Origin: Thermoplasmata archaeon
GTDB taxonomy: Archaea; Thermoplasmatota; Thermoplasmata; Lutacidiplasmatales; UBA184
DNA length: 64,000 bases
Reading direction: 5' to 3'
Assembly: GCA_022749815.1 (NCBI GenBank)
Contig: JAKIWV010000003.1
Coordinates: forward strand, 284,048 to 348,047
Part shown: positions 1 to 64,000 of the stretch, piece by piece
How positions within the stretch are numbered: position 1 is the stretch's first letter
Layout: each line of letters opens with the position of its first letter
Made by a program: the position numbers and the translations under genes
Notes under the pieces: model-generated
Databases searched by the model: none
Seen by the model: only the letters and a program-made list of their open reading frames with translations
What the model was told of the DNA's origin: nothing

Positions 1-384
1 GACCTTGAGTTCGAGCGCGCCCCGTCGAACCAACTGACCCAGCACGTCGCTCAGCGGCTGGTCGTTGGAGACGAGGACGCCGTACTCGCGGAAGGTCTCC
101 ACCTCATCCTGTCGGAGGCGGACGGGAGCTTCGATGAGTCCCGTCGGGGCGGGCGTCGGGGGGGTCAGGACTGCAGACTCGGTCCGGGTCCGGAGAAACG
201 CGCGGAGCGCCGCTCGCATCAGCTCCGACCGGCTCACGAACTCGCCGCTGCTAACGAACGTGTCCAAGAGCTGGAGCTCTTTGCGGTTGCACCGTAGGGC
301 GATCCGCTCATCTTCGGGGGGCCGCCGGAACGTTCGCGTCGTCTCCGAAGCGTCCGTCCGGTTGTCTGGGGCTTTGTCGAACAC
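1..384 (-). CDS. Ribbon-helix-helix DNA-binding protein, C-terminus beyond the window
   Basis: The visible 128 residues begin at a GTG at 384; an in-frame TAG lies four codons upstream, so no longer start is possible. Residues about 28-66 have the ribbon-helix-helix pattern: a short polar strand (RIALRCNRKE) followed by two helices (LLDTFVSSGEFVSRSEL and MRAALRAFLR). This matches CopG/NikR-type archaeal regulators. A second region follows (from about residue 85) that could be an effector or dimerisation domain, but it is cut by the window edge. A TATA-like element about 32 nt upstream suggests a short or absent leader. The DNA-binding role is family inference; the target is unknown. Confidence 0.7.
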   Translation of the reverse strand, partial: MFDKAPDNRTDASETTRTFRRPPEDERIALRCNRKELQLLDTFVSSGEFVSRSELMRAALRAFLRTRTESAVLTPPTPAPTGLIEAPVRLRQDEVETFREYGVLVSNDQPLSDVLGQLVRRGALELKV

Positions 385-412
385 GGCCGAGCGCGGCTAT
401 GCGAGATGCTGT

Positions 413-420
413 TACTTAAA
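413..420 (-). promoter_or_regulatory. TATA box for the ribbon-helix-helix gene
   Basis: The minus strand reads TTTAAGTA, centred about 32 nt before the GTG at 384. This is the spacing expected for an archaeal TATA box serving a leaderless or nearly leaderless transcript. Confidence 0.5.
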
Positions 421-652
421 CTCATTCCCAACGTTGTGTCGAGAAGTCTTCTCGGGTCTTCGTCGGTCGTTTTCGTGACGTGTCGAACAAAATTTCGTGG
501 CCCGGAAAACGCGACGAAGCACGCAAGGCGGCAGTATAACCAGCCTAGAAATCGAACGGAAAATCGCCGTCGAGGCGACGCGTATGGATGCGCATGATGC
601 GGGCTCTTCGATCGATCCCGGCACGCGGTTTGTGACCTGGGGTCCGAACTTC

Positions 653-659
653 TATATAT
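653..659 (+). promoter_or_regulatory. TATA box upstream of the pilin-like surface gene
   Basis: The sequence TATATAT is the best TATA match in this intergenic region. Transcription would start near 680, leaving a leader of about 85 nt before the ATG at 766, or about 45 nt if the in-frame GTG at 727 is used. Confidence 0.5.
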
Positions 660-765
660 GCGGCCCCGCCATCAATTTCAACAGGCTCGTCAGCGCGAGC
701 CGTACAGGGGGCACGGGGCCATTCGGGTGCAGCGGCAATCGAAGCGTCGGGGCCGCCATCGGGCC

Positions 766-3033
766 ATGACGCTCCGAGGCAAGCGCGGCGTTTCCGACGT
801 GCTCGGGACGATACTGATCCTGGCCCTCACGGTCACGCTGTTTTCGTCCATCTTCTTCTTCGTCAACACGTTCCCGAAGCCCGCGACCCAGCCGGCCTCA
901 CAATTCACGGGTCAGTTGAATTACACCACCATAGGGACGAAGACCTACGTGAACTACGTCACGGTCACGCATCTCGGAGGGCCCTTACTTTTCAATTTCA
1001 ACACTCAGATCTACGTGGTGTCTCAGGCCCACCCGCAGAATACCACCACCGTCTACAGTCTTGCCAGCGGCGGGCTCCCCGGAGGGGCCCAAGCAACCTG
1101 GGGTACAGGCCAGATCTGGACCCTCAGTTTGGCGGGTCCCCACCTGGCGACGCCGGACAATGTCACTGTCACAGTCGTCTCGGCGAATACCGTCGTATAT
1201 AGGCAGATCCTCCCGGGCTCGAACCCGACCATCCCGCCGATCTTCGTTCAGGAGGGGACCACCCCCGGAGCCCCGATGGTGAGCTCCGCGTTCTCCATCT
1301 TCGTCCAGATTTCCGACCCATTCCTGAGCACCTCCAGCAAGAAGGTCTACCTGAACATCACGACGCCGGGACTCTCGTGCAACGGGATGAACGCGACGGG
1401 GACCAAGCTGCCGATGACCTACAACGCCACCAACGGTCTCTGGTTCATCGGCGGTTGTACGGCCGGGCTCTCCGGTACCTACTACGTTACCGCATGGGCC
1501 ACCGATGCGAATCCCGTGCTGCCGCTCCAGAACTCGATCATCTTTCCCGTCACCATTGGCAGCTCCGGCGGCGGAGGGGGCGGTGGGGGCAGCCTGGTGC
1601 TGGTCACCATTCTGACCAACACGAGCGTCCCGGTCGTGAACCAGCCACTGACCGTCGTGGTCTCCGTCACCAATAATGGGGCTTCGTCTGGCACCGCCGC
1701 GGTAACATTCGGCCCCTCCGGCGGGGGTACCTATAGCCCCACCTCGGCGAGCGGCACTGTCGGCGCCGGCTCGACGGTGGGCTTCCAAACCACGTTCACA
1801 CCGACGGCGACCGGGGGGCTCGTGCTCAGCAGTTCCGCCTCGATCCCTGGCATCGGCTCCTCGTCCGCCACGCTGGCGCTGACGGTCTTCCCCAAGATCC
1901 TGCTGGTATCGGAGAATGTGCCGGCAGGGACGGTCCCCACAAAGTCGAACGAGTCCGCACTTCTCGCGAGCGAACTCCTGGCCGCGGGCTTCCCGTTCAC
2001 CACGGTCTTCGTGCCCTGCGCTTCGGTCACGTCGTACCCGGCCAACGTGGTGAGCCAATTCACGCCGACATCGGTCGTTATCATAGACTTCGGGTCGAAT
2101 TCGAGTCAGAACACCTGCAAGGGTCCCGACTACAACGTATCGAATTCGGTCGCCGCCCAGATCACCAGCGCCTCGGCCAACGGGACCGCATTCTGGGTCG
2201 TGGGCAATCGCGCTTTCTTGGCCCAGGCGAGCGGCTGCGAAACCGGGACGTACAGGAACTATCTGGCGATCTTCGGCATCAGAAATTCGAACAGTAACTG
2301 CTACGTGGTCTCTAACTCGATCACGCTCGCTTCTGGCGCCTCGACGACATACACCGCGAGTTCGTCCCTTCTTGCGGCCGGCATCTCGAGCCCATTCAGC
2401 CTCAACGGTAACATCACCGGCGTGGCGAGTTACGCCACGTTCAAGACCTTCCGAACGACCGGTGGGGGGACCTCATTCATGACCGCCGGGGGCGGGGGCA
2501 ACCCCAACCTGGGCGTCTACCTGGCGGGCAACAGTCCGGCGGGACTCGCAGTGGCGACCGGCGCTGACCCGGCCCAGTTTGGTGACGCGCCGGCCGGACC
2601 TTCGTGGGGGGCCGTGGGGACTCAGGTCGCCTACAACGTGGTCAATTACTTGGCCAAGCTCGCGACGAACAGTGCTCCCACCCGGTCGGGCGCTGATTTT
2701 GCGATCGCCGGTGCGTGGTTGACGGGCGGCCAAACCCACACGACCTACAACTCGTTCCTGGTCAACGTCCGGTCTAACGACGCCTCGAACGGGATCCTGA
2801 CCGCGATGTTGCTCGTGAACGGCGTCCCAGCGATCTACCAGGGTACCTTCGTCACGGCGACGGCGGTGGAGGCGGGGAATGGCGTCAACTCTTGGTTGAC
2901 GCTTACCTGGCAAGCTCCCGCCGCGGGAACCTACGTCTTCTCGTTCGTGTTGTCGACCCAACCTGCCGACGGATTCACCCAGAACAACCAATACAACTAT
3001 TATCTCACGAACCTGGGCTTCGTCTTCACCTAG
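766..3033 (+). CDS. Large pilin-like surface protein (class III signal peptide)
   Basis: This 755-residue protein begins with a basic stretch, then KRG followed by VSDVLGTILILALTVTLF. That is the class III signal peptide and hydrophobic helix of archaeal type IV pilins, normally cut after the glycine by a PibD/EppA-type peptidase. The exported part looks modular: a beta-rich region, a run of eight glycines near residue 268, a CARDB-like Ig domain (about 275-380), an alpha/beta region starting KILLVSENV with DFG (about 380-630) resembling a ThuA/class I amidotransferase-like fold, and a C-terminal beta domain. It has many N-x-S/T sites. Typical archaeal pilins are under 200 residues, so this is more likely an adhesin-like minor pilin. 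ATG 766 is chosen because it directly precedes the pilin motif; an in-frame GTG lies at 727. Confidence 0.75.
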   Translation: MTLRGKRGVSDVLGTILILALTVTLFSSIFFFVNTFPKPATQPASQFTGQLNYTTIGTKTYVNYVTVTHLGGPLLFNFNTQIYVVSQAHPQNTTTVYSLASGGLPGGAQATWGTGQIWTLSLAGPHLATPDNVTVTVVSANTVVYRQILPGSNPTIPPIFVQEGTTPGAPMVSSAFSIFVQISDPFLSTSSKKVYLNITTPGLSCNGMNATGTKLPMTYNATNGLWFIGGCTAGLSGTYYVTAWATDANPVLPLQNSIIFPVTIGSSGGGGGGGGSLVLVTILTNTSVPVVNQPLTVVVSVTNNGASSGTAAVTFGPSGGGTYSPTSASGTVGAGSTVGFQTTFTPTATGGLVLSSSASIPGIGSSSATLALTVFPKILLVSENVPAGTVPTKSNESALLASELLAAGFPFTTVFVPCASVTSYPANVVSQFTPTSVVIIDFGSNSSQNTCKGPDYNVSNSVAAQITSASANGTAFWVVGNRAFLAQASGCETGTYRNYLAIFGIRNSNSNCYVVSNSITLASGASTTYTASSSLLAAGISSPFSLNGNITGVASYATFKTFRTTGGGTSFMTAGGGGNPNLGVYLAGNSPAGLAVATGADPAQFGDAPAGPSWGAVGTQVAYNVVNYLAKLATNSAPTRSGADFAIAGAWLTGGQTHTTYNSFLVNVRSNDASNGILTAMLLVNGVPAIYQGTFVTATAVEAGNGVNSWLTLTWQAPAAGTYVFSFVLSTQPADGFTQNNQYNYYLTNLGFVFT

Positions 3034-3109
3034 GCGGTCGACGCGCACATTCCGGGGTCCCCCGGAGCTCCCGGCTCGGTCCAGTGAACCGGCTTCTGTT
3101 GCGCTCGGG

Positions 3110-4213
3110 CTAGCTCGACTGCAGGGGCTGGTCGGCGGGCGGGGTTTCCGTCGACGTCAACGGTGTGCCGCATTTCCAGCAGCGGGACTCGCCCTTGTAG
3201 ACAACCGCGCCGCACTTGGGACAGGCGAGCTCCGGCCGGCTGGGCGGAGAAGTGGGCGCCGTTGACCCCGTGCCCCCTCCGGGACGCGTGGGGATGGCGG
3301 AGGTTTGGGGAACGGCGACGGCCGGCGCCCCGCCGGCGCGCCGCCGTTGCCGGCTCTTGAGGAAAAAGTAGACTAGCAGCCCAATGAAGAAAACGAGACC
3401 GGGGTAGATGAAGACCGTGAAGTAGATCGCCGGAAGGATCAGGAGGTAGAGCGAGAGATACTCCCCCGTCACCGGCCCTTCGGCGGTGGTGTAGCCGTTC
3501 GGAGGGAGGAGGTAGAGCCAGGCGACCTTGCCGCTGGAGTTGAGGTACGAAACGCCGATCGTCCACCACCAGACGTTGACTCCACCGACCTTGGCGACGA
3601 AGGTGACGGGGGTGGGCGTCGACCCATTGTAGCTGAAGTTCGAGGAGAAGAAGGGGTAACTCCCCGGTGCTCCGCAGGAGCTGTTGTGGTTGCGGACGAG
3701 GACTTGGTGGAAATAGGTGAGAGCGTCGGGGCACGTGGTCAGGAAGAAGACCACCACGAGCACCTTCGGTCCGCTGCCATTGGGCAGGAAGGCTGGGGTC
3801 ACCTCTACCGTGAAGGTGAAGTTCCCTGCGGCGGCCCGAGAGTAGGGATGGACCGTAGCGTTCTGGAGCACCGATTGGGTGTGGGGCGCGAACACCACTC
3901 CGTTGACTGCCGGGGAGGGCGTCAGCAGGAGGTTGACGGTCCCGGCCGTGACGATCGGGCCGGCGACGAGCAGCGCCGCGAGTCCCACCAAGAATAGGGT
4001 TCGAGGGCGGTTCCACCCCAGGTAGATCGGGAGTCCAAGGCCTGTCAGGAGGAAGACGGGAATCGCGATGAGATATCCCAGGTAAATCGATGATCCGGCG
4101 AGGGCCAGCGAGATGAACAGGAGGAGCGCGATTCGGCCGAGCGGCTTTGCCGCGAAAGCCTTAATCGAGCTGCGTAGCTGCACGGCCGAGGAGCAGCGAC
4201 TGGGGCTCCCCAT
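3110..4213 (-). CDS. Membrane protein with exported domain and C-terminal zinc ribbon
   Basis: The 367-residue protein has two to three N-terminal membrane segments (about 24-60 and 68-92) and a soluble, probably extracytoplasmic region (about 95-255). A further hydrophobic hairpin (about 262-300) follows, then a cytoplasmic proline/glycine-rich tail ending in a zinc ribbon, CPKCG-x8-CWKCG. No enzyme motif is visible. The longest frame starts at ATG 4213, but that codon overlaps a TATA element (4212-4219). The GTG at 4183, about 31 nt downstream of it, fits a leaderless start better. The zinc-ribbon-tailed membrane design recurs at 13557 and 46412. Confidence 0.65.
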   Translation of the reverse strand: MGSPSRCSSAVQLRSSIKAFAAKPLGRIALLLFISLALAGSSIYLGYLIAIPVFLLTGLGLPIYLGWNRPRTLFLVGLAALLVAGPIVTAGTVNLLLTPSPAVNGVVFAPHTQSVLQNATVHPYSRAAAGNFTFTVEVTPAFLPNGSGPKVLVVVFFLTTCPDALTYFHQVLVRNHNSSCGAPGSYPFFSSNFSYNGSTPTPVTFVAKVGGVNVWWWTIGVSYLNSSGKVAWLYLLPPNGYTTAEGPVTGEYLSLYLLILPAIYFTVFIYPGLVFFIGLLVYFFLKSRQRRRAGGAPAVAVPQTSAIPTRPGGGTGSTAPTSPPSRPELACPKCGAVVYKGESRCWKCGTPLTSTETPPADQPLQSS

Positions 4214-4219
4214 ATAAGG
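4212..4219. promoter_or_regulatory. Nearly palindromic TATA element shared by divergent genes
   Basis: The plus strand reads ATATAAGG, and with its flanks (CCATATAAGG) it reads CCTTATATGG on the other strand. It is the only good TATA match between the zinc-ribbon membrane gene and apgM, so it may direct transcription both ways. Confidence 0.45.
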
Positions 4220-4266
4220 CTAGGGAGCGCGAATTCACGCCGGACCCATCCCTTCGATTCGCTCTC

Positions 4267-5544
4267 GTGATTCTCGATGGATTGGGCGACCTTCCGCACC
4301 CGGACACGAGCGGTCGATCGCCCATCGTGGCCGCTCGGACCCCGAATCTGGACCGCCTCTCGGCCGAGGGCGCAGTCGGCCAGGTAGAGCTGATCGGCCC
4401 AGGGATCGCTCCGGAGTCCGACGCCGGAGTTCTGGCATTGCTCGGGTACGATCCGGCGCACGACTCGCCCGGTCGCGGGGTCCTGGAAGCCCTCGGAGTG
4501 GACATCCCCCTGGCGCCCGGGGACGTGGCACTCCGAATGAACTTCGCCACCGCGGACGGAGACGGAAGGATCCTGGACTCGCGCGTCGGACGCTCCCTGA
4601 CGACGGCCGAGGCGGCGGACCTGTCGGCGGCGGTGAATGCGGCAGACCTGCTGGCGGACCAGAGCCTGCGTTCGGAACTCCGTCCCACGGTAGGCCACCG
4701 GGGGGTTCTCTGGCTCCACCCCACCGACGGCCGAGCACTGTCGCCCGAGGTCTCCAACTCGGACCCGTTCTACGACCGGATAGGCGGAATGGGTCACGCG
4801 CGGGACGTGATGGAACCAACCCCCCTGGCCGTCGAACCGTTGAGGGCGGACCCGGCGGCGGCGCGCACCGCGGCGGCGCTGAACGAGTGGCTTCAGAAAG
4901 TCCCCGCCATCCTGGCGGGCCATCGGGTCAACGCGCGTCGAGCGATGCGCGGCGGGAAGATCGCCAACGCCGTCTTGCTCCGGCACGCCGGCGCTCTCCC
5001 GACCGTCCCGCCGATGTCCTTCGCCGCAAAGCACGGAATATCTGGCGCGGCGGTCACCGAGATGCCCGTGGAGCGGGGCATCGCGAGGCTGCTCGGGCTG
5101 ACCGATATCTTTGTCGGGCCGATGGGACCGGACCGGGAGACGGCGTTGGCGGAACGAGCCAAGATCGCACGGAAGACGCTCGCGGCGTACCCGTTTGTCT
5201 ACATTCATCTGAAAGGACCGGACGAACCCGGTCACGACGGAGACGCCCGTCGGAAGCAGGAGATCGTCGAGGCCATCGATCGGTCGTTCTTCGGCCCCTT
5301 TGTGGCGGGCCTGGACTGGACAGCCACGAGGATGGCAGTGACGGCCGACCACGCCACACCGGCTATCCTCAAGCGACACTCGGACGACCCGGTGCCCTTG
5401 CTGTTGGTGGGGGCCGGCGTCGCTCCGGGAAGGGGATCTCCAAAGTTCGGGGAGTATGTGCGAGGCTCCGGGTTGGGGACGCTCCGCGGAGCCGACGTCC
5501 TGAACCGGCTCTGGACCGGTCTACAGATGAGCCCATCGTCATGA
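4267..5544 (+). CDS. apgM: 2,3-bisphosphoglycerate-independent phosphoglycerate mutase, archaeal type
   Basis: ApgM interconverts 3- and 2-phosphoglycerate in glycolysis and gluconeogenesis using metal ions and a serine nucleophile. The 425-residue protein shows the family's N-terminal ILDGLGD metal-binding motif, ARTPNLDRLSAEG, the ESDAGVLALLGYDP segment with the likely nucleophilic serine, and late metal-site motifs HLKGPDEPGHDGD and ADHATP. The length suits the family. GTG 4267 is the only ATG/GTG/TTG after the preceding in-frame stop. Yet the upstream codons encode RFAL directly before VILDGLGD, as in the first beta strand of homologues, so a non-standard start a few codons earlier is possible. 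The stop overlaps the trm5 start (ATGA). Confidence 0.9.
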   Translation: MILDGLGDLPHPDTSGRSPIVAARTPNLDRLSAEGAVGQVELIGPGIAPESDAGVLALLGYDPAHDSPGRGVLEALGVDIPLAPGDVALRMNFATADGDGRILDSRVGRSLTTAEAADLSAAVNAADLLADQSLRSELRPTVGHRGVLWLHPTDGRALSPEVSNSDPFYDRIGGMGHARDVMEPTPLAVEPLRADPAAARTAAALNEWLQKVPAILAGHRVNARRAMRGGKIANAVLLRHAGALPTVPPMSFAAKHGISGAAVTEMPVERGIARLLGLTDIFVGPMGPDRETALAERAKIARKTLAAYPFVYIHLKGPDEPGHDGDARRKQEIVEAIDRSFFGPFVAGLDWTATRMAVTADHATPAILKRHSDDPVPLLLVGAGVAPGRGSPKFGEYVRGSGLGTLRGADVLNRLWTGLQMSPSS

Positions 5545-6554
5545 GAACCTGGGTCGTCATCGCCTCCACCGACCGGGCCGAGTCGGTCCGCCGGACGCTT
5601 CGGACCCGGGGACTCCTTCGGAAGGACCTGCGTGCGACGCGGTCCGGAAAAGAAGTCGCCTTTCCCGTCCGGTCCGCGCCACAGCCGTCCTTGGAGGAAA
5701 CGCGCATCGAGGAGAGGGAGGTCGCCGGCCAGTCCCGCCCCGCCCGCACCTATCGCGAGCTCCTCCATCTTCCCCCGAACCAGCAGGCACTCTTGCCGCG
5801 GGCCTTCGACGTGCTCGGCGAGCTCGTCCTCGTGCGCCTGCCTCCCGAGCTCCGGCCTCATGCGACGGAGATCGGGGCTGCGCTGCTTGCCTTCGTGCCC
5901 GGTGCCCGACGCGTAGGGTGGGATTCCGGCGTGCATGGCGAGGCCCGCCTGCGCGGGCTCACCCCGCTCGCCGGCAGCGGGCCATGGCGTACCCTTCATC
6001 GAGAGAACGGACTCGAGTTCCTAGTCGACCCGGAGGTGGCCTACTTCTCCCCGCGGCTCGCCCGGGAGCACGCAAGGGTCAGTGCCCAGGTCGGTCGCGG
6101 GGAGACGGTGTGGGACCTATGTTGTGGTATCGGACCGTTCACGCTGACGATCGCTCGACGGGGAGTGGCGAGCCGACTGCTGGCCGTCGACGCGAATCCG
6201 GCCGCCATCGCGCTGCTCCGCGAGAACGCGATGCGGTTGGGCGTCGCGGCCCGCATCGAGGTGAGGAACGAGTCCCTCGACAAGTTCTTGCCCGCGGCCG
6301 GGTCCGTCGACCGGGTCATCCTGAATCTTCCCCACGAAGGAATTAAGTATTTACCGTCGGTGAGCGCGGCCGTAGCGTCGGGCGGCACCGTTCATTACTA
6401 TGAGGTGACCCCGCGCACGGACCATTCCATGCGGGGAACGGCGCTCGTGGGCCAGCTCGCCTCCCCGACGGAATGGACCTGCGTCGAGGCACGCAGGGTT
6501 CATCCCTACTCCCCTCAAGCGGACGTGATGGCGTTCACCTTCCATCGGCGGTAA
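5541..6554 (+). CDS. trm5: tRNA (guanine-N1)-methyltransferase, Trm5/Taw2 family
   Basis: The 337-residue protein has a divergent N-terminal half and a class I S-adenosylmethionine methyltransferase fold from about residue 160. Motif I is DLCCGIGPFTLTIA and the catalytic loop is NLPHEGIKYLP, as in Trm5 enzymes that methylate N1 of G37 in tRNA. Taw2, the aminocarboxypropyl transferase of wyosine synthesis, shares this fold, and I cannot fully exclude it. Trm5 is favoured by the NLP motif and the need for an essential Trm5. The ATG overlaps the apgM stop, so the two genes are translationally coupled; ppsA follows 3 nt later. Confidence 0.82.
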   Translation: MRTWVVIASTDRAESVRRTLRTRGLLRKDLRATRSGKEVAFPVRSAPQPSLEETRIEEREVAGQSRPARTYRELLHLPPNQQALLPRAFDVLGELVLVRLPPELRPHATEIGAALLAFVPGARRVGWDSGVHGEARLRGLTPLAGSGPWRTLHRENGLEFLVDPEVAYFSPRLAREHARVSAQVGRGETVWDLCCGIGPFTLTIARRGVASRLLAVDANPAAIALLRENAMRLGVAARIEVRNESLDKFLPAAGSVDRVILNLPHEGIKYLPSVSAAVASGGTVHYYEVTPRTDHSMRGTALVGQLASPTEWTCVEARRVHPYSPQADVMAFTFHRR

Positions 6555-6556
6555 AC

Positions 6557-8902
6557 ATGCCGCACATCGTGGGCCTCGAGGAGGTGTCGGAGAGCGACCT
6601 CCCGCTCGTGGGAGGAAAGGCGAGCAAGCTGGGCGAGCTCGTGCGCCGTGGCCTGCCGATCCCGCCCGGATTCGTGGTGACCACGGAGCTCTACCAGGCG
6701 TTCGTGGACGCAACGAATCTCCGTACCGAGATTCCGGCCGCCCTCGGAGCGTTGGACCCGTCCGACTCTGCGAGTGTCGAGCAGGCCTCTCAACGGATCC
6801 GTTCGGCGTTCGAGTCGGCCGAGTTTCCGGAGGCGATGCGGGCGGAGATCGTCACGGCCTTCGAAACGTACGTTCAGCAGAACACCGTCGTCTTTTCGGC
6901 CGTCCGGTCGTCGGCGACCGCGGAGGACCTGGAGAACGCCTCGTTCGCGGGCCTTCAGGACACCTACTTGAACGTCCGCGGGACCGACGCGGTGCTCCGG
7001 GACATCCGCCGGTGCTGGGGGTCGTTGTTCACCCCCCGGGTCTTGGTGTACCGGGCCCGGAAGGGGTTCGACCATTCCGTCGTCCGCCTCGCGGTTCTCA
7101 TCATGAAGATGGTCGATTCGTCGACGAGCGGGATCCTCTTCACGCGGGACCCCAACACCGGCGAGAATCACATGATCGTCGAGGCGGGTTGGGGATTGGG
7201 GGAGCCGATCGTCGGCGGAGAGGTCACCCCCGACCACTACGTGGTCGATGGGGCCACCTTCAAGGTGATTCACAAGCAGATCTCGGAGCAATCGATCCGC
7301 GTGGTTCGGGACCCCGAGGGGGGAAACCGGCGCGAGGACGTACCCGCGGCCGACCGGTCCCGCCAGAAGATGCCCGATGACGCGCTCCAGCGCCTCGTGT
7401 CCCTGGCCCGGTTGATCGAGTCCCATTATCGCCGGCCGATGGACATCGAGTGGTGCCTCGACGGCACGACGCTCTACATTGTCCAGGCCCGGCCGCTGAC
7501 CAGCCTTCCGGCCTCCTCGACCACGGCCCTCCGGACCGGAGGCGTCTCGGCCGGGCACGATTCGGCTCCGGCGAGCGAGGAGGGGCTGCTGCTGAAGGGG
7601 CTCGGAGCGGCGCCGGGGAACGCGGCCGGGCGGGTGCGAATTGTGCTCCATGTCGAGGAGAACAGCCAGCTGGAGCCGGGAGAGATCCTTGTCAGCACGA
7701 TGACCACGCCGGACATGGTGCCGGCCATGGCTCGGGCCGCAGCGATCGTGACCGACGAGGGGGGCATGACCTGCCACGCAGCGATCGTGTCGCGCGAGTT
7801 GGGGATCCCGTGCGTCGTGGGCACTCGAAAGGCCACCAAGACGTTGCACGACACCCAGGAGGTCTCCGTGGAGGGGAAGATGGGCGCCGTCTACGCGGGC
7901 CTGGCCCGAGGGCAGAAAAAGGTCGCCGAAAGGGCATCGGCCGAAGCCGCCTGGGCCGGGGGGAGCGGACCGCACGCCGGCGTGCCGGTCACTGCCACGA
8001 AGATCTACGTGAACGTCAGCGTCCCCGAGAAGGCCGCCGAGTACGCCCAGCTACCGGTACAGGGCGTCGGCCTGCTCCGGATCGAGTTCATCTTCACGGC
8101 CCACGTCCGGGAGCATCCCCTCTACCTCATCCAGCAAGGACGGAGCAAGGAGCTCGTGGATCGGCTGGCGAACGGGATCGCCCAGGTCTGCCGGGCCTTC
8201 CACCCGCGACCGGTGATCGTTCGTACGTCCGACTTCAAGACGAACGAATACGCCGGGATGCCGGGGGGGGCCGAGTTCGAGCCCAAGGAGGAGAACCCGA
8301 TGATCGGCTGGCGAGGATGCTCCCGATACATCTCCCCCGAGTTCCGGCCGGCGTTCCTGCTCGAGCTCGAGGCGATTCACAAAGTACGGACGGAGATGGG
8401 TCTTCGGAACGCCCACGTGATGTTGCCCTTCGTCCGCAACACCTGGGAGCTGGAGCAGATCTCCGAAATGTTGAAAGAGAAGGGGCTGCGCCGCTCCCGG
8501 GATTTCAAGTTGTACCTCATGGCCGAGGTGCCCTCGACGGTGCTCCTGGCCCGCGACTTTTCGAAGCATTGCGACGGATTCTCGATCGGCTCCAACGACC
8601 TGACCCAGCTCGTGCTCGGGGCGGACCGGGATTCCGAGACGCTGGCCCGGCTCGGCTACTTCGACGAGCGGGACCCGGCCGTCCTCCGCGCCATCGAGCT
8701 GCTCATCGAGGGCGCGCACGCCGAGGGGCGCAGCGTGGGGATCTGCGGCCAGGGGCCGAGCGTCTACCCGGAGTTCGCGGAGTTCCTGGTTCGGTCCGGC
8801 ATCGATTCGATCTCGCTCAACGCGGATACGGTGCTCGCCACCACGCGGACCATCGCAGCGCTGGAGCAGAAGATGAAGCTCGACGGGCTTCGGAAATCCT
8901 AG
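6557..8902 (+). CDS. ppsA: Phosphoenolpyruvate synthase
   Basis: PpsA converts pyruvate, ATP and water to PEP, AMP and phosphate, the entry step of gluconeogenesis. The 781-residue protein has all three parts. An ATP-grasp nucleotide-binding domain (about 1-330) includes GGKASKLGEL and SVRSSATAEDL-like residues. The swivelling phosphohistidine domain (about 360-440) has the catalytic His407 in GGMTCHAAIVSRELG. The C-terminal TIM barrel has the active-site cysteine in GICGQGPS. The start is ATG 6557, just after the trm5 stop; an in-frame ATG at 6473 lies inside trm5. With apgM and trm5 it forms a tight operon. The stop codons of this gene and the convergent acetyltransferase overlap at a CTAG. 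Confidence 0.95.
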   Translation: MPHIVGLEEVSESDLPLVGGKASKLGELVRRGLPIPPGFVVTTELYQAFVDATNLRTEIPAALGALDPSDSASVEQASQRIRSAFESAEFPEAMRAEIVTAFETYVQQNTVVFSAVRSSATAEDLENASFAGLQDTYLNVRGTDAVLRDIRRCWGSLFTPRVLVYRARKGFDHSVVRLAVLIMKMVDSSTSGILFTRDPNTGENHMIVEAGWGLGEPIVGGEVTPDHYVVDGATFKVIHKQISEQSIRVVRDPEGGNRREDVPAADRSRQKMPDDALQRLVSLARLIESHYRRPMDIEWCLDGTTLYIVQARPLTSLPASSTTALRTGGVSAGHDSAPASEEGLLLKGLGAAPGNAAGRVRIVLHVEENSQLEPGEILVSTMTTPDMVPAMARAAAIVTDEGGMTCHAAIVSRELGIPCVVGTRKATKTLHDTQEVSVEGKMGAVYAGLARGQKKVAERASAEAAWAGGSGPHAGVPVTATKIYVNVSVPEKAAEYAQLPVQGVGLLRIEFIFTAHVREHPLYLIQQGRSKELVDRLANGIAQVCRAFHPRPVIVRTSDFKTNEYAGMPGGAEFEPKEENPMIGWRGCSRYISPEFRPAFLLELEAIHKVRTEMGLRNAHVMLPFVRNTWELEQISEMLKEKGLRRSRDFKLYLMAEVPSTVLLARDFSKHCDGFSIGSNDLTQLVLGADRDSETLARLGYFDERDPAVLRAIELLIEGAHAEGRSVGICGQGPSVYPEFAEFLVRSGIDSISLNADTVLATTRTIAALEQKMKLDGLRKS

Positions 8903-9765
8903 CCAGCTCCGACGGCGGTGTGTCGCGTAGGTCGCCACCGGGGCGTCGCGGGGGCTGTCGCCGAGGGCCAGGCGAGCTCGGCGTCACGCGGGAGCTCATA
9001 GACGACGAATCGGGCGGTCAGGTCGAAGCCGAGGCCGCCCAGTCGCGTCTCGAGCCGTGAACTGTCCGACCACATCGCGATCGGGTCGGTCGTCGGCGGG
9101 AGGATGGCCTTCTGCGTCAATCCCGCCACGAGGGCCGTGGCCGCTCCCTGCCCTCGCTCGGACGGTTGGGTGACGACCCCATGGATTCCCGCGGAGGAAC
9201 GGTACGTGTGAAGCAACGCCGCGGAGACCGGTGCCCCATTACGTAATGCGACGGCGGGCCGGAGCTGCTCTTCCGGGTTCGGGTGTTCGAGCGCCACCGA
9301 GAGCGCCCGGAGGAACTCCTCCGTTTCCGACTCCCCCGCCCAGAACCGTGCGAGGAGCGGGAGCTCCTCCCCCCGGGCGGTCCGCACCTCGTACCGGTCC
9401 TCCGACGGGAGGGGCGTTGGGGCGCGTCGACGGAGGAGAAGAGACCAGGGGTGAGGCGTGGGCCTAAACCCGAGGCGGCGCAGCGTCGCATCGAGGAAGT
9501 CCTCTACCGGTTGTTCGACGCGAATGGAGGGCCGCAGCGCGCGTTGGAAGTAGTGGTCGAGCGCGCGCTCGAAGAAAGCCGACTGCCGGTTCCGATGGAG
9601 CCGAACGTATTGGATGAAATTGAACCGGGGCACCGGGATCCGTTCATTGACCACCAGGACGCCGCCCGGCAACTCGACCGCGTACCCTCCGAGGCTGAGG
9701 ACGAGCTCGCGCTCCTCACGAAGGGCCGCCTCCAGTGAGCCATCGTCCCCGGCGGACGGAGCCAT
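8899..9765 (-). CDS. GNAT-family acetyltransferase
   Basis: The C-terminal half (about residues 125-250) has the GNAT pattern: a beta strand with YEVRTARGEELPLL, then GIHGVVTQPSERGQGAATAL, in which the Q/R-x-x-G-x-G/A motif binds the acetyl-CoA pyrophosphate. The N-terminal half contains a VVNERIPVPRFNFIQYVR segment typical of archaeal GNAT proteins of unknown substrate. The start at ATG 9765 is preferred to the in-frame ATG at 9789 because GATAAG at 9789-9794 lies 26 nt upstream of 9765, the spacing of a leaderless promoter. The substrate is unknown. Confidence 0.75.
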   Translation of the reverse strand: MAPSAGDDGSLEAALREERELVLSLGGYAVELPGGVLVVNERIPVPRFNFIQYVRLHRNRQSAFFERALDHYFQRALRPSIRVEQPVEDFLDATLRRLGFRPTPHPWSLLLRRRAPTPLPSEDRYEVRTARGEELPLLARFWAGESETEEFLRALSVALEHPNPEEQLRPAVALRNGAPVSAALLHTYRSSAGIHGVVTQPSERGQGAATALVAGLTQKAILPPTTDPIAMWSDSSRLETRLGGLGFDLTARFVVYELPRDAELAWPSATAPATPRWRPTRHTAVGAG

Positions 9766-9788
9766 GCGGCCGGGAGTGGGGATGCGCA

Positions 9789-9794
9789 CTTATC
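9789..9794 (-). promoter_or_regulatory. TATA-like box for the GNAT gene
   Basis: The minus strand reads CGATAAGT, centred about 26 nt before ATG 9765. It overlaps the alternative ATG at 9789, which argues that 9789 is not the real start. Confidence 0.45.
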
Positions 9795-9885
9795 GGCTCC
9801 CGGTCCCGGAACTCGCCGGCGCCTGCCACCGGTTTCTTATGCGTGCGACCGGTGGTGCACGGTTGCGGGACCGTGGTCCCGCACG

Positions 9886-11805
9886 ATGGTCCGTTCGATG
9901 GGGGCGAAGATTCGGCCCGGGAGCCCCGTCGGCGTGCTGGGGGCAGGAAACATGGGGAGCGGCATCGGCCAGGCGTTCGCCCAGGCGGGCTACCCTGTGC
10001 GTCTGTACGACCTGACCGAGCCGCTGGTCGAGAAGGCCCGAGGACGAATCGAATCCACCCTGACCGGTGCAGTCGAGCGGAAGAAGCTCTCGGGGGAAGA
10101 GCGGTCCCGGGTGCTCTCCCGTCTCTTCTTTTCGACGGACCTCTCCGCCGTGGTGTCGGAAGCGCGCCTCGTCGTAGAGGCCGTTTTCGAAGAGGAAAAG
10201 GTCAAGCGCGCGCTGTTCCAGCAGCTGGCCCCCCTCGTTTCGGACGATACGATCGTCGCGACCAACACCTCCTCGCTGTCCGTCACCCGATTGCAGGAAC
10301 CTTTTCCGCATCCCGAGCGCTTCGCGGGGCTCCACTTCTTCTTCCCCGCAGCCATCAACCGGCTCGTCGAAGTCGTCGGGGGCGCCCGCACCGCCGAGGC
10401 CACCGTGTCGGCGCTCGAGACGGTCGCGTATCGGCTGAAGAAGATCCCGATCCGGACGGCCGACCGTGCGGGCTTCGCCGTCAACCGGTTCTTCGTGCCG
10501 TATCTCAACGAGGCGACCCGGCTCGCCGAGGAAGAGGTCGCCAACCTCGCGACGATCGAGTCCGTGGGACGCGAGATGTTCGGAACGAAGCTCGGCCCGT
10601 TCGAGCTGATGAATCAGACGGGGGTCACCATCGCGTACCACTCGATGAGCTCGCTCGAGCGTGCCTTCGGCTCGGCGTACGCTCCCACGGCTCTGCTGAA
10701 ACGTCAGTTCGAGGCGAATGCCGCCTGGCCGTGGAAGGAATCCTCTCCGGAACCGGACCGCGCCCCGGCGGTCCGGGACCGGTTGCGCGGGCTGGTGTTC
10801 GGGATCGCTACGCGGCTCGTGGAGGAACAGGTCGCCTCTCCCGAAGCGACGGACCGCGGGGCGGTCGTCGGATTGCGGTGGAGCAAGGGGCCGTTCGGCC
10901 TGATGTCCGACCTCGGCCTACCGGGGGCCCTCCTCGCGGTCGAGACCTATGCCGCTCGGTTCCCCGGTCACTTTCCCGTCTCCCCCGAACTTCATGCCCG
11001 GGTCCGCAGCGGGGAGACCCGCTGGCCGCTCCGCCTCGTGCGGGTGGAGCGCGAGGGCCCCATCGCGTGGGTCCTGCTGGACCGTCCGGAGGTTCTCAAC
11101 GCCGTCAACTCCGAGGTGCTGGAACAGCTCGACCACGCCTTCGCGGCGCTGGCCGAGGTTCCGGAGCTCCGCGTCGTCGTCTTGGCCGGGAGCTCCCCCG
11201 TCTTCGCCGCGGGAGCCGATATCTCGGAGATGGTCGCGAAGGACCTGGCCGGCGGCCGCGCATTCGGTTTCGCGGGCCAGGGGGTCTGCAAACGGATCGA
11301 AGAGTTCCGCACGCCGGTCATCGCGCTCGTGGAGGGATATGCCCTCGGCGGGGGCCTCGAGCTGGCGCTCGCGTGCGACTTCATTGTCGCGGCCGCGGGG
11401 GCCCGGATGGGCCTGCCCGAGGTAAAGGTCGGGATCCACCCGGGGTGGGGCGGGGCCAGCCGTCTCACCCGGCTCGTCGGACGGGCCCACGCGAAGTACG
11501 TGGTCTTCACGGGGCGGGAGGACCTGACGGCGGAAGAGGCCTTCGCGCTGGGCTTTGTCTCTCGCGTCGTGCCAGCGGACTCGGCCCGAGACGAAGTGGA
11601 GAGCCTCGCCCGACTCATCGCGGATCGCGCCCCCCTGGCCGTCCAGTGGGTGAAGGGCGTCGTGAACCGCGCCGTCGACTCTTCGATGGAATCCGCCCTC
11701 CGGCTCGAGGGCGAGTCGTCCGGGCACACCTTCGCCACCCGGGACCGGACCGAAGGAATGACGGCGTTCCTCGAGCGACGAAAGCCCGTGTTCGAGGGCA
11801 AGTAG
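9886..11805 (+). CDS. 3-hydroxyacyl-CoA dehydrogenase / enoyl-CoA hydratase fusion
   Basis: This 639-residue bifunctional enzyme would hydrate enoyl-CoA and oxidise the 3-hydroxyacyl-CoA with NAD, as in beta-oxidation or crotonyl-CoA/3-hydroxybutyryl-CoA steps. Residues about 10-370 are the dehydrogenase: NAD motif GVLGAGNMGSGIGQAF, TNTSSLSVT, and the catalytic His in GLHFFFPAAINRLVEVV. Residues about 380-639 are a crotonase: GYALGGGLELALACDF forms the oxyanion/first glutamate segment and GLPEVKVGIHPGWGG carries the second glutamate. The order dehydrogenase-hydratase is that of archaeal fusions and opposite to bacterial FadB. No thiolase or acyl-CoA dehydrogenase is nearby. An in-frame ATG at 9898 is an alternative start. 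Confidence 0.9.
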   Translation: MVRSMGAKIRPGSPVGVLGAGNMGSGIGQAFAQAGYPVRLYDLTEPLVEKARGRIESTLTGAVERKKLSGEERSRVLSRLFFSTDLSAVVSEARLVVEAVFEEEKVKRALFQQLAPLVSDDTIVATNTSSLSVTRLQEPFPHPERFAGLHFFFPAAINRLVEVVGGARTAEATVSALETVAYRLKKIPIRTADRAGFAVNRFFVPYLNEATRLAEEEVANLATIESVGREMFGTKLGPFELMNQTGVTIAYHSMSSLERAFGSAYAPTALLKRQFEANAAWPWKESSPEPDRAPAVRDRLRGLVFGIATRLVEEQVASPEATDRGAVVGLRWSKGPFGLMSDLGLPGALLAVETYAARFPGHFPVSPELHARVRSGETRWPLRLVRVEREGPIAWVLLDRPEVLNAVNSEVLEQLDHAFAALAEVPELRVVVLAGSSPVFAAGADISEMVAKDLAGGRAFGFAGQGVCKRIEEFRTPVIALVEGYALGGGLELALACDFIVAAAGARMGLPEVKVGIHPGWGGASRLTRLVGRAHAKYVVFTGREDLTAEEAFALGFVSRVVPADSARDEVESLARLIADRAPLAVQWVKGVVNRAVDSSMESALRLEGESSGHTFATRDRTEGMTAFLERRKPVFEGK

Positions 11806-11819
11806 CCCGGCCGCGTCGA

Positions 11820-12218
11820 TCAGGGCGCGGCAGCGATCTGGGCCCGATACTCCGCGGCCGAGAGGCCCTCGGACGGCCCGAGAGGAGCCGCCGGCTGGAG
11901 ACGGAACAGCCACCCCGCGCCGTAGGGGTCTTGGTTGATGAGTTCGGGATGGACCTTGAGTTGGTCGTTGACGGCCGCGACGGTTCCGGCGACGGGGGCG
12001 TAGACGTCGGACACGGTCTTGACCGATTCGAGGGTCAGGAGGGTCCCGTGGGCGGCGGCGGTCTTCCCCACCGCGGGAAGGTCGACGAAGACGACGTCGG
12101 TGAGCTGGGTCTGGGCATAGTCGGTGATCCCGACGACCACCTCGGCTCCGTCGGCGCGAAACCACTCGTGCTCGGCGGTGTAGCGCCGGTCCTCGGGGAC
12201 CGATGTCGGGTCGCTCAC
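11820..12218 (-). CDS. gcvH: Glycine cleavage system H protein
   Basis: GcvH carries the lipoyl arm that shuttles the aminomethyl group between the P, T and L proteins of the glycine cleavage system. The 132-residue protein has the full family pattern: YTAEHEWFR near the N-terminus, VGITDYAQTQLTDVVFVDLP, and TLESVKTVSDVYAP, with Lys67 as the lipoylation site. The GTG start at 12218 overlaps the ahcY stop (GTGA), so the genes form one operon. The other glycine-cleavage genes are not in the window. Pairing with ahcY may reflect one-carbon and methyl-group metabolism, which is inference. Confidence 0.93.
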   Translation of the reverse strand: MSDPTSVPEDRRYTAEHEWFRADGAEVVVGITDYAQTQLTDVVFVDLPAVGKTAAAHGTLLTLESVKTVSDVYAPVAGTVAAVNDQLKVHPELINQDPYGAGWLFRLQPAAPLGPSEGLSAAEYRAQIAAAP

Positions 12219-13447
12219 GTGCCCTCCATCCAACTGTCGGCGTACTTCAGCTGGTCGGGCGTGCTTCGGTCGAGCCGGATCCCGAGGGGGCCCACCGCGG
12301 CCTCGGCCACGGCGCGGTCGAGTTCGGGCGGAACCGGGAGAACCTTGGCGGGAAGCTCGGCGCCGTGCCGAACCAGGTACTCGGCCGACAGGGCTTGGAG
12401 GGCGAAGCTCAGGTCCATGATCTCCGCCGGGTGCCCTTGACCGGCGGCCAGATTGATCAGCCGGCCGTCCCCGAGCAGGTAGACCCGGCGCCCATCGGCG
12501 AAACGGAACTCCTCGACGTTGGGCCGGACGATCGCCCGGTGGGTGGACATCGCGGCGAGGTCCGGCTTGGAGATCTCGACATCGAAGTGACCCATGTTCG
12601 CGAGGAGACACCCGTCCTTGATGCCCTTGAGATGCTCCGCGCGGACGATCCCCCGGTTGCCGGTGGTCGTGACGATGAGGTCGGCCTCGGCGGCCGCCTC
12701 GGTCATCGGACGGACGCGGAATCCCTCGAGACGCGCCTCGATGGCCCGGACCGGGTCCACCTCGGTGACGATAACGTCCGCCCCGACCCCGCGGAGCCGT
12801 GAGGCGATCCCCTTGCCGACCCATCCGTAGCCCGCGACGACGCAAGTGCGTCCCGCGACGAGGAGATTAGTGGCGGAGAACAGGCCGTCCAGAAACGACT
12901 GACCGCAGCCGAACCGATTATCGAAGAGGTGTTTCATCGCCGCATCGTTCACATCGATCGCCGGGAACCGGAGGGCGTGGGCCTTCTCCATGGCCCGCAG
13001 CCGCGTGATGCCGGTGGTCGTCTCCTCCGTCGACCCCAGGATCGACCCCCGGTCCTTCCGCGCCGTGTGCGCGAGGGCGACGAGGTCGGCCCCGTCGTCG
13101 ATGATCACCTCCGGGTCCGATGCCAGCATGGCCTGAATCCCGGCCGTGAATTCCTCGACGGACTCGCCTTTCCGCGCCCACGTCGGCACGCCGCCCTCGA
13201 CCAGGGCCGCCACGGCGTCGTCGTCGGTGGACAGCGGGTTTCCGGCGGCCAGACGGATCTCCGCCCCCCCGGCGCGCAAGGCCAGCGCGAGGACGGCGGT
13301 CTTGGCCTCGACGTGGAGCACGGCGGAGAGCCGGCGGCCCGCGAACGGTCGGTCGGTGGCGAAACGGTGCGCGATGGCGCCGAGCACGGGCATGTGCGTC
13401 CGCGCCCATGCGATCTTGAGCCGCCCGAGCTCGAGATTCCCCGTCAC
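12215..13447 (-). CDS. ahcY: Adenosylhomocysteinase (S-adenosylhomocysteine hydrolase)
   Basis: The enzyme reversibly splits S-adenosylhomocysteine, the product of SAM-dependent methylation, to adenosine and homocysteine. The 410-residue protein has the archaeal/thermophile form without the long insertion. N-terminal substrate motifs are HMPVLGAI and HVEAKTAVL, DDGADL is the central motif, and NRFGCGQSFLDGL precedes the NAD motif VVAGYGWVGKGIASRLRG. NMGHFDVEI lies later. The start is GTG 13447; a TTTAA element lies 36 nt upstream. The homocysteine it makes could feed the transsulfuration operon at 18-22 kb. Confidence 0.95.
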   Translation of the reverse strand: MTGNLELGRLKIAWARTHMPVLGAIAHRFATDRPFAGRRLSAVLHVEAKTAVLALALRAGGAEIRLAAGNPLSTDDDAVAALVEGGVPTWARKGESVEEFTAGIQAMLASDPEVIIDDGADLVALAHTARKDRGSILGSTEETTTGITRLRAMEKAHALRFPAIDVNDAAMKHLFDNRFGCGQSFLDGLFSATNLLVAGRTCVVAGYGWVGKGIASRLRGVGADVIVTEVDPVRAIEARLEGFRVRPMTEAAAEADLIVTTTGNRGIVRAEHLKGIKDGCLLANMGHFDVEISKPDLAAMSTHRAIVRPNVEEFRFADGRRVYLLGDGRLINLAAGQGHPAEIMDLSFALQALSAEYLVRHGAELPAKVLPVPPELDRAVAEAAVGPLGIRLDRSTPDQLKYADSWMEGT

Positions 13448-13480
13448 CGGCGCACCGCGCCGCGACAGAACGGGCCGAGG

Positions 13481-13486
13481 TTAAAG
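13481..13486 (-). promoter_or_regulatory. TATA-like box for ahcY-gcvH
   Basis: The minus strand reads CTTTAA about 36 nt before the ahcY GTG at 13447, suggesting a leader of roughly 10 nt. Confidence 0.4.
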
Positions 13487-13556
13487 CCGTTAGGCGCGGA
13501 GCCGCGCCGAGAGCTCTGGGCGTCCCGGAAGTCGCCGGGCGACCCGCAGGGACCGA

Positions 13557-16500
13557 CTACCCCGTTACAGAACCGCAGAACGGACAGACGAGGAAGTCCG
13601 CGTTGATCTGCTTGCCGCAATTGGGACAGTTCTTCATCCCCGGGCCACCCCCGGCACCCCCGGGGGCTGCCGCCGTTGTGGCCGGGGGGGTCGGAGCGCT
13701 GTAGGCTGGGCCTGCCGGCACCACGCGCGGCGCGGGGGCCGGTCGCGGGGCGGGGGGGCGGGCCGCCGGAGCCGCTGCGCCGGCGCCGGGCGCGACTCCG
13801 CCGGAGGGCGGGCGTCGCGGCGTCTGCGCCGGGGCGGGGGCCGGGGCCTCTTCGGTCATGACCGGGGCGGTCATGCCGGTCCGGGTGCCCTGCGCCTGTT
13901 GCAGGCGCCATTGGCTGAACGATACGTAAGTGGCTTGACGCTTCCACCAGTCCCAGAACGCGCCCTCGCTGTAGTTCTGGCCGAGTTCCTTCTTGGCTTC
14001 CGTGCGGAAGCGCTCGACGAAGTCGGCGTAGCTCTGGCGCTCGGGGTCGGCGTTCTCGGGGCCGGCCCGGGCGAGCAAGGTCGCTGCGCATTCCGGACAG
14101 ACCGCGGAGGAGGAGGGGATCGTGGAGCCGCAGCGGCTGCAGCGAACGAGGTCGGTCTCGAACTCGGCGCCGCACTTCGGGCAGACCGTGGCGTCCTCGG
14201 GGATCAGGTTGCCGCACTCGCCACACTCCACGAGCCGACCGCGGGCGAACCGGCCGAGGCCGAACGTGACGAGCAGGACCGCGGCGACGATGCCGCCGCC
14301 GATCGCGAGCCATTCCCAGATCGGGAACCACAGGAACTGGATGAAGAGGAAGAACGGCGGCGTCGTCGTGCCGGCCACCGTGAGGGTGCCGAAGGTCCCC
14401 ACGTAGGTTCGGCCGTTGTAGTTCGCCGAGAGCTCGATCGTATACGTGGCGCCCATGGTCATTCCGGCGGCGGCGCTGAGCTCGGTCTCGAAGAGTACGC
14501 CGTTCGAGATCGACGTGGTGAAGAGGACGAAGGTCCCACCCTGGCCCACGGCGAGGACGGTCAGCGTGCCGGTGCCCTTACCGGCGAAAGTCGCATTCCC
14601 GGTCGTGTTGAGCGTGTTCGCGGAGGTCGGCAGCCGGCTGGGGAAGGGGGAGGTCCACGTGAGGGTGATGAACGCCGGGGTGATGGTGATCGGCAGCGAG
14701 GTCGAGTTGACTCCGCCGTCGGGCAGACCGCCGTTCCACTTCGCGAAGACTCCGAAGGTGACCTGGAACGACGCCTTGTTCTGGTGACCCGTGACGGTCT
14801 CATTGACCAGCCACTTGAGGGGGACGACGAGGTTCTGACCCGCCGAGATCGGCTTCGTAATCAGGCCGCTCGTTGCGACCACGACGTTTCCTGCTACCTG
14901 GGGGTACGTGAGAGTGACCGTGTAATTGTTGGTCGGTGCCGTGCCCAGGTTCTTGATCGCGACGTTGACCTGAAGGATCTGCCCGATGGCCACGGTGGAG
15001 TTGGCCCCCACGCCGACCACCGAAGTGGCGACGGGCACGCCGAGGTTCGCCTGGTAGCCGGGGAATCCGGCCGGCGGCGAGGTGAACGGAAGACCGGGGG
15101 AAACCACCTGGGGGTAGGGGGTCAGCGAGGCGGCCACGTGAGTGACCTCTCCCGGGGCTCCGGGCGGTACGGTCACGGTGACGTTGTACGCCCCAACGAA
15201 CTGACCGGTGGGGAGCAGGGTGCTCGTGACGATGGTCGAAATGAGCATGCTCCAGGCCACTCCGGCGCCTCCCGAGGTCGAGGGAAGCAGGGAGCGAGCG
15301 GCGAGCGATTGGGCCACGTAGGCGCCGAGCGCCGGGTCCGAGGCCACGAGATTGTTGAGCCCGGCGACCGTGGCCGCTAGCACCGGGTCCGATCCGGAAT
15401 ACGCCGCGGCGGTCGTTCCATTGGCGACGGGGATGGCGTTGTGCCCGCCCGTGATCGGGACCTCGAGCCACTGGTAGAAGTACGCCTGGCTGGCGCCGGA
15501 GGGGATGACGGCCGACGAGTCGTTGAACGGGGCAAACGGCGCGCCCGCGACCGTCACGTTCCCGACGAAGGCGTTGGCGCCTCCGGAGACGAGGATCTTC
15601 TGGGAGAGCCACGGGGGCGGCGGCGGGGTCCCGATGGCGACGGGCGTTCCGGGCACGGGGTTGAAATTGACGCCCAGGGCGCTATCGACGGCCGTGACGC
15701 GCGAGCCCGCGCCGGTCGCGGTGATGTTGTACTGGAAGCTGGGGTAGAGAATGACCGTGAGGCTCGTGACATTCACGTTGGCCTGCGCGAAGTTGAACGA
15801 TACCCCTTGGGTGGAGGCCGTGCCGAATGCCCCGGTCCCTTGCAAGAAAGCGGGAACTCCGGCCGCGTTGATCGCCGTTATGGCAGGTCCGCCGAGGGGC
15901 ACATCGAGGATGGTGCCACTCGGCGAGTACGCGAAATGGAGGGAGCCGAGCCCGTAGGGAGTGGAGGCGTAGGTGTAGGTGCTCCCCGCGCCGGAGGTGT
16001 AGCCCCCCGGGGTGTTCTCGATGTAGCCGACTTGAAGGACCCCGTTGACGATGGGGGTGTTCTCCCAGGCGTAGGCTTGGGCGATACCTTCCGCCACCGG
16101 CGGTACGAATGCGAACGAGCTCCAGCTGTAGGGCGAGGTCGTCTCCGTCGAGGTGTTTCCGACCGCAGTGGGGCCTGGGACGCCGTTCGCGCCGTAGTTG
16201 TCGGCGTAGTAGTTCCCCACGAGTGAGTTCCCGATGAAGATCTGGCCGCCGCCCTGGGCTTGGAGGGCCGCAGAGAAGCCTTCATCGGCGAGGACGGTTG
16301 GACCCAGGGTTTGGGGGCCCACCTGGGGGTTGCTGAGGCTCGTGCTAGAATTGAGGAAAAGGCTGCCGGCGCCGCTGACGGTGACCCAGCCGGGGAACTG
16401 AAGGGAGCTCCCCGAGCCAACGACCAACTTGCCGGTGACGCTGACGTTGAGCTTGGCGAAGGCGTTGAGGACGTTGGGGTCGGTTGTGATAATGGAGTGG

Positions 16501-16886
16501 GAGAGGCTGGTCGCCCCTGCGTCGCTGAACCAAAAGACGTTGGCCAGACGCTGCGCGACCGTGCCGGTGACGCCGATGAACTGGACCCAGTCGATGGTCA
16601 GGTTCTGGACAATGAGCGTCCCGCCGGAGTGAACCGAGATGTTACCCGCTTCGTAGTAGATGGTTGAACCGGTCGTGCCCGGGCTCAGGACGACCGTCTG
16701 ACCCGTTAGAACTGTGAGGTCACCATGGCCGTACATTGCGGCGGAATGCACCCCGCCGGAGGGGGATGGGGCCGTCGAGGGGTGTAGGCCGGCGGGCGGC
16801 GCGAGCAGGAGAAAGGCCAGAGAACTTAGAACTAGGATCCCAAGAACGAAGGCGACCGCCACACGATTTCTTGAGCTAAAGTTCAC
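13557..16886 (-). CDS. Giant surface protein with one C-terminal membrane anchor and three zinc ribbons
   Basis: The 1109-residue protein starts with a signal peptide (hydrophobic VAVAFVLGILVLSSLAFLLL at about 9-28). A beta-rich exported region of about 810 residues follows: Ser/Thr/Gly/Asn-rich, many N-x-S/T sites, beta-helix-like repeats at the start and a CARDB-like segment around 625-720. A tryptophan-rich membrane segment (about 840-882) is followed by cytoplasmic zinc ribbons CGECG/CPKCG and CSRCG/CPEC. Then come an Arg/Lys/Trp-rich helical stretch (about 945-1000), a long Ala/Pro linker, and a final ribbon CPNCG/CPFCG. No catalytic motif is recognised. The design suggests an outside sensor or structural domain coupled to cytoplasmic ribbons. 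GTG 16886 immediately precedes the signal peptide. Confidence 0.7.
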   Translation of the reverse strand: MNFSSRNRVAVAFVLGILVLSSLAFLLLAPPAGLHPSTAPSPSGGVHSAAMYGHGDLTVLTGQTVVLSPGTTGSTIYYEAGNISVHSGGTLIVQNLTIDWVQFIGVTGTVAQRLANVFWFSDAGATSLSHSIITTDPNVLNAFAKLNVSVTGKLVVGSGSSLQFPGWVTVSGAGSLFLNSSTSLSNPQVGPQTLGPTVLADEGFSAALQAQGGGQIFIGNSLVGNYYADNYGANGVPGPTAVGNTSTETTSPYSWSSFAFVPPVAEGIAQAYAWENTPIVNGVLQVGYIENTPGGYTSGAGSTYTYASTPYGLGSLHFAYSPSGTILDVPLGGPAITAINAAGVPAFLQGTGAFGTASTQGVSFNFAQANVNVTSLTVILYPSFQYNITATGAGSRVTAVDSALGVNFNPVPGTPVAIGTPPPPPWLSQKILVSGGANAFVGNVTVAGAPFAPFNDSSAVIPSGASQAYFYQWLEVPITGGHNAIPVANGTTAAAYSGSDPVLAATVAGLNNLVASDPALGAYVAQSLAARSLLPSTSGGAGVAWSMLISTIVTSTLLPTGQFVGAYNVTVTVPPGAPGEVTHVAASLTPYPQVVSPGLPFTSPPAGFPGYQANLGVPVATSVVGVGANSTVAIGQILQVNVAIKNLGTAPTNNYTVTLTYPQVAGNVVVATSGLITKPISAGQNLVVPLKWLVNETVTGHQNKASFQVTFGVFAKWNGGLPDGGVNSTSLPITITPAFITLTWTSPFPSRLPTSANTLNTTGNATFAGKGTGTLTVLAVGQGGTFVLFTTSISNGVLFETELSAAAGMTMGATYTIELSANYNGRTYVGTFGTLTVAGTTTPPFFLFIQFLWFPIWEWLAIGGGIVAAVLLVTFGLGRFARGRLVECGECGNLIPEDATVCPKCGAEFETDLVRCSRCGSTIPSSSAVCPECAATLLARAGPENADPERQSYADFVERFRTEAKKELGQNYSEGAFWDWWKRQATYVSFSQWRLQQAQGTRTGMTAPVMTEEAPAPAPAQTPRRPPSGGVAPGAGAAAPAARPPAPRPAPAPRVVPAGPAYSAPTPPATTAAAPGGAGGGPGMKNCPNCGKQINADFLVCPFCGSVTG

Positions 16887-16958
16887 GAGTGGCCCCCCAT
16901 TTCAGTTGAAGCAATAGGACCGGCGACGGTCCGTAGGCTTTAGCATGCTGAGTCCCGG

Positions 16959-16967
16959 TATAAAAAT
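16959..16967 (-). promoter_or_regulatory. TATA box for the giant surface protein
   Basis: The minus strand reads CATTTTTATACC, the strongest TATA match near this gene. It lies about 77 nt before GTG 16886, implying a leader of roughly 50 nt. Confidence 0.55.
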
Positions 16968-17074
16968 GAATTGCACGCAGTATCGCCGGTGGCCCGTTGT
17001 CTGAGGTAAAATCGTCCTTCCCGGGAACCGCTGGGTGGTGTACGAGGGGCCCGTGGAAGGCCCGCGAACGCATC

Positions 17075-18112
17075 CTATGCGGCGGTCCGGAGGACCACCT
17101 TTCCGAACAGTCCGGGGTCGCTCAGCCGCCCGAACGCAGCGATGCCCTGGTCCCAGTCCCATTCGGAATCCACCACCGGGCGCAGATGACCTTGGACCAG
17201 CTCGTTGTACACCTGGTCGAACTCCGACCGGCTGGCCATCGTGCTCCCCCGGATCGACCCCTGTCGCCAGAAGAGCGTCTTGAGGTCGAGCTCGACCTTC
17301 GAGCCTTCCGTGGCCCCGATCACGACCAGTCGCCCCCCGCGAGCCAAAGCACGCACGGACCGTGGGACGCTGTCGGCTCCGACCGAGTCGAAGATCAAAT
17401 CGATGCCCCGCTTCCGGCTCCACTCCCAAAGGAGCCGATCGTGGGGCTTCTCGGGCGTTGTGACCAGGCCCGCCTCGGCGCCGAGGGCCACCGCTCGCTC
17501 GACCTTCTCCGCGGTGCGGCCTACGACCACCACGCGGCCACCGAGACGATGCGCCACCTGTATCGCGGCGGGGGCCACCGAACCGCCGGCCCCAATCACC
17601 GCCACCGTCTCGCCCGGGCGGAGTTCGCCCACGGTCCGCAGCGCACGCCACGCCGTTTGGAACACGAGCGGCGCTGCGGCCGCCTGACCCCAACTCCAGC
17701 CTGCGGGTTTGGGATGGACGTTTCGACGAGGTACTACAATGTACTCAGTAGCGGAGCCCTGGGTATGCTCTCCCAGAATCCGAAAGTCCCTGCAGAGCGA
17801 CTCTTGCCCCGCCCGGCAATACTCACAGGTTCCGTCCCATAGACCCGGGTTCACGAGCACCTCCGTTCCCACCGCCAGGTCAGTGACCCCGGCCCCCACA
17901 CGATCGACGACTCCGGACGCATCCGAGCCCACGATGTGCGGTAGCTCGACCGGAACGCCGGGAATCCCCTCGAGCACGAACCGGTCCAGTCGATTGAAAG
18001 CGGCGGCCCGGACTCGGATGCGAACCTCTCCAGTGCCCGGCTCGGGCGCCGGAAGGTCCACCCACCCCAGGCGGTCGAGACCTCCGTGGGCGGAGAAGCC
18101 CAGCCCCTTCAC
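17075..18112 (-). CDS. Medium-chain dehydrogenase/reductase (zinc alcohol dehydrogenase/quinone oxidoreductase type)
   Basis: The 345-residue protein has a GroES-like N-terminal half (GSDASGVVDRVGAGV; FNRLDRF) and a Rossmann half with VAVIGAGGSVAPAAIQVAHR. A structural-zinc-like loop CEYCRAGQESLC retains only three cysteines. The usual catalytic cysteine (GxCGTD) is replaced by FNRLD, so the protein probably works without catalytic zinc, like quinone oxidoreductases. The substrate is unknown. GTG 18112 overlaps the cysS stop (GTGA), placing it last in the cysteine operon; an in-frame extension upstream lies inside cysS and is rejected. Confidence 0.85.
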   Translation of the reverse strand: MKGLGFSAHGGLDRLGWVDLPAPEPGTGEVRIRVRAAAFNRLDRFVLEGIPGVPVELPHIVGSDASGVVDRVGAGVTDLAVGTEVLVNPGLWDGTCEYCRAGQESLCRDFRILGEHTQGSATEYIVVPRRNVHPKPAGWSWGQAAAAPLVFQTAWRALRTVGELRPGETVAVIGAGGSVAPAAIQVAHRLGGRVVVVGRTAEKVERAVALGAEAGLVTTPEKPHDRLLWEWSRKRGIDLIFDSVGADSVPRSVRALARGGRLVVIGATEGSKVELDLKTLFWRQGSIRGSTMASRSEFDQVYNELVQGHLRPVVDSEWDWDQGIAAFGRLSDPGLFGKVVLRTAA

Positions 18113-19560
18113 CCGCTGCCGTCCCGCTTCCACTGCCACCGGGTCTCGGTGCTGTGGTCCTCGAGCACGATCCCGGCCTTGAGGAGGGCCTGCCGAATAT
18201 GATCCGCCTCCCCGAAGTCGCCCCGCGCCCTGGCCCGACTCCGCGCCTCCAGCGCCACCTGGACGAGCGAGGCGAATTCGGGCGGAGCCTTGCCGCTCGT
18301 CCGCTCGGGGAAGAGCCCCAGAACTTCGGTCGCCCACCGATAGGGGGCCCCCAGGGTCACGAGGGCAGCCCCGGAGAGGGTCTCGAGCTTCGAGCCCCAT
18401 TCGCCCAGCGTCCGGCCCCAGCCGTAGAGCGCAGCGATCGCTTCCCGGGTCTGGAAATCCTCCGCGAGGATCCCGTCGAGACGGTGGGGAAGCGCGGTCG
18501 CGGTCCTCGCGACTTCGGGCGGAAGTTCGCGACCCGGACGGGTCAGCCCACCGCGCAGGATCTCCTCCCTCAGGCGGCGGTAGGGCGCTGCGAGAGTGGC
18601 GAGCCCCTCCCGCGCTTCCTCGAGACTCTTCCCCTCTTCGTAGTTGAGCGGGCTTCGGTAGTGGGCGTTCAGGTAGTAGAATCGGAGCACCTCGGCGCCT
18701 ACCCGCCGGATCGTCTCGTCGAGCCCGATCACGTTCCCGACGGATTTCGCCATCTTCTCTCCGTGCATTTGGAGCATCCCCGCGTGCATCCAATAGTTCA
18801 CGAGCGGCTTCTGCCCGGAAGCTCCCTCGGCCTGAGCGATCTCCGCTTCGTGGTGAGGGAACTTGAGGTCCGTCCCGCCCCCATGGAGGTCGTACTGGTT
18901 GCCGAGGAGGCGGGCAGTGATCGCCGTGTCTTCGATGTGCCAGCCCGGGCGGCCCGGGCCCCAGGGACTCGGCCAGGCCGGCTCTCCGGGTTTGGCCGTC
19001 TTCCAGAGGGCGAAGTCTTCCGGCGCCCGCTTTTTCGGGTCGACCTCGATCCGGGCCCCCGGCCGCAAGGCCTCGACCCGTTGGCCGGAGAGCCGGCCGT
19101 AGTCCGGGAACTTCGCTACGCTGTAGTATACATCGCCGTCGACGGCGTACGCGAACCCGCGACCGAGGAGGGCCGAGATCTGTTCGATGATCTCCGGCAG
19201 GTAGTCCGTGGCGAAGGGATAGACGTTGACGGACCGTGCCTCCAGCTGGTCCATCGCCCGGAGCCAGCCTTGGAAATGAAACTCGGCCAGCTCGAGCGGG
19301 TCGCGTCCCTCGGCGAGCCCTCGGACAATCAGCCGGTCGTCGAGATTCGTGACGTTCTGCACATAGAGGACCCGGTACCCCCACCGGCGCAGTGCCCGGG
19401 CGACGACGTCGAAGGTGATCGCCGTGCGGCCGTGGCCGATGTGAGCCTCGGCATAGGGTGTTACGCCGCACACGAACAGGCCGATGCGCGGGGCCACCCG
19501 GGGGACGAAAGGACGGACCTCGCCCGCGAGCGTATCGTACACGCGGAAGGCGCGAACCAT
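18109..19560 (-). CDS. cysS: Cysteinyl-tRNA synthetase
   Basis: CysRS charges tRNA-Cys with cysteine. The 483-residue class I enzyme shows FVCGVTPYAEAHIGHGRT (zinc cysteine and HIGH motif), YVQNVTNLDDR, a WHIEDTA segment with zinc ligands, GGGTDLKFPHHEAEIAQ, and the KMSKS equivalent GEKMAKSVGN. Its length is normal. The start at 19560 lies one base after the stop of the upstream cystathionine enzyme. Presence of a canonical CysRS means Cys-tRNA need not be made by the SepRS/SepCysS route. Being in the same operon as cysteine-forming enzymes ties amino-acid supply to charging. Confidence 0.95.
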   Translation of the reverse strand: MVRAFRVYDTLAGEVRPFVPRVAPRIGLFVCGVTPYAEAHIGHGRTAITFDVVARALRRWGYRVLYVQNVTNLDDRLIVRGLAEGRDPLELAEFHFQGWLRAMDQLEARSVNVYPFATDYLPEIIEQISALLGRGFAYAVDGDVYYSVAKFPDYGRLSGQRVEALRPGARIEVDPKKRAPEDFALWKTAKPGEPAWPSPWGPGRPGWHIEDTAITARLLGNQYDLHGGGTDLKFPHHEAEIAQAEGASGQKPLVNYWMHAGMLQMHGEKMAKSVGNVIGLDETIRRVGAEVLRFYYLNAHYRSPLNYEEGKSLEEAREGLATLAAPYRRLREEILRGGLTRPGRELPPEVARTATALPHRLDGILAEDFQTREAIAALYGWGRTLGEWGSKLETLSGAALVTLGAPYRWATEVLGLFPERTSGKAPPEFASLVQVALEARSRARARGDFGEADHIRQALLKAGIVLEDHSTETRWQWKRDGSG

Positions 19561-19561
19561 C

Positions 19562-20707
19562 TCAGACCGCCCGCAGGCCTCGGGTGACGTCGGCGACGAG
19601 GTCTCGGTGGTCTTCGATGCCGCAGGAGAGCCGGACTAACCCGTCGCCGATCCCGCGAGCGGCGCGCTCCGGGGCCGGGACGCTCGCGTGGGTCATCGAA
19701 GCGGGATGCTCGGCGAGGGACTCGACTCCCCCGAGGCTTTCGGCGAGCGTGAAGATCTTGAGCGCCCGGAGGAACCGTCGAGCCGCGCGCTCCCCCCCCT
19801 TGAGCTCGAAGCTGACCATGCCGCCGAACCCGGACATCTGTCGGCGCGCAAGGTCCGCTTGGGGGTGCGATGCGAGGCCCGGATAGTGCACCGCCGAGAC
19901 CCGGGGGGAGCCCTCGAGGAGGCGCGCCACCGCGTGTCCGTTGAGGTCGTGGGCCCGCATCCGAACTCCCAGCGTGCGAATCCCCCGCAAGACGAGGAAG
20001 CAGTCGACGGGACCGGGCACCGCTCCGACAGCGTTCTGCAACCACGCGAGGCGTTCCCCCCAGGCGGGGTCGGTCGCCACGAGAGCGCCCCCGATCAGGT
20101 CGGAGTGGCCTCCGAGATACTTGGTCGTCGAGTGGAGCACGAGGTCGGCGCCCAGCTCGAGCGGCCGCTGGAACAGGGGGCTCGCGAAGGTGTTGTCCAC
20201 TACCACTCGAGCCCCGTGGCGATGGGCGAGGGCCGACACGGCGACCAGGTCGGTGAGTTTCATCAGGGGGTTGGTCGGGGTCTCGAGGTAGACGAGGGCG
20301 GCGGGTCCCGAGTCCAGCGCCGCTCCGAAGGCTTCTACGGAGGTGGGGTCGACATACGAGACCGAGAGACCGAACTGACGGCGGTGGTGCTCGAACAGTC
20401 GCCAGGTACCGCCGTAGAGATCATCTCCGGCCACGATCCGTTGGCCGGAGGGCACGTCCTCGAGCAGTGTGGCCAGCGCCCCGAGCCCCGACGAAAACGC
20501 CAGGCCTCGCTGGCCGGTTTCGATCTCCGCGAGTGCCCTCTCGAGGGCGGTGCGAGTAGGGTTCGACGTTCGGGAGTACACGTAGCCCTTGTTCCGGTTC
20601 GGCGCGGTCTGCTCGAACGTGCTCGATAGGTAGAGCGGTGGATTGACCGCGCCCGTCTGGGGGTCCGGGCCGCCTCCGGTATGGACGAGCCGGGTGTCAA
20701 ACCGCAT
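19562..20707 (-). CDS. Cystathionine gamma-lyase/gamma-synthase family PLP enzyme
   Basis: The 381-residue protein belongs to the Cys/Met-metabolism PLP family. It has YSRTSNPTRTALERALAEIE, the phosphate-binding SSGLGALATLL, ETPTNPLMKLTDL, DNTFASPLFQRPLELGADL, and the Schiff-base lysine in LHSTTKYLGGHSD. The C-terminal SLGGVESLAEHPASMTH is typical of the gamma-lyase/synthase branch. In this operon, directly after a cystathionine beta-synthase, gamma-lyase activity (cystathionine to cysteine, ammonia and 2-oxobutyrate) is most likely. Sequence alone does not separate lyase from synthase. It overlaps the CBS stop by 11 nt. Confidence 0.88.
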   Translation of the reverse strand: MRFDTRLVHTGGGPDPQTGAVNPPLYLSSTFEQTAPNRNKGYVYSRTSNPTRTALERALAEIETGQRGLAFSSGLGALATLLEDVPSGQRIVAGDDLYGGTWRLFEHHRRQFGLSVSYVDPTSVEAFGAALDSGPAALVYLETPTNPLMKLTDLVAVSALAHRHGARVVVDNTFASPLFQRPLELGADLVLHSTTKYLGGHSDLIGGALVATDPAWGERLAWLQNAVGAVPGPVDCFLVLRGIRTLGVRMRAHDLNGHAVARLLEGSPRVSAVHYPGLASHPQADLARRQMSGFGGMVSFELKGGERAARRFLRALKIFTLAESLGGVESLAEHPASMTHASVPAPERAARGIGDGLVRLSCGIEDHRDLVADVTRGLRAV

Positions 20708-22100
20708 GCTGCTCGCCTCGCTCGGAAAGGTAGGTCAGCAGGTCGTGCCGCGTCAGGAGGCCCAGGACCTGCCCGCTGGTCGTGTCCCGCACGAGGAGGG
20801 CCCGGATCTCCTTGAGCCGTCGTAGGACGTCCCCGATCGGTTCGTCCTCCCGCACCTCCGGAAACGTTGGCCCCATGACTGCGGTAAGGGTCCGTTCGAG
20901 CACCGTTTGGTCGACCAGCACGGCTCGGAGAATTTCCTCCTCGACGACGCTCCCCACGTTCTCCTTCCCGGCCAACACGGGCAGCTGAGAGATCGAATGG
21001 TGCTGAAGGAGTGCCAGGGCGTCGCGCACGAGCGTGGTGGGGTCGGCGGCGACGAGCGCCGGCGCCATATCCTTCCCCCGGACCAGGTCACCCGCGGTAG
21101 CGCCCTCGTCCAGGAATCGGTTCTCACGCATCCACTCATCGGAGAAGAACTTCGACAGATACCGGTCCCCCGAATCGGGCAACAGGACGACCACCGTGGT
21201 GCCCTCGGGGATCGGGCGGCGCGCGAGCCACTGGAGGGCGCCAACGACCGCAGCCCCCGAGGACCCCCCGACGAAGAGCCCTTCCTCACGGGCGAGACGA
21301 CGGGCCATGAGGAACGACTCCTTGTCATCGACCTGTACGAACTCATCCATCTGGCGGAAATCGACGGTCTTGGGGATCATGTCCTCTCCAATCCCCTCGA
21401 CCTTGTAGGGCGTCGCCCGGATCATTTCGTGAGTCTCGAAGTAGTGCTGGAGGATGGAGCCCTTCGGGTCGACGGCGATGACCTTCACCGACGGTCGATG
21501 CTCCTTGAAGTACCGTCCGATTCCGCTCACCGTGCCTCCCGTCCCGATGGTCGCCACCACGGCGGCCAGGGATTCGCCGGCCGCTTGGTCGATCTCCGGG
21601 GCCGTGCTCTGGTAGTGGGCTTCAGGATTCATCGGGTTCTCGTACTGGTTCGGGTAATACGAGTTCGGGATCTCCTTCGCGAGCCGCTTGGCCACCGAGT
21701 AGTGGCTCATCGGATGGTCGGGCGGCAGCTGGCTCGGGGTGATGACTACTCGAGCGCCGAATGCCCGGAGCAGGCGGATCTTCTCCGAACTCATCTTGTC
21801 CGGAATCACGAAGACCATGTGATACCCGCGAACGGCGGCAACCAATGCCAGGCCGACGCCCGTGTTGCCGCTCGTCGCCTCGATGATCGTCCCCCCCGGC
21901 TTGAGTAGTCCCTTGGTCTCGGCCGCATCGACCATCGTGGGGCCGATCCGATCTTTGACCGAGCCGCCAGGATTCAGGTACTCCAGCTTGACCAGCACGC
22001 GGTACGGGTAGCCCCGAGCGACCCGATTCAGCGGAATGAGCGGGGTGTGACCGATCAGGTCCAGAATCGAGCGAGGGAGGGGGCCAGGGTCGGTCGCCAC
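20697..22100 (-). CDS. Cystathionine beta-synthase with C-terminal CBS domain pair
   Basis: The 467-residue protein has a fold type II PLP domain (about 1-325) followed by two CBS domains (about 340-460). PLP-site features are LNPGGSVKDRIGP with the Schiff-base lysine, EATSGNTGVGLALVAA, and GTGGTVSGIGRYFKE for phosphate binding. The CBS pair normally binds adenosyl ligands such as SAM and regulates activity. The reaction is serine plus homocysteine to cystathionine; cysteine synthase activity is an alternative. It heads the four-gene operon through cysS. The start is GTG 22100, with a weak GTAAAT element about 28 nt upstream. Confidence 0.9.
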   Translation of the reverse strand: MATDPGPLPRSILDLIGHTPLIPLNRVARGYPYRVLVKLEYLNPGGSVKDRIGPTMVDAAETKGLLKPGGTIIEATSGNTGVGLALVAAVRGYHMVFVIPDKMSSEKIRLLRAFGARVVITPSQLPPDHPMSHYSVAKRLAKEIPNSYYPNQYENPMNPEAHYQSTAPEIDQAAGESLAAVVATIGTGGTVSGIGRYFKEHRPSVKVIAVDPKGSILQHYFETHEMIRATPYKVEGIGEDMIPKTVDFRQMDEFVQVDDKESFLMARRLAREEGLFVGGSSGAAVVGALQWLARRPIPEGTTVVVLLPDSGDRYLSKFFSDEWMRENRFLDEGATAGDLVRGKDMAPALVAADPTTLVRDALALLQHHSISQLPVLAGKENVGSVVEEEILRAVLVDQTVLERTLTAVMGPTFPEVREDEPIGDVLRRLKEIRALLVRDTTSGQVLGLLTRHDLLTYLSERGEQHAV

Positions 22101-22196
22101 AGGTCGAGCAGTAGCCGTTTCCCGATTTACGCTTGCTCGCTTATCATTAGGAACGTACTACCCCTCGCCCGGAATGGCGCCGACCCTACCGTTCGT

Positions 22197-22217
22197 ACCA
22201 TTCGAACAGGTAATGGT
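22197..22217. promoter_or_regulatory. Inverted repeat ahead of the BlaI-type repressor gene
   Basis: ACCATT (22197-22202) and AATGGT (22212-22217) form a perfect 6-bp inverted repeat with a 9-nt spacer. It abuts a TATA-like GGTTAAGG that lies about 37 nt before the repressor start. This position suits an autoregulatory operator. The repeat does not match the bacterial BlaI/MecI TACA-TGTA consensus. Confidence 0.35.
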
Positions 22218-22255
22218 TAAGGCAGACCCCCGTCCCAAAATCCTCGGAGAAGCTC

Positions 22256-22618
22256 GTGCTCGGCGCACTCGAAACGAAGGTCCTCGCCTCGCTCCGGGAG
22301 CTGGAAGAGGCTCCCGCGCGCGGAGTGCGCGCCCGCCTGTCCGAGCGCGGCACCCGAGTCGCCTACACGACCGTCGCGACGATCTTGGGGCGCCTGTGGA
22401 CGAAGGGGTTGATCCGGCGGAGGCGGGAACCATGCCGGGGGGGCGAGCGATTCGTCTATCGGTACGCACCCAACCTCGAGCATCGGTATGTCAGCAACCT
22501 AGTGAAGGGGGTGGTCCGGATGTTCGGTCCGGCCGGGGTGGTCCACCTCAACGAGGAGCTGTCCAAGCTCCAGCCTTCCGAGGCGCGCGAGCTCCGCCGA
22601 CGATTGGGACTGCCCTAG
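22256..22618 (+). CDS. BlaI/MecI-type winged-helix transcriptional repressor
   Basis: The 120-residue protein matches the penicillinase-repressor family: LGALETKVLASLREL (helix 1), RGTRVAYTTVATILGRLWTKGLI (recognition helix with the characteristic AYTTV-x-TIL-x-RL), RRR wing, FVYRYAP, and a C-terminal helical dimerisation part. In bacteria such repressors are inactivated by proteolysis by a membrane metalloprotease, and the next gene encodes such a protease. GTG 22256 is the only start after the preceding in-frame TAA. The usual N-terminal xLTPLE segment is close to LGALE here. Confidence 0.82.
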   Translation: MLGALETKVLASLRELEEAPARGVRARLSERGTRVAYTTVATILGRLWTKGLIRRRREPCRGGERFVYRYAPNLEHRYVSNLVKGVVRMFGPAGVVHLNEELSKLQPSEARELRRRLGLP

Positions 22619-22631
22619 GGGAAGGAGCGCC

Positions 22632-23534
22632 ATGAGCGCGGTCTCGGGACTCCTGTACCTTCCGGTGGTCGTCTGGGTCGCTACCGGCATGGGCCTGCTC
22701 GTCGCGTACCGAAAGTCGACGCCTCGGTTGGTTCTCCGGCTCGCGGCGACCTTCCTCGCGCTCTGGGCAATCCTAGCCACCACCGTGCTCGTCTGGGTCC
22801 TGCTGAACGGCGGCATGCCCGCCGTACTGGTGCTCCTCCATTCGCCCCTGCTGCTCTTCCAGAGCCGCTGGGCGCTGGTGTGGGTCGCCGGCGCGGTGGG
22901 GGCGCTGGGCGTGTTTACGGTGGCTTTCCTGCTCAACCAGCTCGTCGGACGTGGCCTGCTGCGGGTCCTCGACACTTCGCCCGTGCCCTGGCCTTCCGAA
23001 CTGCCGGCTCCGGCGGCTCCCACATGGTTGCTCTCGTTCGAATCCCCGGTCGCAGAAGCATTCTCCTTCACACTTCTCGAGCCAGGTTTCCGAGAGGGCA
23101 GGACCCCGTATCGGCGAGACGTAATTCTGCTATCCCGGGGGCTCCGAGCGTTATTGACCGCCGAGGAGATCGACGCCGTGGTGGCGCACGAGCTGGGTCA
23201 TATCCGCGGCTTGGATTCCCGGTATCTCACATTCCTTCGGACCCTCGCCCGAATGATGCGATGGGATCCCCTCCTGGCGTACCTCGCCTGGAGCCTCACG
23301 CGACGGGAGGAGTATCGAGCCGACATCGAGGCTGCCCGCATGACTCGTCGTCCCCTCGCGCTCGCTCGGGCGCTCTTCAAGGCGGCCAGCGCCCCCGAGA
23401 GCGCCCCGGCCCGGCCGGTCCCCGGGTTCTTGGGAATGCCGGGTCGCCGCGGTCACCGCGAGGCGTATGAGCGGATTCGTCGGCTAGTCGCGCTGGCCGA
23501 GTCCGGGGCCTTCGAGGGGGAACCGGTTGTCTGA
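22632..23534 (+). CDS. Membrane metalloprotease, M56/M48-like (BlaR1-type without sensor)
   Basis: The 300-residue protein has four N-terminal membrane segments within about residues 5-120. A zinc-protease domain follows with HELGH at 186-190 in AVVAHELGHIRG and the third-ligand motif EYRAD later, as in M48/M56 gluzincins. It follows a BlaI-type repressor by 13 nt, with GGGGAAGGAG as a good ribosome-binding site. The arrangement mirrors bacterial blaI-blaR1 and mecI-mecR1, but the extracellular penicillin-sensor domain is absent. Cleavage of the repressor is inferred from this context. Confidence 0.82.
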   Translation: MSAVSGLLYLPVVVWVATGMGLLVAYRKSTPRLVLRLAATFLALWAILATTVLVWVLLNGGMPAVLVLLHSPLLLFQSRWALVWVAGAVGALGVFTVAFLLNQLVGRGLLRVLDTSPVPWPSELPAPAAPTWLLSFESPVAEAFSFTLLEPGFREGRTPYRRDVILLSRGLRALLTAEEIDAVVAHELGHIRGLDSRYLTFLRTLARMMRWDPLLAYLAWSLTRREEYRADIEAARMTRRPLALARALFKAASAPESAPARPVPGFLGMPGRRGHREAYERIRRLVALAESGAFEGEPVV

Positions 23535-24264
23535 ACGGCGGTCCGGCCGCCGCAGTCATTGGACCGGGACGGTCCCCGCGGTGTTCGCCGTGGGTTTGAT
23601 GCTCCTTTCTCCAGTTCTCGCCCGACCGGCGAGCGCCACCTATCCCGCACTCCCCGATTCCGATTGGAGTGGAGTCTTGAGCGGGCTCGGAGGCCCAACG
23701 CTCACCCCGGGCGCCGAAGGTGCCCTGTCGTTTCAGGTCGGCAACCCGCTCTCGAGCCCCTTGGCCTCCCCACACGTTGCTCTCTTGGTCTACGCGTTCA
23801 ACCCTACGGACGGGGGCGCCCCCCAGGCCCCCCCCAAGGGCGGCACTCCCGCTTTCGCGGGCGGCGCGCTAGGGACGAATCTCTCCCTGCCCACCCTAGC
23901 CCCCGGTGCGACGTGGGGAGGGACCGTTCCGGTCACGGTTCCCGCCACCGCGCCCACCGGAGATTACGCGGTCCGTTTCGCGGTCAGTTTCTCGGTGGGG
24001 AACCTCTCCTACCTGCTCGAGTCGCGGGGATACTTCTCGGCCGCCGCGTGGACCGCCGCGACCGAGCTGTCCAACGGGACACCGACGATCAACGCGAGCC
24101 AGCTCGGCGTCTCGGGCGTCGTCGCCGAAACGTCGATCTTGGTGAGCGCCGGCTCGACCTCAGTGGCCCTGTACGTCGTCCTCGGTGTGGGCCTGGGACT
24201 CGCCGCTCTTGGAGCCTATTGGTGGACCCGTTCGGAAGCGAAGTCCAGGTCCGGCGCGCGGTGA
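23527..24264 (+). CDS. Membrane-anchored surface protein linked to the repressor-protease pair
   Basis: The 245-residue protein has a signal peptide (about 12-38, ending ARPASA), an exported beta-rich domain (about 40-205) with several N-x-S/T sites, and one C-terminal membrane helix (about 215-235) followed by a short basic tail. TTG 23527 overlaps the protease stop, so the three genes are coupled. No enzyme motif is visible. It could be the sensor or the regulated target of the repressor-protease pair; both are inference. Its last 49 nt overlap the convergent flavoprotein gene. Confidence 0.65.
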   Translation: MSERRSGRRSHWTGTVPAVFAVGLMLLSPVLARPASATYPALPDSDWSGVLSGLGGPTLTPGAEGALSFQVGNPLSSPLASPHVALLVYAFNPTDGGAPQAPPKGGTPAFAGGALGTNLSLPTLAPGATWGGTVPVTVPATAPTGDYAVRFAVSFSVGNLSYLLESRGYFSAAAWTAATELSNGTPTINASQLGVSGVVAETSILVSAGSTSVALYVVLGVGLGLAALGAYWWTRSEAKSRSGAR

Positions 24265-25466
24265 TCGTCGCGGCCCCAGAGGGCTCCGACCGCCTTCGGC
24301 AACAGGCGTAGCAGCGATGGCGACTGCCGGAGCAATCTGCGCACGACGTGCGTCGGGAAGTCGATATCGCCGAACGCCACGATCGTTTCGGTAGTGCCGG
24401 CCTCCTCCAGGGCCTCGAGGATCGCCTCCAGCTCCCGGTCGGTGAACTTGAGGAACAGCCGTCGGAGGTACTGTGCCTTGTCGAACTCCTCCCCGAACTC
24501 CCGGCGCCAGGCCGCGTCGTATCTCGAGAGCCGCGCCCCCGAGAAGTCCCCGTCCGTCAACGCCCCGTGCGCTACCTCTGCGGCCAGTTCCGCCGCGCGC
24601 ATGCCCGTGAAGATACCGCCGCCGGAGAGCGGCTTCGGCTGCGCCGCTGCGTCGCCGACTAGCATGACCCGGGGGGCCGAGAACCGGGGGAGCTCCCCGA
24701 TGGGGATCCCCGAGACAAGGTAGCTCGTCGGGTTGCACAGGGCACGACCGTAGCGTCGGGCAATCTGGGCGAGGAGACGTTCGTAGTAGACTCGGGCAGA
24801 GGTCCCGTCCGCACTCGCAGCGACGCCGACCCGTGCGCCGCCGGACCCATCGGGGATCCACCAGCCGAAGAGGCCGGGGGCGATCGTGGTGCCGAGATAC
24901 ACTTCGACCAGGTCCGGGTCGCCGGGCGATTCCGGAAACTCCGCTTCGAATGCCGGGAGTATCTCTACAGGACGGCGGAGGCGGAAGGCCCGAGCGACGG
25001 CGCTGGAGACCCCATCAGCGCCGACCACGAGTTTGGCTTCCAGCTCCTCGGAGTCGCGGCCCTCCCGGGTCACTTTCACGCGAGCGATTCCGTTCGGCGT
25101 TCCCACGAGGCCATCGAACCGAGTGTTGGTCTCGAAGACGGCTCCCGCCGTGGCGGCCTTCTCCGCGAGGGCGATGTCGAGCCCGGCTCGGTCGATGACG
25201 TACGCCCGCGGTTCGGCCGCCCGGAACGTGATTGAACGCAGGGCCGGACTGTACACCGTCGCCCCATGCACCGGGCGGCGAACGACCTGTGGGGCACCCG
25301 AGAGGTCCAGCACCCGGCGCGACACGAGCCCCGCGCACTGCACGGGATACCCAATCCGGCCATGCTCCTCGATCACGAGAACAGAATGTCCCTGTCGAGC
25401 CAAGCGCTCGGCCGCGGTCGAGCCCGCGGGCCCGGCCCCGACGACGAGAACGTCGACCGACGTCAT
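24216..25466 (-). CDS. Geranylgeranyl reductase family flavoprotein
   Basis: The 416-residue FAD protein has the N-terminal dinucleotide motif VLVVGAGPAGSTAAERLARQG, the family's EEHGRIGYPVQCAGL, the GADGVSS motif and the second FAD motif RVMLVGDAAAQPKPLSGGGI. Archaeal members saturate the isoprenoid chains of digeranylgeranyl lipids. The substrate-site segment reads GLFGWWIPDG, a variant of the usual YxWxFP, so the exact substrate is uncertain. It starts 9 nt after the kae1 stop on the same strand, which suggests co-transcription. ATG 25466 fits the start of the Rossmann strand. Confidence 0.85.
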   Translation of the reverse strand: MTSVDVLVVGAGPAGSTAAERLARQGHSVLVIEEHGRIGYPVQCAGLVSRRVLDLSGAPQVVRRPVHGATVYSPALRSITFRAAEPRAYVIDRAGLDIALAEKAATAGAVFETNTRFDGLVGTPNGIARVKVTREGRDSEELEAKLVVGADGVSSAVARAFRLRRPVEILPAFEAEFPESPGDPDLVEVYLGTTIAPGLFGWWIPDGSGGARVGVAASADGTSARVYYERLLAQIARRYGRALCNPTSYLVSGIPIGELPRFSAPRVMLVGDAAAQPKPLSGGGIFTGMRAAELAAEVAHGALTDGDFSGARLSRYDAAWRREFGEEFDKAQYLRRLFLKFTDRELEAILEALEEAGTTETIVAFGDIDFPTHVVRRLLRQSPSLLRLLPKAVGALWGRDDHRAPDLDFASERVHQ

Positions 25467-25475
25467 GCGTACGGC

Positions 25476-26462
25476 CTACCCGCCCCGCCACGGGGTGGCC
25501 ACCATGTCCGTCCGCTGTCGAGGCTGGACCGTGGAGCTCTCCACGGGAATCGTGACGCCGGCCCGGAACGCGAGGAGGCCGGTCCACGCGATCATCGCTC
25601 CGTTGTCCACGCAGAGGGATTTGGCGGGTGCGAAGGATTCTTTGCCCCGCGACTCGGCCATGGAGCGAACCATCGTGCGGAGCCGATCGTTGCACGCGAC
25701 TCCCCCCCCGAGCACGACGGATTCCTTCCGCCGATGCGCCAGGGCGCGTTCCGTAATCTCCGTCAGCATGGAATAGGCAGTCACTTCGACCGAATAGGCG
25801 AGGTCGTTACGGGAAGCGCCGCGCGCGTGGAGTACTTGGCTCGCCGTCAGCATGCCCGAGAACGCCACATCCATTCCGTGGACCGAATACGGCAGTGGAA
25901 GCAGTTCCGTTCCCTGCAACGCGGCCTGTTCGATTGCGGGCCCCCCGGGGAACTGGCCCCCGAGGGAGATCCAGAGCTTGTCGAGGAAGTTCCCGATCCC
26001 GACGTCGAGCGTTTCCCCCAGCACACGGTACCGACCCGACCCGTAGGCGATTACCTGCGTGTTCCCACCGCTCGCGTAGAGGAGCACGGGGTCGTCGAGC
26101 CCGCTCGCGACACGGGCGATCTCGATATGCGCGACGCAATGGTTGACCGGGACCAGAGGGCGGCGCCACAGGAGCGCGAGCGTCCGGGCCACCGTCGCCC
26201 CGGTTCGAAGACAGGGACCGAGTCCCGGCCCCTGGGCAAAGGCGACGGCCTCGATCTCCTTCGGGGAAACGTGCGCCGCGGCCAGCGCTCGCTCGATGAG
26301 CGACGGAAAGAGTTCGACGTGATGGTTCGCGGCCTCGCGAGGGTGGATGCCGCCCGTGGGAGGCCGATACATGTCCGAGGCGAGTCCGAGCACCTGGGCG
26401 TCCTCGCCGACGATGCCGACGGAGGCCGTGTGGGCCGTCGACTCGATGCCCAGTACGACCAT
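25476..26462 (-). CDS. kae1: tRNA N6-threonylcarbamoyladenosine synthase subunit Kae1
   Basis: Kae1 transfers the threonylcarbamoyl group to A37 of ANN-decoding tRNAs as the catalytic part of the KEOPS complex. The 328-residue protein has VLGIESTAHTASVGIV, the metal-binding VNHCVAHIE (H-x4-H around residue 110), ASGGNTQVIAYG, and GGGVACNDRLR. Many euryarchaeal Kae1 proteins are fused to the kinase Bud32; this one ends without a kinase, so bud32 must be elsewhere. ATG 26462 lies 27 nt downstream of a TATA-like TTTTAA, indicating a leaderless start. Confidence 0.95.
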   Translation of the reverse strand: MVVLGIESTAHTASVGIVGEDAQVLGLASDMYRPPTGGIHPREAANHHVELFPSLIERALAAAHVSPKEIEAVAFAQGPGLGPCLRTGATVARTLALLWRRPLVPVNHCVAHIEIARVASGLDDPVLLYASGGNTQVIAYGSGRYRVLGETLDVGIGNFLDKLWISLGGQFPGGPAIEQAALQGTELLPLPYSVHGMDVAFSGMLTASQVLHARGASRNDLAYSVEVTAYSMLTEITERALAHRRKESVVLGGGVACNDRLRTMVRSMAESRGKESFAPAKSLCVDNGAMIAWTGLLAFRAGVTIPVESSTVQPRQRTDMVATPWRGG

Positions 26463-26486
26463 CGAGAAATCGAGAACACACTCAGG

Positions 26487-26492
26487 TTAAAA
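26487..26492 (-). promoter_or_regulatory. TATA box for kae1
   Basis: The minus strand reads GTTTTAAC, centred about 27 nt before the kae1 ATG at 26462, typical for a leaderless archaeal transcript. Confidence 0.55.
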
Positions 26493-26519
26493 CGCCCCCG
26501 AGCGCCGAGGGTCGTGCGG

Positions 26520-26750
26520 CTATTCTTCCACGGACTCGATACGGAAGTAGACGCTCTTCCCCTTCAGCGCTTCCTGGATCTGGTCGGCGAAGCGGAGCGA
26601 ATCCTTCACCGACGCTTCGCGGCCCCAGTCGTAGACGAAGTCGTATCCGCTGCCCGGCTCCCGTCGGAAGCCGAGGTCTTCGAGCGTGTCGGTCACCTCG
26701 GAGAACGGCGCTCCCTCGCTGTCCAATTGCACGAGGAGGTACGTCTTCAT
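26520..26750 (-). CDS. Small conserved-looking acidic protein of unknown function
   Basis: The 76-residue protein begins MKTYLLVQLDSEG and shows an alternating beta-alpha-beta pattern (SEVTDTLEDLGF helix; YDFVYDW strand; FADQIQEALKG helix; VYFRIESVEE strand), suggesting a compact ferredoxin-like fold. I do not recognise a named family. The frame stays open upstream, but ATG 26750 is chosen because a GATATA element lies about 33 nt before it and because upstream residues have no pattern. It sits between kae1 and tgtA, both tRNA-modification genes. Confidence 0.6.
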   Translation of the reverse strand: MKTYLLVQLDSEGAPFSEVTDTLEDLGFRREPGSGYDFVYDWGREASVKDSLRFADQIQEALKGKSVYFRIESVEE

Positions 26751-26784
26751 CACGAAACAGGCCGAGAAGGCGGCGGTGGGTATA

Positions 26785-28725
26785 TCACTGCTCCGGCGGA
26801 GACGCTTCTTCGAGCGTCTCGGGGGCGTTTGGGACCGGGTTCTTCGCATGCGCGGTGACGGTGACGGCGGTGCCGCGGGAGAACCGGCCCATTTCGTGAG
26901 CGGCCAACTCCGCTCGACCCACGGCGAGAAGCGCATCGGAACCATCGACTAGAAGCACGCTGGCGCCGGGAACGATCTCGGGGTCGGCTACCCCGGCGAA
27001 GCGCGAGAAAAGACTTCGTCCTTCCCGCACGAACGGAACCGCGTCGTCCTGCACGACCACGCGGAGCCGAGGGGTCCTGACCACGCCGTGCAGCAGCCGG
27101 GCTCCGATCCAGGTCGGTCGGGGGAGGCCATCGTTGCCCAGACGGAAGGCCGGTTCGTTTCTGTACGCGAATTCACGGAGGCGTCCAGTGTGGCGGGAGC
27201 GGATTCCCCGCAGTTCCGCTTCGCCGCGAGCGAGGGCGGAACCGGGATACAACCATTCGAAGAGCGCCACCATTTGCCGACGTGTCCATTCCTCGATCCG
27301 TTTCCAACCAACGCTGGGATGCGCTCCTTCCCCAGTTCCGTCGCTCCGGGCGGCACCGGGCCGTCTCGGCGGCCGATCGAACTCCTCTTGCCCGACCCAG
27401 ACCCCTACCGGGTAGAGCTCCGACAACTCGAGAGGGACGGGCCCGATCTCGGTCGGGAAGTCCCAGACCATCTCCTCTCCGTCGACGCCTCTCGCCGGGA
27501 TCTCCTTCAGGTATTCCGGCGTGAGCGGCACTCGGGGGTGCAACCGGGCCATGCCTTTCGTGGACCGCCAACGAGCGAGCCGTTCCTGGAACCGGGCCAC
27601 CGCCGGGCGCTCCCGGCTCGCCTCCGATACGCTCCGGAAAGAAGGCCGGCTCTCGGGTTCCACCGGCAAGAACACGCTCGCTCCTCGAACCGCCGCGCGG
27701 ACCCCCGCCTGAAGGGCGGGGTGCGCGGAGGCCCGGCGTTCCACGAGTTCCCAGAGCGTGCCATTGCGGATTGCCTGCCGGACACGACGTACCTCTGTGG
27801 CGCACATCCATAGGTTGTGGCGGGCGAGTGCAGTTTCCCTCTCCCTCGGCGGCAGCCGAGCGAGCGTCGTCAGGGGACGTTCTTCGCAGAGGCGGCAGCC
27901 GCAGAAGGGCTCCCGAACATCCTCGAGGGCGAGGGTTCCCTCCGGGAACAGAAGGCTGCCGCGCCGGGCGAACTTGTGGTACGCCGCCGAATCAAACAAA
28001 TCGACCCCGAACAGGGCGGCGAACGCGAAAGTGATCGGATGGCCGGTGCCGAACAAGTGGACCGCGCGTTCCGGTGCGAGCGCCGGTCGGACTGCAAGCA
28101 AGACGCGGGCGAGGTCCGCGAACCGGTATTGTTCGAGTAGCGGAACCACGCCGCCGACGGCGAGGACATCTCCGAGCGCCGAGGCCCCCTCCGCGCTCTG
28201 CGACCTCAGCTCGGGGTACAGGCCTCCCTGAACGGGGACGGCCAGAAGGCCCGTCCTCGTTTCCCGCGCTCGGCGCGCCCGTTCGAGAGTGACCTCTACC
28301 CCGCGTCGAGCCTCCTCGGGCGTAGCGTCCGGCTCGCCAAACACATCCAGGACCGCTGCGATGTCGCTCCCGATCCGGCCCTGGAACGCCAGGATTTCTT
28401 CGGGCCCGACCTCGACGTGGCCGTAGGCGTGCTGTTGAAACGCGCCCGAATCCGTGAACACGGGCCCGGAAAAGTCGAGAAGCCGATGGATTCCCTCCTT
28501 CTCCGCCCGCTCCCGGAGCGGAGGAGAGCGCCAGGTGATGTACGACGAAGTGATCACGGCGGGCAATCCGAATCCTCGGGCGATCTCCACCGGGGGGATG
28601 GCCTGACTTCTAGGGTCCGGGTGGACGACCGGAAGCAGCGCCGGCGTCTCCACAACGCCGTGAGGGGTCGAGAACCGGCCGATCCGGGCGAACCCATCCC
28701 GTGCCCGGACCTCGAAGTCGATCAT
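26785..28725 (-). CDS. tgtA: Archaeosine tRNA-guanine transglycosylase
   Basis: TgtA exchanges guanine 15 in the D-loop of archaeal tRNAs for preQ0, the first step to archaeosine. The 646-residue protein has the archaeal length. The catalytic barrel (about 1-340) includes FTDSGAFQ with Asp92, VPVQGG, AVGGVVPLLE and the zinc cluster CGCRLCEERP with a later His. The C-terminal part carries a PUA domain (about 570-635, with VVVQDDAVPFVREGRSLF and GASVLLVDGSD) that binds tRNA. A TTTATTT element 25 nt before ATG 28725 supports that start. Confidence 0.95.
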   Translation of the reverse strand: MIDFEVRARDGFARIGRFSTPHGVVETPALLPVVHPDPRSQAIPPVEIARGFGLPAVITSSYITWRSPPLRERAEKEGIHRLLDFSGPVFTDSGAFQQHAYGHVEVGPEEILAFQGRIGSDIAAVLDVFGEPDATPEEARRGVEVTLERARRARETRTGLLAVPVQGGLYPELRSQSAEGASALGDVLAVGGVVPLLEQYRFADLARVLLAVRPALAPERAVHLFGTGHPITFAFAALFGVDLFDSAAYHKFARRGSLLFPEGTLALEDVREPFCGCRLCEERPLTTLARLPPRERETALARHNLWMCATEVRRVRQAIRNGTLWELVERRASAHPALQAGVRAAVRGASVFLPVEPESRPSFRSVSEASRERPAVARFQERLARWRSTKGMARLHPRVPLTPEYLKEIPARGVDGEEMVWDFPTEIGPVPLELSELYPVGVWVGQEEFDRPPRRPGAARSDGTGEGAHPSVGWKRIEEWTRRQMVALFEWLYPGSALARGEAELRGIRSRHTGRLREFAYRNEPAFRLGNDGLPRPTWIGARLLHGVVRTPRLRVVVQDDAVPFVREGRSLFSRFAGVADPEIVPGASVLLVDGSDALLAVGRAELAAHEMGRFSRGTAVTVTAHAKNPVPNAPETLEEASPPEQ

Positions 28726-28746
28726 CTCTCCGTCGAGCCAATGGGG

Positions 28747-28753
28747 AAATAAA
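28747..28753 (-). promoter_or_regulatory. TATA box for tgtA
   Basis: The minus strand reads TTTATTT, centred 25 nt before the tgtA ATG at 28725, consistent with leaderless transcription. Confidence 0.55.
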
Positions 28754-28755
28754 CC

Positions 28756-29490
28756 CTACCGAGCCGCCGGACCCGTGGGGCCCCGGGTCCAGGACGCCCG
28801 GATATGATCGAGCAGTTCCACCAGCATCCGCGTATTCAGTTTTCCCGTGTTCGTGTTCTGCGGGCTCGGATGATACGACCCCCAGAGCATCGGACGACCG
28901 GCACCGAGAGGAACGCACCGACCGTGGGCGAACTCCTCCGCGGGACGCGGCAGGCCATAGAGCTCTGGGACCGAGTCTCGCAACGCGTCCCAGGCGAAGC
29001 CTCCGAGGGCAAGGAGGGACCGGGCGCGGGTTAGAAGCCGGAGCTCGCGGGAAAGGTACGGAAGGCAGGCAGCCTTCTCCGATGGGGTGGGCCGGTTGTC
29101 CGGAGGAACGCATCGAACAGCCGCGGTAAGATACGCATCATCGTACCGCAATCCGTCTCCCCGGCGGGTCGATTGGGGCTGGCTCGCGAAGCCGGCAGCG
29201 TGGAGGGCCCCTACGAGGAATTCTGCGGACCGGTCTCCGGTGAAAACGCGGCCGGTCCGGTTCGACCCATGAGCCGCCGGTGCCAACCCCACGAGCACGA
29301 GCCGCGCGTTGGGGTCACCGAATCCCGGGACGGGGCGCCCCCAATACGTGTCGTTCCGGAATTGCTTCTTCTTTTCGCGGGCGACCCGTTCCCGATACGA
29401 GACCAAGCGTGGGCACCGGCGACAGACCACCACGTCCTCCCGAAGCTGTTGCAGACTATCGGCCAAGGTCGACTCGCCACCTCGAGGCAC
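28756..29490 (-). CDS. Uracil-DNA glycosylase, family 5 (UDGb)
   Basis: This enzyme removes uracil and some other deaminated bases from DNA. The 244-residue protein has the family 5 active-site motif GLAPAAHGSNRTGRVFTGDRS, in which alanines replace the polar residue of other UDGs, and motif 2 HPSPQNTNTG. Cysteines at CRRC near the N-terminus, in VRCVPP and in AACLP fit the 4Fe-4S cluster of this family. The start GTG 29490 is the longest supported; a TTAAG element about 20 nt upstream is closer than usual. The gene diverges from the radical SAM gene at 29562. Confidence 0.92.
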   Translation of the reverse strand: MPRGGESTLADSLQQLREDVVVCRRCPRLVSYRERVAREKKKQFRNDTYWGRPVPGFGDPNARLVLVGLAPAAHGSNRTGRVFTGDRSAEFLVGALHAAGFASQPQSTRRGDGLRYDDAYLTAAVRCVPPDNRPTPSEKAACLPYLSRELRLLTRARSLLALGGFAWDALRDSVPELYGLPRPAEEFAHGRCVPLGAGRPMLWGSYHPSPQNTNTGKLNTRMLVELLDHIRASWTRGPTGPAAR

Positions 29491-29532
29491 CGGAACGGGT
29501 CCTACCGCTTAACGGCCCGGCGCGGACAAGCC

Positions 29533-29538
29533 TTTACA
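29533..29538 (+). promoter_or_regulatory. TATA box for the radical SAM gene
   Basis: TTTACA is centred about 26 nt before ATG 29562, the leaderless spacing seen at many genes here. It argues for 29562 rather than the longer in-frame extension starting at 29280. Confidence 0.5.
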
Positions 29539-29561
29539 CGCCCCCGGGTCTGCGGCGCCCG

Positions 29562-30698
29562 ATGGAGTTCGAGGTCCTGCAGCAGCTCCCGATGGCCTCG
29601 AGCCATCGCGGGATGCTCTCTCCGGGCTGCCAGCAATGCCAGGAGGGGAAGAAACTCGTGCTCTTCGTTACCGGAGTATGCCGGTTCCGGTGCTTCTACT
29701 GTCCGGTGTCCGAACGCCGGAACCAGCTCGATGTGGTCTATGCGAACGAGCGACCCGTGCGGACCGATGCGGACGTCCTCGAGGAAGCGCGGTCGATCGG
29801 TGCCGCGGGAACGGGGATCACCGGCGGGGACCCACTGGGCGTCATCGACCGTACGGTCCATTATGTCGAGCTCCTCAAAGCGGAATTTGGCCCGGACCAC
29901 CACATCCATCTGTACACTCACGAGCCCAACCCCGCCAAGCTCGAGCGGCTCGCGAGGGCCGGACTGGACGAGTTCCGGCTGCACATCCCCCACTACCTTT
30001 GGGGCTCATTGGAGAGTCACGGGTCAGCCTACAGGGAGGTGCTGGCCGCGGCCCCGGACTGGGGGATCCGTCGAGGGGTGGAGATCCCGGTGCTCCCCGA
30101 GAAGGAGAAGGAGCTTCGCCGGCTCCTTCGTTCGCTCGACCGGTTGCACCTCGATTTCATCAACCTGAACGAAATGGAATTCTCGGCCACCAACGAGTCC
30201 GCCTTGCACGAACATGGCTACCGAGTCGATCCATGGAACGGCTGGGGGGTGAAGGGAAGCCGGGCCACGGCGGAGCGGCTCGTTCGCGAGATGCGACTCG
30301 CGACGCCGTTGCACTACTGCTCCTCCCGTTTCAAGGACGGCGTCCAGCTCCGACAGCGACTCCTTCGACGGGCCGAACGGACGGCACCGTCCTTCGCCGA
30401 ACGGACCGAGGACGGAACGATTCGGCTGGGCGTCGTGGAAGCCGAAGACAATCTACAGTTGCCGCGGGTCATCGAAGCGATCGGCTCGGTCGGCCGCGTG
30501 CCGGCGAGCGACTATCGGGTGGACGCAGTGCGTCGACGCGTAGAGCTCTCGCCCGAGCGTTTGCGCCGGTTCGCCCATCGGCTTCGCTTCCCCGCCTTTG
30601 CGGTGGAGGTGTACCCCACCGATGACGCCCTCGAGGTGGAGCGCACGCCGCTCAATTCGGCGGCGTTTCCCACGTTCCGCGCCGGCGGCGGTCGGTAA
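29562..30698 (+). CDS. Radical SAM protein related to pyruvate formate-lyase activating enzymes
   Basis: The 378-residue protein has an N-terminal CQQC pair, then the radical SAM cluster motif C-x3-C-x2-C in GVCRFRCFYCPVS, and the SAM-binding GTGITGGDPL segment. It resembles the archaeal group COG2108, whose substrate is unknown. The barrel continues through HIHLYTHEPNP and FINLNEMEFS. The C-terminal 100 residues are a separate arginine-rich region. The start at ATG 29562 is supported by the TATA element 26 nt upstream. The 3' end overlaps the convergent zinc protein frame by 187 nt. Confidence 0.85.
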   Translation: MEFEVLQQLPMASSHRGMLSPGCQQCQEGKKLVLFVTGVCRFRCFYCPVSERRNQLDVVYANERPVRTDADVLEEARSIGAAGTGITGGDPLGVIDRTVHYVELLKAEFGPDHHIHLYTHEPNPAKLERLARAGLDEFRLHIPHYLWGSLESHGSAYREVLAAAPDWGIRRGVEIPVLPEKEKELRRLLRSLDRLHLDFINLNEMEFSATNESALHEHGYRVDPWNGWGVKGSRATAERLVREMRLATPLHYCSSRFKDGVQLRQRLLRRAERTAPSFAERTEDGTIRLGVVEAEDNLQLPRVIEAIGSVGRVPASDYRVDAVRRRVELSPERLRRFAHRLRFPAFAVEVYPTDDALEVERTPLNSAAFPTFRAGGGR

Positions 30699-30907
30699 TT
30701 CTCGTCGCAGACATGACTCCCGTGGGTTAGATACCGAACGTCCCCTCGTTGGTGCTTCAGAGAGCACGGGCCCCAGCCGTCGTCCTCGCCCCCGTACCAC
30801 ATCGGACAGTCCCGGCAGCGGAGAACGTTCCGGGCCGTTACGCTCCCCGATCCTTGGGAAGAACTCGACGCCGATCCCAGAGATCCGGAAGCGTCGTCCG
30901 CGCTCAC
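30512..30907 (-). CDS. Small zinc-binding protein downstream of folD
   Basis: The frame encodes 131 residues. Residues about 25-70 carry a clear cysteine pattern: CRDCPMWYGGEDDGWGPCS, then HGSHVCDENY, suggesting one zinc site (CxxC, C, H/C). The first GTG, 30907, overlaps the folD stop (GTGA), so translation is coupled. Everything after about residue 70 is antisense to the radical SAM gene and is Arg/Ser-rich with no pattern, so the functional protein may be only the first half. The function is unknown. Confidence 0.55.
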   Translation of the reverse strand: MSADDASGSLGSASSSSQGSGSVTARNVLRCRDCPMWYGGEDDGWGPCSLKHQRGDVRYLTHGSHVCDENYRPPPARNVGNAAELSGVRSTSRASSVGYTSTAKAGKRSRWANRRKRSGESSTRRRTASTR

Positions 30908-31791
30908 GGGAGGCCTCCCGCCTGAAGTTTCCACGCCGCGACCACGTTGAGCATCAGCTGGGCGACGGTGACCGGGCCCACGCCCCCAGGAACCGGCGTG
31001 ACCGCTTCGGCCCAGCCGTCGAGCGACGTGGCGTTCGCATCCCCCGTGGCCCGAGACCCCGACGGGGTCGAGTCGTCTGGAACGCTGCTCAGACCAACGT
31101 CCACGACGATGGCGCCTTTCGGCACGACCGTACGGTCCAACAGGCCCGGCACTCCGGCGCAGCTGACGATGATGTCATTCCCAACGAGCGATTCGCTGAG
31201 TCGTGGGGTTCTCGAGTGCGCGATGGTTACCGTAGCGTCCGCGGACGCCCCCCGGCCGGCCATGAGTAGGGCCAACGGAAGTCCCACCGTCGACGAGCGG
31301 CCAATAATCGCGACGCGACGATTGCGAATCGGGATGGAATAATGCCGCAGGATCTGAAGGACCGCGAGTGCCACGGCCGGCGCGTGAACCGCCTTTTGCG
31401 CAACGATTCGCCCGAGATTCACGGTCCCTACCCCGTCCACATCCTTCTCGGGTGACAGGGCATCGACCGCGCCACGGAAGTCGACACCGTCGGGAAGTGG
31501 GTGCTGGATGAGTACCGCATGGACCGAGGGATCCTTGTCGAGGGCCTGAACCTGGCGTTGCAGCTCCGTCGTCCCTGTCCCTTCGGGGAGGGTCACGTCG
31601 CGAAATGCGATGCCGACCTCGTGCGAGGTGCGCGCCTGGTTCCTCAGGTAGAAGGAGAAGGGCCCGCCGCTCCCAACATGGACGCTGGCAAGGAGGGGAG
31701 GTGTGGGCCGCGCGCCCGGGTTTCTGAGTTGCACCCGTACTTCGCTGAGAATGGAATCGCGGACCGGCTTGCCTATGAGCCAACGCGTCAG
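30904..31791 (-). CDS. folD: FolD-type methylenetetrahydrofolate dehydrogenase with altered cyclohydrolase site
   Basis: FolD oxidises methylene-THF to methenyl-THF and usually also hydrolyses it to formyl-THF. Family motifs are VLIQHPLPDG, SPEKDVDGVG, GRSSTVGLPLALLM (NADP site) and PVPGGVGPVTVAQL. In the active-site helix the residues are FYLRNQARTSHEVG. The tyrosine is kept, but the lysine four residues later (Lys54 in E. coli, Lys56 in human) is Gln, so cyclohydrolase activity may be lost. The first ATG/GTG/TTG is GTG 31734. However, the 19 codons before it (…RWLIGKPVRDSILSEVR) match the normal FolD N-terminal helix, and an in-frame stop lies just upstream. Coordinates therefore begin at the CTG at 31791, a tentative choice. 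Confidence 0.8.
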   Translation of the reverse strand: MTRWLIGKPVRDSILSEVRVQLRNPGARPTPPLLASVHVGSGGPFSFYLRNQARTSHEVGIAFRDVTLPEGTGTTELQRQVQALDKDPSVHAVLIQHPLPDGVDFRGAVDALSPEKDVDGVGTVNLGRIVAQKAVHAPAVALAVLQILRHYSIPIRNRRVAIIGRSSTVGLPLALLMAGRGASADATVTIAHSRTPRLSESLVGNDIIVSCAGVPGLLDRTVVPKGAIVVDVGLSSVPDDSTPSGSRATGDANATSLDGWAEAVTPVPGGVGPVTVAQLMLNVVAAWKLQAGGLP

Positions 31792-31953
31792 GGTTCACAC
31801 CTGCGGAGAAGGGTCGCCTATCATCGGGTCGCTCTACTTTAGCCCGAGGTAACCTGGGGCGCCCCGGCCCGACCGGGTTCCCGCCGGCCCGGGCCAAACC
31901 CCTTCGCCTGCCTCGACCGCGTCGGCGTGGTCCGGCCGTCTTCAGCGAAATGG

Positions 31954-31960
31954 TATATAC
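31954..31960 (+). promoter_or_regulatory. TATA box for lonB
   Basis: TATATAC, preceded by a purine-rich GCGAAATGG that could serve as BRE, is centred 28 nt before GTG 31985. It fits a leaderless transcript. Confidence 0.6.
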
Positions 31961-31984
31961 AGCCCGACCCTCGTTTCAAGTGAA

Positions 31985-34057
31985 GTGGTCACCCCGGGCA
32001 ACCAGAGGACAATTTCGGGGGCAGATACGGCGGACGAAGCACCAGCGACCGACATGGCTGAACCGCCCACGGCGACTACTGGCTCCGAGGAATTGGAGGC
32101 CTGGGGCAAGTCCCTCACCTTCCAGACCACCGCGCAGGTCGAGGTCCCTCCGAAGCTGATCGACCAGGTCATCGGCCAGGACGATGCCGTCGAGGTCGCC
32201 AAGAAGGCGGCCGTCCAGAAGCGCCACATGATCCTGATCGGCGAACCCGGAACGGGCAAGAGCATGCTCGCACGGGCGATGACCGATTTCCTCCCCAAAG
32301 AACAGCTCCAGGACATCCTCGCCTACGCGAACTCCGACGACTCCAACGAGCCCAAGATTCGGGTGGTCCCTTCCGGGAAGGGCAAGGAGATCGTCGCCGC
32401 TCAGAAGCTCGAGGCGGCGCAGCGGAAGGAACAGCGGACGATCTTCCTGGTCGTCGCCGCCCTGCTCATCTTTGCCCTCGTGGCCTGGATCGTCTGGACC
32501 TCCCACCCGACACAGTACGACGCGATCCTGATCGGGCTCCTCGTGATCATCATCCTCTGGGCCGTCGTCAGGTTCGGGTCGGGCCGCGACTCGGGCGGCG
32601 TGGGGGTCGCCAAGCTGCTCGTGACTCACACCAATGACGAGCGGCCGCCGTTCATCGATGCGACCGGCGCTCACGCTGGCGCGTTGCTGGGTGACGTCAA
32701 GCACGATCCGTTCCAGTCCGGTGGACTCGAGACGCCCGCCCATGAACGCGTGGAGGTCGGAGCGATCCACAAGGCCAATGGCGGGATCCTCTTCTTGGAC
32801 GAGATCAACCTCCTCAAGATCGAAAGCCAGCACTCGTTGCTCACGGCCCTTCAAGAGAAGAAGTTCTCGATCGTCGGCCAGTCGGAACGGTCCGCCGGCG
32901 CGATGGTCAAGACCGAGCCGGTCCCCTGCGACTTCGTGCTCGTCGCGGCGGGGAACGTCGACAGCGTGCAGACGATGCACCCGGCCCTCCGCTCCCGGAT
33001 CCGCGGATATGGCTACGAGCTCTACGTCAATACGACGATGACCGACACGACGGAGAACCGGATGAAGCTGGTTCGATTCGTCGCCCAGGAGGTCGTGAAG
33101 GACAAGAAGATCCCCCACTTTACTGCGGGCGCGACCACCGAGGTCATCCGGGAAGCGCAGCGACGCGCGGGGCGCAGCGGTCAGCTGACGCTTCGGCTCC
33201 GGGAGCTCGGCGGCCTCGTCCGGGTCGCCGGAGATATCGCGACGTCCGCGGGCGCGACCGTCGTTACCCCCGAGCATGTAGTCCGGGCGAAGCGGGCGAG
33301 CCGCTCGCTCGAACAGCAGATCGCCGACCGGTATATCGAACGCCGCAGGGAGTACCGGATGTTCAACACCGAGGGGGCCGCTGTTGGAATGGTCAACGGC
33401 CTGGCGGCCATCAACGCGCAGACCGGCATGGCGGAATTCTCGGGGATCGTCCTACCGATCGTGGCCGAGGTCACCCCCGCGCAAACCAAGGACGGCGGCG
33501 TGGTGGTGGCTACCGGTAAGCTCGGCGAGATCGCGAAGGAGGCCGTGCAGAACGTCAGCGCCTTGATCAAGAAGTACACCGGCGAGGACATCTCCCGGTA
33601 CGACATGCACATCCAGTTCGTCGGGACCTCCGATGGCGTCGAGGGGGACTCCGCATCCGTTTCGATCGCAACGGCAGTGATCAGCGCTCTCGAGGGGGTT
33701 CCCGTCGACCAGTCGCTGGCGATGACCGGATCTCTGTCGGTTCGTGGTCAGGTCCTGCCGGTCGGGGGCGTGACGGCCAAGGTCGAGGCGGCGGCCGATG
33801 CGGGGCTCAAGCGCGTGCTGGTCCCGGCCGACAACCTCTCCGACCTGGTGCTGGAGAATCGTTATCTGAATCAGATCGAGGTCATACCTGTCCAGACGCT
33901 CCGCGACGTCCTCCGATACGCCCTGGTCGGGCAGGGAGCAAAGAAGGAGTCGCTGCTGGAGCGTCTCGCCGCCATGGTTCACGCTACCACTCGGATCGAG
34001 CTTCCGACACCGGCCCCCGTGAAGGCCCCATCGGGTCGTCCGGCGGCGGGATTGTGA
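31985..34057 (+). CDS. lonB: Archaeal Lon protease LonB, membrane-anchored
   Basis: LonB is the ATP-dependent membrane protease that degrades misfolded and regulatory proteins in archaea. The 690-residue protein has Walker [11 protein letters not shown], then two membrane helices (about residues 150-170 and 178-198) inserted within the AAA+ module, as in archaeal LonB. Walker B is [10 protein letters not shown], followed by the arginine-finger region [13 protein letters not shown]. The C-terminal protease domain has the Ser-Lys dyad at Ser556 (EGDSASV) and Lys599 (GVTAKVEAA). GTG 31985 is preferred for its TATA spacing; ATG 32054 is an alternative. The stop overlaps the next start. Confidence 0.95.
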
Positions 34058-34311
34058 AGGGCGTCGCTCGTGTCCCTTCCCACCGAGGGTGGGAGCGAAC
34101 GACCCACGGTCCACAGTTTACCGTCTCTCCTCCCGCCGAGCAGACCCCGAATGAGGATCGGTTCTTCAATCGCCCCTGCTATGAGTTCAACGGCGCGCTG
34201 GCTCGCGGGTTGGACGACACGTACTGCATGCACTGCCGGCACTACCTGACCGCACGCTGCCCGCACATCGACGAGTTCTTGGACGACGTCGAGGACCTCG
34301 AACCCGAGTAG
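34054..34311 (+). CDS. Small cysteine-rich protein coupled to lonB
   Basis: The 85-residue protein starts at GTG 34054, overlapping the lonB stop. Its C-terminal half has [20 protein letters not shown] and [10 protein letters not shown], giving four cysteines and histidines arranged for a zinc site, followed by an acidic tail. I do not recognise a named family. The overlap with lonB and the short gap to nadM suggest one transcript; a regulatory or adaptor role for the protease is only speculation. Confidence 0.65.
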
Positions 34312-34324
34312 GCAAGGGAACGTC

Positions 34325-34864
34325 GTGACCGGACTGATCGTCGGCCGGTTCCAGCCGTTTCACCGGGGGCACCTGTCCGTAGTCTCCGACCTCCGTCGGG
34401 CGCAGCCCGAGGGGTCGCTCATTCTCGCCGTGGGAAGCGCGCAGGAATCGTTCACTGCAGAGAACCCGTTCACAGCTGGGGAGCGGGTGGAGATGATCCA
34501 GCGGGCGCTCGCCGAGGGCCGGGTCAACGGATGCCTCCCCGTGCCGGTCGCCGACATCCACCGGCACGCGCAATGGGTGGCGTATCTCCGCGGGCTACTG
34601 CCGGCGTTCGACGTGGTGTACACCAATAACCCGCTCACCCGGCTGCTGTTCGAGCGGGAGCGGATCCGCGTCGAGTCCCCTCCCTTCGTCGACCGGAAGC
34701 GATTCCAAGGGGAGGTGGTGCGCCGGCGGCTGCTCGAAAACCGAGGGTGGGAAGAATTGGTTCCGCCCGCCGTCGCACGATTCCTGGTAGAGCTCGGGGC
34801 TCCTGAGCGACTCCGCAGGATCGCCGAGCGCGTGAAGGGTCCATCGGCCGAGTCCGCACCTTGA
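34325..34864 (+). CDS. nadM: Nicotinamide-nucleotide adenylyltransferase, archaeal type
   Basis: NadM joins NMN and ATP to make NAD. The 179-residue protein begins with LIVGRFQPFHRGHLSVV, the nucleotidyltransferase (T/H)xGH-type motif, and continues with VGSAQESFTAENPFTAGERVEMI, the conserved archaeal NMNAT substrate loop. FDVVYTNNPLTRLLFE follows. The length is usual for the archaeal family. GTG 34325 lies 13 nt after the preceding gene, and the stop overlaps the next start (TTGA), so it is inside the lonB operon. Confidence 0.93.
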   Translation: MTGLIVGRFQPFHRGHLSVVSDLRRAQPEGSLILAVGSAQESFTAENPFTAGERVEMIQRALAEGRVNGCLPVPVADIHRHAQWVAYLRGLLPAFDVVYTNNPLTRLLFERERIRVESPPFVDRKRFQGEVVRRRLLENRGWEELVPPAVARFLVELGAPERLRRIAERVKGPSAESAP

Positions 34865-36090
34865 GCGAAGAACCGGACAGAGCGCCCCCCATCGAGCGCC
34901 GCCGACGGGCCCCCTTCGATCCTCTGCCGGAGTGGGTGGGCCCGTCTACGCGCCTCGTGCACGGGGCCCGGCGACCCGAGTTGAACGCGGGCGCCGTCGT
35001 CCCTCCGATCTATCAAACATCGACCTATCACTTTCCGGAGGCCTTCTCGGAGGCGGCCGGCCACGGCGGGACGTACCTCTACACTCGAGGGCAGAACCCC
35101 ACCCAAGAGGTCGTGGCGGAGTTGCTGCGGGGGCTCGAGCAAGGGGAATCTTGCAAAGTCTACGCCTCCGGCATGGGAGCTCTGGCCGCCGTCCTGTTCT
35201 CGCTCGCGGAGTCGGGGGACGAGATCGTGGCGTTGGACCATCTCTACGGCGGTATGGTCGACCTGCTTCGGTGGGTCGGCCCGCGGTACGGTCTCAACGT
35301 CAGATGGGTGACGGCCGAGGAGGCGAAGCACCCCGAGGCGGTGGTCGGCGAGAAGACTCGGATCGTTTTCCTGGAAAGCCCGACGAACCCGCTGCTCTGG
35401 GTCCACGACCTGGCACACTGGTCCAAGGTCGCAGACGCGGCGGGCGCCCTCGTAGTGGTGGACAACACCTTCGCCACCCCGATCAATCAACGGCCGCTCG
35501 AGCTGGGAGCGGACCTGGTCGTGCACAGCGCGACCAAGTACCTCGGTGGCCACGCCGACCTGATCGCGGGGGCGGTCGTCGGCCCCCGGAACCTGCTCGA
35601 CCGCATCGACCCAATGGAGACGCTCGGTTCGGTACTCGACCCCTTCGCCGCTTTCCTGTTGGCGCGGGGCCTCCGGACACTTGCCCTCCGTGTGGGACGA
35701 GCCAACGAGAACGGGACGCGGCTCGCGGCGGCGCTGGAGAACCATCCCAAGGTCGAGCGGGTGTACTACCCAGGGTTCGGCGACCCGGTGCAAGACGAGA
35801 TCGCCCGCCGCCAAATGAGTGGACGGGGAGGGATGGTCACCCTCGTGATACGAGGCGGCGCGGGGGCGCCTCTTCGATTCCTTCGAAAGCTCCGTCTGGT
35901 CCACGTCGCGGCGAGCCTGGGCAGCGTGGAGAGTTTGGCCAGCGTGCCGGGACAAACGTCCCACCGGCACTTGTCCGCTGCGGCCCTAGCGGCCCGCGGA
36001 ATTGTTCCAGGCCTTGTGCGGCTTTCGCTGGGGATCGAGGAACCGGACGACCTAGTTCGCGACCTGACCGAAGCGTTAGACGCGGTCTAG
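34861..36090 (+). CDS. Second Cys/Met-metabolism PLP enzyme
   Basis: The 409-residue protein is a paralogue of the enzyme at 19562. It has YTRGQNPTQEVVAELLRGLE, YASGMGALAAVLF, ESPTNPLLWVHDLA, DNTFATPINQRPLELGADL, and the Schiff-base lysine in VHSATKYLGGHAD. The N-terminal 30 residues are an additional Pro/Arg-rich extension. Candidates are cystathionine gamma-synthase/lyase, O-acylhomoserine sulfhydrylase or methionine gamma-lyase; sequence alone does not decide. TTG 34861 overlaps the nadM stop, and no other start fits better. Confidence 0.85.
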   Translation: MSEEPDRAPPIERRRRAPFDPLPEWVGPSTRLVHGARRPELNAGAVVPPIYQTSTYHFPEAFSEAAGHGGTYLYTRGQNPTQEVVAELLRGLEQGESCKVYASGMGALAAVLFSLAESGDEIVALDHLYGGMVDLLRWVGPRYGLNVRWVTAEEAKHPEAVVGEKTRIVFLESPTNPLLWVHDLAHWSKVADAAGALVVVDNTFATPINQRPLELGADLVVHSATKYLGGHADLIAGAVVGPRNLLDRIDPMETLGSVLDPFAAFLLARGLRTLALRVGRANENGTRLAAALENHPKVERVYYPGFGDPVQDEIARRQMSGRGGMVTLVIRGGAGAPLRFLRKLRLVHVAASLGSVESLASVPGQTSHRHLSAAALAARGIVPGLVRLSLGIEEPDDLVRDLTEALDAV

Positions 36091-36109
36091 CCTCTCGCGC
36101 GAAGTGCGG

Positions 36110-36116
36110 TTATATG
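36110..36116 (+). promoter_or_regulatory. TATA box for tRNA-Thr
   Basis: TTATATG is centred 28 nt before the 5' end of the tRNA, consistent with transcription starting at or just before the mature end. Confidence 0.6.
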
Positions 36117-36140
36117 GGGACTTCCTCGTCCCCGCCCGAC

Positions 36141-36213
36141 GCCACCGTAGCTCAGTTGGCAGAGCAGCTGATTCGTAATCAGCAGGTCGAGGGTTCAAGT
36201 CCCTCCGGTGGCT
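36141..36213 (+). tRNA. tRNA-Thr (anticodon CGT)
   Basis: The 73-nt sequence folds as a standard cloverleaf: acceptor GCCACCG/CGGTGGC, D-stem GCTC/GAGC, anticodon stem GCTGA/TCAGC with loop TTCGTAA (anticodon CGT), T-stem GAGGG/CCCTC with loop TTCAAGT, and discriminator T. There is no intron and no encoded CCA. A T-rich stretch (TTTCTTT at about 36239) may terminate transcription. The convergent methyltransferase gene reaches into its T-arm (19-nt overlap). Confidence 0.95.
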
Positions 36214-37343
36214 CGGGATTCCCCGAACCCCGGCGCTTTCTTTCTCGCCGAACCGGGTTTCGCGGCCAACAGTAGTACTGCGCCCCCGGTACCGACGAAG
36301 TGCGCCGCAACGTCGGCCGGAAGCTTGGCCGCCTTCGCGTATGGCTCTAGATCGGGTTCCTCGACGCGCACCCCCGCAAACCCGGCTTTCCGAGCAAGCT
36401 CTGCCAGCTCGTTCGGTTCATAGAATCGGCACCTCGAAGCGAAGGGTTCGGGAGCTGCCGGTGTTCCCTGAGCCGCCGCAGTGTCGGTGAAAATCGCGAG
36501 TCGTCCCCCCGGGGCCAAGGCCCGGAACATCTCACGGAGCGCTCCCATGGGAGCAGGGAAGAAGTTGAAGACACCCGTGCAGACGCACGAGGTGAACGAG
36601 TCGCTGTCGACCGGCAGATCGTCCGCGCTGCCCGCGACGACATCAAGTCGTCCTGCCTCGATCGCGGTTCGGTTCACGTCTTGCGCTAGCCGGACCATTT
36701 CTAGACTGTGGTCGATTCCGACGGCGGAGCAGCCGGACTCAAGCGCCTTGCGAAGAAACGCCCCTCCTCCACATCCGACATCCACCAGACGGTCGGAAGA
36801 AGTAAGGTGGAGGCGGTCCAGTATCAGGAGGAAGTTCGGCCAGTGGTAGGTGGGGTCCCGATACGTGGCGAGGGCGGATTCCCCTGAGGGCCTCCTGGCT
36901 TGTTGATCCATGACCCAATCTCCGAATCCGACCGGGCTGAACTGGCGATAGATTGCCGGAAGCAACACCACGGCGGCCCAATCTCCTATCTCGCCTCCCG
37001 CGCTCCTTAGCGACGCCTTCCAGCCCAGAATTTCCAAAGTGACGAGGGACCCTCGCGCCGCCTCTTCGAAGCGGAGGCGCAAGCTGACGTCAGGGGAGTC
37101 GGTCCAATCTACGGGCTTCACGGTGACCCGAAGCTCATGTCCCGGTTTCCAAGTCGAGACGATACCAAACTCGGATTCCCCGTCTTTCAGCGTCCCACCT
37201 GCGTGCCCTTCGAGTCCAAACCCGGCCCTAGCTAAGCTGTCCCCGAGCTGTCGGACAACGAGTCGGTACGCCTCGTCAGGAGGCTGATCGACCGAGAATC
37301 GGAGGAGGAGGTCCGGCGCGCGCGTGCGGTCCTTGACCGGCAT
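36195..37343 (-). CDS. SRPBCC domain fused to a SAM-dependent methyltransferase
   Basis: The N-terminal 150 residues resemble an AHSA1/SRPBCC lipid- or ligand-binding domain (LLLRFSVDQPPDEAYRLV start, strand-rich, ending LPAIYRQFSP). The C-terminal half is a class I methyltransferase with motif I VDVGCGGGAFLRKALESG, GIDHSLEMV, and LAPGGRLAIFTDT. The fusion suggests the SRPBCC part presents a hydrophobic substrate, which is inference. ATG 37343 lies 26 nt downstream of a TTTAAT box, supporting a leaderless start. The stop codon falls within the T-loop of tRNA-Thr on the other strand. Confidence 0.75.
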   Translation of the reverse strand: MPVKDRTRAPDLLLRFSVDQPPDEAYRLVVRQLGDSLARAGFGLEGHAGGTLKDGESEFGIVSTWKPGHELRVTVKPVDWTDSPDVSLRLRFEEAARGSLVTLEILGWKASLRSAGGEIGDWAAVVLLPAIYRQFSPVGFGDWVMDQQARRPSGESALATYRDPTYHWPNFLLILDRLHLTSSDRLVDVGCGGGAFLRKALESGCSAVGIDHSLEMVRLAQDVNRTAIEAGRLDVVAGSADDLPVDSDSFTSCVCTGVFNFFPAPMGALREMFRALAPGGRLAIFTDTAAAQGTPAAPEPFASRCRFYEPNELAELARKAGFAGVRVEEPDLEPYAKAAKLPADVAAHFVGTGGAVLLLAAKPGSARKKAPGFGESRATGGT

Positions 37344-37366
37344 GCGACCGAGACCAAGGGATTTGG

Positions 37367-37372
37367 ATTAAA
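37367..37372 (-). promoter_or_regulatory. TATA box for the SRPBCC-methyltransferase gene
   Basis: The minus strand reads GTTTAATCC, centred about 26 nt before ATG 37343, the leaderless spacing. Confidence 0.55.
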
Positions 37373-37510
37373 CGTTTCGAACCGTCTGACGAACGAGTTC
37401 CCCAAAGTGATAGGGGCTCGTGAGAGACCGTAGACTCTGACCCTTTGAAGGTGCCCCTCCGGTGGCGGGCCTAAGCGACGGAAGGCCCAAGGCGGGCTCC
37501 GTCCACCCAG

Positions 37511-37969
37511 ATGACCGGTCCAATGTGGATTCCGACGCGCGCTCAGCGGCTGGCCCTCGCCACGGCGGGAGCTGCCGGACTTGCGGGGACATTGATCATG
37601 AGCTTCATTGGGCCCGTTACCGTAGAGACGTATGGACCGGCACCGGCTAATGCGATGCTCCAGCTCCAACTCCTGGAAGCAACAACGGTCCTCAGCGCGG
37701 TCGTGCTGGTTCTCGCGGGCTGGAGGAGCTTCGGGTTGACTGAAGGCCTCCCCTTAGTTGCCGGCTTGGGTGCAATTGTGGTAGGAGGATTCCTGGCGTT
37801 TGGTGTGGTGGCTCCGACGGGGCACGGGGCCTATACCGACCCGTATGGTCTGCAGGGGACGATCCTCATTGGCTGGGGGCTGGTTGCATGCGTGCTCACG
37901 ATTCTTTCCCCATGGATTCGGGACCGGCTGGTTCGGATTAAATCGCGCGGTCCTCAACCTGCACGATAG
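37511..37969 (+). CDS. Small integral membrane protein
   Basis: The 152-residue protein has four predicted membrane segments (about 18-36, 55-72, 80-100 and 118-138) and a short basic tail. There is no recognisable motif. The start is ATG 37511; ATG 37523 is an equally possible alternative. No clear TATA element or ribosome-binding site precedes it, so support rests on the hydrophobic pattern and length. The function is unknown. Confidence 0.5.
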   Translation: MTGPMWIPTRAQRLALATAGAAGLAGTLIMSFIGPVTVETYGPAPANAMLQLQLLEATTVLSAVVLVLAGWRSFGLTEGLPLVAGLGAIVVGGFLAFGVVAPTGHGAYTDPYGLQGTILIGWGLVACVLTILSPWIRDRLVRIKSRGPQPAR

Positions 37970-38428
37970 GGGCATTCTCCGAGCGACCTGATCGGCACCT
38001 TCGCCGCTCCGTGGGCTTCCGGGAATCGAATCCACTCACGGACCCCATCGTTTCCACTCGGGTGGGAAGGGACCTGCTGACCGTGCGACCGCCAGTTGGT
38101 GCCAGCTGTCGCCCTGAGTTCCATTTCGAAATTGCCAGCGGCAAGGGACCTGAACTTTCAGCCAAGTCGGCACGGTGCCTGACTTTCGGGAGGGCCAGGA
38201 AAGTGGGCCTCTCAATGAGGGCTGGACGGACCCGACCGATTGATCGCGAGTAAAACTCCCCGAGCGTCTTGGACTGGCGCCTGTCGCGGCCGCGGTGAGT
38301 CTGCCCAGTGACCTAAGTTCCGCCGTAGGAGGGAAACGACGCTCAACCCCTTCAGATCGACTCGCACGAGAGAACCTACATGCTCCGGTCATATCTCCGA
38401 GTGAGAATCGCCGATAGGGGATGGAGGA
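37970..38428. other. Intergenic region without a supported gene
   Basis: This 459-nt stretch has short open frames on both strands, none with protein-like patterns or start signals. I see no RNA gene or repeat in it. It may hold the promoter of the following gene, but the only AT-rich element is a weak TCATATCT near 38389. Confidence 0.4.
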
Positions 38429-38884
38429 TTGTCCACGCTCACTCGGTTACGACATGTCATAGCCGGTATACCCCGGGGGAAGGTAATCACCTATGGCCAA
38501 GTGGCGGAAGCCGGGGGATTCCCGGGTGCGGCGCGCCTAACCGTGTGGGCGCTCCAGAGGGGGGAGGGACTGCCGTGGCATCGCGTGGTCGGCGCCCGTG
38601 GTCGAATCGCTTTGCTTGGCGACCTAGGCGACGAACAGCGGCTACGACTCCAGATAGAAGGCGTAACCTTCCGAGGGGGTCGAGTCCGCATGGAGCTTCA
38701 TAACTGGACCCCGAGAATTCGTGGCCATCTGGCTCGCCGACCGAGTGCCAAACCAGCTAGATCCAAAACGAAGAAGCCATCTCATCGGCGGGGAGGGCCT
38801 GGTCGCTTCTCCGCAAGTTCGACCGAGCCACCACGATCTCCTCGCGCCGTGGCCGTGAACCCTTTGGGCAAGTCCCCCCGGTGA
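38429..38884 (+). CDS. Alkyltransferase-like DNA-binding protein (ATL)
   Basis: The first 90 residues match the DNA-binding domain of O6-alkylguanine alkyltransferases: GIPRGKVITYGQVAEAGGFPGAARLTVWAL and LPWHRVVGARGRI. The catalytic PCHRV cysteine is replaced by tryptophan (PWHRV), which is the signature of ATL proteins. Those bind alkylated guanine and flag it for nucleotide excision repair instead of repairing it. A Lys/Arg/Pro-rich tail of about 60 residues follows, which ATL proteins usually lack. TTG 38429 is the only start after the in-frame stop at 38402. Confidence 0.82.
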   Translation: MSTLTRLRHVIAGIPRGKVITYGQVAEAGGFPGAARLTVWALQRGEGLPWHRVVGARGRIALLGDLGDEQRLRLQIEGVTFRGGRVRMELHNWTPRIRGHLARRPSAKPARSKTKKPSHRRGGPGRFSASSTEPPRSPRAVAVNPLGKSPR

Positions 38885-39128
38885 AACCGCCCGAACGTAC
38901 GAGTCCCCTGGCTACCCTGCACCTCAACGATGACGTCGCCCGGAGGACTCCGGAACATTGCACCGCCGTGCGACCGCCACTCGGTACCGAAGGGGATCCG
39001 GCATTCTGAGCTCGAGCGCTCGGCACCCACGCACGTTTCCCTCGAGACGCGAGTCGGGGCCGATCGGCAGAGACATTTCCGGGCGCCAACGGTTACTACC
39101 AGCGAGGTCGCGGGTTTGGAGACGAACC

Positions 39129-39866
39129 TTACGAATCCCTGGGTCCGACGAAACGGTATATGTCACGGAACCCGAGGTGTCGGCCGGGCGGCACCCGTCG
39201 GACCAATTCCCAGTCTTCAGCCGCCATCAGCGCTTCGAGGACAAAGGGCGACCAAATGGCCTCGGCAGCATGGAGAGGCTGCCCGGACCCTCGGAAGTGG
39301 ACCGAGTAGGGAAACAGACCCGCCTCTGTATCCACTCCCCGTCGGGCTATGGAGAGGAATCTTCCGCGGACCTTTTGGACCTCCTTGCCGCGCGTCTTTC
39401 GTTTTCCCTCGGCCATCCGCCGGATCCCATCCTCGTAGTCGACGATGAGGGTCGTCCCCCGATGCACGTTTCGTCGAACCTTCCTGAGGAATCTCGCCAC
39501 GTCGAAGGCCGTCAAGTGACACATCGGGCCGATCAAGGTGAGCGTATCGAACCTGCCGGGCAGCGCCACTCGGGTAAGATCAGAGAGCACGAAAGCGCAC
39601 CGCGATCGCAACTGCTCTGCGGTTCTCCGAGCTTCGCGGATCATGTCCGGATTCAGGTCCACTCCTACGTAGCGTCGCCCTCTTCGTTCGAGCACGAAAC
39701 CGAGCACGCCCCCTCCACACCCGAGGTCGAGAACCCTTCGTCCTAGAGCTCGTCCGGCTGCTTTCACGAGCACTCTCATTGCGCGGACGCGCGCCCGGTT
39801 TGAAAACGCGTAACGACGATAGTCCTCCACTCGCCGGTAAATCAGGGACAGATTGGTTCTCGGCAT
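39129..39866 (-). CDS. Class I SAM-dependent methyltransferase
   Basis: The 245-residue protein has motif I VLDLGCGGGVLGFVLERRG, the acidic GVDLNPDM after strand 2, FVLSDLTRVALPGRFD, and GPMCHLTAFD, a small-molecule methyltransferase pattern. The substrate cannot be told. ATG 39866 fits the fold's beginning (helices before motif I at about residue 45). It is a single gene, with no operon partner; the neighbouring ArsR gene lies about 70 nt upstream on the same strand. Confidence 0.8.
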   Translation of the reverse strand: MPRTNLSLIYRRVEDYRRYAFSNRARVRAMRVLVKAAGRALGRRVLDLGCGGGVLGFVLERRGRRYVGVDLNPDMIREARRTAEQLRSRCAFVLSDLTRVALPGRFDTLTLIGPMCHLTAFDVARFLRKVRRNVHRGTTLIVDYEDGIRRMAEGKRKTRGKEVQKVRGRFLSIARRGVDTEAGLFPYSVHFRGSGQPLHAAEAIWSPFVLEALMAAEDWELVRRVPPGRHLGFRDIYRFVGPRDS

Positions 39867-39935
39867 CAGCGGGGCCCGGGGTTTTGCCGTGGCAAAGACC
39901 GGAAAGAATGCGTCCGTCCAGTCCGAGAGGACGAA

Positions 39936-40253
39936 TCACCTCGCAGCGACTAGCTGTTCTTCGGTGAGGAGAATTCCCGCCTTCAGGAGGGCCTTCAAGT
40001 GGCCGGAGGCGACTCGGTAGAGGACGCGGGCCCCGTCCCGTCGTTCCCGCACGAGGCCGGCCTGGCGCAGAATGGCGAGGTGCTGGCTCATGTTGGGCTG
40101 GGAGGAAGGCTGCAATCGCTCGCACCCCCACAGCTCGCCCACGCTCTTCTCTCCCTCCAGCAAGCAGTTGAGGATCACCACCCGCCGAGGGTTGCTCAAG
40201 GCGGCGAAGAACTCCGCCAGTCGGTGGGCCTGTCGCTCGTCTTCAAGGGTCAC
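39936..40253 (-). CDS. ArsR-family transcriptional regulator
   Basis: The 105-residue winged-helix protein has FAALSNPRRVVILNCLLEGEKSVGEL, PNMSQHLAILRQAGLVRERRDG (recognition helix) and ARVLYRV (wing). Two cysteines, in LNCLL and GCERL, could sense sulfur species or metals. The gene diverges from a rhodanese-persulfide dioxygenase cluster, the arrangement known for the persulfide sensors BigR/SqrR, though the cysteine positions are not clearly theirs. GTG 40253 lies 25 nt from a TATA box. An inverted repeat (40292-40311) sits between the two promoters. Confidence 0.85.
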   Translation of the reverse strand: MTLEDERQAHRLAEFFAALSNPRRVVILNCLLEGEKSVGELWGCERLQPSSQPNMSQHLAILRQAGLVRERRDGARVLYRVASGHLKALLKAGILLTEEQLVAAR

Positions 40254-40273
40254 GATGTGTGAACGGGAAGTGG

Positions 40274-40282
40274 AATATTAAA
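40274..40282 (-). promoter_or_regulatory. TATA box for the ArsR gene
   Basis: The minus strand reads TTTAATATT, centred 25 nt before GTG 40253. Confidence 0.55.
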
Positions 40283-40291
40283 GTTTCTCAT

Positions 40292-40311
40292 ATATTCGCA
40301 TATACGAAGAT
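40292..40311. promoter_or_regulatory. Candidate ArsR operator
   Basis: ATATTCG and CGAAGAT form a 7-bp inverted repeat with one mismatch around a 6-nt CATATA spacer. The repeat lies between the divergent TATA boxes and abuts both, which suits a repressor controlling both directions. Confidence 0.45.
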
Positions 40312-40317
40312 TATTAT
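40311..40317 (+). promoter_or_regulatory. TATA box for the SRPBCC-rhodanese gene
   Basis: TTATTAT is centred about 26 nt before ATG 40340, indicating a leaderless transcript. It touches the candidate operator. Confidence 0.5.
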
Positions 40318-40339
40318 GGCATGATTCGTTCCGGTATCC

Positions 40340-41116
40340 ATGGACGAAACGCCCTTGCCCAAGTGCGTGGAGAGCTCGCTCGTGGTGAATGCAGGACCAG
40401 AACAGGTCTTCCCGCTCGTAGAAGACCCTCACTCGCTGATGAAGTGGGTTTCATTCCTTCGTCAAGTCCAGTGGGCCAAAGGGTCCGGGGTCGGAGCGAA
40501 AGACCGGTGTCAGATCGAGATCGCCGGCAGGAAGGTGTGGATGGGTGCCCAGGTCTACGTTTACGAGAAGAACGTCCGCATTGGGCGAAAGAGCGTGGAG
40601 GGAATGAAGATGGCGTCCGAAATTCGGCTCGTGCCGGAGGGCGGCGCCACACGTGTGCAATGGGTGATGTCCTATAGGCCCCCCCTGGGGCCGCTAGGAT
40701 CCCTGATGGATGCGTTGATGATGCGAAGGGCGATTCGTAAGGGGGTAGCGGCCTCGCTCGGGCGGCTGAAACGCCTCGCGGAATCGGGCTACCAACCTAT
40801 CCCCCACATGGGGGTGGACGACCTCCGCGATGCTTTTTCAAATGGGACGCCTCCAGTCTTGGTCGACGTTCGGGACCCCGAGGATTTCGCAAGGCCGAAC
40901 AGTGCGATTCCCGGGTCCCTCAACATCCCCATGGATCAGTTCCCGAACCGGGTCGGAGAATTGGAAAAGTTCCGGGGCCGCGAAATCGTGACGATCTGCT
41001 ACGCAGGTCGCATGGCGGGCGAGGCGGCCGAGCTGCTCCAGGGTCGCGGGTTCTCGCGGGCGAAGGTCCTCTTAGGCGGCCTCAGTTCCTGGAACGCCAC
41101 GGCCCGGCCGAGTTGA
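40340..41116 (+). CDS. SRPBCC domain fused to a rhodanese
   Basis: Residues about 1-150 are a polyketide-cyclase-like SRPBCC domain (SSLVVNAGPEQVFPLVEDP start). Residues about 157-255 are a rhodanese with LVDVRDPEDFARPNSAIPGSLNIP and the active-site loop ICYAGRMAG carrying Cys220. Rhodaneses move sulfane sulfur between thiols. Together with the downstream dioxygenase and the ArsR regulator, this suggests persulfide or sulfide handling. The role of the SRPBCC part is unclear; it may bind a hydrophobic sulfur carrier. Confidence 0.82.
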   Translation: MDETPLPKCVESSLVVNAGPEQVFPLVEDPHSLMKWVSFLRQVQWAKGSGVGAKDRCQIEIAGRKVWMGAQVYVYEKNVRIGRKSVEGMKMASEIRLVPEGGATRVQWVMSYRPPLGPLGSLMDALMMRRAIRKGVAASLGRLKRLAESGYQPIPHMGVDDLRDAFSNGTPPVLVDVRDPEDFARPNSAIPGSLNIPMDQFPNRVGELEKFRGREIVTICYAGRMAGEAAELLQGRGFSRAKVLLGGLSSWNATARPS

Positions 41117-41138
41117 GGAGGCTCCACCGAAGTGTAGC

Positions 41139-41825
41139 ATGCGGCTCATTCCTGTTCCCCGGGCTAAGACGGGTTGTATATCGTACATCATCGCAGATGG
41201 AGCCGCCGGGACCTGCCTGGTCGTCGACCCCCCTGAGGACCCGACGGCGGTCCTCCGCACGGTCGACGGTCTCCAGGCACGCGTTGTCGAGGTCCTCGAG
41301 ACGCATACCCACGCCGACCATGTCTCCGGTGCGCACCACGTTGGCCAGATGCTCGGGGTCCCGGTCCGACTCCCCTCCAAGAGCCAGGCAACATATTCGC
41401 ATCGTTCCTACGGAGATGCGGACGCCCTCCGAGTCGGAGACGTCGAGGTCCGCGCGCTTCATACGCCGGGGCACACGGCGGATTCCATGTCCCTGATCGT
41501 GGGGGGCCGTGCCCTCGTGGGTGACGCGCTCCTCGTAGGAACCGTGGGGCGGGGGGATTTCTATCCCCAGGGCATCGAGGAGCTCTACCACTCACTCTTC
41601 GACAAGTTGCTGACGTTCGACGATGAGCTGATGATCTACCCTGCCCACTTCGGGCCGCGTCATGGACTTCCCGAACGGACCTCGACCACCTTGGGAGAGG
41701 AACGCCGTACCAACGAAGCGCTCAACCAGAAGACCAAACCGGAGTTCGTCCGCTACATGAGCGAGGGGTGGCCCCCGAAACCGCAGGGCTGGGAGGAGAT
41801 TGTCGAGCGCAATCTCAAGGGGTAG
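41139..41825 (+). CDS. Metallo-beta-lactamase-fold protein, persulfide dioxygenase-like
   Basis: The 228-residue protein has the ETHTHADHVSG metal-binding motif, HTPGHTADS, and a late PAHFGPRHG, as in ETHE1/Blh-type persulfide dioxygenases that oxidise glutathione or other persulfides to sulfite. YIIADGAAGTCLVVDPP begins the fold. It lies 22 nt after the rhodanese gene, in the same order as bacterial sulfide-detoxification operons. Glyoxalase II-type hydrolase activity is the alternative; the operon favours the dioxygenase. Confidence 0.83.
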   Translation: MRLIPVPRAKTGCISYIIADGAAGTCLVVDPPEDPTAVLRTVDGLQARVVEVLETHTHADHVSGAHHVGQMLGVPVRLPSKSQATYSHRSYGDADALRVGDVEVRALHTPGHTADSMSLIVGGRALVGDALLVGTVGRGDFYPQGIEELYHSLFDKLLTFDDELMIYPAHFGPRHGLPERTSTTLGEERRTNEALNQKTKPEFVRYMSEGWPPKPQGWEEIVERNLKG

Positions 41826-43080
41826 TGTCTCTGCGCGAGGGGCGTTCGTTCTCCTTGCGGTCTCGAATCTCTTCGTCGGCCTGGTCGTCGGGACAGAGCG
41901 CACGCTGGTCCCCCTGCTCGGTGTTCAGGTCTTTGGTCTGGCTTCCGCCGTAGCCGCCCTCTCGTTCATCGCCACGTTCGGTGTCACGAAGGCGCTCGCC
42001 AACCTCGTCTCGGGTGCCTTTACTGGCACCCGAAGAACGCAGATCCTGATTGCCGGGTGGCTCGTCGGACTTCCCGTTCCCCTCCTGATCATGTTCGCCC
42101 CGTCCACCGCCTGGTGGATTGTGCTGTTTGCGAACGTCCTTCTCGGAGTGAACCAGGGGCTCTGCTGGTCCTCCACGGTCATGCTGATGATCGACCAGAT
42201 GCCGCCGGCACGTCGAGGATTTGCGGCGGGGGTCAACGAATTCGCGGGGTATGGTGGGGTCGGCCTGGCGGCCTTCGTCACCGGCTGGCTCGCGGCGGCC
42301 TATGGGATTCGACAGATTCCGTTCCTCCTCGGGTTCGTGGCGGACATCTTCGGCCTTCTCCTCGCCCTATGGCTGGCTCGAAACCTCGTGGCGGTTGCGG
42401 CGCTGAAGGTCGAGACTTCCTTCTCTCTCCGCGTCGATCGGTCGTTGAAGCGCTTCACCTTTCGCGAACGGGCCTTGCTGCCGTTCCATCAAGCTGGACT
42501 GGCGACGAACCTTAAGGATGGGATAGCGTGGGGCCTGTTCCCGCTGCTGTTCGCTACCCATGGGGTGAGCCTCCCCGAAATCGGGGTGCTCGTAGCCGCG
42601 TACCCCGCGACATGGGGCCTGGTCCAACTGGGCACGGGACCGCTCTCGGACAAGATCGGACGAGGGCTTCCGATTGTCGCAGGGATGGCGCTCCAGGCGG
42701 CCGCTCTCTTCGGTGTTGCACTCGGATCCGGATTCAATGAGTGGCTCTTCGCGATGGTTGTCCTGGGGTTGGGGACCGCCCTCGTGTACCCGACACTCCA
42801 GGCGGCCGTGGCGGATGCGGTGCGTTCCAGGGACAGGGATGAGGCGCTGGCCACCTACCGGTTCTGGAGGGATATGGGGTTCGTGGTGGGGGCGCTGGGC
42901 GGAGGTATCCTCGCCGATCGACTGGGGCTTCCGGAGACTATTCTCGCCACGGCGGTCATTGCCATGAGCGCGGGTGTCGTGGTTGGAACGGCCGCTCGCG
43001 GTTTCTTCCGGCCGGCTCGGGGAGCCGCCTTCCCCTCGCTGTCGGATGAACCGACTACCGCCGAGGGCGGAGCGAAGTAG
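41800..43080 (+). CDS. Major facilitator superfamily transporter
   Basis: The 426-residue protein has 12 predicted membrane segments and typical MFS loops, for example SGAFTGTRRTQ between helices 2 and 3 and DKIGRGLPIV in the second half. TTG 41800 overlaps the preceding gene by 26 nt and has GGGAGGAG just before it. The substrate is unknown. In comparable bacterial operons a permease exports sulfite, so export of a sulfur oxyanion is possible here, which is inference. Confidence 0.82.
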   Translation: MSSAISRGSVSARGAFVLLAVSNLFVGLVVGTERTLVPLLGVQVFGLASAVAALSFIATFGVTKALANLVSGAFTGTRRTQILIAGWLVGLPVPLLIMFAPSTAWWIVLFANVLLGVNQGLCWSSTVMLMIDQMPPARRGFAAGVNEFAGYGGVGLAAFVTGWLAAAYGIRQIPFLLGFVADIFGLLLALWLARNLVAVAALKVETSFSLRVDRSLKRFTFRERALLPFHQAGLATNLKDGIAWGLFPLLFATHGVSLPEIGVLVAAYPATWGLVQLGTGPLSDKIGRGLPIVAGMALQAAALFGVALGSGFNEWLFAMVVLGLGTALVYPTLQAAVADAVRSRDRDEALATYRFWRDMGFVVGALGGGILADRLGLPETILATAVIAMSAGVVVGTAARGFFRPARGAAFPSLSDEPTTAEGGAK

Positions 43081-43326
43081 TGCTTCGCGTCCGCCACCGA
43101 GTGAACTCACCCCTTCCGTAGAAGTCTCCTGGTGGGCCCGAGAGCCTCCCGGACCTCGGGTGCGACGCGGGCTCGCGTGCGGTCCCGATGGCGGGAGAGA
43201 GGTGCATGCTTGCCGATCGACTGCTATGGGCGCCCGGGCGGGGATACCGGACGAATTTATGTGAAATCGCTCGAGCGAGGGCATGAGTGCCCGGCGTGTG
43301 CTTTGAAAAGGGGGAAACGACCCACG

Positions 43327-44130
43327 TCATTCCTTCTCGGCCTCCAGCCAGAATCCAACGCACGGGATGTGGATCGGGCCTTCGCTCAACACCCTGGCGT
43401 GGAGATCCTCCAACCGGTCGCGATGCTGGTCCACAGAGAACCCCGACGCGGCCCATGGCACCGACAAGAGATACCACACCAGGGCACCCACATCGTAGAA
43501 CGTCATCTCAAAGTGTGCCTCCTCCGAGTCGCTGACCCTCAGGCCGGCACGGGTCACCTGCTCCTTGGCGAGATCCAAATCCCAGATCGGGCTTCGTGCG
43601 GAGGGCGCCGGCAAGTCAAGGAGACGGTAGAACTCCAGCAGCTCGTTGCAGCCCGTTTGCTCTGTGAGGAACACACCACCGCGGGCGAGGACGCGGGCAA
43701 CCTCTCGCGCGACGAATGCTTCGTTCCGATCTACGACGAGATGGAACGACCCATCCCGAAATGGAAGGCATCCTTCGGTGTCGAAACCCCCCTGCTGGTC
43801 GTTGTCGGGGGCTCCGGAAGTTTGAACGACCTGGATCCCTAGCGGGGCCAGCCGCCGGGCCGCGACGTGTACATTGGGCCCGTAGGACTCGGTGGCCACG
43901 CACCTCGGGGGATGCGGGCTGAAGGAGGCAAGGCGTTCACCACCGCCAGTCCCAAGGTCTAACAAGTCAGGAGATCTCCTGGCTCGTTGCCCAACTCGGC
44001 GCGTGTAGTCCCAAGGAAGGGAACCCTCCCGAAGTCGTCCCTGGTCCTTCAACCAACTGAAGTCCCAACCTCGGATGGGATGTCCGATCGCCTCCGCGAG
44101 AAGGTCATCTAGATTGGGAGAGCCAACCAT
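43327..44130 (-). CDS. SAM-dependent methyltransferase
   Basis: The 267-residue protein has LLDLGTGGGERLASF (motif I), ATESYGPNV, FDTEGCLPFRDGSFHLVVDRNEAF and LARGGVFLTEQ, a class I fold. It resembles small-molecule methyltransferases of unknown substrate. The frame stays open 67 codons further upstream, but ATG 44130 is chosen because TTAAGTG lies about 29 nt before it and MVGSPNLDDLLAEA begins the conserved part. It is a single gene. Confidence 0.75.
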   Translation of the reverse strand: MVGSPNLDDLLAEAIGHPIRGWDFSWLKDQGRLREGSLPWDYTRRVGQRARRSPDLLDLGTGGGERLASFSPHPPRCVATESYGPNVHVAARRLAPLGIQVVQTSGAPDNDQQGGFDTEGCLPFRDGSFHLVVDRNEAFVAREVARVLARGGVFLTEQTGCNELLEFYRLLDLPAPSARSPIWDLDLAKEQVTRAGLRVSDSEEAHFEMTFYDVGALVWYLLSVPWAASGFSVDQHRDRLEDLHARVLSEGPIHIPCVGFWLEAEKE

Positions 44131-44599
44131 TCGGGAGGAGGAGGTTCTCGAGGGGCACTTAAGCCCTGATAATCCCGCAAGCAGCTGGAGGGAGTCCCTC
44201 ATACGATCCGCTACCGGCGGGCGGAGCGCAGACGTGAACTTGATGGAGGTCGCGCTGGGTCGATGGCCTACGTCGACGGGCGCCGAGGTAGGGCATCGCT
44301 CCGATCCGGTGCCTGCGCCCTCTGATTCCAAGTCCCCCCGGTCGCTGCCCCTGCCGACCCGACGGAACTCGAATTCCGACCCGGCCCCGTTACAGCTGCG
44401 GATGTCTCCGGATTACACTGCGGGTCTATGACAGATGGCGAGGGCCAATCGGAACAAAGGCTCACGCCTAGACAAGTGCCATCGGGCGCCCCGCGCGGAA
44501 ATCCAGCCTTCTGGCCAGCCTTCTCCCGCAACGTTCTCAGTTGGTTGCACCACCGGGAAGAGCAAACGAAGATACGCCGAGTCCGATTGTCCCCTCTCC
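44131..44599. other. Intergenic region without a supported gene
   Basis: This 469-nt stretch separates a minus-strand methyltransferase from a plus-strand membrane protein. It contains the methyltransferase promoter. Its open frames lack recognisable patterns; the frame upstream of 44600 is Arg/Ser/Pro-rich and reads as noncoding. Confidence 0.4.
44156..44162 (-). promoter_or_regulatory. TATA-like box for the methyltransferase at 43327
   Basis: The minus strand reads TTAAGTG, centred about 29 nt before ATG 44130. Confidence 0.45.
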
Positions 44600-45100
44600 A
44601 TGGCCTACCCGCCTATGGAGTGGGTTGCGGGAGATCCCGTCTGGGCGAGGCGCTTCACGTTGATCGAGTGGGTCTCGGTCAGCCTCGGTGCCCTGATCCC
44701 AGTCCTCGTCTTGTGGACGTCCCTCGCGAGCCTCGGGGGAGGGACAGGTTTCCTCTTGGGGCTGGGGGGCCTAGCAGGCGTAGTGGGTCCCGCCGGGGCG
44801 GCCCTGGCGGGGATTCCCGTATCGTATGTTCCTCGTCGTCGTCCGGTGATCAGAAGAATGGGAATCTCACCGCACAAACTCCGGCTTGAGTATTCATTCA
44901 GAAAGCTCGAAAAGCCTTGGGATCGGGTGCGATGGCAGGACCCCCAACGTATCGAAGTCTACCTCTGGGCCGGGTCGGTTCAATTCCTGTTGACCGACTC
45001 CCAGGCGGCGCGAATTCGTGAATTTTTCCAGCACGACCGACCTCTGTCCAGCTCGATTCCCCTGCGGAACTCGTATGCGCCCTTGCCGACAAACAGGTAG
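44600..45100 (+). CDS. Membrane protein with a PH-like C-terminal domain
   Basis: The 166-residue protein has two membrane helices (about 22-42 and 48-72). A C-terminal strand-rich part follows (RRMGISPHKLRLEYSFRKLE, WDRVRWQDPQRIEVY, SVQFLLTDSQAARIREFF) that resembles bacterial PH-like domains. The frame is open for 55 more codons upstream, but ATG 44600 begins the protein-like pattern and a weak AGATACG lies about 28 nt before it. The function is unknown. Confidence 0.55.
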   Translation: MAYPPMEWVAGDPVWARRFTLIEWVSVSLGALIPVLVLWTSLASLGGGTGFLLGLGGLAGVVGPAGAALAGIPVSYVPRRRPVIRRMGISPHKLRLEYSFRKLEKPWDRVRWQDPQRIEVYLWAGSVQFLLTDSQAARIREFFQHDRPLSSSIPLRNSYAPLPTNR

Positions 45101-45309
45101 AGGATGCCCGCTCTTGTCTCGCCGGTGCCAGCCGTGACGCCGATTGGTGGAACGCTCGGGCATTCCGGGGGGGGAAAGGCCGAGCTGGCCATCACGGACC
45201 CTTCCGCCAGCTAGGGCACTAGAAGAATTGACCCGATGACAGAGAACCATCGCGATAGTCCCTGAGTTGGCTTCGCGACCGGCGGGACTTTAACAAATGA
45301 GAACAATCT

Positions 45310-45774
45310 TTAGTCAACGCTCGCCTTTTCGATCCGGATCGGAGTGCGCGGCCGGTCCTGGCCGTCGCGAGCGACTCCCGCGATCTTCTGAACGACTTCC
45401 TGCCCGCTGATGAGCTTGCCAAAGATCGCGTGCTTGCCGTTCAGCCAGGGGGTTGGCGCGAGCGTGATGAAGAACTGACTCCCACCGGTGTTCGGGCCGG
45501 CGTTCGCCATCGAGAAGATCCCGGTGCCATCGTGGCGCAGCGACGGATGGAACTCATCGGGGATCGTGTAGCCGGGGCCGCCCCGGCCGGTGCCCTCCGG
45601 GCAGCCGCCCTGGATCATGAACCCCGGGATCACCCGATGGAACGTGAGCCCGTTGTAATAGCCCTTCTGGATCAGCGAGAGGAAGTTCTTGGCCGTGGCC
45701 GGTGCCTTGTCTTGGAAGATCTCCGCGCGCATCGTGCCTTGGGTCGTCTGAAACGTCACCGTGGGGTTCGCCAT
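45310..45774 (-). CDS. Peptidyl-prolyl cis-trans isomerase, cyclophilin type
   Basis: Cyclophilins speed up proline isomerisation in folding proteins. The 154-residue protein has the catalytic arginine in FHRVIPGFMIQGG, GTGRGGPGYTIPDEF, FSMANAGPNTGGSQFFIT and the tryptophan in PTPWLNGKHAIFG. No signal peptide is present, so it is cytoplasmic. ATG 45774 lies 28 nt from CTATTT, supporting a leaderless start. Confidence 0.93.
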   Translation of the reverse strand: MANPTVTFQTTQGTMRAEIFQDKAPATAKNFLSLIQKGYYNGLTFHRVIPGFMIQGGCPEGTGRGGPGYTIPDEFHPSLRHDGTGIFSMANAGPNTGGSQFFITLAPTPWLNGKHAIFGKLISGQEVVQKIAGVARDGQDRPRTPIRIEKASVD

Positions 45775-45799
45775 GAGACCGGTCGTGCCTTCGGGGCGG

Positions 45800-45805
45800 A
45801 AATAG
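45800..45805 (-). promoter_or_regulatory. TATA-like box for the cyclophilin gene
   Basis: The minus strand reads CTATTT, centred about 28 nt before ATG 45774. Confidence 0.45.
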
Positions 45806-45825
45806 CCTGCGGACCCAGTCGACCT

Positions 45826-46251
45826 TCAGAGGAAGTGACGATGCACCGCGATCAGATAGATGACAAGCAGGATCGACACGATCGCGCCGAGGGAGAAGTA
45901 CGCGCCCGCCACCGCGTCGCTAAGGAAGTTCAGCGCGAAGATGATGATCGCCAGGACGAGGGCCCAGAGCCGTTGGTGCCAGAGACCGAGCGCCAGCCCG
46001 AGAATAATGAGCCCGAGGATCAGTAACACGATGCCGAGCACCGTCACCCCGAGGGTGAGCCCGAAGGCGGGTACGGTGAGGCCGAGCCCGAGTCCGAGGA
46101 CCGCGAGCAGCACGCCGCCGATCACAAAGAGCGCGCCGACGATGCCCATGAGTACCGCCAGAATGGAAACGCCAATCGGTCGGCTGGGCTGCGACGGGCC
46201 CGTGGCGTACATGTTGTAGGGCTGCATCGGTTGACCCGTCGGAGCCGACAT
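45826..46251 (-). CDS. Small hydrophobic membrane protein
   Basis: The 141-residue protein has a short Pro/Gln-rich N-terminus and then four membrane segments (about 26-58, 60-82, 84-108 and 112-135) rich in Leu, Gly and Ile. No family is recognised. A GTTTATCAA element lies about 36 nt before ATG 46251. It diverges from the zinc-ribbon membrane gene at 46412. The function is unknown. Confidence 0.6.
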   Translation of the reverse strand: MSAPTGQPMQPYNMYATGPSQPSRPIGVSILAVLMGIVGALFVIGGVLLAVLGLGLGLTVPAFGLTLGVTVLGIVLLILGLIILGLALGLWHQRLWALVLAIIIFALNFLSDAVAGAYFSLGAIVSILLVIYLIAVHRHFL

Positions 46252-46411
46252 GACTTTCCCCGCTGAAGGACTCCTGACTCCCGTTTGATAAACCTTCTGG
46301 CGGGGCGGTTCCCCGTCAGGGTCCGCAGCGACTTGTCCGCGGTTCGCCGCCGCGTTTTATAGCTTCGGCCCGCCCTACTCACGGCGGGCCCTTGTCGGCT
46401 CGCGATCCTCC

Positions 46412-46936
46412 ATGCACCGCTCGCTTGCACTCGTGGGGGTCGTTCTGGTCATCGGTGCGATTCTGGCCGTGGCTATCCCGTTCCTCGTGACCTCTGCGTT
46501 CCTGGACGGCGACGCGTTCTACGGCGCCGGACTCGTATTCCTCCTCGGTGTCGTGCTCCTCCTGCGTGGGGCGACAGCGCCCGATCCGACGGTGACGACC
46601 GTCGGCGGATTCCTGGGGAACCCTGTTGTCGACGAGTCCCGCCGGGCGGAAGAGGCGCTCCTGAGTCCGGCAGCCCGGCACGTCCGGTACGCGCCGGGGC
46701 CTCGGGAACCGGTCAACTGCCGCCACTGCTACACGATCATCCCGTGGGACGTCGTGGATTGTCCGCGATGCGCCCGGCCTCGGGAGTGCCGGAGCTGCGG
46801 GAAGCGGCTCTATTTCCTGGCGGGAGCGGTGCGTTGCGCCCCGTGCGTTCGGGACGAAACGTACTGTAACTGTCCCCGAGTCCGCCCCTCGGGCGTCCGT
46901 CCCAGCGGCGCACGGCGGCTCGGGGGCGGAGCTTGA
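46412..46936 (+). CDS. Membrane protein with cytoplasmic zinc ribbons
   Basis: The 174-residue protein has two N-terminal membrane helices (about 5-28 and 34-52) and a cysteine-rich cytoplasmic part: CRHCYTI with CPRCARP, then CRSCGKR with CAPC and CNCP. That is enough for two zinc ribbons. No function is recognised. TTTTATAG lies about 54 nt upstream, implying a leader of about 28 nt. The last codons overlap the RNase HI start. Confidence 0.65.
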   Translation: MHRSLALVGVVLVIGAILAVAIPFLVTSAFLDGDAFYGAGLVFLLGVVLLLRGATAPDPTVTTVGGFLGNPVVDESRRAEEALLSPAARHVRYAPGPREPVNCRHCYTIIPWDVVDCPRCARPRECRSCGKRLYFLAGAVRCAPCVRDETYCNCPRVRPSGVRPSGARRLGGGA

Positions 46937-47502
46937 CCGACCTCGAGTCACGACTTCCGCGGGGTCGCGTCGTTTTGCCCAGCGACGTTCACGTGCATTT
47001 TGACGGGGCCTGTCAACCGCCGGGTGGAGGGGGCGTCGCGACATACGGATTAACGGTGCAGGGTGGTGGGTTCTCCTACGAGGAGAAAGGGCTCGCCGTG
47101 CCGCCGGGGAGCCCCCGGGCGACGAACAACGTAGCCGAGTACGCCGGCGCCATCCGATCGCTGGAGTGGCTCCACGAGCAGGGGTACTCCGGCCCGGTCC
47201 GCGTGTTAGGGGACAGCCAACTCGTAATCCGTCAGATGAACGGAGAGTATCGAGTACGGGCCCCGCATCTCAAGGAGTATCAGGCACACCTGCGCCGGCT
47301 CGCCGATTCATTCGAGCGAATTGATTTCGTGTGGATACCGCGCGAGGCGAACGCCCGCGCCGACGAGCTCTCCAAAGAGGCCCTCGAGGTCGAGTGGCAG
47401 CAGGCAGGTACGGCCCGACCCGAAACGCCGGTCACTCCGAAAGCGGACGGCGACGAGTCGCCTGACAGGGACTCGGGCTCAGAAAAGCCTAAGGGGCACT
47501 AG
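46933..47502 (+). CDS. rnhA: Ribonuclease HI
   Basis: RNase HI cleaves RNA in RNA-DNA hybrids. The 189-residue protein has the four acidic catalytic residues in HFDGACQPPGGGG, NVAEYAGAIRSLEWL, VLGDSQLVIRQMNG and NARADELSKEAL. It lacks the extra hybrid-binding domain. The last 45 residues form a charged, disordered tail. TTG 46933 overlaps the stop of the zinc-ribbon gene (TTGA). Confidence 0.92.
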   Translation: MTDLESRLPRGRVVLPSDVHVHFDGACQPPGGGGVATYGLTVQGGGFSYEEKGLAVPPGSPRATNNVAEYAGAIRSLEWLHEQGYSGPVRVLGDSQLVIRQMNGEYRVRAPHLKEYQAHLRRLADSFERIDFVWIPREANARADELSKEALEVEWQQAGTARPETPVTPKADGDESPDRDSGSEKPKGH

Positions 47503-47708
47503 CCCCACCGCACTGTATACACGAGGGTTCGGCCCTCGAGGCCGGCCCGGGTCCGCGCGGCGTCCACGAACGTAGCGAACGCGGCGGCGGCTTCGGGGGT
47601 CAATCGGGGTCGCAGCCCGTAGCCCCTGGGCGTGCCCGAACCCAGGAATTTCCGGCGCGGCTCAGCCCCGGCGGCGAGCAAGGGTTCGGACCCCGCGATA
47701 GCGCTCAC
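47499..47708 (-). CDS. Small protein of unknown function, coupled to the gene upstream
   Basis: The 69-residue frame starts at GTG 47708, overlapping the preceding small gene's stop (GTGA). It ends by overlapping the rnhA stop by 4 nt. The sequence has an N-terminal basic part (EPRRKFLGSGTPRGYGLRPR) and an alanine-rich helix ending in a strand (RTLVYTVRWG). No family is recognised. The frame is open further upstream, but the coupled start is more convincing. Confidence 0.45.
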   Translation of the reverse strand: MSAIAGSEPLLAAGAEPRRKFLGSGTPRGYGLRPRLTPEAAAAFATFVDAARTRAGLEGRTLVYTVRWG

Positions 47709-47866
47709 CGGCGCGACCATCCGACGGCCCGCTCGATCATCTCGCGGTACGACGGGCCGATCGGTACCCTCGGAACGTAGGCCAGTGGAATATCGGGCTC
47801 GTACTCGGCCTTCGCAGGGACTCCCAGTGCCGCCAGCGGAATCGCGTCGGTCTTTTGCCCCGACAT
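47705..47866 (-). CDS. Very small protein (53 residues) upstream of a coupled gene
   Basis: The frame encodes 53 residues starting at ATG 47866 (MSGQKTDAIPLAALGVPAKA). It has a proline-rich middle (PDIPLAYVPRVPIGPSYREM) and a final helix. A TTTATGT element lies about 38 nt upstream, and the stop overlaps the next GTG. These signals and the proline spacing support a real gene. The function is unknown. Confidence 0.45.
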   Translation of the reverse strand: MSGQKTDAIPLAALGVPAKAEYEPDIPLAYVPRVPIGPSYREMIERAVGWSRR

Positions 47867-48064
47867 TGTCCTGCCCGTCCATTTGTCAGACGGATGTCGT
47901 ACATAAAGGGAATCGCTCCACGGGAAATAGGGGGGTTCAGCGGGTCCTTACCTCAGGAAATCCAGGCGGACGAAGCGCTGACGCCAGGGTGAAATCTCCA
48001 GTGGAACGAGGGGTTACTGCGACACGCGGATAGGAGAAGCTTCGAGGAGAATGCCGTCTGGCCT

Positions 48065-51000
48065 CTATCTGGGGCCCGGCGGCGTCCCCGCGTCGGGGCT
48101 GTCCGACGCCGGCACGATGCGTTGCAGCCGTTTCGGTCCGCGCCAGATGCCCGCCTTGCCGAGCGCGAGGGCCGCGGGAACGACGTACGTCCGGATCACC
48201 ATCGCGTCGAGGACGACCGCGAGACCGACGGCGAGACCGATCGCCTCGAGCAGCGTGAAGGTGCTGGTACCGAGGACCAGGAAAGCGCTCGCGAGGATCA
48301 CGGCCGCTGCGGTGATGACGCCCCCTGTGTGGGTCACCGCCCGCACAACCGGGCGGAGGGGCGTCGAGTCCCTCACCCTCTCCTCGCGAACCCGAGTCAG
48401 GATGAACACGTTGTAGTCCATCCCGAGGCCGAGGATCAACACGAACAGGATCGTGGGCACGAAGAAGAAGATCGGGGCTCCCTGGATCTTTCCGATCAGC
48501 AGGTAGGTTATCGCGTAGGCCCAACTGATCGAGAGCCCGATCGTGGCGAGCGCGACGGGCGGGATCGCGATCGAACCGAGCACGAGGAACAGGACGAGGA
48601 ACAGTCCAATGGTCGCGGCGATCGCCATCCGCTCGGTCGCGGCCGCCGTCTGGACCCCCAGGTCCTTGACGGTCGAGGCGGCGCCCCCGTAGTCGATCGA
48701 CCGGACCTCGGGGTGCGACTGCTCGAACAAGCCCAGCCGGCCCTCGATAACATTCAGGCTCGACACGGCGGCGTTCGAGAGCCCGTCAGAAGCGGGCGTG
48801 ACCGTGAACCACACCGTCCGTCCGTCGTTACCGACGTACTGCGGAAGAACGCCGCGGAGGGTGATGCGTTGAGCCGGGGGAAGCGTCGAGTAGTTGACCC
48901 AGGTCGACGCGGGGGCCCCTCCAATCCCAACGGGAGAATCCACAGTACTGACTCCTGACGTGTGATTCATGAGGCTCTGGATCGCCGCGACATCGGTGAA
49001 CTCGCCCGCGTCCGAAGCATTGCCGACGACCACGGGCCGTTCGAACGTCACGAGGATGATCGTCGGGAAGACGTAGCCGGGCCCAAACTGTTGTTCGAGG
49101 TGTTGGAGTCCTTGGGCGGCGGGCTGGCTGTTCGGCAACTGGGCGTAGAAATCGTACGAGAGGGGCACGTTCAATGCGACGTAGATGAGCGGCACCGATA
49201 CGAGGAGGATCACCGCCAGCACGGCCATCGGGTGACCCGTGGCGAGCGTTCCGGCTCGGGCGAAGTAGGTACGACCCTGCAAGGCCGCCGCGCGGCTGCG
49301 AGCCGCCTGCCGGGCGAATCGTTCTCGAGTGTACGGCCAGAACAGCCGTGGCCCCAAAAGTGTCAGCAGGGCGGGCGTGACGGTCAGAGCGAGCAGCAGC
49401 GTGATGAGGACGGAGACCGAAAGAGCGATGCCCCACTGGCTGAGCAGGGCAATCCCACTGAAGGCCATCGCCACGGTAGATACGATCACCGTCACCCCGC
49501 TGGTGGCGATGCTCTCGCCGGCCCAGGTCACCGTCGTGATCACGGCCTGCTTCGGATCGGCCCCGTTCACCAACTCCTCCCGGTATCGCGCAACGAGGAA
49601 GACCGAGTAGTCGGTTCCCACACCCAGCACGAACGTGTCTACGAGTGTGAGGCTCGTCACGTCGAAATGGGTCACGTACTTTCCGATGAGGAAAACGGCT
49701 CCCAAACCCAACGCCAGCGCGATCCCGATCGACGAGAACGTTACAAGCGGCGCCCCCGGGGCTCTGAAGTATAGTATCGTGATGAAAATCAGGACCAACA
49801 CGGTGAGCGGCAGGATGATTTGGAGGTTCGAGCTGAGCAGGTGATTCTCGTTCTGGTCGAGGTAGCTCGGCCCCGTCTGGTAGAATGTGAATGCGGCCGA
49901 TGGGTTGACCTGCTTTAGGACCGGCGGCACGATCGAGTTGATCCGCGCAAGGTCGTCGAACACGGGCGTCGAGCCGTTCGGCGCCGTGTAGCTGTCTGAA
50001 ACACTGAAGCCGACGACGATCAGCGTTGCGGTGCCGGCGGGGGTCGCAAACGCGGCGGTGAGAGAGGGAGGGATGGGCAGCGGGTACAACGAGATCGAGC
50101 CGTTCGCGATCGTTCCGGTCCACGTCGCTATGGCACCACTAGATCCTAGTCCTCTCGGGAACTCGTTCCAGATAAGGCCGAGCCAGCTCGGCGCGATGCC
50201 GGTTTCTCGTCCGAGGTACCCAACGGTAGCCGCATGAGTGGCGAGCTCGGTGGTGAAGTTCTGGATCACGAGCGTTTGAAGGGTGTAGAGTGAGAGGCTC
50301 TGGTTCTTCGCTCCGGTGATGAGCTGGGCGACCGCGCCCGGAAGCGCCGCCCGGGCCGATGCGTCGGCGCACGCCGCCACGTTGACGAGCGGGGACGCCG
50401 AAAGGCAGGCACCTGACGTCTGGTTGAATCCCGCCCCCGACGACGTGCCATTGTAGAAGGCGGCGAGGACGGCCTGCGCCGGAGCCGGTTGGACCGACAG
50501 CATGCCCCACGCTTGGTCGAACGCTCGCCAGTTGGCCTGGGCCGGTGGGACCGACCCATTCTGCACGAGATTTACCCAGTCGCTGACGTAAAGCGCCGGA
50601 GGGCCCCACACGAGGGCCGCCGATTGGTTTACCGCCGTGGGCAGGGAAGGGGAGGCGCCCAGCGCTCCGCCAAGGAAGCCGAGTGCCAATTGAGCCTCCC
50701 CCGCTAGGTAGCTTTGGTACGCGGAATAGAGCGAGCTCACGGAGGTGACGTCGACGAGCCGACGATCCGTGGCCAGCGCGTTTGTGATCGCGAGCACCGT
50801 CGGTTGACCAGCGGCGGTGCCCACCCCCGCCCCCGTCAGAAGGACGAAAGTGTTCGAGCCGTTCGCTTGACTCGGGAAGAGCCGTTCGATCTTGGTCTGC
50901 GCAATCACACTCGGTGCCGAGTCGGGGAGTGTGGTCGCTGAATTGGTCGTGACAGAGTTCACCTGCACAATCGCGGGGACAGCGATCACGAGCAGGAGGA

Positions 51001-51124
51001 CCCAGAAGATGATGGGATACCAAGGGTGACGGACGATCGTGCGCCCGAGGGCGCTGAAGACCCGGGAGCCGGCCACGGGTGGGCGACCAGCGTAGTCGAC
51101 GCCCTGCACCGATGGCTCCTCCAA
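48065..51124 (-). CDS. MMPL/RND-family membrane transporter
   Basis: The 1019-residue protein has the MMPL/HAE3 layout: a first membrane helix (about 30-55), a large exported loop (about 60-430), five or six helices (about 430-620), a second loop (about 665-840) and six final helices. Each half has the resistance-nodulation segments, for example GVGTDYSVFLVARYREEL and GLGMDYNVFILTRVREER, whose aspartates relay protons. Such proteins export lipids or hydrophobic compounds. TTG 51124 opens the frame; GTG 51109 is a good alternative. Confidence 0.9.
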   Translation of the reverse strand: MEEPSVQGVDYAGRPPVAGSRVFSALGRTIVRHPWYPIIFWVLLLVIAVPAIVQVNSVTTNSATTLPDSAPSVIAQTKIERLFPSQANGSNTFVLLTGAGVGTAAGQPTVLAITNALATDRRLVDVTSVSSLYSAYQSYLAGEAQLALGFLGGALGASPSLPTAVNQSAALVWGPPALYVSDWVNLVQNGSVPPAQANWRAFDQAWGMLSVQPAPAQAVLAAFYNGTSSGAGFNQTSGACLSASPLVNVAACADASARAALPGAVAQLITGAKNQSLSLYTLQTLVIQNFTTELATHAATVGYLGRETGIAPSWLGLIWNEFPRGLGSSGAIATWTGTIANGSISLYPLPIPPSLTAAFATPAGTATLIVVGFSVSDSYTAPNGSTPVFDDLARINSIVPPVLKQVNPSAAFTFYQTGPSYLDQNENHLLSSNLQIILPLTVLVLIFITILYFRAPGAPLVTFSSIGIALALGLGAVFLIGKYVTHFDVTSLTLVDTFVLGVGTDYSVFLVARYREELVNGADPKQAVITTVTWAGESIATSGVTVIVSTVAMAFSGIALLSQWGIALSVSVLITLLLALTVTPALLTLLGPRLFWPYTRERFARQAARSRAAALQGRTYFARAGTLATGHPMAVLAVILLVSVPLIYVALNVPLSYDFYAQLPNSQPAAQGLQHLEQQFGPGYVFPTIILVTFERPVVVGNASDAGEFTDVAAIQSLMNHTSGVSTVDSPVGIGGAPASTWVNYSTLPPAQRITLRGVLPQYVGNDGRTVWFTVTPASDGLSNAAVSSLNVIEGRLGLFEQSHPEVRSIDYGGAASTVKDLGVQTAAATERMAIAATIGLFLVLFLVLGSIAIPPVALATIGLSISWAYAITYLLIGKIQGAPIFFFVPTILFVLILGLGMDYNVFILTRVREERVRDSTPLRPVVRAVTHTGGVITAAAVILASAFLVLGTSTFTLLEAIGLAVGLAVVLDAMVIRTYVVPAALALGKAGIWRGPKRLQRIVPASDSPDAGTPPGPR

Positions 51125-51458
51125 GTTCGCGAACCCACCTCGAGCCGGAGGCTCCCTGGAGCCCGAAGTGTCGGCGCGGGGAGGTCGCGCTACGTCGAGG
51201 AAGAGGAGTCTATACGCTTATGCCCGTTCCTGAGCGAGTTTTGAGTCCAGGAATTATTTCCGACCCGGGCCGAAGGCGCTCCGCTGTTCCGAGATCTGAC
51301 CGGCGAGGGGGAGATTCCCGGAACGTTAATCCACACCCGGACCGTATTGCAAGAGCCGAGAAAGTCGGATGAAGAGTTGGCCCGTGGGACCACGACCCCG
51401 GACGAGGATCTGAAGGCCAGTCCAGGCTGTTCCTGGCGTTCTGGTTGGGGCACTGGAG
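51125..51458. other. Intergenic region between divergent MMPL and propeller genes
   Basis: This 334-nt stretch has AT-rich elements near 51205-51218 that could be a promoter for the MMPL gene. No convincing gene or RNA is visible in it. Confidence 0.35.
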
Positions 51459-52880
51459 TTGAAGAGGCAATTACTGGCAGTCCTCGTCATCCTTGTGGTG
51501 GGTTTGGCCGGGGCGTCTCTCTACCTCATCCTCCTCTCGACCTCCTCGCCTCCTCACGCGGCGACGCCGGTGTCGACGGACTGCCGGTCGTCGACGGCAT
51601 CCCCGTCGGGCTCGCCCCCGGTCGGAAACCTGACCGCGGGCAATTGGACGACCTACCACGGGAATGATTCCCGGTCGGGGTTTCAATCGGCGGGGAGTAT
51701 CAAGTCGGTTCAACCGCGGTGGGTGGGGCCTACCGGGCTCGATGGGCAGGTCTACGCGGAACCTCTACTCTGTGGGGACTCGGTTTTCGTCGTCACGGAG
51801 CAGAACTCGGTCTACGCTATCAACGCCACCACGGGCAACGTCGCTTGGCGGACGAATCTCGGCAACCCCGTCCCAGGATCCTCCCTTCCCTGCGGAGACA
51901 TCAACCCGACTGGGATTACCGGCACGCCGGTAATCGACGTGGCCACGAAGACCCTCTTTGTTGTAGCGTTCCTGAACCCCGTCCATCATGTGCTTTTCGG
52001 GCTGAGCATCCGCAACGGGTCTGTGACTTCTCAGCTTCTGGTTGATCCTGTCGGAGCCGACCCCCACGTGGAGCAGGAGAGGGGCGCTTTGGCCCTTGTG
52101 AAGGGGGTCGTGTACATCCCCTACGGAGGACTGGACGGGGATTGCGGGGCGTATCACGGCTGGATTGTCGGAGCGAAGACCGATGGGTCCGGAGGGCTCC
52201 TCAGCTACGAGGTGCCTACGGGGAGAGCCGGTGGGATATGGAGTGCGGCCGGCATCTCCGTGGGGGGGAACGGAAACCTTTACGTCGCGACGGGGAACAG
52301 TGATGCGACGGCGACCTTCGACTACGGCGACAGCGTCATCGAGCTTTCCCCCGCGCTCCAACTGTTGAGTTACTTCGCCCCAACGAATTGGGCCCAACTG
52401 AACTCCGGCGACACGGACGTTGGTTCGGTGGCGCCCATGATCCTGCCGGACGGGGACGTATTCCAAATCGGCAAGGAAGGGGTCGGGTACGTCCTCTCCG
52501 GAACCAACCTCGGAGGGATCGGGGGCCAGATTGCCGCGGGCAACATCTGTTCCGGAGCCTATGGAGGTACCGCCCGGGTCGGCCAATCAGTTCTGATACC
52601 CTGCCTGGATGGACTTGTCAAGCTGGTCGTAGGCCCCTCGACATTTTCCGTGACGTGGCAAACGGCGAGCTTCGCCACTGGCTCTCCGATCGTGACCGGC
52701 GATATCGTCTGGGTGACCAACACCTCGACCGGGGACCTTTTGGGTTTCAACTTTTCAACGGGGCAGGAGGTCTTCTCTTTCTCACTGGGGACGGTGGATC
52801 ACTTTGTGACCCCGGCGGCGTCGCCCGGGAGGCTATTCGTTGCAGCCGGAACCCAGCTGTTCTCCTTCGCGTTGCGATGA
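51459..52880 (+). CDS. Secreted PQQ-type beta-propeller protein
   Basis: The 473-residue protein has an N-terminal membrane anchor or signal (about 5-27), a Ser/Pro linker with cysteines, then propeller repeats such as GDSVFVVTEQNSVYAINATT, GVVYIPYGG and GNLYVATGNSDA, ending RLFVAAGTQLFSFALR. These resemble PQQ-dependent dehydrogenase propellers, but no PQQ-binding residues can be confirmed, so it may be a binding or scaffold protein. TTG 51459 opens the frame just before the signal. Confidence 0.75.
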   Translation: MKRQLLAVLVILVVGLAGASLYLILLSTSSPPHAATPVSTDCRSSTASPSGSPPVGNLTAGNWTTYHGNDSRSGFQSAGSIKSVQPRWVGPTGLDGQVYAEPLLCGDSVFVVTEQNSVYAINATTGNVAWRTNLGNPVPGSSLPCGDINPTGITGTPVIDVATKTLFVVAFLNPVHHVLFGLSIRNGSVTSQLLVDPVGADPHVEQERGALALVKGVVYIPYGGLDGDCGAYHGWIVGAKTDGSGGLLSYEVPTGRAGGIWSAAGISVGGNGNLYVATGNSDATATFDYGDSVIELSPALQLLSYFAPTNWAQLNSGDTDVGSVAPMILPDGDVFQIGKEGVGYVLSGTNLGGIGGQIAAGNICSGAYGGTARVGQSVLIPCLDGLVKLVVGPSTFSVTWQTASFATGSPIVTGDIVWVTNTSTGDLLGFNFSTGQEVFSFSLGTVDHFVTPAASPGRLFVAAGTQLFSFALR

Positions 52881-53128
52881 ATTCGCTGCGAGGTCGGTCG
52901 AACATCCCTTCCATCGAAATTGTGCCCGAGGCTTGTTCCCTGACTGGTTTTGGGGGGACCGGCGGCTCGCGACGCGAAGGGCTTTGCGAAGGTCTAGTCG
53001 AAGCAGCTAGCTCCCTGGAACACTTCGAATGACCCGCGGAAGACCGATTCGGTCCTCCGTGCTTTGCGCCTCGTCGAATCCCGCTCGGAGCATCCCCCCA
53101 TCGCCCACAGTAGGGCCTCAACAAAGTC

Positions 53129-53135
53129 GTTAACA
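53129..53135 (+). promoter_or_regulatory. TATA-like box for the small membrane gene at 53158
   Basis: GTTAACA is centred 26 nt before GTG 53158, the leaderless spacing. Confidence 0.45.
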
Positions 53136-53157
53136 CTGGACCACATTCGCCTGAATC

Positions 53158-53358
53158 GTGCGGGCAAGAACGCTCCGCTACGAGATCATCGCCATGGGCG
53201 TTGTCTTCCCCATCGTGGCTTGGGTTTTTCTGTACATTCCGAGTCTCGTTGGAGCCGTGGTCGGGGTGGCGCTGATTCTGGTCGCGGCGTTGCTCGTCGG
53301 ATTGGCTTTTCGACGACCACCAGGTCCGGCGATCACAACTGTACCGGCCCCGTACTAG
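53158..53358 (+). CDS. Small membrane protein, 66 residues
   Basis: The protein has a basic N-terminus (VRARTLRYE) and two membrane helices (about 10-28 and 31-50), followed by a short Arg/Pro tail. The start GTG 53158 lies 26 nt downstream of a TATA-like box. No family is recognised. Confidence 0.55.
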   Translation: MRARTLRYEIIAMGVVFPIVAWVFLYIPSLVGAVVGVALILVAALLVGLAFRRPPGPAITTVPAPY

Positions 53359-53421
53359 TGCAAACTCCGCCGTGTTAGCCGGAGGTCCTCCGTGCGGCCC
53401 TTTTCCCTCCGCCCGGCGAAG

Positions 53422-53493
53422 TGGACACGGGGGGATTTGAACCCCCGACCTCTGCTTTGCGAAAGCAGCGATCTTCCGCTGATCTACGTGCCC
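53422..53493 (-). tRNA. tRNA-Ala (anticodon CGC)
   Basis: The 72-nt minus-strand sequence folds as a cloverleaf: acceptor GGGCACG/CGTGTCC with the G3:U70 pair that marks tRNA-Ala, D-stem GATC/GATC, anticodon stem CTGCT/AGCAG with loop TTCGCAA (anticodon CGC), T-stem GGGGG/CCCCC with loop TTCAAAT, and discriminator A. There is no intron and no encoded CCA. Confidence 0.95.
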
Positions 53494-53515
53494 GCGGCGC
53501 GGGCGACAGTCGATG

Positions 53516-53523
53516 TACCTTAA
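53516..53523 (-). promoter_or_regulatory. TATA box for tRNA-Ala
   Basis: The minus strand reads TTAAGGTA, centred 26 nt before the tRNA 5' end at 53493. Confidence 0.55.
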
Positions 53524-53550
53524 GCGGTTGTCGAGGACGCCCGGTGGGGT

Positions 53551-54168
53551 TCACGCAGCGACGGCGGCGGCGGGGTGTGCCTGGTCTCGCGGCGACGTGG
53601 ACGCGTCGGCTCGGCCGGTGGACCCGGCCCGAGTGGTTCCCGAGTCGGGCGAGCCCGGGTTGGACGGCGGGGAGCCCGGGGGGCCTCGAGGAGCGGAACG
53701 GGATCGGATGGCGATCAAGGCCCGCTCGTCCGAGTCGTACCGGAACAGTTCGGCGAAACGGCCCCAATTGATGATGTTCAGAACATACGAATCGCTCGGA
53801 GCCGTCGTGAACGCGAGCAGCCGCTGCACATCCTCCTCGGTCAGCCGGCCCTCGGGAGCGCTCTCGAGGGCGCGCAGGATGGTCTTGAACAGGGTCGTCT
53901 TCTTCAATTGGTCCCGGAGGATCGTCTTGCGATCCCGGATCGTCGCGGAGAGAAGCCGCCGACCGGTGTCGGTAAACGACGCCTGGCCGTCGACGACCCT
54001 CAGTAGTCCCAGCGCTTCGGCGTACTCTAGCGACGGCAGGATCTCGTCGATCTCGAGGTCGAGGTCGTCGGCCAACCGGGCGACGTCTTCGGTCCCCTTG
54101 TGCTCGTTCAGCAGGACGAGCAACCCCATCATCTCGGTGGGCGACGCTTTTGGGAAAGTGGTCGGCAT
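53551..54168 (-). CDS. AAA-associated domain protein of a nitrate/sulfonate-type ABC transporter
   Basis: The 205-residue protein has the helical domain normally attached to the C-terminus of NrtD/SsuB-like ATPases in archaea (PF09821-like): MMGLLVLLNEHKGTEDVARL, DDLDLEIDEILPSLEYAEAL, LSATIRDRKTILRDQL and NWGRFAELFRYD. Here it is a separate gene after the ATPase. A low-complexity Pro/Ser/Gly/Ala tail of about 50 residues follows. ATG 54168 begins the conserved part; the frame is also open to a GTG at 54249 that overlaps the ATPase stop. Confidence 0.8.
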   Translation of the reverse strand: MPTTFPKASPTEMMGLLVLLNEHKGTEDVARLADDLDLEIDEILPSLEYAEALGLLRVVDGQASFTDTGRRLLSATIRDRKTILRDQLKKTTLFKTILRALESAPEGRLTEEDVQRLLAFTTAPSDSYVLNIINWGRFAELFRYDSDERALIAIRSRSAPRGPPGSPPSNPGSPDSGTTRAGSTGRADASTSPRDQAHPAAAVAA

Positions 54169-54238
54169 GTTTCCTAGTGGTTCTCGGGTGGAACCCTCCG
54201 AGCGGGGCAATGGGCTAAAAAGGTTAGCCTCGCACGGG

Positions 54239-55066
54239 TCACTGGACACCCCCTGGCTCGCCAGGCGCGACGCCGGCGGGAGCTTTCGAAGCTGCCGTGC
54301 CGCCGCTGGCGCCGCCCTCGGTGATCAGGGAATACAGATAGTCCGTTAGTTCGTAGAACGCCTCGGATTTCCGGTCTCGGGGACGCGGCAACCTCACCGG
54401 TACTCCCGCGAGTACATGGCTCGGCCGGCGGGAAAGGACGATCACACGGTCGGCCATCAGCAACGCTTCCTCGATGTTGTGGGTCACGAGGATCACGGCC
54501 TCCGGAGGCAGGCCGGGGTCCCGCCAGAGCTGGAGCACTTCCTCCCTCAGGCCCTCAGCGGTCAGCGGGTCGAGCGACGAGAACGGCTCGTCCATGAGGA
54601 GTACCGCGGGGTCGACGGCGAGGGCGCGGGCGAGGCCGACGCGCTGGCGCATCCCGCCAGAAAGCTCCCGAGGATACGCTTCCTCGAATCCCATGAGTCC
54701 CGTCACGGAAATGTACCGATCGACCTGGGAGGCGATCCGGTCGGGACTCCACCCCCGGGCGGTGAGCCCAAAGGCAACGTTCTCCTTGATCGTAAGCCAC
54801 GGAAGCAGGGCGAAGCTCTGGAAGACCATCGCCATCTCGTTCGAGCACGTCGTGACGGGGTGTCCCCGGAATCGGATCTCCCCCGCCGTAGGTCGCTCGA
54901 GGCCTTGGATGATCCTCAACAGGGTGGATTTTCCGCACCCCGAGGGGCCGACGATCGCGACGAAGTCGCTGTCGGCGACGTCAAACGATACGTTGTTGAT
55001 GATCGAGATCGTCCCGTGGTGAGAAGGATAGCTCTTCTGGATATCTTGAACCTCGATGAGCGCCAT
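54239..55066 (-). CDS. ABC transporter ATP-binding protein, nitrate/sulfonate/taurine type
   Basis: The 275-residue ATPase has Walker A GPSGCGKSTLLR, Q-loop VFQSFALLPWLT, signature LSGGMRQR, Walker B VLLMDEPFSSLD and switch VTHNIEEALL. It is closest to SsuB/TauB/NrtD subunits. It lies 50 nt after the permease gene and before the AAA-associated protein. The C-terminal helical domain usual in archaeal members is missing because it is encoded separately. Confidence 0.92.
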   Translation of the reverse strand: MALIEVQDIQKSYPSHHGTISIINNVSFDVADSDFVAIVGPSGCGKSTLLRIIQGLERPTAGEIRFRGHPVTTCSNEMAMVFQSFALLPWLTIKENVAFGLTARGWSPDRIASQVDRYISVTGLMGFEEAYPRELSGGMRQRVGLARALAVDPAVLLMDEPFSSLDPLTAEGLREEVLQLWRDPGLPPEAVILVTHNIEEALLMADRVIVLSRRPSHVLAGVPVRLPRPRDRKSEAFYELTDYLYSLITEGGASGGTAASKAPAGVAPGEPGGVQ

Positions 55067-55116
55067 GCTTTCCCCCGAGCTGTTCTCGCTCCCGATGCCG
55101 CCTCAGCGATTATGGA

Positions 55117-56850
55117 TCAGTCGTACCGGTACTTCTCAACGGCCCGGCGATACAAAGGCTTCCACAAGAGCTCGTTGACCACGATCACCGTCCCGACCAG
55201 CGTGAGTAAGGCGGCCACGTAGACCGCGGGGATGTTCGCGTTGAAGCCAGAAACGATCAGCTGGCCGATCCCGGGGACTTGGTAGACCACCGCAGTACCC
55301 TTCGCCGTGCTGACGGACAGAGACTCGGCGACGATCAGCGTGTTCCAGCCCCCTCCGAACGCCGTGATCGAGCCCGTGATGAAGGCGGGAAAGACCGCCG
55401 GAAGGAGGACCCGGCGGAAGTACGGCCGACCTCGGACCCCGAAGGAGCGCGCGGCCTCGTCGAGGTCGGGGGGAAGGCTGCGCATGCCCGAGAGCAGGTT
55501 GAAGAAGAGATACCAAATCATTCCCGTCGCCAACATCAGCACCGAGGCCGCCTGGATTCCAAGATAGTTCAGCAGCACAAGGACGATCAACGGAAAGACC
55601 GCCGTCGCCGGCACCGACGCCACGATCTCGACCAGAGGCAGGCCCACGCGCGCGACCCGGGGGCGGCGGGTGAGCAGGAGCGCGAGCGGGAATGCCACCG
55701 CGAGGGAGAGCAGGTAGGCAGCCAGGAGACGGCCGAGCGAAGAACCCAGGTCGAAGGGAATCTTCGCGATCTGGGCGAGAGCGACGGTCCCGAGGGGTCG
55801 GACAAAGATCGAGTAGATGGCCACTCCGATGGCGATCAGCAATAGCCACGAAATGACCAGCACCACCCCGAGCGCGATGTATCGGGCCGCCGGCGCGGCG
55901 AACGACCGACGCCGAGTCGCCCCCCGTCCGAGGGCGAACGTGCCCAACGACACGAGGGGGGTGCTTGCAGTGATGAACCCAGTCCGGACGCGTCGGGCGA
56001 GGCCGGTCACCGCTCGGCGGAGCGGAGCGATCCCCCGGCGGGCTGGGGTGGTGGAAGCGTCCGCGTCTCCCGCGGGAGAGGTGTCGTAGCGGTACTTCTC
56101 CGCCCACCGGCCAAGTGGACGCCAGACAAGCAGGTCGAGAATAGTGATCAAGGCGATGAGCGCCACAAGCCCTGCGACGAGGGCGTTTCCGTCGTGGTTC
56201 CCCGCGGCAAACAGCAGATAGGTTCCGATTCCGGGGAGCGCCTGGGTCTTGCCGGCCGAGGCGATGAACTCGGCCGCGACGAGGAAGAACCACCCACCGG
56301 TCCACGAAAGGACGGAGTTGTAGACGAGCCGGTTGATCGTGGCGGGGACCAGGACCTGACGAATCCGCTGCCAGCCGTGGACTCCAAACGAGTCCGTCGC
56401 TTCCCGCATGTCCCCCGGGATCGACTTGAGCGATTCGTAGACGCCGAAGACCATGTTCCAAACCATCGAGGTGAAGATGAGGAAAATCGAGGCGAGATTC
56501 AAGCCGATGACCGGGACGCCGGCGCGTGTCCCGAGCTCGATAAAGACGACGAGCGCAATGGGAAAGAATCCGAGGATCGGGACGGATTGCAGGATGTCGA
56601 GAATAGGGATCATGACCCGTTCGGCCGCCCGGTTCGTCGCGGCGAAGTAGCCGTAGACGAGAGCGAAAGCGAGGGACATCGAATAGGCGACTAGCATCCG
56701 GACGAAAGAGAACGAGAGATAGTACGTCGCCTGGGGAAGGTGGCTGAGGAATCCGAAATCGCTAGGACCGAGGGTGATCGCCGCACCGACCACCAGAACC
56801 GCCGGCGCGACGACGAGGAGGCCCCGCCGGCCCGAGGAGAGCAGCTTCAT
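55117..56850 (-). CDS. ABC transporter permease with two fused membrane domains
   Basis: The 577-residue protein is a tandem of two BPD_transp_1 units (about 35-255 and 320-577), each with about six membrane helices and its own EAA loop: EATDSFGVHGWQRIRQVLVP and EAARSFGVRGRPYFRRVLLP. Both halves end in a similar KYRYD motif. A fused dimer needs only one gene for the membrane pore. No substrate-binding protein is visible nearby, so the ligand (sulfonate, nitrate or other) is unknown. ATG 56850 fits the first helix. Confidence 0.92.
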   Translation of the reverse strand: MKLLSSGRRGLLVVAPAVLVVGAAITLGPSDFGFLSHLPQATYYLSFSFVRMLVAYSMSLAFALVYGYFAATNRAAERVMIPILDILQSVPILGFFPIALVVFIELGTRAGVPVIGLNLASIFLIFTSMVWNMVFGVYESLKSIPGDMREATDSFGVHGWQRIRQVLVPATINRLVYNSVLSWTGGWFFLVAAEFIASAGKTQALPGIGTYLLFAAGNHDGNALVAGLVALIALITILDLLVWRPLGRWAEKYRYDTSPAGDADASTTPARRGIAPLRRAVTGLARRVRTGFITASTPLVSLGTFALGRGATRRRSFAAPAARYIALGVVLVISWLLLIAIGVAIYSIFVRPLGTVALAQIAKIPFDLGSSLGRLLAAYLLSLAVAFPLALLLTRRPRVARVGLPLVEIVASVPATAVFPLIVLVLLNYLGIQAASVLMLATGMIWYLFFNLLSGMRSLPPDLDEAARSFGVRGRPYFRRVLLPAVFPAFITGSITAFGGGWNTLIVAESLSVSTAKGTAVVYQVPGIGQLIVSGFNANIPAVYVAALLTLVGTVIVVNELLWKPLYRRAVEKYRYD

Positions 56851-57024
56851 CGTCGTTCGCCTCCCCCTGCGACCGCAGTTACGGTATCGCTTCGGCGCGC
56901 GCGAGACCGGACGCGATTCGCCCCCCGGGACCGCGCCTCGGACCTCCTCGGAGTATTTCTCATTGGGCCATCTACCGCCTCAAAATACTACGGAACGGCG
57001 ATTCCGTGCGCCGTTGCGGCAACC

Positions 57025-57030
57025 GTTAAG
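57025..57030 (+). promoter_or_regulatory. TATA-like box for the tRNA-Gln/tRNA-Leu pair
   Basis: GTTAAG is centred about 30 nt before the tRNA-Gln 5' end. No separate TATA element lies in the 33 nt between the two tRNAs, so they may be co-transcribed. Confidence 0.45.
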
Positions 57031-57057
57031 AATGGGCTCCGTCCCTCGCTCGCCTGT

Positions 57058-57164
57058 AGCCCCGTAGTGTAGTGGCCAATCATGCGAGACTCTGGATCTC
57101 GCGACGCAGGTTCGAATGCCGGGAGCCCCTACCGGCTCCCCGGCCGAGATTCCTGCCGGGGCTA
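57058..57164 (+). tRNA. tRNA-Gln (anticodon CTG) with a T-loop intron
   Basis: The mature tRNA is 73 nt: acceptor AGCCCCG/CGGGGCT, D-stem GTG/CAT, anticodon stem CGAGA/TCTCG with loop CTCTGGA (anticodon CTG), a 4-nt variable loop, T-stem GCAGG/CCTGC, discriminator A. The T-loop is interrupted after TTCGAA by a 34-nt intron; removing it restores TTCGAAT. The anticodon loop has no intron. No CCA is encoded. Confidence 0.93.
57117..57150 (+). other. tRNA-Gln intron in the T-loop
   Basis: The junction folds as a bulge-helix-bulge. T-stem 57106-57110 pairs with 57152-57156; the central helix TTCG (57111-57114) pairs with CGAG (57145-57148); 3-nt bulges AAT (57115-57117) and ATT (57149-57151) hold the cut sites. 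The intron helix starting GCCGGG (57118) pairs with the stretch ending at 57144. Cuts after the second bulge base give this 34-nt intron and an intact T-loop. Confidence 0.88.
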
Positions 57165-57221
57165 CCTCTCTTCAACCCGTCGTGACTGCGTCACGGTGCG
57201 GGGGTGCTCCAGCTCGGCCAA

Positions 57222-57248
57222 ACTTCCGGCGAGGCCGGTAAGGGCTTC
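57222..57248 (+). other. tRNA-Leu intron 1 in the D-loop
   Basis: The exon helix CTC (57213-57215) pairs with GAG (57250-57252). The central helix GGCC (57216-57219) pairs with GGCT (57243-57246). Bulges are AAA (57220-57222) and TCC (57247-57249); the intron helix CTT-CCGG (57223-57229) pairs with 57235-57242. This is a complete bulge-helix-bulge; cutting after the second base of each bulge frees a 27-nt intron. Confidence 0.82.
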
Positions 57249-57296
57249 CGAGGCAGGGCTTAGAACCCTGTTGCCTAGGGCATTCGCCGGTTCAAA

Positions 57297-57328
57297 GGGG
57301 ACCCGGCCTTTCGCCGGGTCCCGGGAAC
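57297..57328 (+). other. tRNA-Leu intron 2 in the T-loop
   Basis: The T-stem is 57286-57290/57330-57334. The central helix TTCA (57291-57294) pairs with GGGA (57323-57326) at three of four positions. Bulges are AAG (57295-57297) and ACT (57327-57329), and a perfect 10-bp intron hairpin spans 57298-57322. Cutting after the second bulge base gives a 32-nt intron and restores the loop TTCAAAT. Confidence 0.82.
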
Positions 57329-57419
57329 TCCGGCCCCCCGCACTCCTCCCTCGCTTGCAGGAGGCATCGCCCTGACGAACCGACCCGAACCTCCCATCTC
57401 TCCCGAGGCGATCGAACGC

Positions 57420-58355
57420 ATGGAAGCCGAGGAGATCGACCGCCTCCTCACCCGGCTCGATCCCGTGATTTCGTCCCAGTCAGCCCTAGTCCACGTCAAC
57501 CCCCCGGGCACGCCGACGGTGGCCGTCATCGGGGACACGCACGGTGACTGGCGATCGACGCGAGCCGCGATGGAGTGGTTCCTTGAATCGCCCTCTACCC
57601 GTGCCTTTGTCGGTCTCGGGGACTACATCGACCGCGCCCCGCCGGACTGCCCGGGTGGCTCCGCGGTGAACGCGCTGTACCTCCTGTCCATCGAGGCGGC
57701 GCATCCCGACCGGGTGTTCCTCATTCAAGGCAACCACGAAACCGCCCGTCGCATACCGGTCTCTCCTCACTCATTGCCCGACGAGATGGCGTCCCAGTGG
57801 GGGGAGGATCGACGTCGGTACTCGCGCCTCCTCGGTCTCCTCGAGCGAGGCCCGCTGGCGGGATACACCTCGTCGGGCGTGTTCCTCGCCCACGGCGGGT
57901 TTCCTTCGCGGTTGGCGTCGCCCTGGACCGAACGATTCCGAAGCGTCGACGAGACACTTCTCGCCGAGCTGGCGTGGCGAGATATCGCAGCCTCCCGCCT
58001 AGACCGGGGCTTGTCCCCTTCTTTCAACGAGGAGGCGATGAACGAGTTCCTGCGCGCGACGGGACTCCACGTCTTCCTCCGAGGACACGACCCTGGCGTC
58101 GTGGGCCGGCCGCTCTATCATGACCGGTGCTTGACCCTCCACACCTCGCGAATGTACGAGCGATATGGCGGGATTCTGGTCGCGCACGTACCCTTGGATC
58201 GGCCGGTGAACTCACTCCGCGATATCGAGGTACTCCGCCTTCGGCCGGAGTCAGGCTCCCCGGTTCGGAAGACCCCTAGAAGAACTCGCGCTCCGCCGAA
58301 CGGAGCTCCTGCTCCGAACGGGCGTTCCGATAGGCGTCCAGCAAACGGGCATTGA
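57420..58355 (+). CDS. PPP-family serine/threonine protein phosphatase
   Basis: The 311-residue protein has the PPP metal-site motifs GDTHGD, GDYIDRAP and GNHETAR, with later histidines in AHGGFP and LRGHDPG. Archaeal PPP enzymes dephosphorylate proteins. A Pro/Arg-rich tail of about 35 residues follows the catalytic domain and overlaps the convergent tsr3 gene by 80 nt. ATG 57420 is the first start after the tRNA genes in this frame. Confidence 0.9.
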   Translation: MEAEEIDRLLTRLDPVISSQSALVHVNPPGTPTVAVIGDTHGDWRSTRAAMEWFLESPSTRAFVGLGDYIDRAPPDCPGGSAVNALYLLSIEAAHPDRVFLIQGNHETARRIPVSPHSLPDEMASQWGEDRRRYSRLLGLLERGPLAGYTSSGVFLAHGGFPSRLASPWTERFRSVDETLLAELAWRDIAASRLDRGLSPSFNEEAMNEFLRATGLHVFLRGHDPGVVGRPLYHDRCLTLHTSRMYERYGGILVAHVPLDRPVNSLRDIEVLRLRPESGSPVRKTPRRTRAPPNGAPAPNGRSDRRPANGH

Positions 58356-58839
58356 GCGCGAGAAAGCCGGGCCCCCCGGCAAACGTCTCAAGTACTCGTT
58401 CCGCGCCGAGCCGGTCCCCGAGAATGTCGAGTGCAGCCGCGAACGCCTCGGCGGTGTTCAATTCGCCCACCCGACCGTAGTGCTGGGGGTTGCCGGCGAG
58501 AAGCCACGGGAGTCGCCGGCGGGGTAAACGCCCGAGACCCTTTAGGCTGGGGTCGAACCCCCCGCGCTGACCGAGACGGTTCCAGGAGCAGTCCACCACA
58601 AGGAGCCCGGAGGCCATCGCCCGCGGCCGATCGAGGGGGGTCAGGGGGTCCGGTGCCCGGGGATCCAGCAAGATCGGAGTCCGACCTCTCGGTTCCAGGT
58701 CTTTCCACTCCCGAGCCAGCCTTTGGCGTAGAAGACGACGGCCGGTGCACGCCTTCGGGTGGTCTTCCCCGGTGATCCGGACGAAGAGGGGCGTGGTTCG
58801 GTCAGTGGAGGGGCTGCGCGTACTCCGCGAAGAGGGCAT
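58276..58839 (-). CDS. tsr3: Ribosome biogenesis protein Tsr3 (16S rRNA aminocarboxypropyltransferase)
   Basis: Tsr3 transfers the aminocarboxypropyl group of SAM to a uridine of small-subunit rRNA. The 187-residue protein has family motifs HPKACTGRRLLRQRLA, GLLVVDCSWNRL, RLPWLLAGNPQHYGRVGELN, TAEAFAAAL and GPGFLALNARLLDAY. ATG 58839 overlaps the end of fba by 38 nt; no later ATG/GTG precedes the conserved part. The gene is in an operon with fba. Confidence 0.88.
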   Translation of the reverse strand: MPSSRSTRSPSTDRTTPLFVRITGEDHPKACTGRRLLRQRLAREWKDLEPRGRTPILLDPRAPDPLTPLDRPRAMASGLLVVDCSWNRLGQRGGFDPSLKGLGRLPRRRLPWLLAGNPQHYGRVGELNTAEAFAAALDILGDRLGAERVLETFAGGPGFLALNARLLDAYRNARSEQELRSAEREFF

Positions 58840-59752
58840 GGATCTTCCGGGTGATGTCCAGGGCGTCGGCGAACGGGCGCTGCCAGAGATTCCGTCCGAA
58901 GATGATGCCGGTCGCGCCGGCGTCCATCGAGGCCCGCACCTTGGCGAGAAGCTCCGCGTCTCCGACCTTTTCCCCGCCAGAGACGAGGACTAGCGCGCGG
59001 CCGGCGCTTTGAACGACCTTGCCGAAGGCCGCCTCCGGTGAGAGGGTCAACGTGTTGTACGGCGCGGGGGCCTCTTTGTCCTTTTCGGAAGGCACGGGGT
59101 AGTTCACCTTCACCACGTCGGCGCCAAGTTCGAGCGCCACTCGAGCGGCATAATCTACGGCGTAGAGGCTATCCCGGCCGCCCTTCTTGGCAATCGCCTC
59201 CCCTCGGGGGTAGGCCCACACTATCAGCGGCATGCCGTACTTGTCCGCGTCCCCTCGTACCTGCGTCAATTGAGCGAAATCCCGGTCCTGGCCGGGAGAT
59301 CCGACGTAGACCGTGTATCCAACAGCGTCGGCACCCAAGCGCACCGCATCCTCGACGGTGCTCGTCAGCCCGCTAAATGAGTGGGTATCGGAAGGGATGT
59401 TCGTCTTGCCGTTGAGTTTCAAGATTAGAGGTACTTCGCCCGCATGCTGGTGGAAGTACTTCCGCGCAAGCCCGACGTGGAGCGCAATGGCAGAGAAGTT
59501 GCCCTCGCGGGCAAGTCGAAACTGGTAGTCTGGGTCGAGCGCTTCCGGGTTCACGAAGAAATCTGCGGGTCCGTGTTCGAGTCCTTGGTCAATCGGAAGC
59601 ACAAGAAGCGTTCCCCCGCCGGGGCCATAATCGTAGAGCAGCCGCTTGAGTCGGGTCTTCTTGCCCGGAGTAAGTCCCATCGAATCCAGCGACGGGCGGC
59701 GCATGGTTCGACGGGGACTGGTCCCCGACGCCGCCAGCGCAGGTTCGGACAT
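58802..59752 (-). CDS. fba: Fructose-bisphosphate aldolase class I, archaeal DhnA type
   Basis: The enzyme condenses or splits fructose 1,6-bisphosphate through a Schiff base. The 316-residue protein has VLPIDQGLEHGPADFF, LKLNGKT, DAVGYTVYVGS, the Schiff-base lysine in ADVVKVNYP, and the phosphate-binding LVSGGEKV and GIIFGRNLWQ. The N-terminal 35 residues vary; ATG 59752 is preferred because a TTAAAT box lies about 34 nt upstream, though ATG 59704 and 59680 are possible. Confidence 0.93.
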   Translation of the reverse strand: MSEPALAASGTSPRRTMRRPSLDSMGLTPGKKTRLKRLLYDYGPGGGTLLVLPIDQGLEHGPADFFVNPEALDPDYQFRLAREGNFSAIALHVGLARKYFHQHAGEVPLILKLNGKTNIPSDTHSFSGLTSTVEDAVRLGADAVGYTVYVGSPGQDRDFAQLTQVRGDADKYGMPLIVWAYPRGEAIAKKGGRDSLYAVDYAARVALELGADVVKVNYPVPSEKDKEAPAPYNTLTLSPEAAFGKVVQSAGRALVLVSGGEKVGDAELLAKVRASMDAGATGIIFGRNLWQRPFADALDITRKIHALFAEYAQPLH

Positions 59753-59783
59753 GGACGCAACGAGGCACGTACTGGGGCGCTCG

Positions 59784-59789
59784 ATTTAA
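59784..59789 (-). promoter_or_regulatory. TATA box for fba-tsr3
   Basis: The minus strand reads GTTAAATCG, centred about 34 nt before ATG 59752. Confidence 0.5.
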
Positions 59790-59827
59790 CGGTTCGGCGG
59801 CGCCGGCCAGGGCCACCCGCCGGTCGA

Positions 59828-60325
59828 TCAGAGGTGCTCTGCGAGGACGGGCACGTGGTCGCGGACTGTTTGAGTGTGGCTCTCCAAGATCGCATCAATC
59901 GGGGCCTTGAGGTCCCACAGGTCCTGCACCTCCCGGATTATCCCGAGCTTATCGATCAAGAAAGTCACCCGCTGGGAAGCCGGCTTTCCGTCGTCGAACG
60001 TTCCGAGCACGCCGTAAAGTTTCGAAACCGAGCCGTCAGTGTCTGCCAACAACGGGAAGTTGAGTCCGAGCAGGCCGGCCCACCGCCGATGAATATCGAC
60101 CGGGTCCACGGAGACCCCCAAAATCTGAGCGTCCTTCGCCGTCAATCGGTCCTGATGGTCTCGGAACGAACAGGCCTCCGCGGTGCAGACACTCGTCTCG
60201 TCGCGGGGATAAAAGAAGAGGATCACGTTGGACCGGCCCTGAAAGCTCGAAAGCCGGATCGGGATGCCATGGTCCGACGGTAGCTCGAAATCAGGCGCGG
60301 GGTCACCGGTCTTGAGTTGGGTCAT
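59828..60325 (-). CDS. Peroxiredoxin, Bcp/PrxQ type
   Basis: The 165-residue thiol peroxidase reduces hydroperoxides. It has GDPAPDFELPSDHG, VILFFYPRDETSVCTAEACSF with peroxidatic Cys47 and resolving Cys52 five residues later (the PrxQ arrangement), and GVSVDPVDIHRRWAG. The electron donor is not known. ATG 60325 begins the conserved part; the frame is open further upstream but overlaps the promoter region of the divergent gene. Confidence 0.92.
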   Translation of the reverse strand: MTQLKTGDPAPDFELPSDHGIPIRLSSFQGRSNVILFFYPRDETSVCTAEACSFRDHQDRLTAKDAQILGVSVDPVDIHRRWAGLLGLNFPLLADTDGSVSKLYGVLGTFDDGKPASQRVTFLIDKLGIIREVQDLWDLKAPIDAILESHTQTVRDHVPVLAEHL

Positions 60326-60426
60326 CGCGGGTCGCCTCGGGGACCGACCGTCGTGGGGAGTGATAAGGGTGCCCGAACATAACCCGGTAGTCCCCCAGGG
60401 GCCACTAGGGAGGCGCTCGGAGCCGG

Positions 60427-61311
60427 ATGCGTCCGCAACTCGTAATCTCAGCCACGCTCGCCCTCGATGTGGCTCTGTTTGCGGTGAACCTGGCCGTCGC
60501 TCTGGAGGGAGGAAGTCGCGCGGTCTTGTCGCAAGCCGTCTATGCGCTGAGTGACGTCTTCGCCGGTGCCATGGTCGCGTGGGGCTTCTTAGCATCCCAA
60601 CGGCCCCCCGACCACGAGCACCCTTTCGGATATGGGAAAGAACGGTTCTTCTGGTCGTTCTCTGCGGGGCTCTTAGCGTTCACGTTTGCCGGTGTCTTCG
60701 TGCTGATTTCCGGGTTGCAACAAGTGCTCAATCCTCGAGTCGTCCAGAGCATTCCCGAAGGATTGATTGTCGTCGGCGCGACGCTGCTCTTGAGCATTCT
60801 GGGGATTCTAGTAGTGCTACGCGAGCTCCGACGCGACTCGGCCTCGATCGCGGATTTTCTCGGCTCGACTCACCAGGGGTTGAAGACGATCTTCTACCAG
60901 GACGTGATCTCCGTCGCGGGGAGCGCGGTGGTCTTCGGGGGATTGCTCTTTCAGTTCTATACCCCGAGCGGTGAGATCGACGGTCTCACCGCGGTCGTCG
61001 TCGCGATCCTCATGGTCGGGACCGGGATCGTACTGGCCGCGGAGAGCCGGGATCTGCTGGTGGGCAAAGCAATCTCGCCGCAACAGGCCCGCGCCGTGCT
61101 GTCCCTCGTCGAGCGGGACCCGCGGGTGCGGAAGGTCCGCGGTCTTCAATCTATGATGCTGGGCCCTGACGACGTCCTGTTAGCTCTCCGGGTCAACTTC
61201 CTCGACAACATGGATACCGATGAGATCGAATCATCGATCGACCATCTGTCGCTAACGCTTCGGGAGGCGTTTCCTCAGGTCCGCCACCTGCTGATCGAAC
61301 CCGAGTCCTAG
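60427..61311 (+). CDS. Cation diffusion facilitator (CDF) family transporter
   Basis: The 294-residue protein has six predicted membrane helices within about 1-205 and a C-terminal cytoplasmic ferredoxin-like domain (about 210-294). The loop HEHPFGYGKERFFWSFSAGLL is the family's hallmark, and helix 2 has ALSDVFAGAMVAWG and helix 5 DVISVAGSAVVFGG, which carry metal-ligand positions. It probably exports zinc, iron or manganese. ATG 60427 follows directly on the divergent promoter region. Confidence 0.9.
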   Translation: MRPQLVISATLALDVALFAVNLAVALEGGSRAVLSQAVYALSDVFAGAMVAWGFLASQRPPDHEHPFGYGKERFFWSFSAGLLAFTFAGVFVLISGLQQVLNPRVVQSIPEGLIVVGATLLLSILGILVVLRELRRDSASIADFLGSTHQGLKTIFYQDVISVAGSAVVFGGLLFQFYTPSGEIDGLTAVVVAILMVGTGIVLAAESRDLLVGKAISPQQARAVLSLVERDPRVRKVRGLQSMMLGPDDVLLALRVNFLDNMDTDEIESSIDHLSLTLREAFPQVRHLLIEPES

Positions 61312-61314
61312 CGG

Positions 61315-62565
61315 TCACGGGTGGCCGCGAAGCCCCAGCGCCGCCCGTTGCGCCACTAGATCGTCGAGCCGAGCCACTGTCAGCAGCACGAGTCCGGACG
61401 CGACGAACAGGAAGAAGAGGTCGAGCCCGGGAACGGCATAGGCAGAATAGAGAGCGGATGAGACCCAGAGTCCGACGACCATTCCGGCGCTGATTACGAG
61501 GGAGTAGACCGCCATAGTGGTTCCCCGGGAGAGGGACTCGCTCACGTCCGCCAGTGAGGCCAGGGCCGCGGGACCGTATCCGAGGGCGAGCAGCGCGCTC
61601 ACACCGACCCCCGCCAGCAGGTAGGGGCGAGGCCCGTATTGGGCGAGGAGGCCGGCGATTCCCAGCAGGGCAACGAATCCAACAGTCCCTAAGGTAAGAA
61701 GGAGCGGTCGTCCGCGTCGGTCGGCTTGGCGACCGAACCAAGGCTGCGTCAGGAGCAGAAGGAGGCCGCCACCCCCGATCAGAGCGGCGAGCCAGCTCGT
61801 CGGCAGCCCGATCCCCGTAGCGGCGGATCCGAGGAAGACGAAGGCGGTTCCCAGCAGCATATAAATCACAAACCAGGGGAGGACGACGAGCAGAACGTCC
61901 CGGCGCAGGACGGCCGCGCGAATGTGGTGCAGCTCGAACGTCTTCCGGAACGGGGGTTCTACATATCCTCGAACGGACCGAAGGGCGAATACGAATCCGA
62001 CGAGCAAGACCGCCGCGCCGACTCGGAACAGCCAGGGCAGCTCGAAGTTCGGCAGAGCACCGAGAGCCGCGAACCCGCTGGCGAACCCGAGAATGTATCC
62101 GAGCAGGTTGACGGCGTCGAATCGACCCATTTCGAACCCTCGCTCCGAAGGTCCGGACTGGTCCGCCACGACCGCGAGGCTGGCCGCCAGGATCGCCCCG
62201 CTGGCGACTCCGAACAGGAAGTTTACGCCGCCGAGGAGGACGGCCGCTCGACCGAACGACATCGCGGCGAGCAGTATTGCCGCGCTCACCGTGCCGCCGA
62301 GAAGGATGGGGAAGCGACCGAACCTGTCGGCGGCGAGACCCGAGAGAAGAACGGTAGCGAACTCACCGATGGGGGCTAAGGAGCTCAGGAACCCTACCTG
62401 CCCAACCGAGCCGACGTCGAGGCCCAGGGATTGGCCCGAAAAGTACGACGCGAAGACGGAAACCGTGAGCCCGAACCCGAACCGGATGAAGAAGGTCGTC
62501 CCAAAGACGGCCCGTAGGAGTCGCGGCGATTCCGGTGCGCCGTGTTCCGGCCCGGACAAGGACAC
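61315..62565 (-). CDS. Major facilitator superfamily transporter
   Basis: The 416-residue protein has 12 membrane segments and the MFS loop motif ADRFGRFPILLGG, repeated in the second half as RQADRRGRPLLLTLG. The substrate is unknown. GTG 62565 lies 9 nt after the stop of the VOC gene, so the two are probably co-transcribed. The other end is 3 nt from the convergent CDF gene. Confidence 0.88.
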   Translation of the reverse strand: MSLSGPEHGAPESPRLLRAVFGTTFFIRFGFGLTVSVFASYFSGQSLGLDVGSVGQVGFLSSLAPIGEFATVLLSGLAADRFGRFPILLGGTVSAAILLAAMSFGRAAVLLGGVNFLFGVASGAILAASLAVVADQSGPSERGFEMGRFDAVNLLGYILGFASGFAALGALPNFELPWLFRVGAAVLLVGFVFALRSVRGYVEPPFRKTFELHHIRAAVLRRDVLLVVLPWFVIYMLLGTAFVFLGSAATGIGLPTSWLAALIGGGGLLLLLTQPWFGRQADRRGRPLLLTLGTVGFVALLGIAGLLAQYGPRPYLLAGVGVSALLALGYGPAALASLADVSESLSRGTTMAVYSLVISAGMVVGLWVSSALYSAYAVPGLDLFFLFVASGLVLLTVARLDDLVAQRAALGLRGHP

Positions 62566-62574
62566 GACCGGGGG

Positions 62575-62964
62575 TCACCGCCCGGCGGGCGCCCGCTCGA
62601 GGAGCTCGATCCAAACCTCGTTGGGGTCGAGGATGAAGGCGAGTCTTCCCGAGCCCCCTTGGAGCTGGAACGGCTCCTTGGCGACCTTGACGCCGAGCGT
62701 GCGCGCGCGAGCCAGGAACCCATCCAGGTCGGGAGTCTCGAACGCGAAGTGATCGAGCTGTTCCCCCGCCTCAAAGAGGTCCTTCCCCTCCCAGTGGGTC
62801 AGCTCGATTCGCACCCCGCTCTCCGGATCGCGGACGAATGCGATCTCGGCGTGGTTTTCGGGGATCGGGCGTCGCCGCTCGAACTCGAGGCCGAGCACCT
62901 GGGTGTAGAACCGGAGGCTCTCTTCCATGTTCCGTACCGTGATCGAGGTGTGGGCGAATCGCAT
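62575..62964 (-). CDS. VOC/glyoxalase-family metalloprotein
   Basis: The 129-residue protein has the two beta-alpha-beta-beta-beta modules of the VOC fold. Likely metal ligands are His5 (FAHTSITVRN), a Glu in RIELTHW, His in LDHFAFET and Glu in VWIELLE, matching lactoylglutathione lyases. Dioxygenase or resistance roles are possible alternatives. ATG 62964 lies about 33 nt downstream of a CATAGCC element, a weak promoter match. Confidence 0.85.
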   Translation of the reverse strand: MRFAHTSITVRNMEESLRFYTQVLGLEFERRRPIPENHAEIAFVRDPESGVRIELTHWEGKDLFEAGEQLDHFAFETPDLDGFLARARTLGVKVAKEPFQLQGGSGRLAFILDPNEVWIELLERAPAGR

Positions 62965-63017
62965 GAGTCTCCCGGAGGTTGAGCGTAGCCCGGGGCTATG
63001 AAGGTGGTCTCCGGCCG

Positions 63018-64000
63018 TCAGGGATGTCCGTAGCAGACCCGAAGGGGTGTGGTACCGGCCGGCCAGTCGAGCTCCACGCGTACGAAGCCGACGCGTTCGA
63101 ACTGGAGCCGGTCCGCAGGGGAGGCCGTTCGAAGGGCCCCCTCCCCGAGTCCGCTTCGGTGCGTGCCGTCAATGTCGAGGATGTCGACCGGCACCGAGTC
63201 GGTGACCCCGACCCATTGAATCCGGGGAAGGCGTTTGTTCTCTTTGGACGTGAACTTGGCCGTGATGGCGGCGTCGGCGCCCGGTGACAGGTCCTGGGGC
63301 AGCTCGAGGTTGAGCAAATCCTTGAGCCGGATCTCCATCCCCGCGTTCTTCACGAGCTCGCCGCCTGGCAACCAGAAATCAGGACCCGTGGTCACCACCC
63401 GGGTTCCTAGCTCGGTCCGATCCGGGTGATTCGGAAGAACGACCGGGCCCAACGTGGTTGGGTATCCGTCGACGTGGACGCGCCGGGGGTCGGGCACGAA
63501 CAGCCGTCGGGGCGTCGTGGCGTCAATAATCGTCCGGTTCTCGGCGTAGAGCGTCTCGGCGGGTACTTCGATGTCCGCCAATGAGAGCCCGAACGACAGC
63601 GTGAACCGGCGGATCGCCTCGACGGTGATACCCCGGCGGTCGAGCGACTGAAGGCTCCAGGTTCGGGGGTCCGCCCATCCGTCGTACAACCCGGACTTGA
63701 CCTCGGCGTAGGCCTTGCTCTTGGCGACCTTGGCTTCGCGAACCCGAAGGATTCCCCAGTGGAGAAAGTGAGGGCCGGCGATACCCAGGACCCTCCAGAT
63801 GTACTCCTGCATCCGGTCCTCGATCACCAGGTCCTTTCCTCGGATCACATGGGTGATGCCGAGCTCGATATCGTCGACCGCCCAGGAGAACTCGAGCATC
63901 GGCCAGACGCGGTAACGGTGGCCTACGCGGGGATGGTCGAAGTCGCTGATCCGAAGCAGGACCCGGTCGCGGAAGGCGGGGTCCGGATCCTGCAGGTCCG
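63018..64000 (-). CDS. gltX: Glutamyl-tRNA synthetase, N-terminal part beyond the window
   Basis: The visible 327 residues are the C-terminal part of an archaeal-type GluRS. The frame runs to the window edge: HPRVGHRYRVWPMLEFSWAV is the archaeal active-site segment, HVIRGKDLVIEDRMQEYIW follows, and AKVAKSK takes the place of the KMSKS-type loop. The C-terminal beta-barrel anticodon-binding domains (about FVPDPRRVHVDGYPT onward) are of the GlnRS-like archaeal type. The HIGH motif and start lie outside the window. Confidence 0.95.
   Translation of the reverse strand, partial: DLQDPDPAFRDRVLLRISDFDHPRVGHRYRVWPMLEFSWAVDDIELGITHVIRGKDLVIEDRMQEYIWRVLGIAGPHFLHWGILRVREAKVAKSKAYAEVKSGLYDGWADPRTWSLQSLDRRGITVEAIRRFTLSFGLSLADIEVPAETLYAENRTIIDATTPRRLFVPDPRRVHVDGYPTTLGPVVLPNHPDRTELGTRVVTTGPDFWLPGGELVKNAGMEIRLKDLLNLELPQDLSPGADAAITAKFTSKENKRLPRIQWVGVTDSVPVDILDIDGTHRSGLGEGALRTASPADRLQFERVGFVRVELDWPAGTTPLRVCYGHP

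Follow-up and report, generated by a model that had tools for sequence, protein, structure and literature searches.

The window, by which we mean the whole stretch of 64,000 nucleotides of Thermoplasmata archaeon DNA analysed here, encodes a true FolD that has, on balance, probably turned into a methylene-tetrahydrofolate (methylene-THF) dehydrogenase with no, or nearly no, methenyl-THF cyclohydrolase activity. The YxxxK motif of bifunctional FolD reads YxxxQ in this protein. The codon concerned is CAG, in YLRNQARTSHEVG, and the encoded Gln52 aligns without gaps with the catalytic lysine of solved FolDs (YMASK in 8wfc, YVLNK in human MTHFD2). Glutamine in place of the catalytic lysine, the starting point of the initial annotation, was found in every readable FolD of the family (Table 1), which rules out a sequencing error or a single odd genome. 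The Tyr, Asp and NADP motifs that characterize a monofunctional methylene-THF dehydrogenase are all present. If the enzyme is dehydrogenase-only, the cell must probably carry out the cyclohydrolase step in another way.

Both FolD Pfam domains scored above their gathering cut-offs (PF00763, 80.1 bits versus 32.8; PF02882, 152.1 bits versus 27). An AlphaFold model of the protein, built with 22 family sequences as input, had a mean pLDDT of 91.7, and a Foldseek search with this predicted model recovered human MTHFD2 (7ehm; TM 0.90, 34% identity), confirming the FolD fold on the predicted model. A search of the 2.08-Mb genome with a FolD model gave a single match, and no second copy was found. The protein missed the NCBIfam cut-off for bifunctional FolD (best score 213.5 bits versus 438); 30 NCBIfam models matched it, and the 25 listed were all below cut-off and all named bifunctional. 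The start of the gene is probably upstream of the GTG at 31734, with CTG the likely start codon. No in-frame ATG, GTG or TTG occurs between the CTG at 31791 and that GTG, and the FolDs of relatives start at residue 1, where the aligned codon is ATG or GTG in some. CTG occupies this position in five of the six members of the genus (the window's genome and L032-L035) and also in L003 and L123, while the sixth member, L036, has ACG. A radical SAM protein adjoins FolD (29280-30695) and scored above the cut-off of no NCBIfam family.

Table 1. Features of the folD gene and its product, in positions of the window, with residue counts in the family
Feature	Position	Strand	Observation
Coding sequence of folD with its stop codon (P0001, 295 aa)	30904..31791	minus	PF00763 E 2e-22; PF02882 E 1e-44
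Probable CTG start codon of folD	31789..31791	minus	Residue 1 is the start of relatives
Phe45, replacing active-site serine (human Ser49)	31657..31659	minus	F 83, Y 4 (n = 87)
Tyr48 (E. coli Tyr50), retained	31648..31650	minus	Y in 86/87
Gln52, replacing catalytic Lys54 (E. coli; human Lys56)	31636..31638	minus	Q in 87/87
Gln96-His97 (human Gln100-Leu101)	31501..31506	minus	Residue 96, E 70, Q 17; residue 97, H 87/87
Asp119 (E. coli Asp121), retained	31435..31437	minus	D in 89/89
Dinucleotide-binding GRSSTVG, retained	31282..31302	minus	G164, R165, S166, V169, G170 each 88/88
PGGVGP motif, retained	30973..30990	minus	P268, G269, G270, G272 each 86/86

The family counts are based on 89 distinct sequences with >44% identity to the window's FolD, of which two do not contain the site region and 87 are readable. 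Glutamine was also found in all 79 readable sequences from named loci (80 fetched, one without the region), whose species partly overlap those of the 89-sequence set. Positions 49, 50, 51 and 53 of the helix vary across the family, and basic residues lie close by (R or K at residue 50 in 78 of 87 and at residue 54 in 81 of 87), a point against the dehydrogenase-only reading should one of them reach the pterin. Since Gln52 and His97 are invariant while the helix neighbours vary, the site looks rebuilt under selection rather than decaying, and Gln52 appears to be held by selection.

In comparison with bifunctional FolD and the DC domain of MTHFD1 (E. coli FolD, human DC301 and MTHFD2), the window's FolD shares the Pfam domains, the fold, the Tyr and Asp residues and the NADP and PGGVGP motifs, but differs in the changes of Lys to Gln, Ser to Phe and Leu to His and, in most of the family, of Gln to Glu. 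Seven key residues have been described for the human enzyme: Tyr52, Lys56, Gln100, Leu101, Asp125, Gly273 and Gly276 (PMC3368264). The Lys and Leu are replaced family-wide and the Gln in 70 of 87 sequences, the window's own protein retaining it as Gln96; the Tyr, the Asp and the glycine motif are retained. Human Ser49, the counterpart of Phe45, has also been proposed for the cyclohydrolase site (PMC6443876), and this position is Ser in 87 of the 92 lysine-type FolDs outside the family. The earlier statement that the other motifs are intact thus holds for Tyr48, Asp119 and the NADP motifs but not for the active-site Ser and Leu.

A dehydrogenase-only enzyme is expected with Gln52 because of data on the E. 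coli K54N and human K56E mutants. E. coli FolD K54N retains about 19% of the dehydrogenase and has undetectable cyclohydrolase, while Q98H retains about 8% and about 1%, respectively (PMC5688156). In human K56E the isotope ratio of the dehydrogenase is nearly unchanged and the KM is >6-fold higher; the computational study concerned argues that Lys56 takes no noticeable part in dehydrogenase catalysis, while a role in the cyclohydrolase was not excludable (PMC9173628). The E. coli mutants are altered in the same catalytic region, keeping part of the dehydrogenase and losing the cyclohydrolase (PMC5688156), but theirs are spontaneous single changes that arose in the laboratory, whereas here the altered site is natural, concerted and common to a whole family. 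We infer that Gln52 behaves like the Asn of K54N. It would still hold the pterin for hydride transfer but could not perform the proton step of ring opening, and the enzyme would then only interconvert methylene- and methenyl-THF. Human K56Q reportedly loses cyclohydrolase activity; a search of the open-access literature did not find that report. With the K54N analogy and the retained Tyr, Asp and NADP motifs, the dehydrogenase-only FolD put forward in the initial annotation is the best reading of the sequence, although still unproven. Two enzymes known to be monofunctional are the yeast NAD-dependent Mtd1 (1EDZ) and that of Peptostreptococcus productus (PMC6443876); 1EDZ was absent from the matches of the window's FolD at E 0.001.

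We also compared FolDs across the phylum. The window's family is the Lutacidiplasma/UBA184 group, a name that we infer for its genome from FolD relatives that include UBA184 and Candidatus Lutacidiplasma silvani. Candidatus Lutacidiplasma belongs to the Lutacidiplasmatales, Thermoplasmatota, and PMC9287336 assigns UBA184 to that order and to the same family. That paper describes the order from acidic soils and mentions histidine degradation, and its main text contains neither folate nor FolD. The order is wider than the window's family, and its two other families have Val or Met at the lysine site. Outside the family, 92 of 109 FolDs from 108 genomes of the phylum have Lys and 17 do not (nine Arg, three Ile, two Val, two Asn and one Met), in a non-random sample for which divergent families and genomes without FTCD_C were chosen. 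The proposed alignment with archaeal FolDs places the glutamine throughout the family, with Lys in most FolDs sampled outside it. Mapped on a 105-FolD tree, presence or absence of the lysine must have changed at least 10 times, counting the change in the window's family; the number is approximate, the tree having been made by a quick method with 27 of its 102 inner branches weak. The FolD of Thermoplasma acidophilum (3NGL), from the same phylum, resembles most of the window's family in having Glu where E. coli has Gln98, but it retains the lysine (YARAK), unlike the window's FolD.

Several of these sequences deserve mention in their own right. One genome with no FTCD_C match (G008, locus L151) has tandem FolD genes, with Ile at the catalytic position in one and Lys in the other, possibly a division of the two activities. 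In two others (G034 and G198; loci L157 and L161) the FolD naturally has Asn for the catalytic Lys, as in the carolacton-resistant K54N of E. coli, and Asn also stands at the Gln98 position. The order-mates G256 and G253 (L085 3750-4586 and L086) have a far more altered FolD, with Lys changed to Val, the Gln98 loop shortened and KDIEG for KDVDG; both also have a methanopterin gene, that for beta-RFAP synthase, above cut-off, and neither has an Mch match. A contig titled 'bacterium' (L260) that carries this archaeal FolD type is probably from a mislabelled MAG. Among the open-literature matches listed on FolD, cyclohydrolase, FchA and formiminotransferase, with subscription journals outside the scope, none described a lysine-less FolD occurring naturally in archaea.

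In Clostridium (FolD and FchA) and Methylobacterium (MtdA and Fch), dehydrogenase and cyclohydrolase reside on separate proteins (PMC7219735, PMC9618320). The genome searches for FchA-like and Mch enzymes proposed in the initial annotation had different outcomes. Mch, for which controls were detected, gave no match in 24 genomes, the window's own included, and is ruled out as the missing cyclohydrolase. An FchA-family domain was found, and the putative cyclohydrolase here, in contrast to the Clostridium and Methylobacterium systems, is fused within FTCD. The FTCD gene (contig C3, 279210-280721) ends 3.3 kb before the window and encodes FTCD_N, FTCD and FTCD_C in one chain (FTCD_C E 2.8e-35). 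The protein matched rat FTCD (1tt9, E 3.8e-73), and exceeded the TIGR02024 cut-off (365.6 bits versus 221.25); further matches were the T. maritima cyclodeaminase (1o5h) and 7vg4, a methenyl-THF cyclohydrolase of solved structure. Its C domain scored 75 bits against the FchA model NF045657, below the cut-off of 275, and the gene is consequently filed as FTCD and not as FchA. Judged by its relationship, this C domain might perform the cyclohydrolase step. Conversion of methenyl-THF to 10-formyl-THF may then proceed via this domain, spontaneously or both; formate-THF ligase (Fhs) may supply 10-formyl-THF directly to PurH, and FTCD may pass methenyl-THF from histidine breakdown to FolD. The FTCD_C domains of the family keep PGGG, D390, P428, D456, N474 and N478 in 35 of 35 sequences. 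Against such a role, the family does not conserve positions 361 and 364, where the 40 other domains have Lys (39) and Tyr (38), respectively.

FTCD_C was present in 13 of the 14 family genomes first tested (110-144 bits), in 80 of 101 genomes of the order, in 37 of the 39 with ≥90% completeness and ≤5% contamination, and in 219 of 292 genomes of the phylum, the genomes compared being MAGs and incomplete. A special divergence of FTCD_C in the window's family found no support, as equally low scores occur in other families of the phylum (e.g. G046, G054). Among the 108 genomes outside the family, those without FTCD_C comprised 54 with Lys, one with Arg (G021) and one with Ile (G231), and those with FTCD_C comprised 38 with Lys and 14 without, G008 being entered as Lys for its second FolD copy. 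This raw table is suggestive, yet related genomes repeat one another, and we therefore used a test controlled for the tree. Independent-pairs tests found no association (9 and 6 pairs, starred branches; median p 1), with too few informative pairs for significance, and we dropped the idea that FTCD_C and loss of the lysine are correlated. The data allow a dependence of lysine loss on FTCD_C. Genomes whose sole FolD lacks the lysine and that gave no FTCD_C match are G021 and G231 and, in the family, G259 (93% complete) and G297 (91%), both with Gln, along with further family genomes of lower completeness. The separate cyclohydrolase foreseen in the initial annotation thus has a candidate, but one whose domain also occurs in 38 lysine-type genomes.

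The presence of FTCD_C is accounted for by histidine breakdown, since urocanase co-occurs with it (13 of 14 family genomes, the window's own included). Formiminotransferases can also replace 5-formyl-THF cycloligase (PMC3223725), so that FTCD need not exist for FolD's sake. A hut cluster around FTCD or urocanase was not apparent among the six neighbours checked by Pfam, none of which is a histidine gene (RibD_C, FAA hydrolase, XPG nuclease and PAC2 next to FTCD; AlkZ-like and DLH next to urocanase). A sub-case of the dehydrogenase-only reading, which we consider somewhat unlikely, dispenses with a replacement enzyme altogether: methenyl-THF would hydrolyse spontaneously, Fhs would make 10-formyl-THF for purines and FTCD would serve histidine breakdown solely. 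The co-occurrence with urocanase and the null tree test fit this sub-case, as does the presence of Fhs and PurH in the window's own genome. PurH was found in 13 of 14 family genomes; Fhs was found in 12, and the lack of a match in the other two speaks against the sub-case. The E. coli K54N strain is viable, and its authors maintain that methenyl-THF can be hydrolysed without an enzyme, but its growth is very slow (PMC5688156).

It is rather improbable that the window's FolD is still bifunctional, with the invariant His97, together with residue 96 (Glu or Gln) and Gln52, taking over the lysine's proton step. The constancy of His97 in the family and the concerted nature of the pocket changes favour this possibility. 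Outside the family, His occurs at the residue-97 position in two of the 17 lysine-less FolDs (G006 and G231, of different families) and in none of the 92 lysine-type FolDs (Fisher p 0.023, uncorrected for relatedness). However, the other 15 lysine-less FolDs do not have it, and the E. coli Q98H enzyme, in which the His sits one position earlier, shows only the trace of cyclohydrolase given above (PMC5688156). That the relocated site is a second, independently evolved arrangement across the family, and perhaps in two others, with both activities kept through a different chemistry, seems quite improbable.

We regard as very unlikely the use by FolD of a modified, methanopterin-like pterin, with the pocket changes reflecting the new cofactor. 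Low family scores were observed for Fhs (586-703 bits versus 761-849 in the other genomes tested) and AICARFT (282-308 versus 330-408 in others), less so for urocanase (260-281 versus 287.5-296, a slight gap). In the window's genome the low-scoring Fhs and PurH genes lie outside the window (G000, contig C1, 229357-230988 and 355551-356498). These scores, and the beta-RFAP synthase of the order-mates with the still more altered FolD, favour such a cofactor. On the other hand, the low Fhs and PurH scores possibly reflect either an adaptation shared by the folate enzymes or simply rapid evolution, and base composition could explain low scores as well; the FTCD_C scores are also low in the family, but E-values are as weak or weaker in other families. 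Beta-RFAP synthase gave no match in the window's genome and no hit above cut-off in any family genome (two of 14 had weak hits), and with Mch also unmatched a methanopterin pathway finds no support in the window's genome. Resistance to carolacton-like FolD inhibitors of soil myxobacteria is a highly implausible cause of the lysine loss: K54N and Q98H did arise as carolacton resistance in E. coli (PMC5688156), the compound comes from Sorangium and acidic soils are where the order was described (PMC9287336), but distant families of the phylum have lost the lysine too and there is no known exposure.

Because the NCBIfam models listed are all named bifunctional, automatic naming would credit these archaea with a reaction for which the sequence gives no support. 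FTCD is suggested as a possible cyclohydrolase in archaea. The natural Lys54Gln enzyme of a whole family, together with the unrelated losses of the lysine elsewhere in the phylum (to Arg, Asn, Ile, Val and Met), provides a ready test set for the lysine's part in each half-reaction and for the conditions under which a cell can dispense with the cyclohydrolase.

Follow-up and report, generated by a model that had tools for sequence, protein, structure and literature searches.

A BHB intron in the T-loop of an archaeal tRNA-Gln(CTG) gene and its counterparts across an order of Thermoplasmata

We report that positions 57058-57164 of the 64,000-nucleotide stretch of DNA analyzed here (the window) very probably form a working tRNA-Gln(CTG) gene whose T-loop is interrupted, between tRNA positions 59 and 60, by an archaeal bulge-helix-bulge (BHB) intron that would be removed by splicing. 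We place the probability of this reading, which draws on sequence comparison, at about 94%. The host is a soil-type Thermoplasmata archaeon represented by a metagenome-assembled genome (MAG) of 2.08 Mb in five contigs, 93% complete. A first-pass annotation of the window had described the intron in this gene only; the intron itself stands, and it proves to be one of at least 14 in the genome and part of a trait that runs through the order.

Results

Anatomy and fold of the tRNA-Gln(CTG) gene

Read directly, the acceptor stem (57058-57064/57157-57163) pairs at seven of seven positions and the T-stem (57106-57110/57152-57156) at five of five, and the discriminator is A 57164. Two 3-nt bulges span the exon-intron junctions on either side of a 4-bp central helix in which all four pairs form (Table 1). 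The geometry described in the first-pass annotation, namely a T-stem, a TTCG/CGAG helix with one G-U, two 3-nt bulges and an intron hairpin, is thus correct to the base. That annotation had also proposed secondary-structure prediction, and the unconstrained minimum-free-energy fold of 57058-57164 reproduces the T-arm/BHB, with a z of -2.9 for the whole precursor and only -1.7 for the isolated intron hairpin. Without the intron, the sequence is recognized by ARAGORN as a clean 73-nt tRNA-Gln(ctg), and cuts at the canonical bulge positions restore the loop TTCGAAT as originally claimed. The canonical intron site (37/38, one base 3' of the anticodon) is not the one occupied here.

In its unspliced form the gene scores 23.9 bits against the Rfam tRNA model, below the gathering score of 29, and ARAGORN assigns it a wrong 3' end (57056-57130). 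The earlier expectation that ordinary searches would miss this tRNA-Gln is therefore borne out for Rfam/Infernal and ARAGORN but may not extend to tRNAscan-SE 2.0, whose archaeal mode includes models for noncanonical BHB introns (PMC8450103).

Directly downstream lies a tRNA-Leu(TAG) gene that the first-pass annotation had overlooked and that neither ARAGORN nor Rfam detected in the window. It is interrupted in the T-loop and probably a second time in the D-loop; with both insertions removed, ARAGORN reports a normal tRNA-Leu(tag) of 86 nt. The longer D-arm also recurs in Leu(TAG) of relatives.

Table 1. Features of the two interrupted tRNA genes in the window. R1, covariance model of the T-loop intron.
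Feature	Position	Strand	Basis or remark
tRNA-Gln(CTG)	57058-57164	+	Read directly from the sequence; every cloverleaf stem intact
5' exon of tRNA-Gln(CTG), positions 1-59	57058-57116	+	Near-invariant among 40 orthologues
Anticodon CTG of tRNA-Gln(CTG)	57092-57094	+	
BHB central helix of tRNA-Gln(CTG), 5' strand, TTCG (54-57)	57111-57114	+	Paired with CGAG 57145-57148
5' bulge AAT of tRNA-Gln(CTG)	57115-57117	+	Predicted cut after 57116; variability starts exactly at 57117
T-loop intron (59/60) of tRNA-Gln(CTG), 34 nt, internal hairpin	57117-57150	+	Fold; orthologue contrast; ARAGORN on spliced form
BHB central helix of tRNA-Gln(CTG), 3' strand, CGAG, intronic	57145-57148	+	One G-U with TTCG
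3' bulge ATT of tRNA-Gln(CTG)	57149-57151	+	Predicted cut after 57150; exon invariant from 57151
3' exon of tRNA-Gln(CTG), positions 60-73	57151-57164	+	Direct reading; ARAGORN on spliced form; orthologues
tRNA-Leu(TAG), interrupted twice	57198-57342	+	Directly downstream of tRNA-Gln(CTG)
T-loop intron (59/60) of tRNA-Leu(TAG), 32 nt	57297-57328	+	A57 faces G in the central helix; R1 56 bits
D-loop insertion of tRNA-Leu(TAG), ~27 nt	57222-57248	+	Probable second intron; exact ends uncertain

Exons and introns of tRNA-Gln(CTG) in relatives

Among 40 distinct Gln(CTG) orthologues with 34-nt introns, the p-distance is 0.007 (0.7%) in the exons and 0.472 (47%) in the introns, and conservation gives way to variation exactly at 57116/57117 and 57150/57151. 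The comparison with Gln genes of related genomes suggested by the first-pass annotation thus finds the BHB kept in 40 diverged orthologues with boundaries at the predicted bases, and together with the sequence itself it supports an intron between 59 and 60. Such a contrast between exon and intron is hard to explain unless the tRNA is functional and the insertion is removed from it. The nested intron helix of these orthologues pairs in only 70% of cells in a fixed register because the hairpin bulges sit at varying places, and RNAalifold retains just the T-stem and the central helix. A second, uninterrupted tRNA-Gln(CTG), named beforehand as the observation that would speak against the intron, was not found: a pattern scan of the genome (93% complete) returned one CTG gene and one TTG gene.

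Within the home family, genera g1, g2, g3, g5, g6 and g7 carry the intron. In genus g4 (L283-L286) the gene has no intron and its T-stem has shifted toward the Gln(TTG) form, which suggests that the intron was lost there by gene conversion. A 14-nt insertion occupies the site of the intron in family f2. In two genomes of a sister family (f3; L313 and L314), an insertion of well over 150 nt, in which several hairpins seem to form, comes right after the anticodon and follows the 5' part of Gln(CTG).

T-loop introns in the host genome

Our tRNA census is a hand count from searches and selected genome stretches; all tRNA matches of the genome were also parsed by rules covering the acceptor, T and anticodon stems only. 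The parse yields T-loop introns in Gly(TCC), Ser(GCT, CGA, GGA), Arg(TCT, TCG), Glu(CTC), Ala(GGC), Gln(CTG), Leu(TAG), Asp(GTC) and Lys(TTT), and Asn(GTT) and His(GTG) bring the genes interrupted in this way to at least 14. All these introns lie at 59/60, measure 29-38 nt and share the same geometry (14/14). At least 21 of the 45 tRNA genes counted, about half, are interrupted: 14 in the T-loop (a third of all tRNA genes), four at the canonical site (Met, Tyr, Glu(TTC) and Leu(TAA)) and five in the D-arm, two of which are already counted. Asp, Asn and His are represented only by an interrupted gene among the matches found, and tRNA-Gln(TTG) is uninterrupted; tRNA-Trp and tRNA-Pro(GGG) were not found in the census of this 93% complete MAG. 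When the T-loop intron is removed from the 14 genes, ARAGORN returns 12 as complete, correctly named tRNAs. The other two, Leu and Lys, also have a D-arm insertion, and Leu is read correctly once this is removed too. D-arm insertions in Met(CAT), Arg(GCG), Lys(TTT) and Pro(TGG) of the same genome (L120, L122, L125 and L126) are probable introns as well; that of Met(CAT) folds as a clean BHB.

The single site and the ends GG...GGAAAC common to the T-loop introns of the genome could mean that introns were recently copied into other tRNAs from a single source, as has been suggested for Thermoproteales, an account that concerns origin only and is compatible with BHB splicing; intron transposition also has a precedent (PMC4090602). 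We hold this possible but somewhat doubtful, since intron cores from this genome resemble each other no more than shuffled sequences do (mean excess score 0.12) and the Gln intron is common to several genera. Any copying must be old here, given cores so unlike each other and a Gln intron that spans genera, and recent copying within the genome was rejected for want of core similarity above shuffles.

Constraint and covariation

At 14 pairs of the T-stem, central helix and first intron helix, 93.4% of cells are paired across 13 aligned introns, compared with 35-61% after shifting the partner by 1-3 bases, and the alignment holds 50 two-sided changes against 17 in shuffles. In a set of 92 distinct genes from home and related genomes, many of them orthologues and hence not independent observations, T54, T55 and C56 are paired with the intron in 92/92 and T60 occurs in all 92. 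The central helix was not a criterion for finding these genes, and slid registers pair less. G57 stands opposite C in 39/39 genes, and A57 (n = 53) opposite G in 47 and U in 6, never C or A. The fourth central pair is A.G in six of the 13 aligned introns, Gln(CTG) not being among the six. Opposite A57 the introns favor G over U; examples of T-loop introns in A57 tRNAs are those at 57297-57328 and L027:1501-1616. The 3' end of the intron always includes G-R-R, complementary to the TTC of the T-loop.

Distribution across the order, class and phylum

The covariance model R1 of the T-loop intron has matches in 106/106 genomes of the order, with 4-15 per genome in the home family (f1) and fewer or shorter ones in the order's two other families. 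In the rest of the class, families mostly have 0-4 matches, some up to 7, at lower scores; these low counts may be underestimates because R1 was built from GC-rich sequences. Weak matches outside the order were inspected in part, and several of those inspected are sound T-loop introns, for example in Leu(TAA), Lys(TTT) and, at 24 nt, Arg(TCT). A phylum-wide draw shows enrichment in f1 only. The T-loop insertions of family f2 (G001, e.g., L212 and L217), with 10 matches in one genome, are ~13-14 nt long and rank among the shortest archaeal tRNA introns.

Across 250 genomes of the class, T-loop introns were found in 159/188 with two detectable endonuclease repeats versus 2/57 with one, a count that spans related families, so that a Fisher test on it gives no fair probability. 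In one of the two exceptions (G031), the endonuclease match falls in a short open frame close to where a contig begins. Families f12, f16, f24 and f28 have a short endonuclease, mostly with one PF01974 repeat detected, and virtually no T-loop introns.

These comparisons bear on whether the interrupted genes work at all. They could be pseudogenes or relics whose decoding is done by other tRNAs: the uninterrupted tRNA-Gln(TTG) might wobble-read CAG, leaving Gln(CTG) alone dispensable, and genus g4 has an intronless Gln(CTG). Against this stand the 0.7% exon divergence beside 47% in the introns, the finding of Asp, Asn and His as interrupted genes only, and the conservation of T-loop introns through the order; we consider the idea highly improbable and rejected it on exon conservation and the sole isoacceptors. 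That the mature tRNA keeps the insertion as an enlarged T-arm is just as improbable: the only Asp, Asn and His tRNAs found would then have a destroyed T-loop, the bulges and the pairing fall exactly at endonuclease positions, and orthologues lacking the insertion exist. The tRNA T-loop region is a common integration target of archaeal integrases, yet a mobile or self-splicing element (group I/II intron or integration scar) is the least credible origin of the insertion, with a constant BHB geometry, a length of 29-38 nt far too short for a ribozyme intron and no Rfam family besides tRNA matched in the window, and the ribozyme intron was rejected on size and this lack of an Rfam match.

Splicing endonuclease and ligase

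A PF01974 search of the home genome finds one endonuclease ORF (P0001), of 355 aa with two repeats, and no second endonuclease gene; the same search finds no second subunit in 29 of 30 genomes, the last (G066) giving no match at all, probably through an assembly gap. P0001 carries both EndA repeats fused in one ORF, one repeat being catalytic, which is an alpha'2-like architecture. It shares 86% identity with proteins of "Thermoplasmata archaeon" MAGs and 65-67% with those of SubAcS/AcS and UBA184 MAGs, a group named Lutacidiplasmatales (PMC9287336), and it is from these relatives that the order of the host is deduced. Its predicted structure (pLDDT 93) has the EndA fold. The closest solved structure is M. 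kandleri EndA (5x89, Z 35.7), and the alpha'2 enzymes of A. fulgidus and Thermoplasma acidophilum score Z of about 30.7 and about 21.6. VIA-align and Foldseek matches that ranked lower than EndA proteins, such as Holliday resolvases, were attributed to a common nuclease fold.

The catalytic triad (Y291, H299 and K330) is invariant in 33 sequences. P0001 lacks the CSL/ASL loops to which broad specificity is ascribed, a lysine-bearing insertion that follows the YG motif and precedes the LSL helix in the catalytic repeat: it reads YGSRIGSRLELSLLEAVYL at the site where the CSL-inserted chimera 3p1y has its insertion, and no relative compared carries an insertion there. The genome also has an RtcB gene.

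Discussion

Our findings point most probably to a pathway in which the interrupted gene would be transcribed and T-loop bases 54-57 (TTCR) would pair in the precursor with the 3' part of the intron to form the BHB. The single two-repeat (alpha'2-like) endonuclease would then cut both 3-nt bulges and RtcB would join the exons, restoring TTCGAAT. As TTC occurs in nearly all T-loops and G-R-R complements it, almost any tRNA should allow excision of an intron whose last bases are G-R-R and two more, and this would explain both the spread over isoacceptors and the single preferred site.

BHB introns at 59/60 have already been listed for archaea, with Crenarchaeota and Nanoarchaeota as rich sources (PMC4090602), and that review cites Sugahara 2008 for noncanonical BHB introns of Crenarchaeota/Thermoproteales that include 59/60. 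The introns described here share with these the BHB motif, position 59/60, several introns per gene and the interruption of many genes. In Thermoproteales, however, the introns occupy scattered positions alongside an (alpha beta)2 enzyme bearing a CSL, whereas here one T-loop site dominates, the hosts are Thermoplasmata and the enzyme is a fused two-repeat protein lacking CSL/ASL. The canonical 37/38 introns of Euryarchaeota, of which the host genome also has four, have the same motif and enzyme family; ours differ in the T-loop site, in the 14 genes affected and in the A.G fourth pair of 6/13. The tRNA-Glu of Methanopyrus kandleri has D-loop introns (PMC3695527; PMC6379350), a euryarchaeal case of noncanonical introns alongside an EndA without CSL/ASL, but one that involves two tRNAs and the D-loop, with an EndA classed as (alpha beta)2 and of constrained broad specificity. 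P0001 resembles the alpha'2 enzymes of Archaeoglobus fulgidus and T. acidophilum in its two fused repeats, the triad in the C-terminal repeat and the fold, and differs in its 355 aa with two recognizable PF01974 repeats, compared with 305 and 289 aa, respectively.

What counts against the splicing reading is the A.G fourth pair in six of 13 introns, given that alpha'2-class enzymes are described as restricted to canonical BHB (PMC12397907; PMC6379350), the solved ones being called narrow in specificity (PMC6379350); the 93% completeness of the MAG and the relatedness of the orthologues also limit it. Reviews confine alpha4/alpha2 enzymes to canonical BHB (PMC4090602; PMC4033280; PMC6379350; PMC12397907). 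They also hold that enzyme architecture sets the intron repertoire and that tRNA introns are few in archaea with alpha4 or alpha2 enzymes and, according to one review, lie only at the canonical site (PMC4090602; PMC4033280). We nevertheless think it rather probable that a fused two-repeat endonuclease without CSL/ASL routinely removes noncanonical T-loop introns, including ones with a conserved A.G as fourth pair, and that the near-universal T-loop, as a ready-made docking site, has allowed a single intron design to become established in many tRNAs of one archaeal family.

We found no account of T-loop introns in Thermoplasmata in the open-access literature, the scope of our search. The main text of the paper naming Lutacidiplasmatales, which used tRNAscan-SE 2.0, makes no mention of introns (PMC9287336). 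As far as open-access papers show, the novelty lies in lineage and scale, in the use of one preferred site and in the type of enzyme.

For annotation, this means that tRNAs are overlooked or cut short by generic searches here, among them the sole genes found for Asp, Asn and His. Set against the rule stated in reviews, we describe a euryarchaeal family in which about half of one genome's detected tRNA genes are interrupted and the enzyme is a fused one free of CSL/ASL. If our view of this endonuclease is true, it would break the rule that pairs noncanonical tRNA introns with (alpha beta)2 or epsilon2 enzymes. The contrast between two-repeat and one-repeat endonucleases offers a natural test of enzyme-intron co-evolution.

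Follow-up and report, generated by a model that had tools for sequence, protein, structure and literature searches.

In Thermoproteales, tRNA introns bounded by bulge-helix-bulge (BHB) motifs are found in the D- and T-loops (including positions 20/21 and 59/60), with many per genome and two or more per gene (PMC4090602, PMC8450103), and the splicing endonuclease is of the (alpha-beta)2 type with a CSL. Outside Crenarchaeota, non-canonical tRNA introns have been reported from Asgard archaea, where the uncultured wetland and soil Atabeyarchaeia and Freyarchaeia have numerous interrupted tRNA genes, the interruptions frequently lying at non-canonical sites (PMC11291895). ARMAN, also with diversified tRNA introns, have an epsilon2 endonuclease (EndA) of three units with an ASL (PMC12397907). 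Reviews state that alpha4 and alpha2 enzymes cleave the canonical BHB only (PMC4033280, PMC6379350), and Korarchaeum cryptofilum, whose alpha2-type enzyme is reported to carry a specific loop, is said to be the only alpha2 archaeon having non-canonical introns (PMC4033280). Homodimers have nevertheless been reported to cut BHL-like motifs as well, and EndA of Ferroplasma acidarmanus, a Thermoplasmata homodimer, to cut a minimal BHB (PMC8707768); the available part of that source is concerned with biochemistry only and does not discuss natural T-loop introns of Thermoplasmata. A literature search that covered few subscription papers returned no report of non-canonical tRNA introns in Thermoplasmata.

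Here we describe a doubly interrupted tRNA-Leu(UAG) gene in the window, i.e., the whole 64-kb stretch of DNA that was analyzed. The genome is a Thermoplasmatota MAG that appears close to Lutacidiplasmatales. This order assignment is inferred from EndA similarity, as the EndA relatives were Thermoplasmata MAGs including SubAcS, AcS, and UBA184, which have been assigned to Lutacidiplasmatales (PMC9287336). As in Thermoproteales, D- and T-loop BHB introns are numerous in this genome and can occur twice in one gene; in contrast to that group, the enzyme is of the alpha'2 type without CSL, the T-loop site dominates, and the motifs are mostly near-strict. K. cryptofilum likewise combines an alpha2-type enzyme with non-canonical introns, but no specific loop was seen here. 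Atabeyarchaeia and Freyarchaeia belong to another phylum and have 92 to 95% of their genes interrupted, versus ∼48% here, and unlike the three-unit ARMAN protein, the present EndA has two domains with the catalytic unit at the C terminus. The kind of intron is known; the setting is new as far as we could find.

Structure of the tRNA-Leu(UAG) gene

The gene starts with GCGGGGG and finishes with CCCCCGC-A (Table 1). Excision of both introns left an 86-nt tRNA-Leu(UAG) that was called by ARAGORN and formed a full class II cloverleaf with all stems paired, anticodon UAG, and a long variable arm. The same program found no tRNA in the unspliced sequence or after removal of intron 1 alone, and made a spurious call after removal of intron 2 alone. 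The earlier note had proposed this architecture, with a full 4-bp central helix and 3-nt bulges at intron 1, three of four central pairs and a 10-bp hairpin at intron 2, and an intron-free anticodon loop; all of these elements were recovered, at exactly its coordinates. A splice-aware finder run over both strands of the window returned at threshold only a known tRNA-Thr, the tRNA-Gln, and the tRNA-Leu.

Table 1. Features of the tRNA-Gln(CTG) and tRNA-Leu(TAG) genes, in window coordinates
Feature	Position	Strand	Remarks
tRNA-Gln(CTG), 33 nt upstream of the Leu gene	57058-57164	+	ARAGORN mis-bounds it at 57056-57130
tRNA-Gln(CTG) T-loop (59/60) intron, 34 nt, central helix TTCG/CGAG 4/4	57117-57150	+	
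tRNA-Leu(TAG) precursor gene, three exons; 57342 is discriminator A73	57198-57342	+	ARAGORN on spliced sequence; orthologues
Exon 1, nt 1-21	57198-57221	+	Natural intron-1-less allele L143
Intron-1 central helix, 5' strand GGCC, pairing GGCT at 57243-57246	57216-57219	+	
Intron 1, 27 nt, D-arm position 21/22 (after A21)	57222-57248	+	BHB 4/4 in 24/25 orthologues; absent in L143, L153, L154
Exon 2, nt 22-59	57249-57296	+	Orthologue comparison
Anticodon TAG, loop CTTAGAA uninterrupted	57261-57263	+	
Intron-2 central helix, 5' strand T54 T55 C56 A57, pairing GGGA at 57323-57326; A57 x G mismatched	57291-57294	+	
Intron 2, 32 nt, T-loop position 59/60	57297-57328	+	BHB 3/4 and 10-bp hairpin, covariation; absent in L150-L155
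Intron-2 internal hairpin, 10 bp	57298-57322	+	
Exon 3, nt 60-73	57329-57342	+	Orthologue comparison

The intron-1 central helix (GGCC/GGCT) had 4/4 pairs, one of them G-U, with bulges AA-A and TC-C, and the complete helix seen in nearly all unique orthologue introns arose in only 3% of shuffles. Folding of the Leu precursor beat shuffles (z −2.97); in the minimum free energy structure of the lone strand, a CUCGG/CCGAG D-arm pairing was favored over this central helix by ∼3.5 kcal/mol. At intron 2, the TTCA/GGGA helix had 3/4 pairs, and because of its A x G mismatch the motif is slightly relaxed and not fully canonical. The internal hairpin reached a covariation score of 0.338, versus 0.140 ± 0.019 when shuffled and 0.05 to 0.17 when slid. 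Alternative registers (58/59, or a GTTC/GAAC helix) gave a poorer fit to orthologues and empty sites, and sliding the T-loop register by one lowered the mean number of central pairs from 3.53 to 2.83.

Across 21 genomes the Leu(TAG) exons were 98% identical, versus 60 and 68% for the two introns (shuffled, 56 and 61%). Together with the finder result and the hairpin covariation, this argues that the two-intron structure is not a chance arrangement. It also bears on the idea that the locus is a decayed tRNA-Leu(TAG) with insertions whose decoding has passed to another gene. A genome 93% complete leaves room for such a gene, but no second Leu(TAG) was found in it, a check that the earlier note had raised, and the exons are conserved and the BHB kept while the introns drift. 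We regard a pseudogene as hardly credible; judged from its sequence, the gene is almost certainly functional.

Among 28 parsed Leu(TAG) genes, both introns were present in 21, the D-arm intron alone in 4 (L150-L152 and L155; genera g7 and g2), the T-loop intron alone in 1 (L143 of G019), and neither in 2 (L153-L154; g4). The locus with both introns is conserved in genera g1, g5, and g6. In L143, CTCGGCCAA is joined to CGAG, exactly the predicted intron-1 junction, and the g4 genes read TTCAAATCCGGC, which is the predicted T junction; these natural empty sites support the Leu exon boundaries. Since the other parsed g5 relatives carry the D intron, L143 looks like a precise loss of intron 1.

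Insertions kept in the mature molecule would destroy the contacts between D-loop and T-loop. A tRNA functioning with enlarged D- and T-arms might be suggested by the stability of the hairpins (mean z of about −2.5 over 85 T-loop introns), but the BHB bulges and central-helix pairs, which are relevant only to cleavage, are conserved, and the insertions are precisely present or absent between genomes. Retention is accordingly very improbable.

tRNA introns across the genome and in related lineages

Every RF00005 hit of the genome was parsed, and Trp and His were searched for in addition, which gave 46 tRNA genes (42 parsed, Ala-CGC and Glu-TTC read by eye, and Trp and His); as genes were located by search and in targeted stretches, a multi-intron gene could still escape this count. 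About 24 introns were present in 22 of the 46 genes: 14 in the T-loop (Ala-GGC, Asp, Glu-CTC, Gly-TCC, His, Lys-TTT, Leu-TAG, Asn, Gln-CTG, Arg-TCG, Arg-TCT, Ser-CGA, Ser-GCT, and Ser-GGA), 5 in the D-loop (Lys-TTT, Leu-TAG, an initiator-like Met, Pro-TGG, and Arg-GCG, with registers set by hand for Arg-GCG [17/17a] and Pro-TGG [17a/18]), and 5 at 37/38 (Met, Tyr, Leu-TAA, Glu-TTC, and Trp). Gly-CCC was an intact 72-nt match, and Pro-GGG was not found in this survey. T-loop introns interrupt about a third of the tRNA genes of this lineage. The earlier note had called the Leu introns unusual for a Thermoplasmata-like genome. This holds against the published picture, but the survey rules out an isolated curiosity, as ∼19 of the 24 introns lie at D- or T-loop sites. 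From one tRNA to another, the intron bodies resembled each other no more than shuffled sequences did (best score 9, against a mean maximum of 10.9), and recent transposition between tRNAs of this genome is therefore unsupported. In the neighboring tRNA-Gln(CTG), ARAGORN places the 3' end inside the intron, closing on intron sequence; the Gln-Leu pair is kept in several genera among the relatives searched.

The T-loop introns follow a common logic, in which the BHB central helix takes one of its strands from the near-invariant TTC(A/G). Of 98 different T-loop introns, 97 had at least three of four central pairs (21% of shuffles), 68% contained an inner helix of 3 bp or more (6% when shuffled), and C56 paired with G in 97. 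Base 57 covaried with its partner: G57 met C in 43 of 46 cases and A57 in 0 of 52 (Fisher, 1e-24, a value that overstates the number of independent events because the intron sequences are related). A57 instead opposed G in 40 of 52 introns, as at 57294 versus 57323, and U in 11. Since the same A x G opposition is also seen in 37/38 introns of these genomes, we read it as tolerated beside the 5' bulge and not as a broken site. Its recurrence suggests a tolerated or preferred non-Watson-Crick pair at this position. Because T54-T55-C56-R57 is common to tRNAs, one intron 3' end suits nearly every tRNA.

Weak or long RF00005 hits from nine additional genomes were parsed with splicing allowed, which revealed T-loop introns in families f1 (three genera beyond the genome's own), f2, f3, f18, and f11. 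D-loop introns occurred in f1, f2, f3, f5, f18, and f11, and the one f8 genome checked had 37/38 introns only. The combination of D- and T-loop introns in Lys-TTT was shared by this genome, f2, f3, f18, and two of the three further f1 genera looked at. This pair therefore probably predates the order, and the Leu pair is younger.

Several other loci surfaced in these genomes. In the f3 genome G038, T-loop introns (L225, L229, L230, L231, and L234) were merely 13 to 15 nt long, with a TTCA/TGAA-type helix and no inner helix (BHL-like), and several of these genes also held an anticodon-loop or D-loop intron. In the f2 genome G039, position 37 of a tRNA-Gln(TTG) (L207) was followed by an apparent intron of 190 nt made of repeated short palindromes (TTACCGTAAGGG...); L213, L214, L215, and L219 are possibly alike, and comparable repeats were present at further tRNA-like loci of G039. 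One weak tRNA match, L216 (G039:C13:21388-21839), was a CRISPR-like array with repeat GTCAAAACCCGATGAAAAGGGGACTGGAAC.

Splicing endonuclease and ligase

The earlier note had held that such introns need a broad-specificity endonuclease and had proposed classifying the enzyme. The genome encodes one PF01974 protein, a single two-domain ORF of 355 aa, and a second EndA was not found in the PF01974 search. Sequence and a structure model (pLDDT 73, moderate confidence) assign it to the alpha'2 type, with two fused units, the catalytic Tyr-His-Lys in the C-terminal one, and a predicted dimer. Among PDB structures, the Methanopyrus kandleri fusion (5x89) and alpha'2 chains of A. fulgidus matched best, and ARMAN epsilon2 (4fz2) was a weaker match. 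Relative to A. fulgidus EndA, in its natural form and with the CSL grafted in, the EndA of all aligned lineages lacked an insertion at the CSL site (HMMER alignments supplied the A. fulgidus and M. jannaschii sequences). The protein has neither the (alpha-beta)2 arrangement with Crenarchaea-specific loop nor the three units, central catalytic unit, and ASL of ARMAN epsilon2, the ASL being compared only via the analogous CSL position. A CSL-type or second EndA, looked for with PF01974 and at the CSL site, was not found, and because the only EndA is of the alpha'2 type without CSL, the need for a broad-specificity endonuclease is not supported. An RtcB gene is present.

The introns could be real and yet be removed by a second endonuclease, or by an EndA with another specificity loop, Crenarchaeota- or ARMAN-like. 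The A57 x G introns and the short f3 introns without inner helix do look relaxed, but by PF01974 almost every one of 61 genomes has one two-domain ORF (the pair of hits recurs in nearly all 59 matching relatives), and the aligned lineages all lack an insertion at the CSL site. We consider this explanation unlikely. The reports on homodimers and on Ferroplasma EndA fit an alpha'2 enzyme together with the D- and T-loop introns seen here.

Implications for tRNA splicing in Thermoplasmatota

In our assessment the locus is very probably a functional, single-copy tRNA-Leu(UAG) gene with BHB introns at 21/22 and 59/60. The one alpha'2 EndA of the genome would cleave the precursor at both motifs, reading the motif and not its position, and RtcB would ligate the exons. 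The T-loop would lend itself to such introns because its TTC(A/G), which hardly varies among tRNAs, can form the central-helix strand on the exon side, so that a hairpin ending in (C/G)GAA-NN before T60 may be removable from almost any tRNA. With less confidence, though still on balance, we favor the broader view that Thermoplasmatota spread tRNA introns to the D- and T-loops without altering EndA, the invariant T-loop sequence serving as an all-purpose site for BHB introns, one that an ordinary alpha'2 enzyme can cut anywhere, with family f3 extending this to 13-nt T-loop introns without inner helix; the accepted rule that non-canonical introns evolve together with CSL/ASL loops would then not be general.

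The notable point is that D- and T-loop introns are abundant, their BHB motifs being near-strict for the most part, alongside an alpha'2 enzyme without the loop held to allow such introns. Automated tRNA calling leaves large gaps in these widespread soil archaea: the Leu gene was missed and the Gln gene mis-bounded by ARAGORN, and neither was recovered by Rfam at its gathering score. These archaea add another lineage rich in non-canonical tRNA introns, with a "narrow" endonuclease type, which makes the rule of endonuclease-intron co-evolution directly testable.
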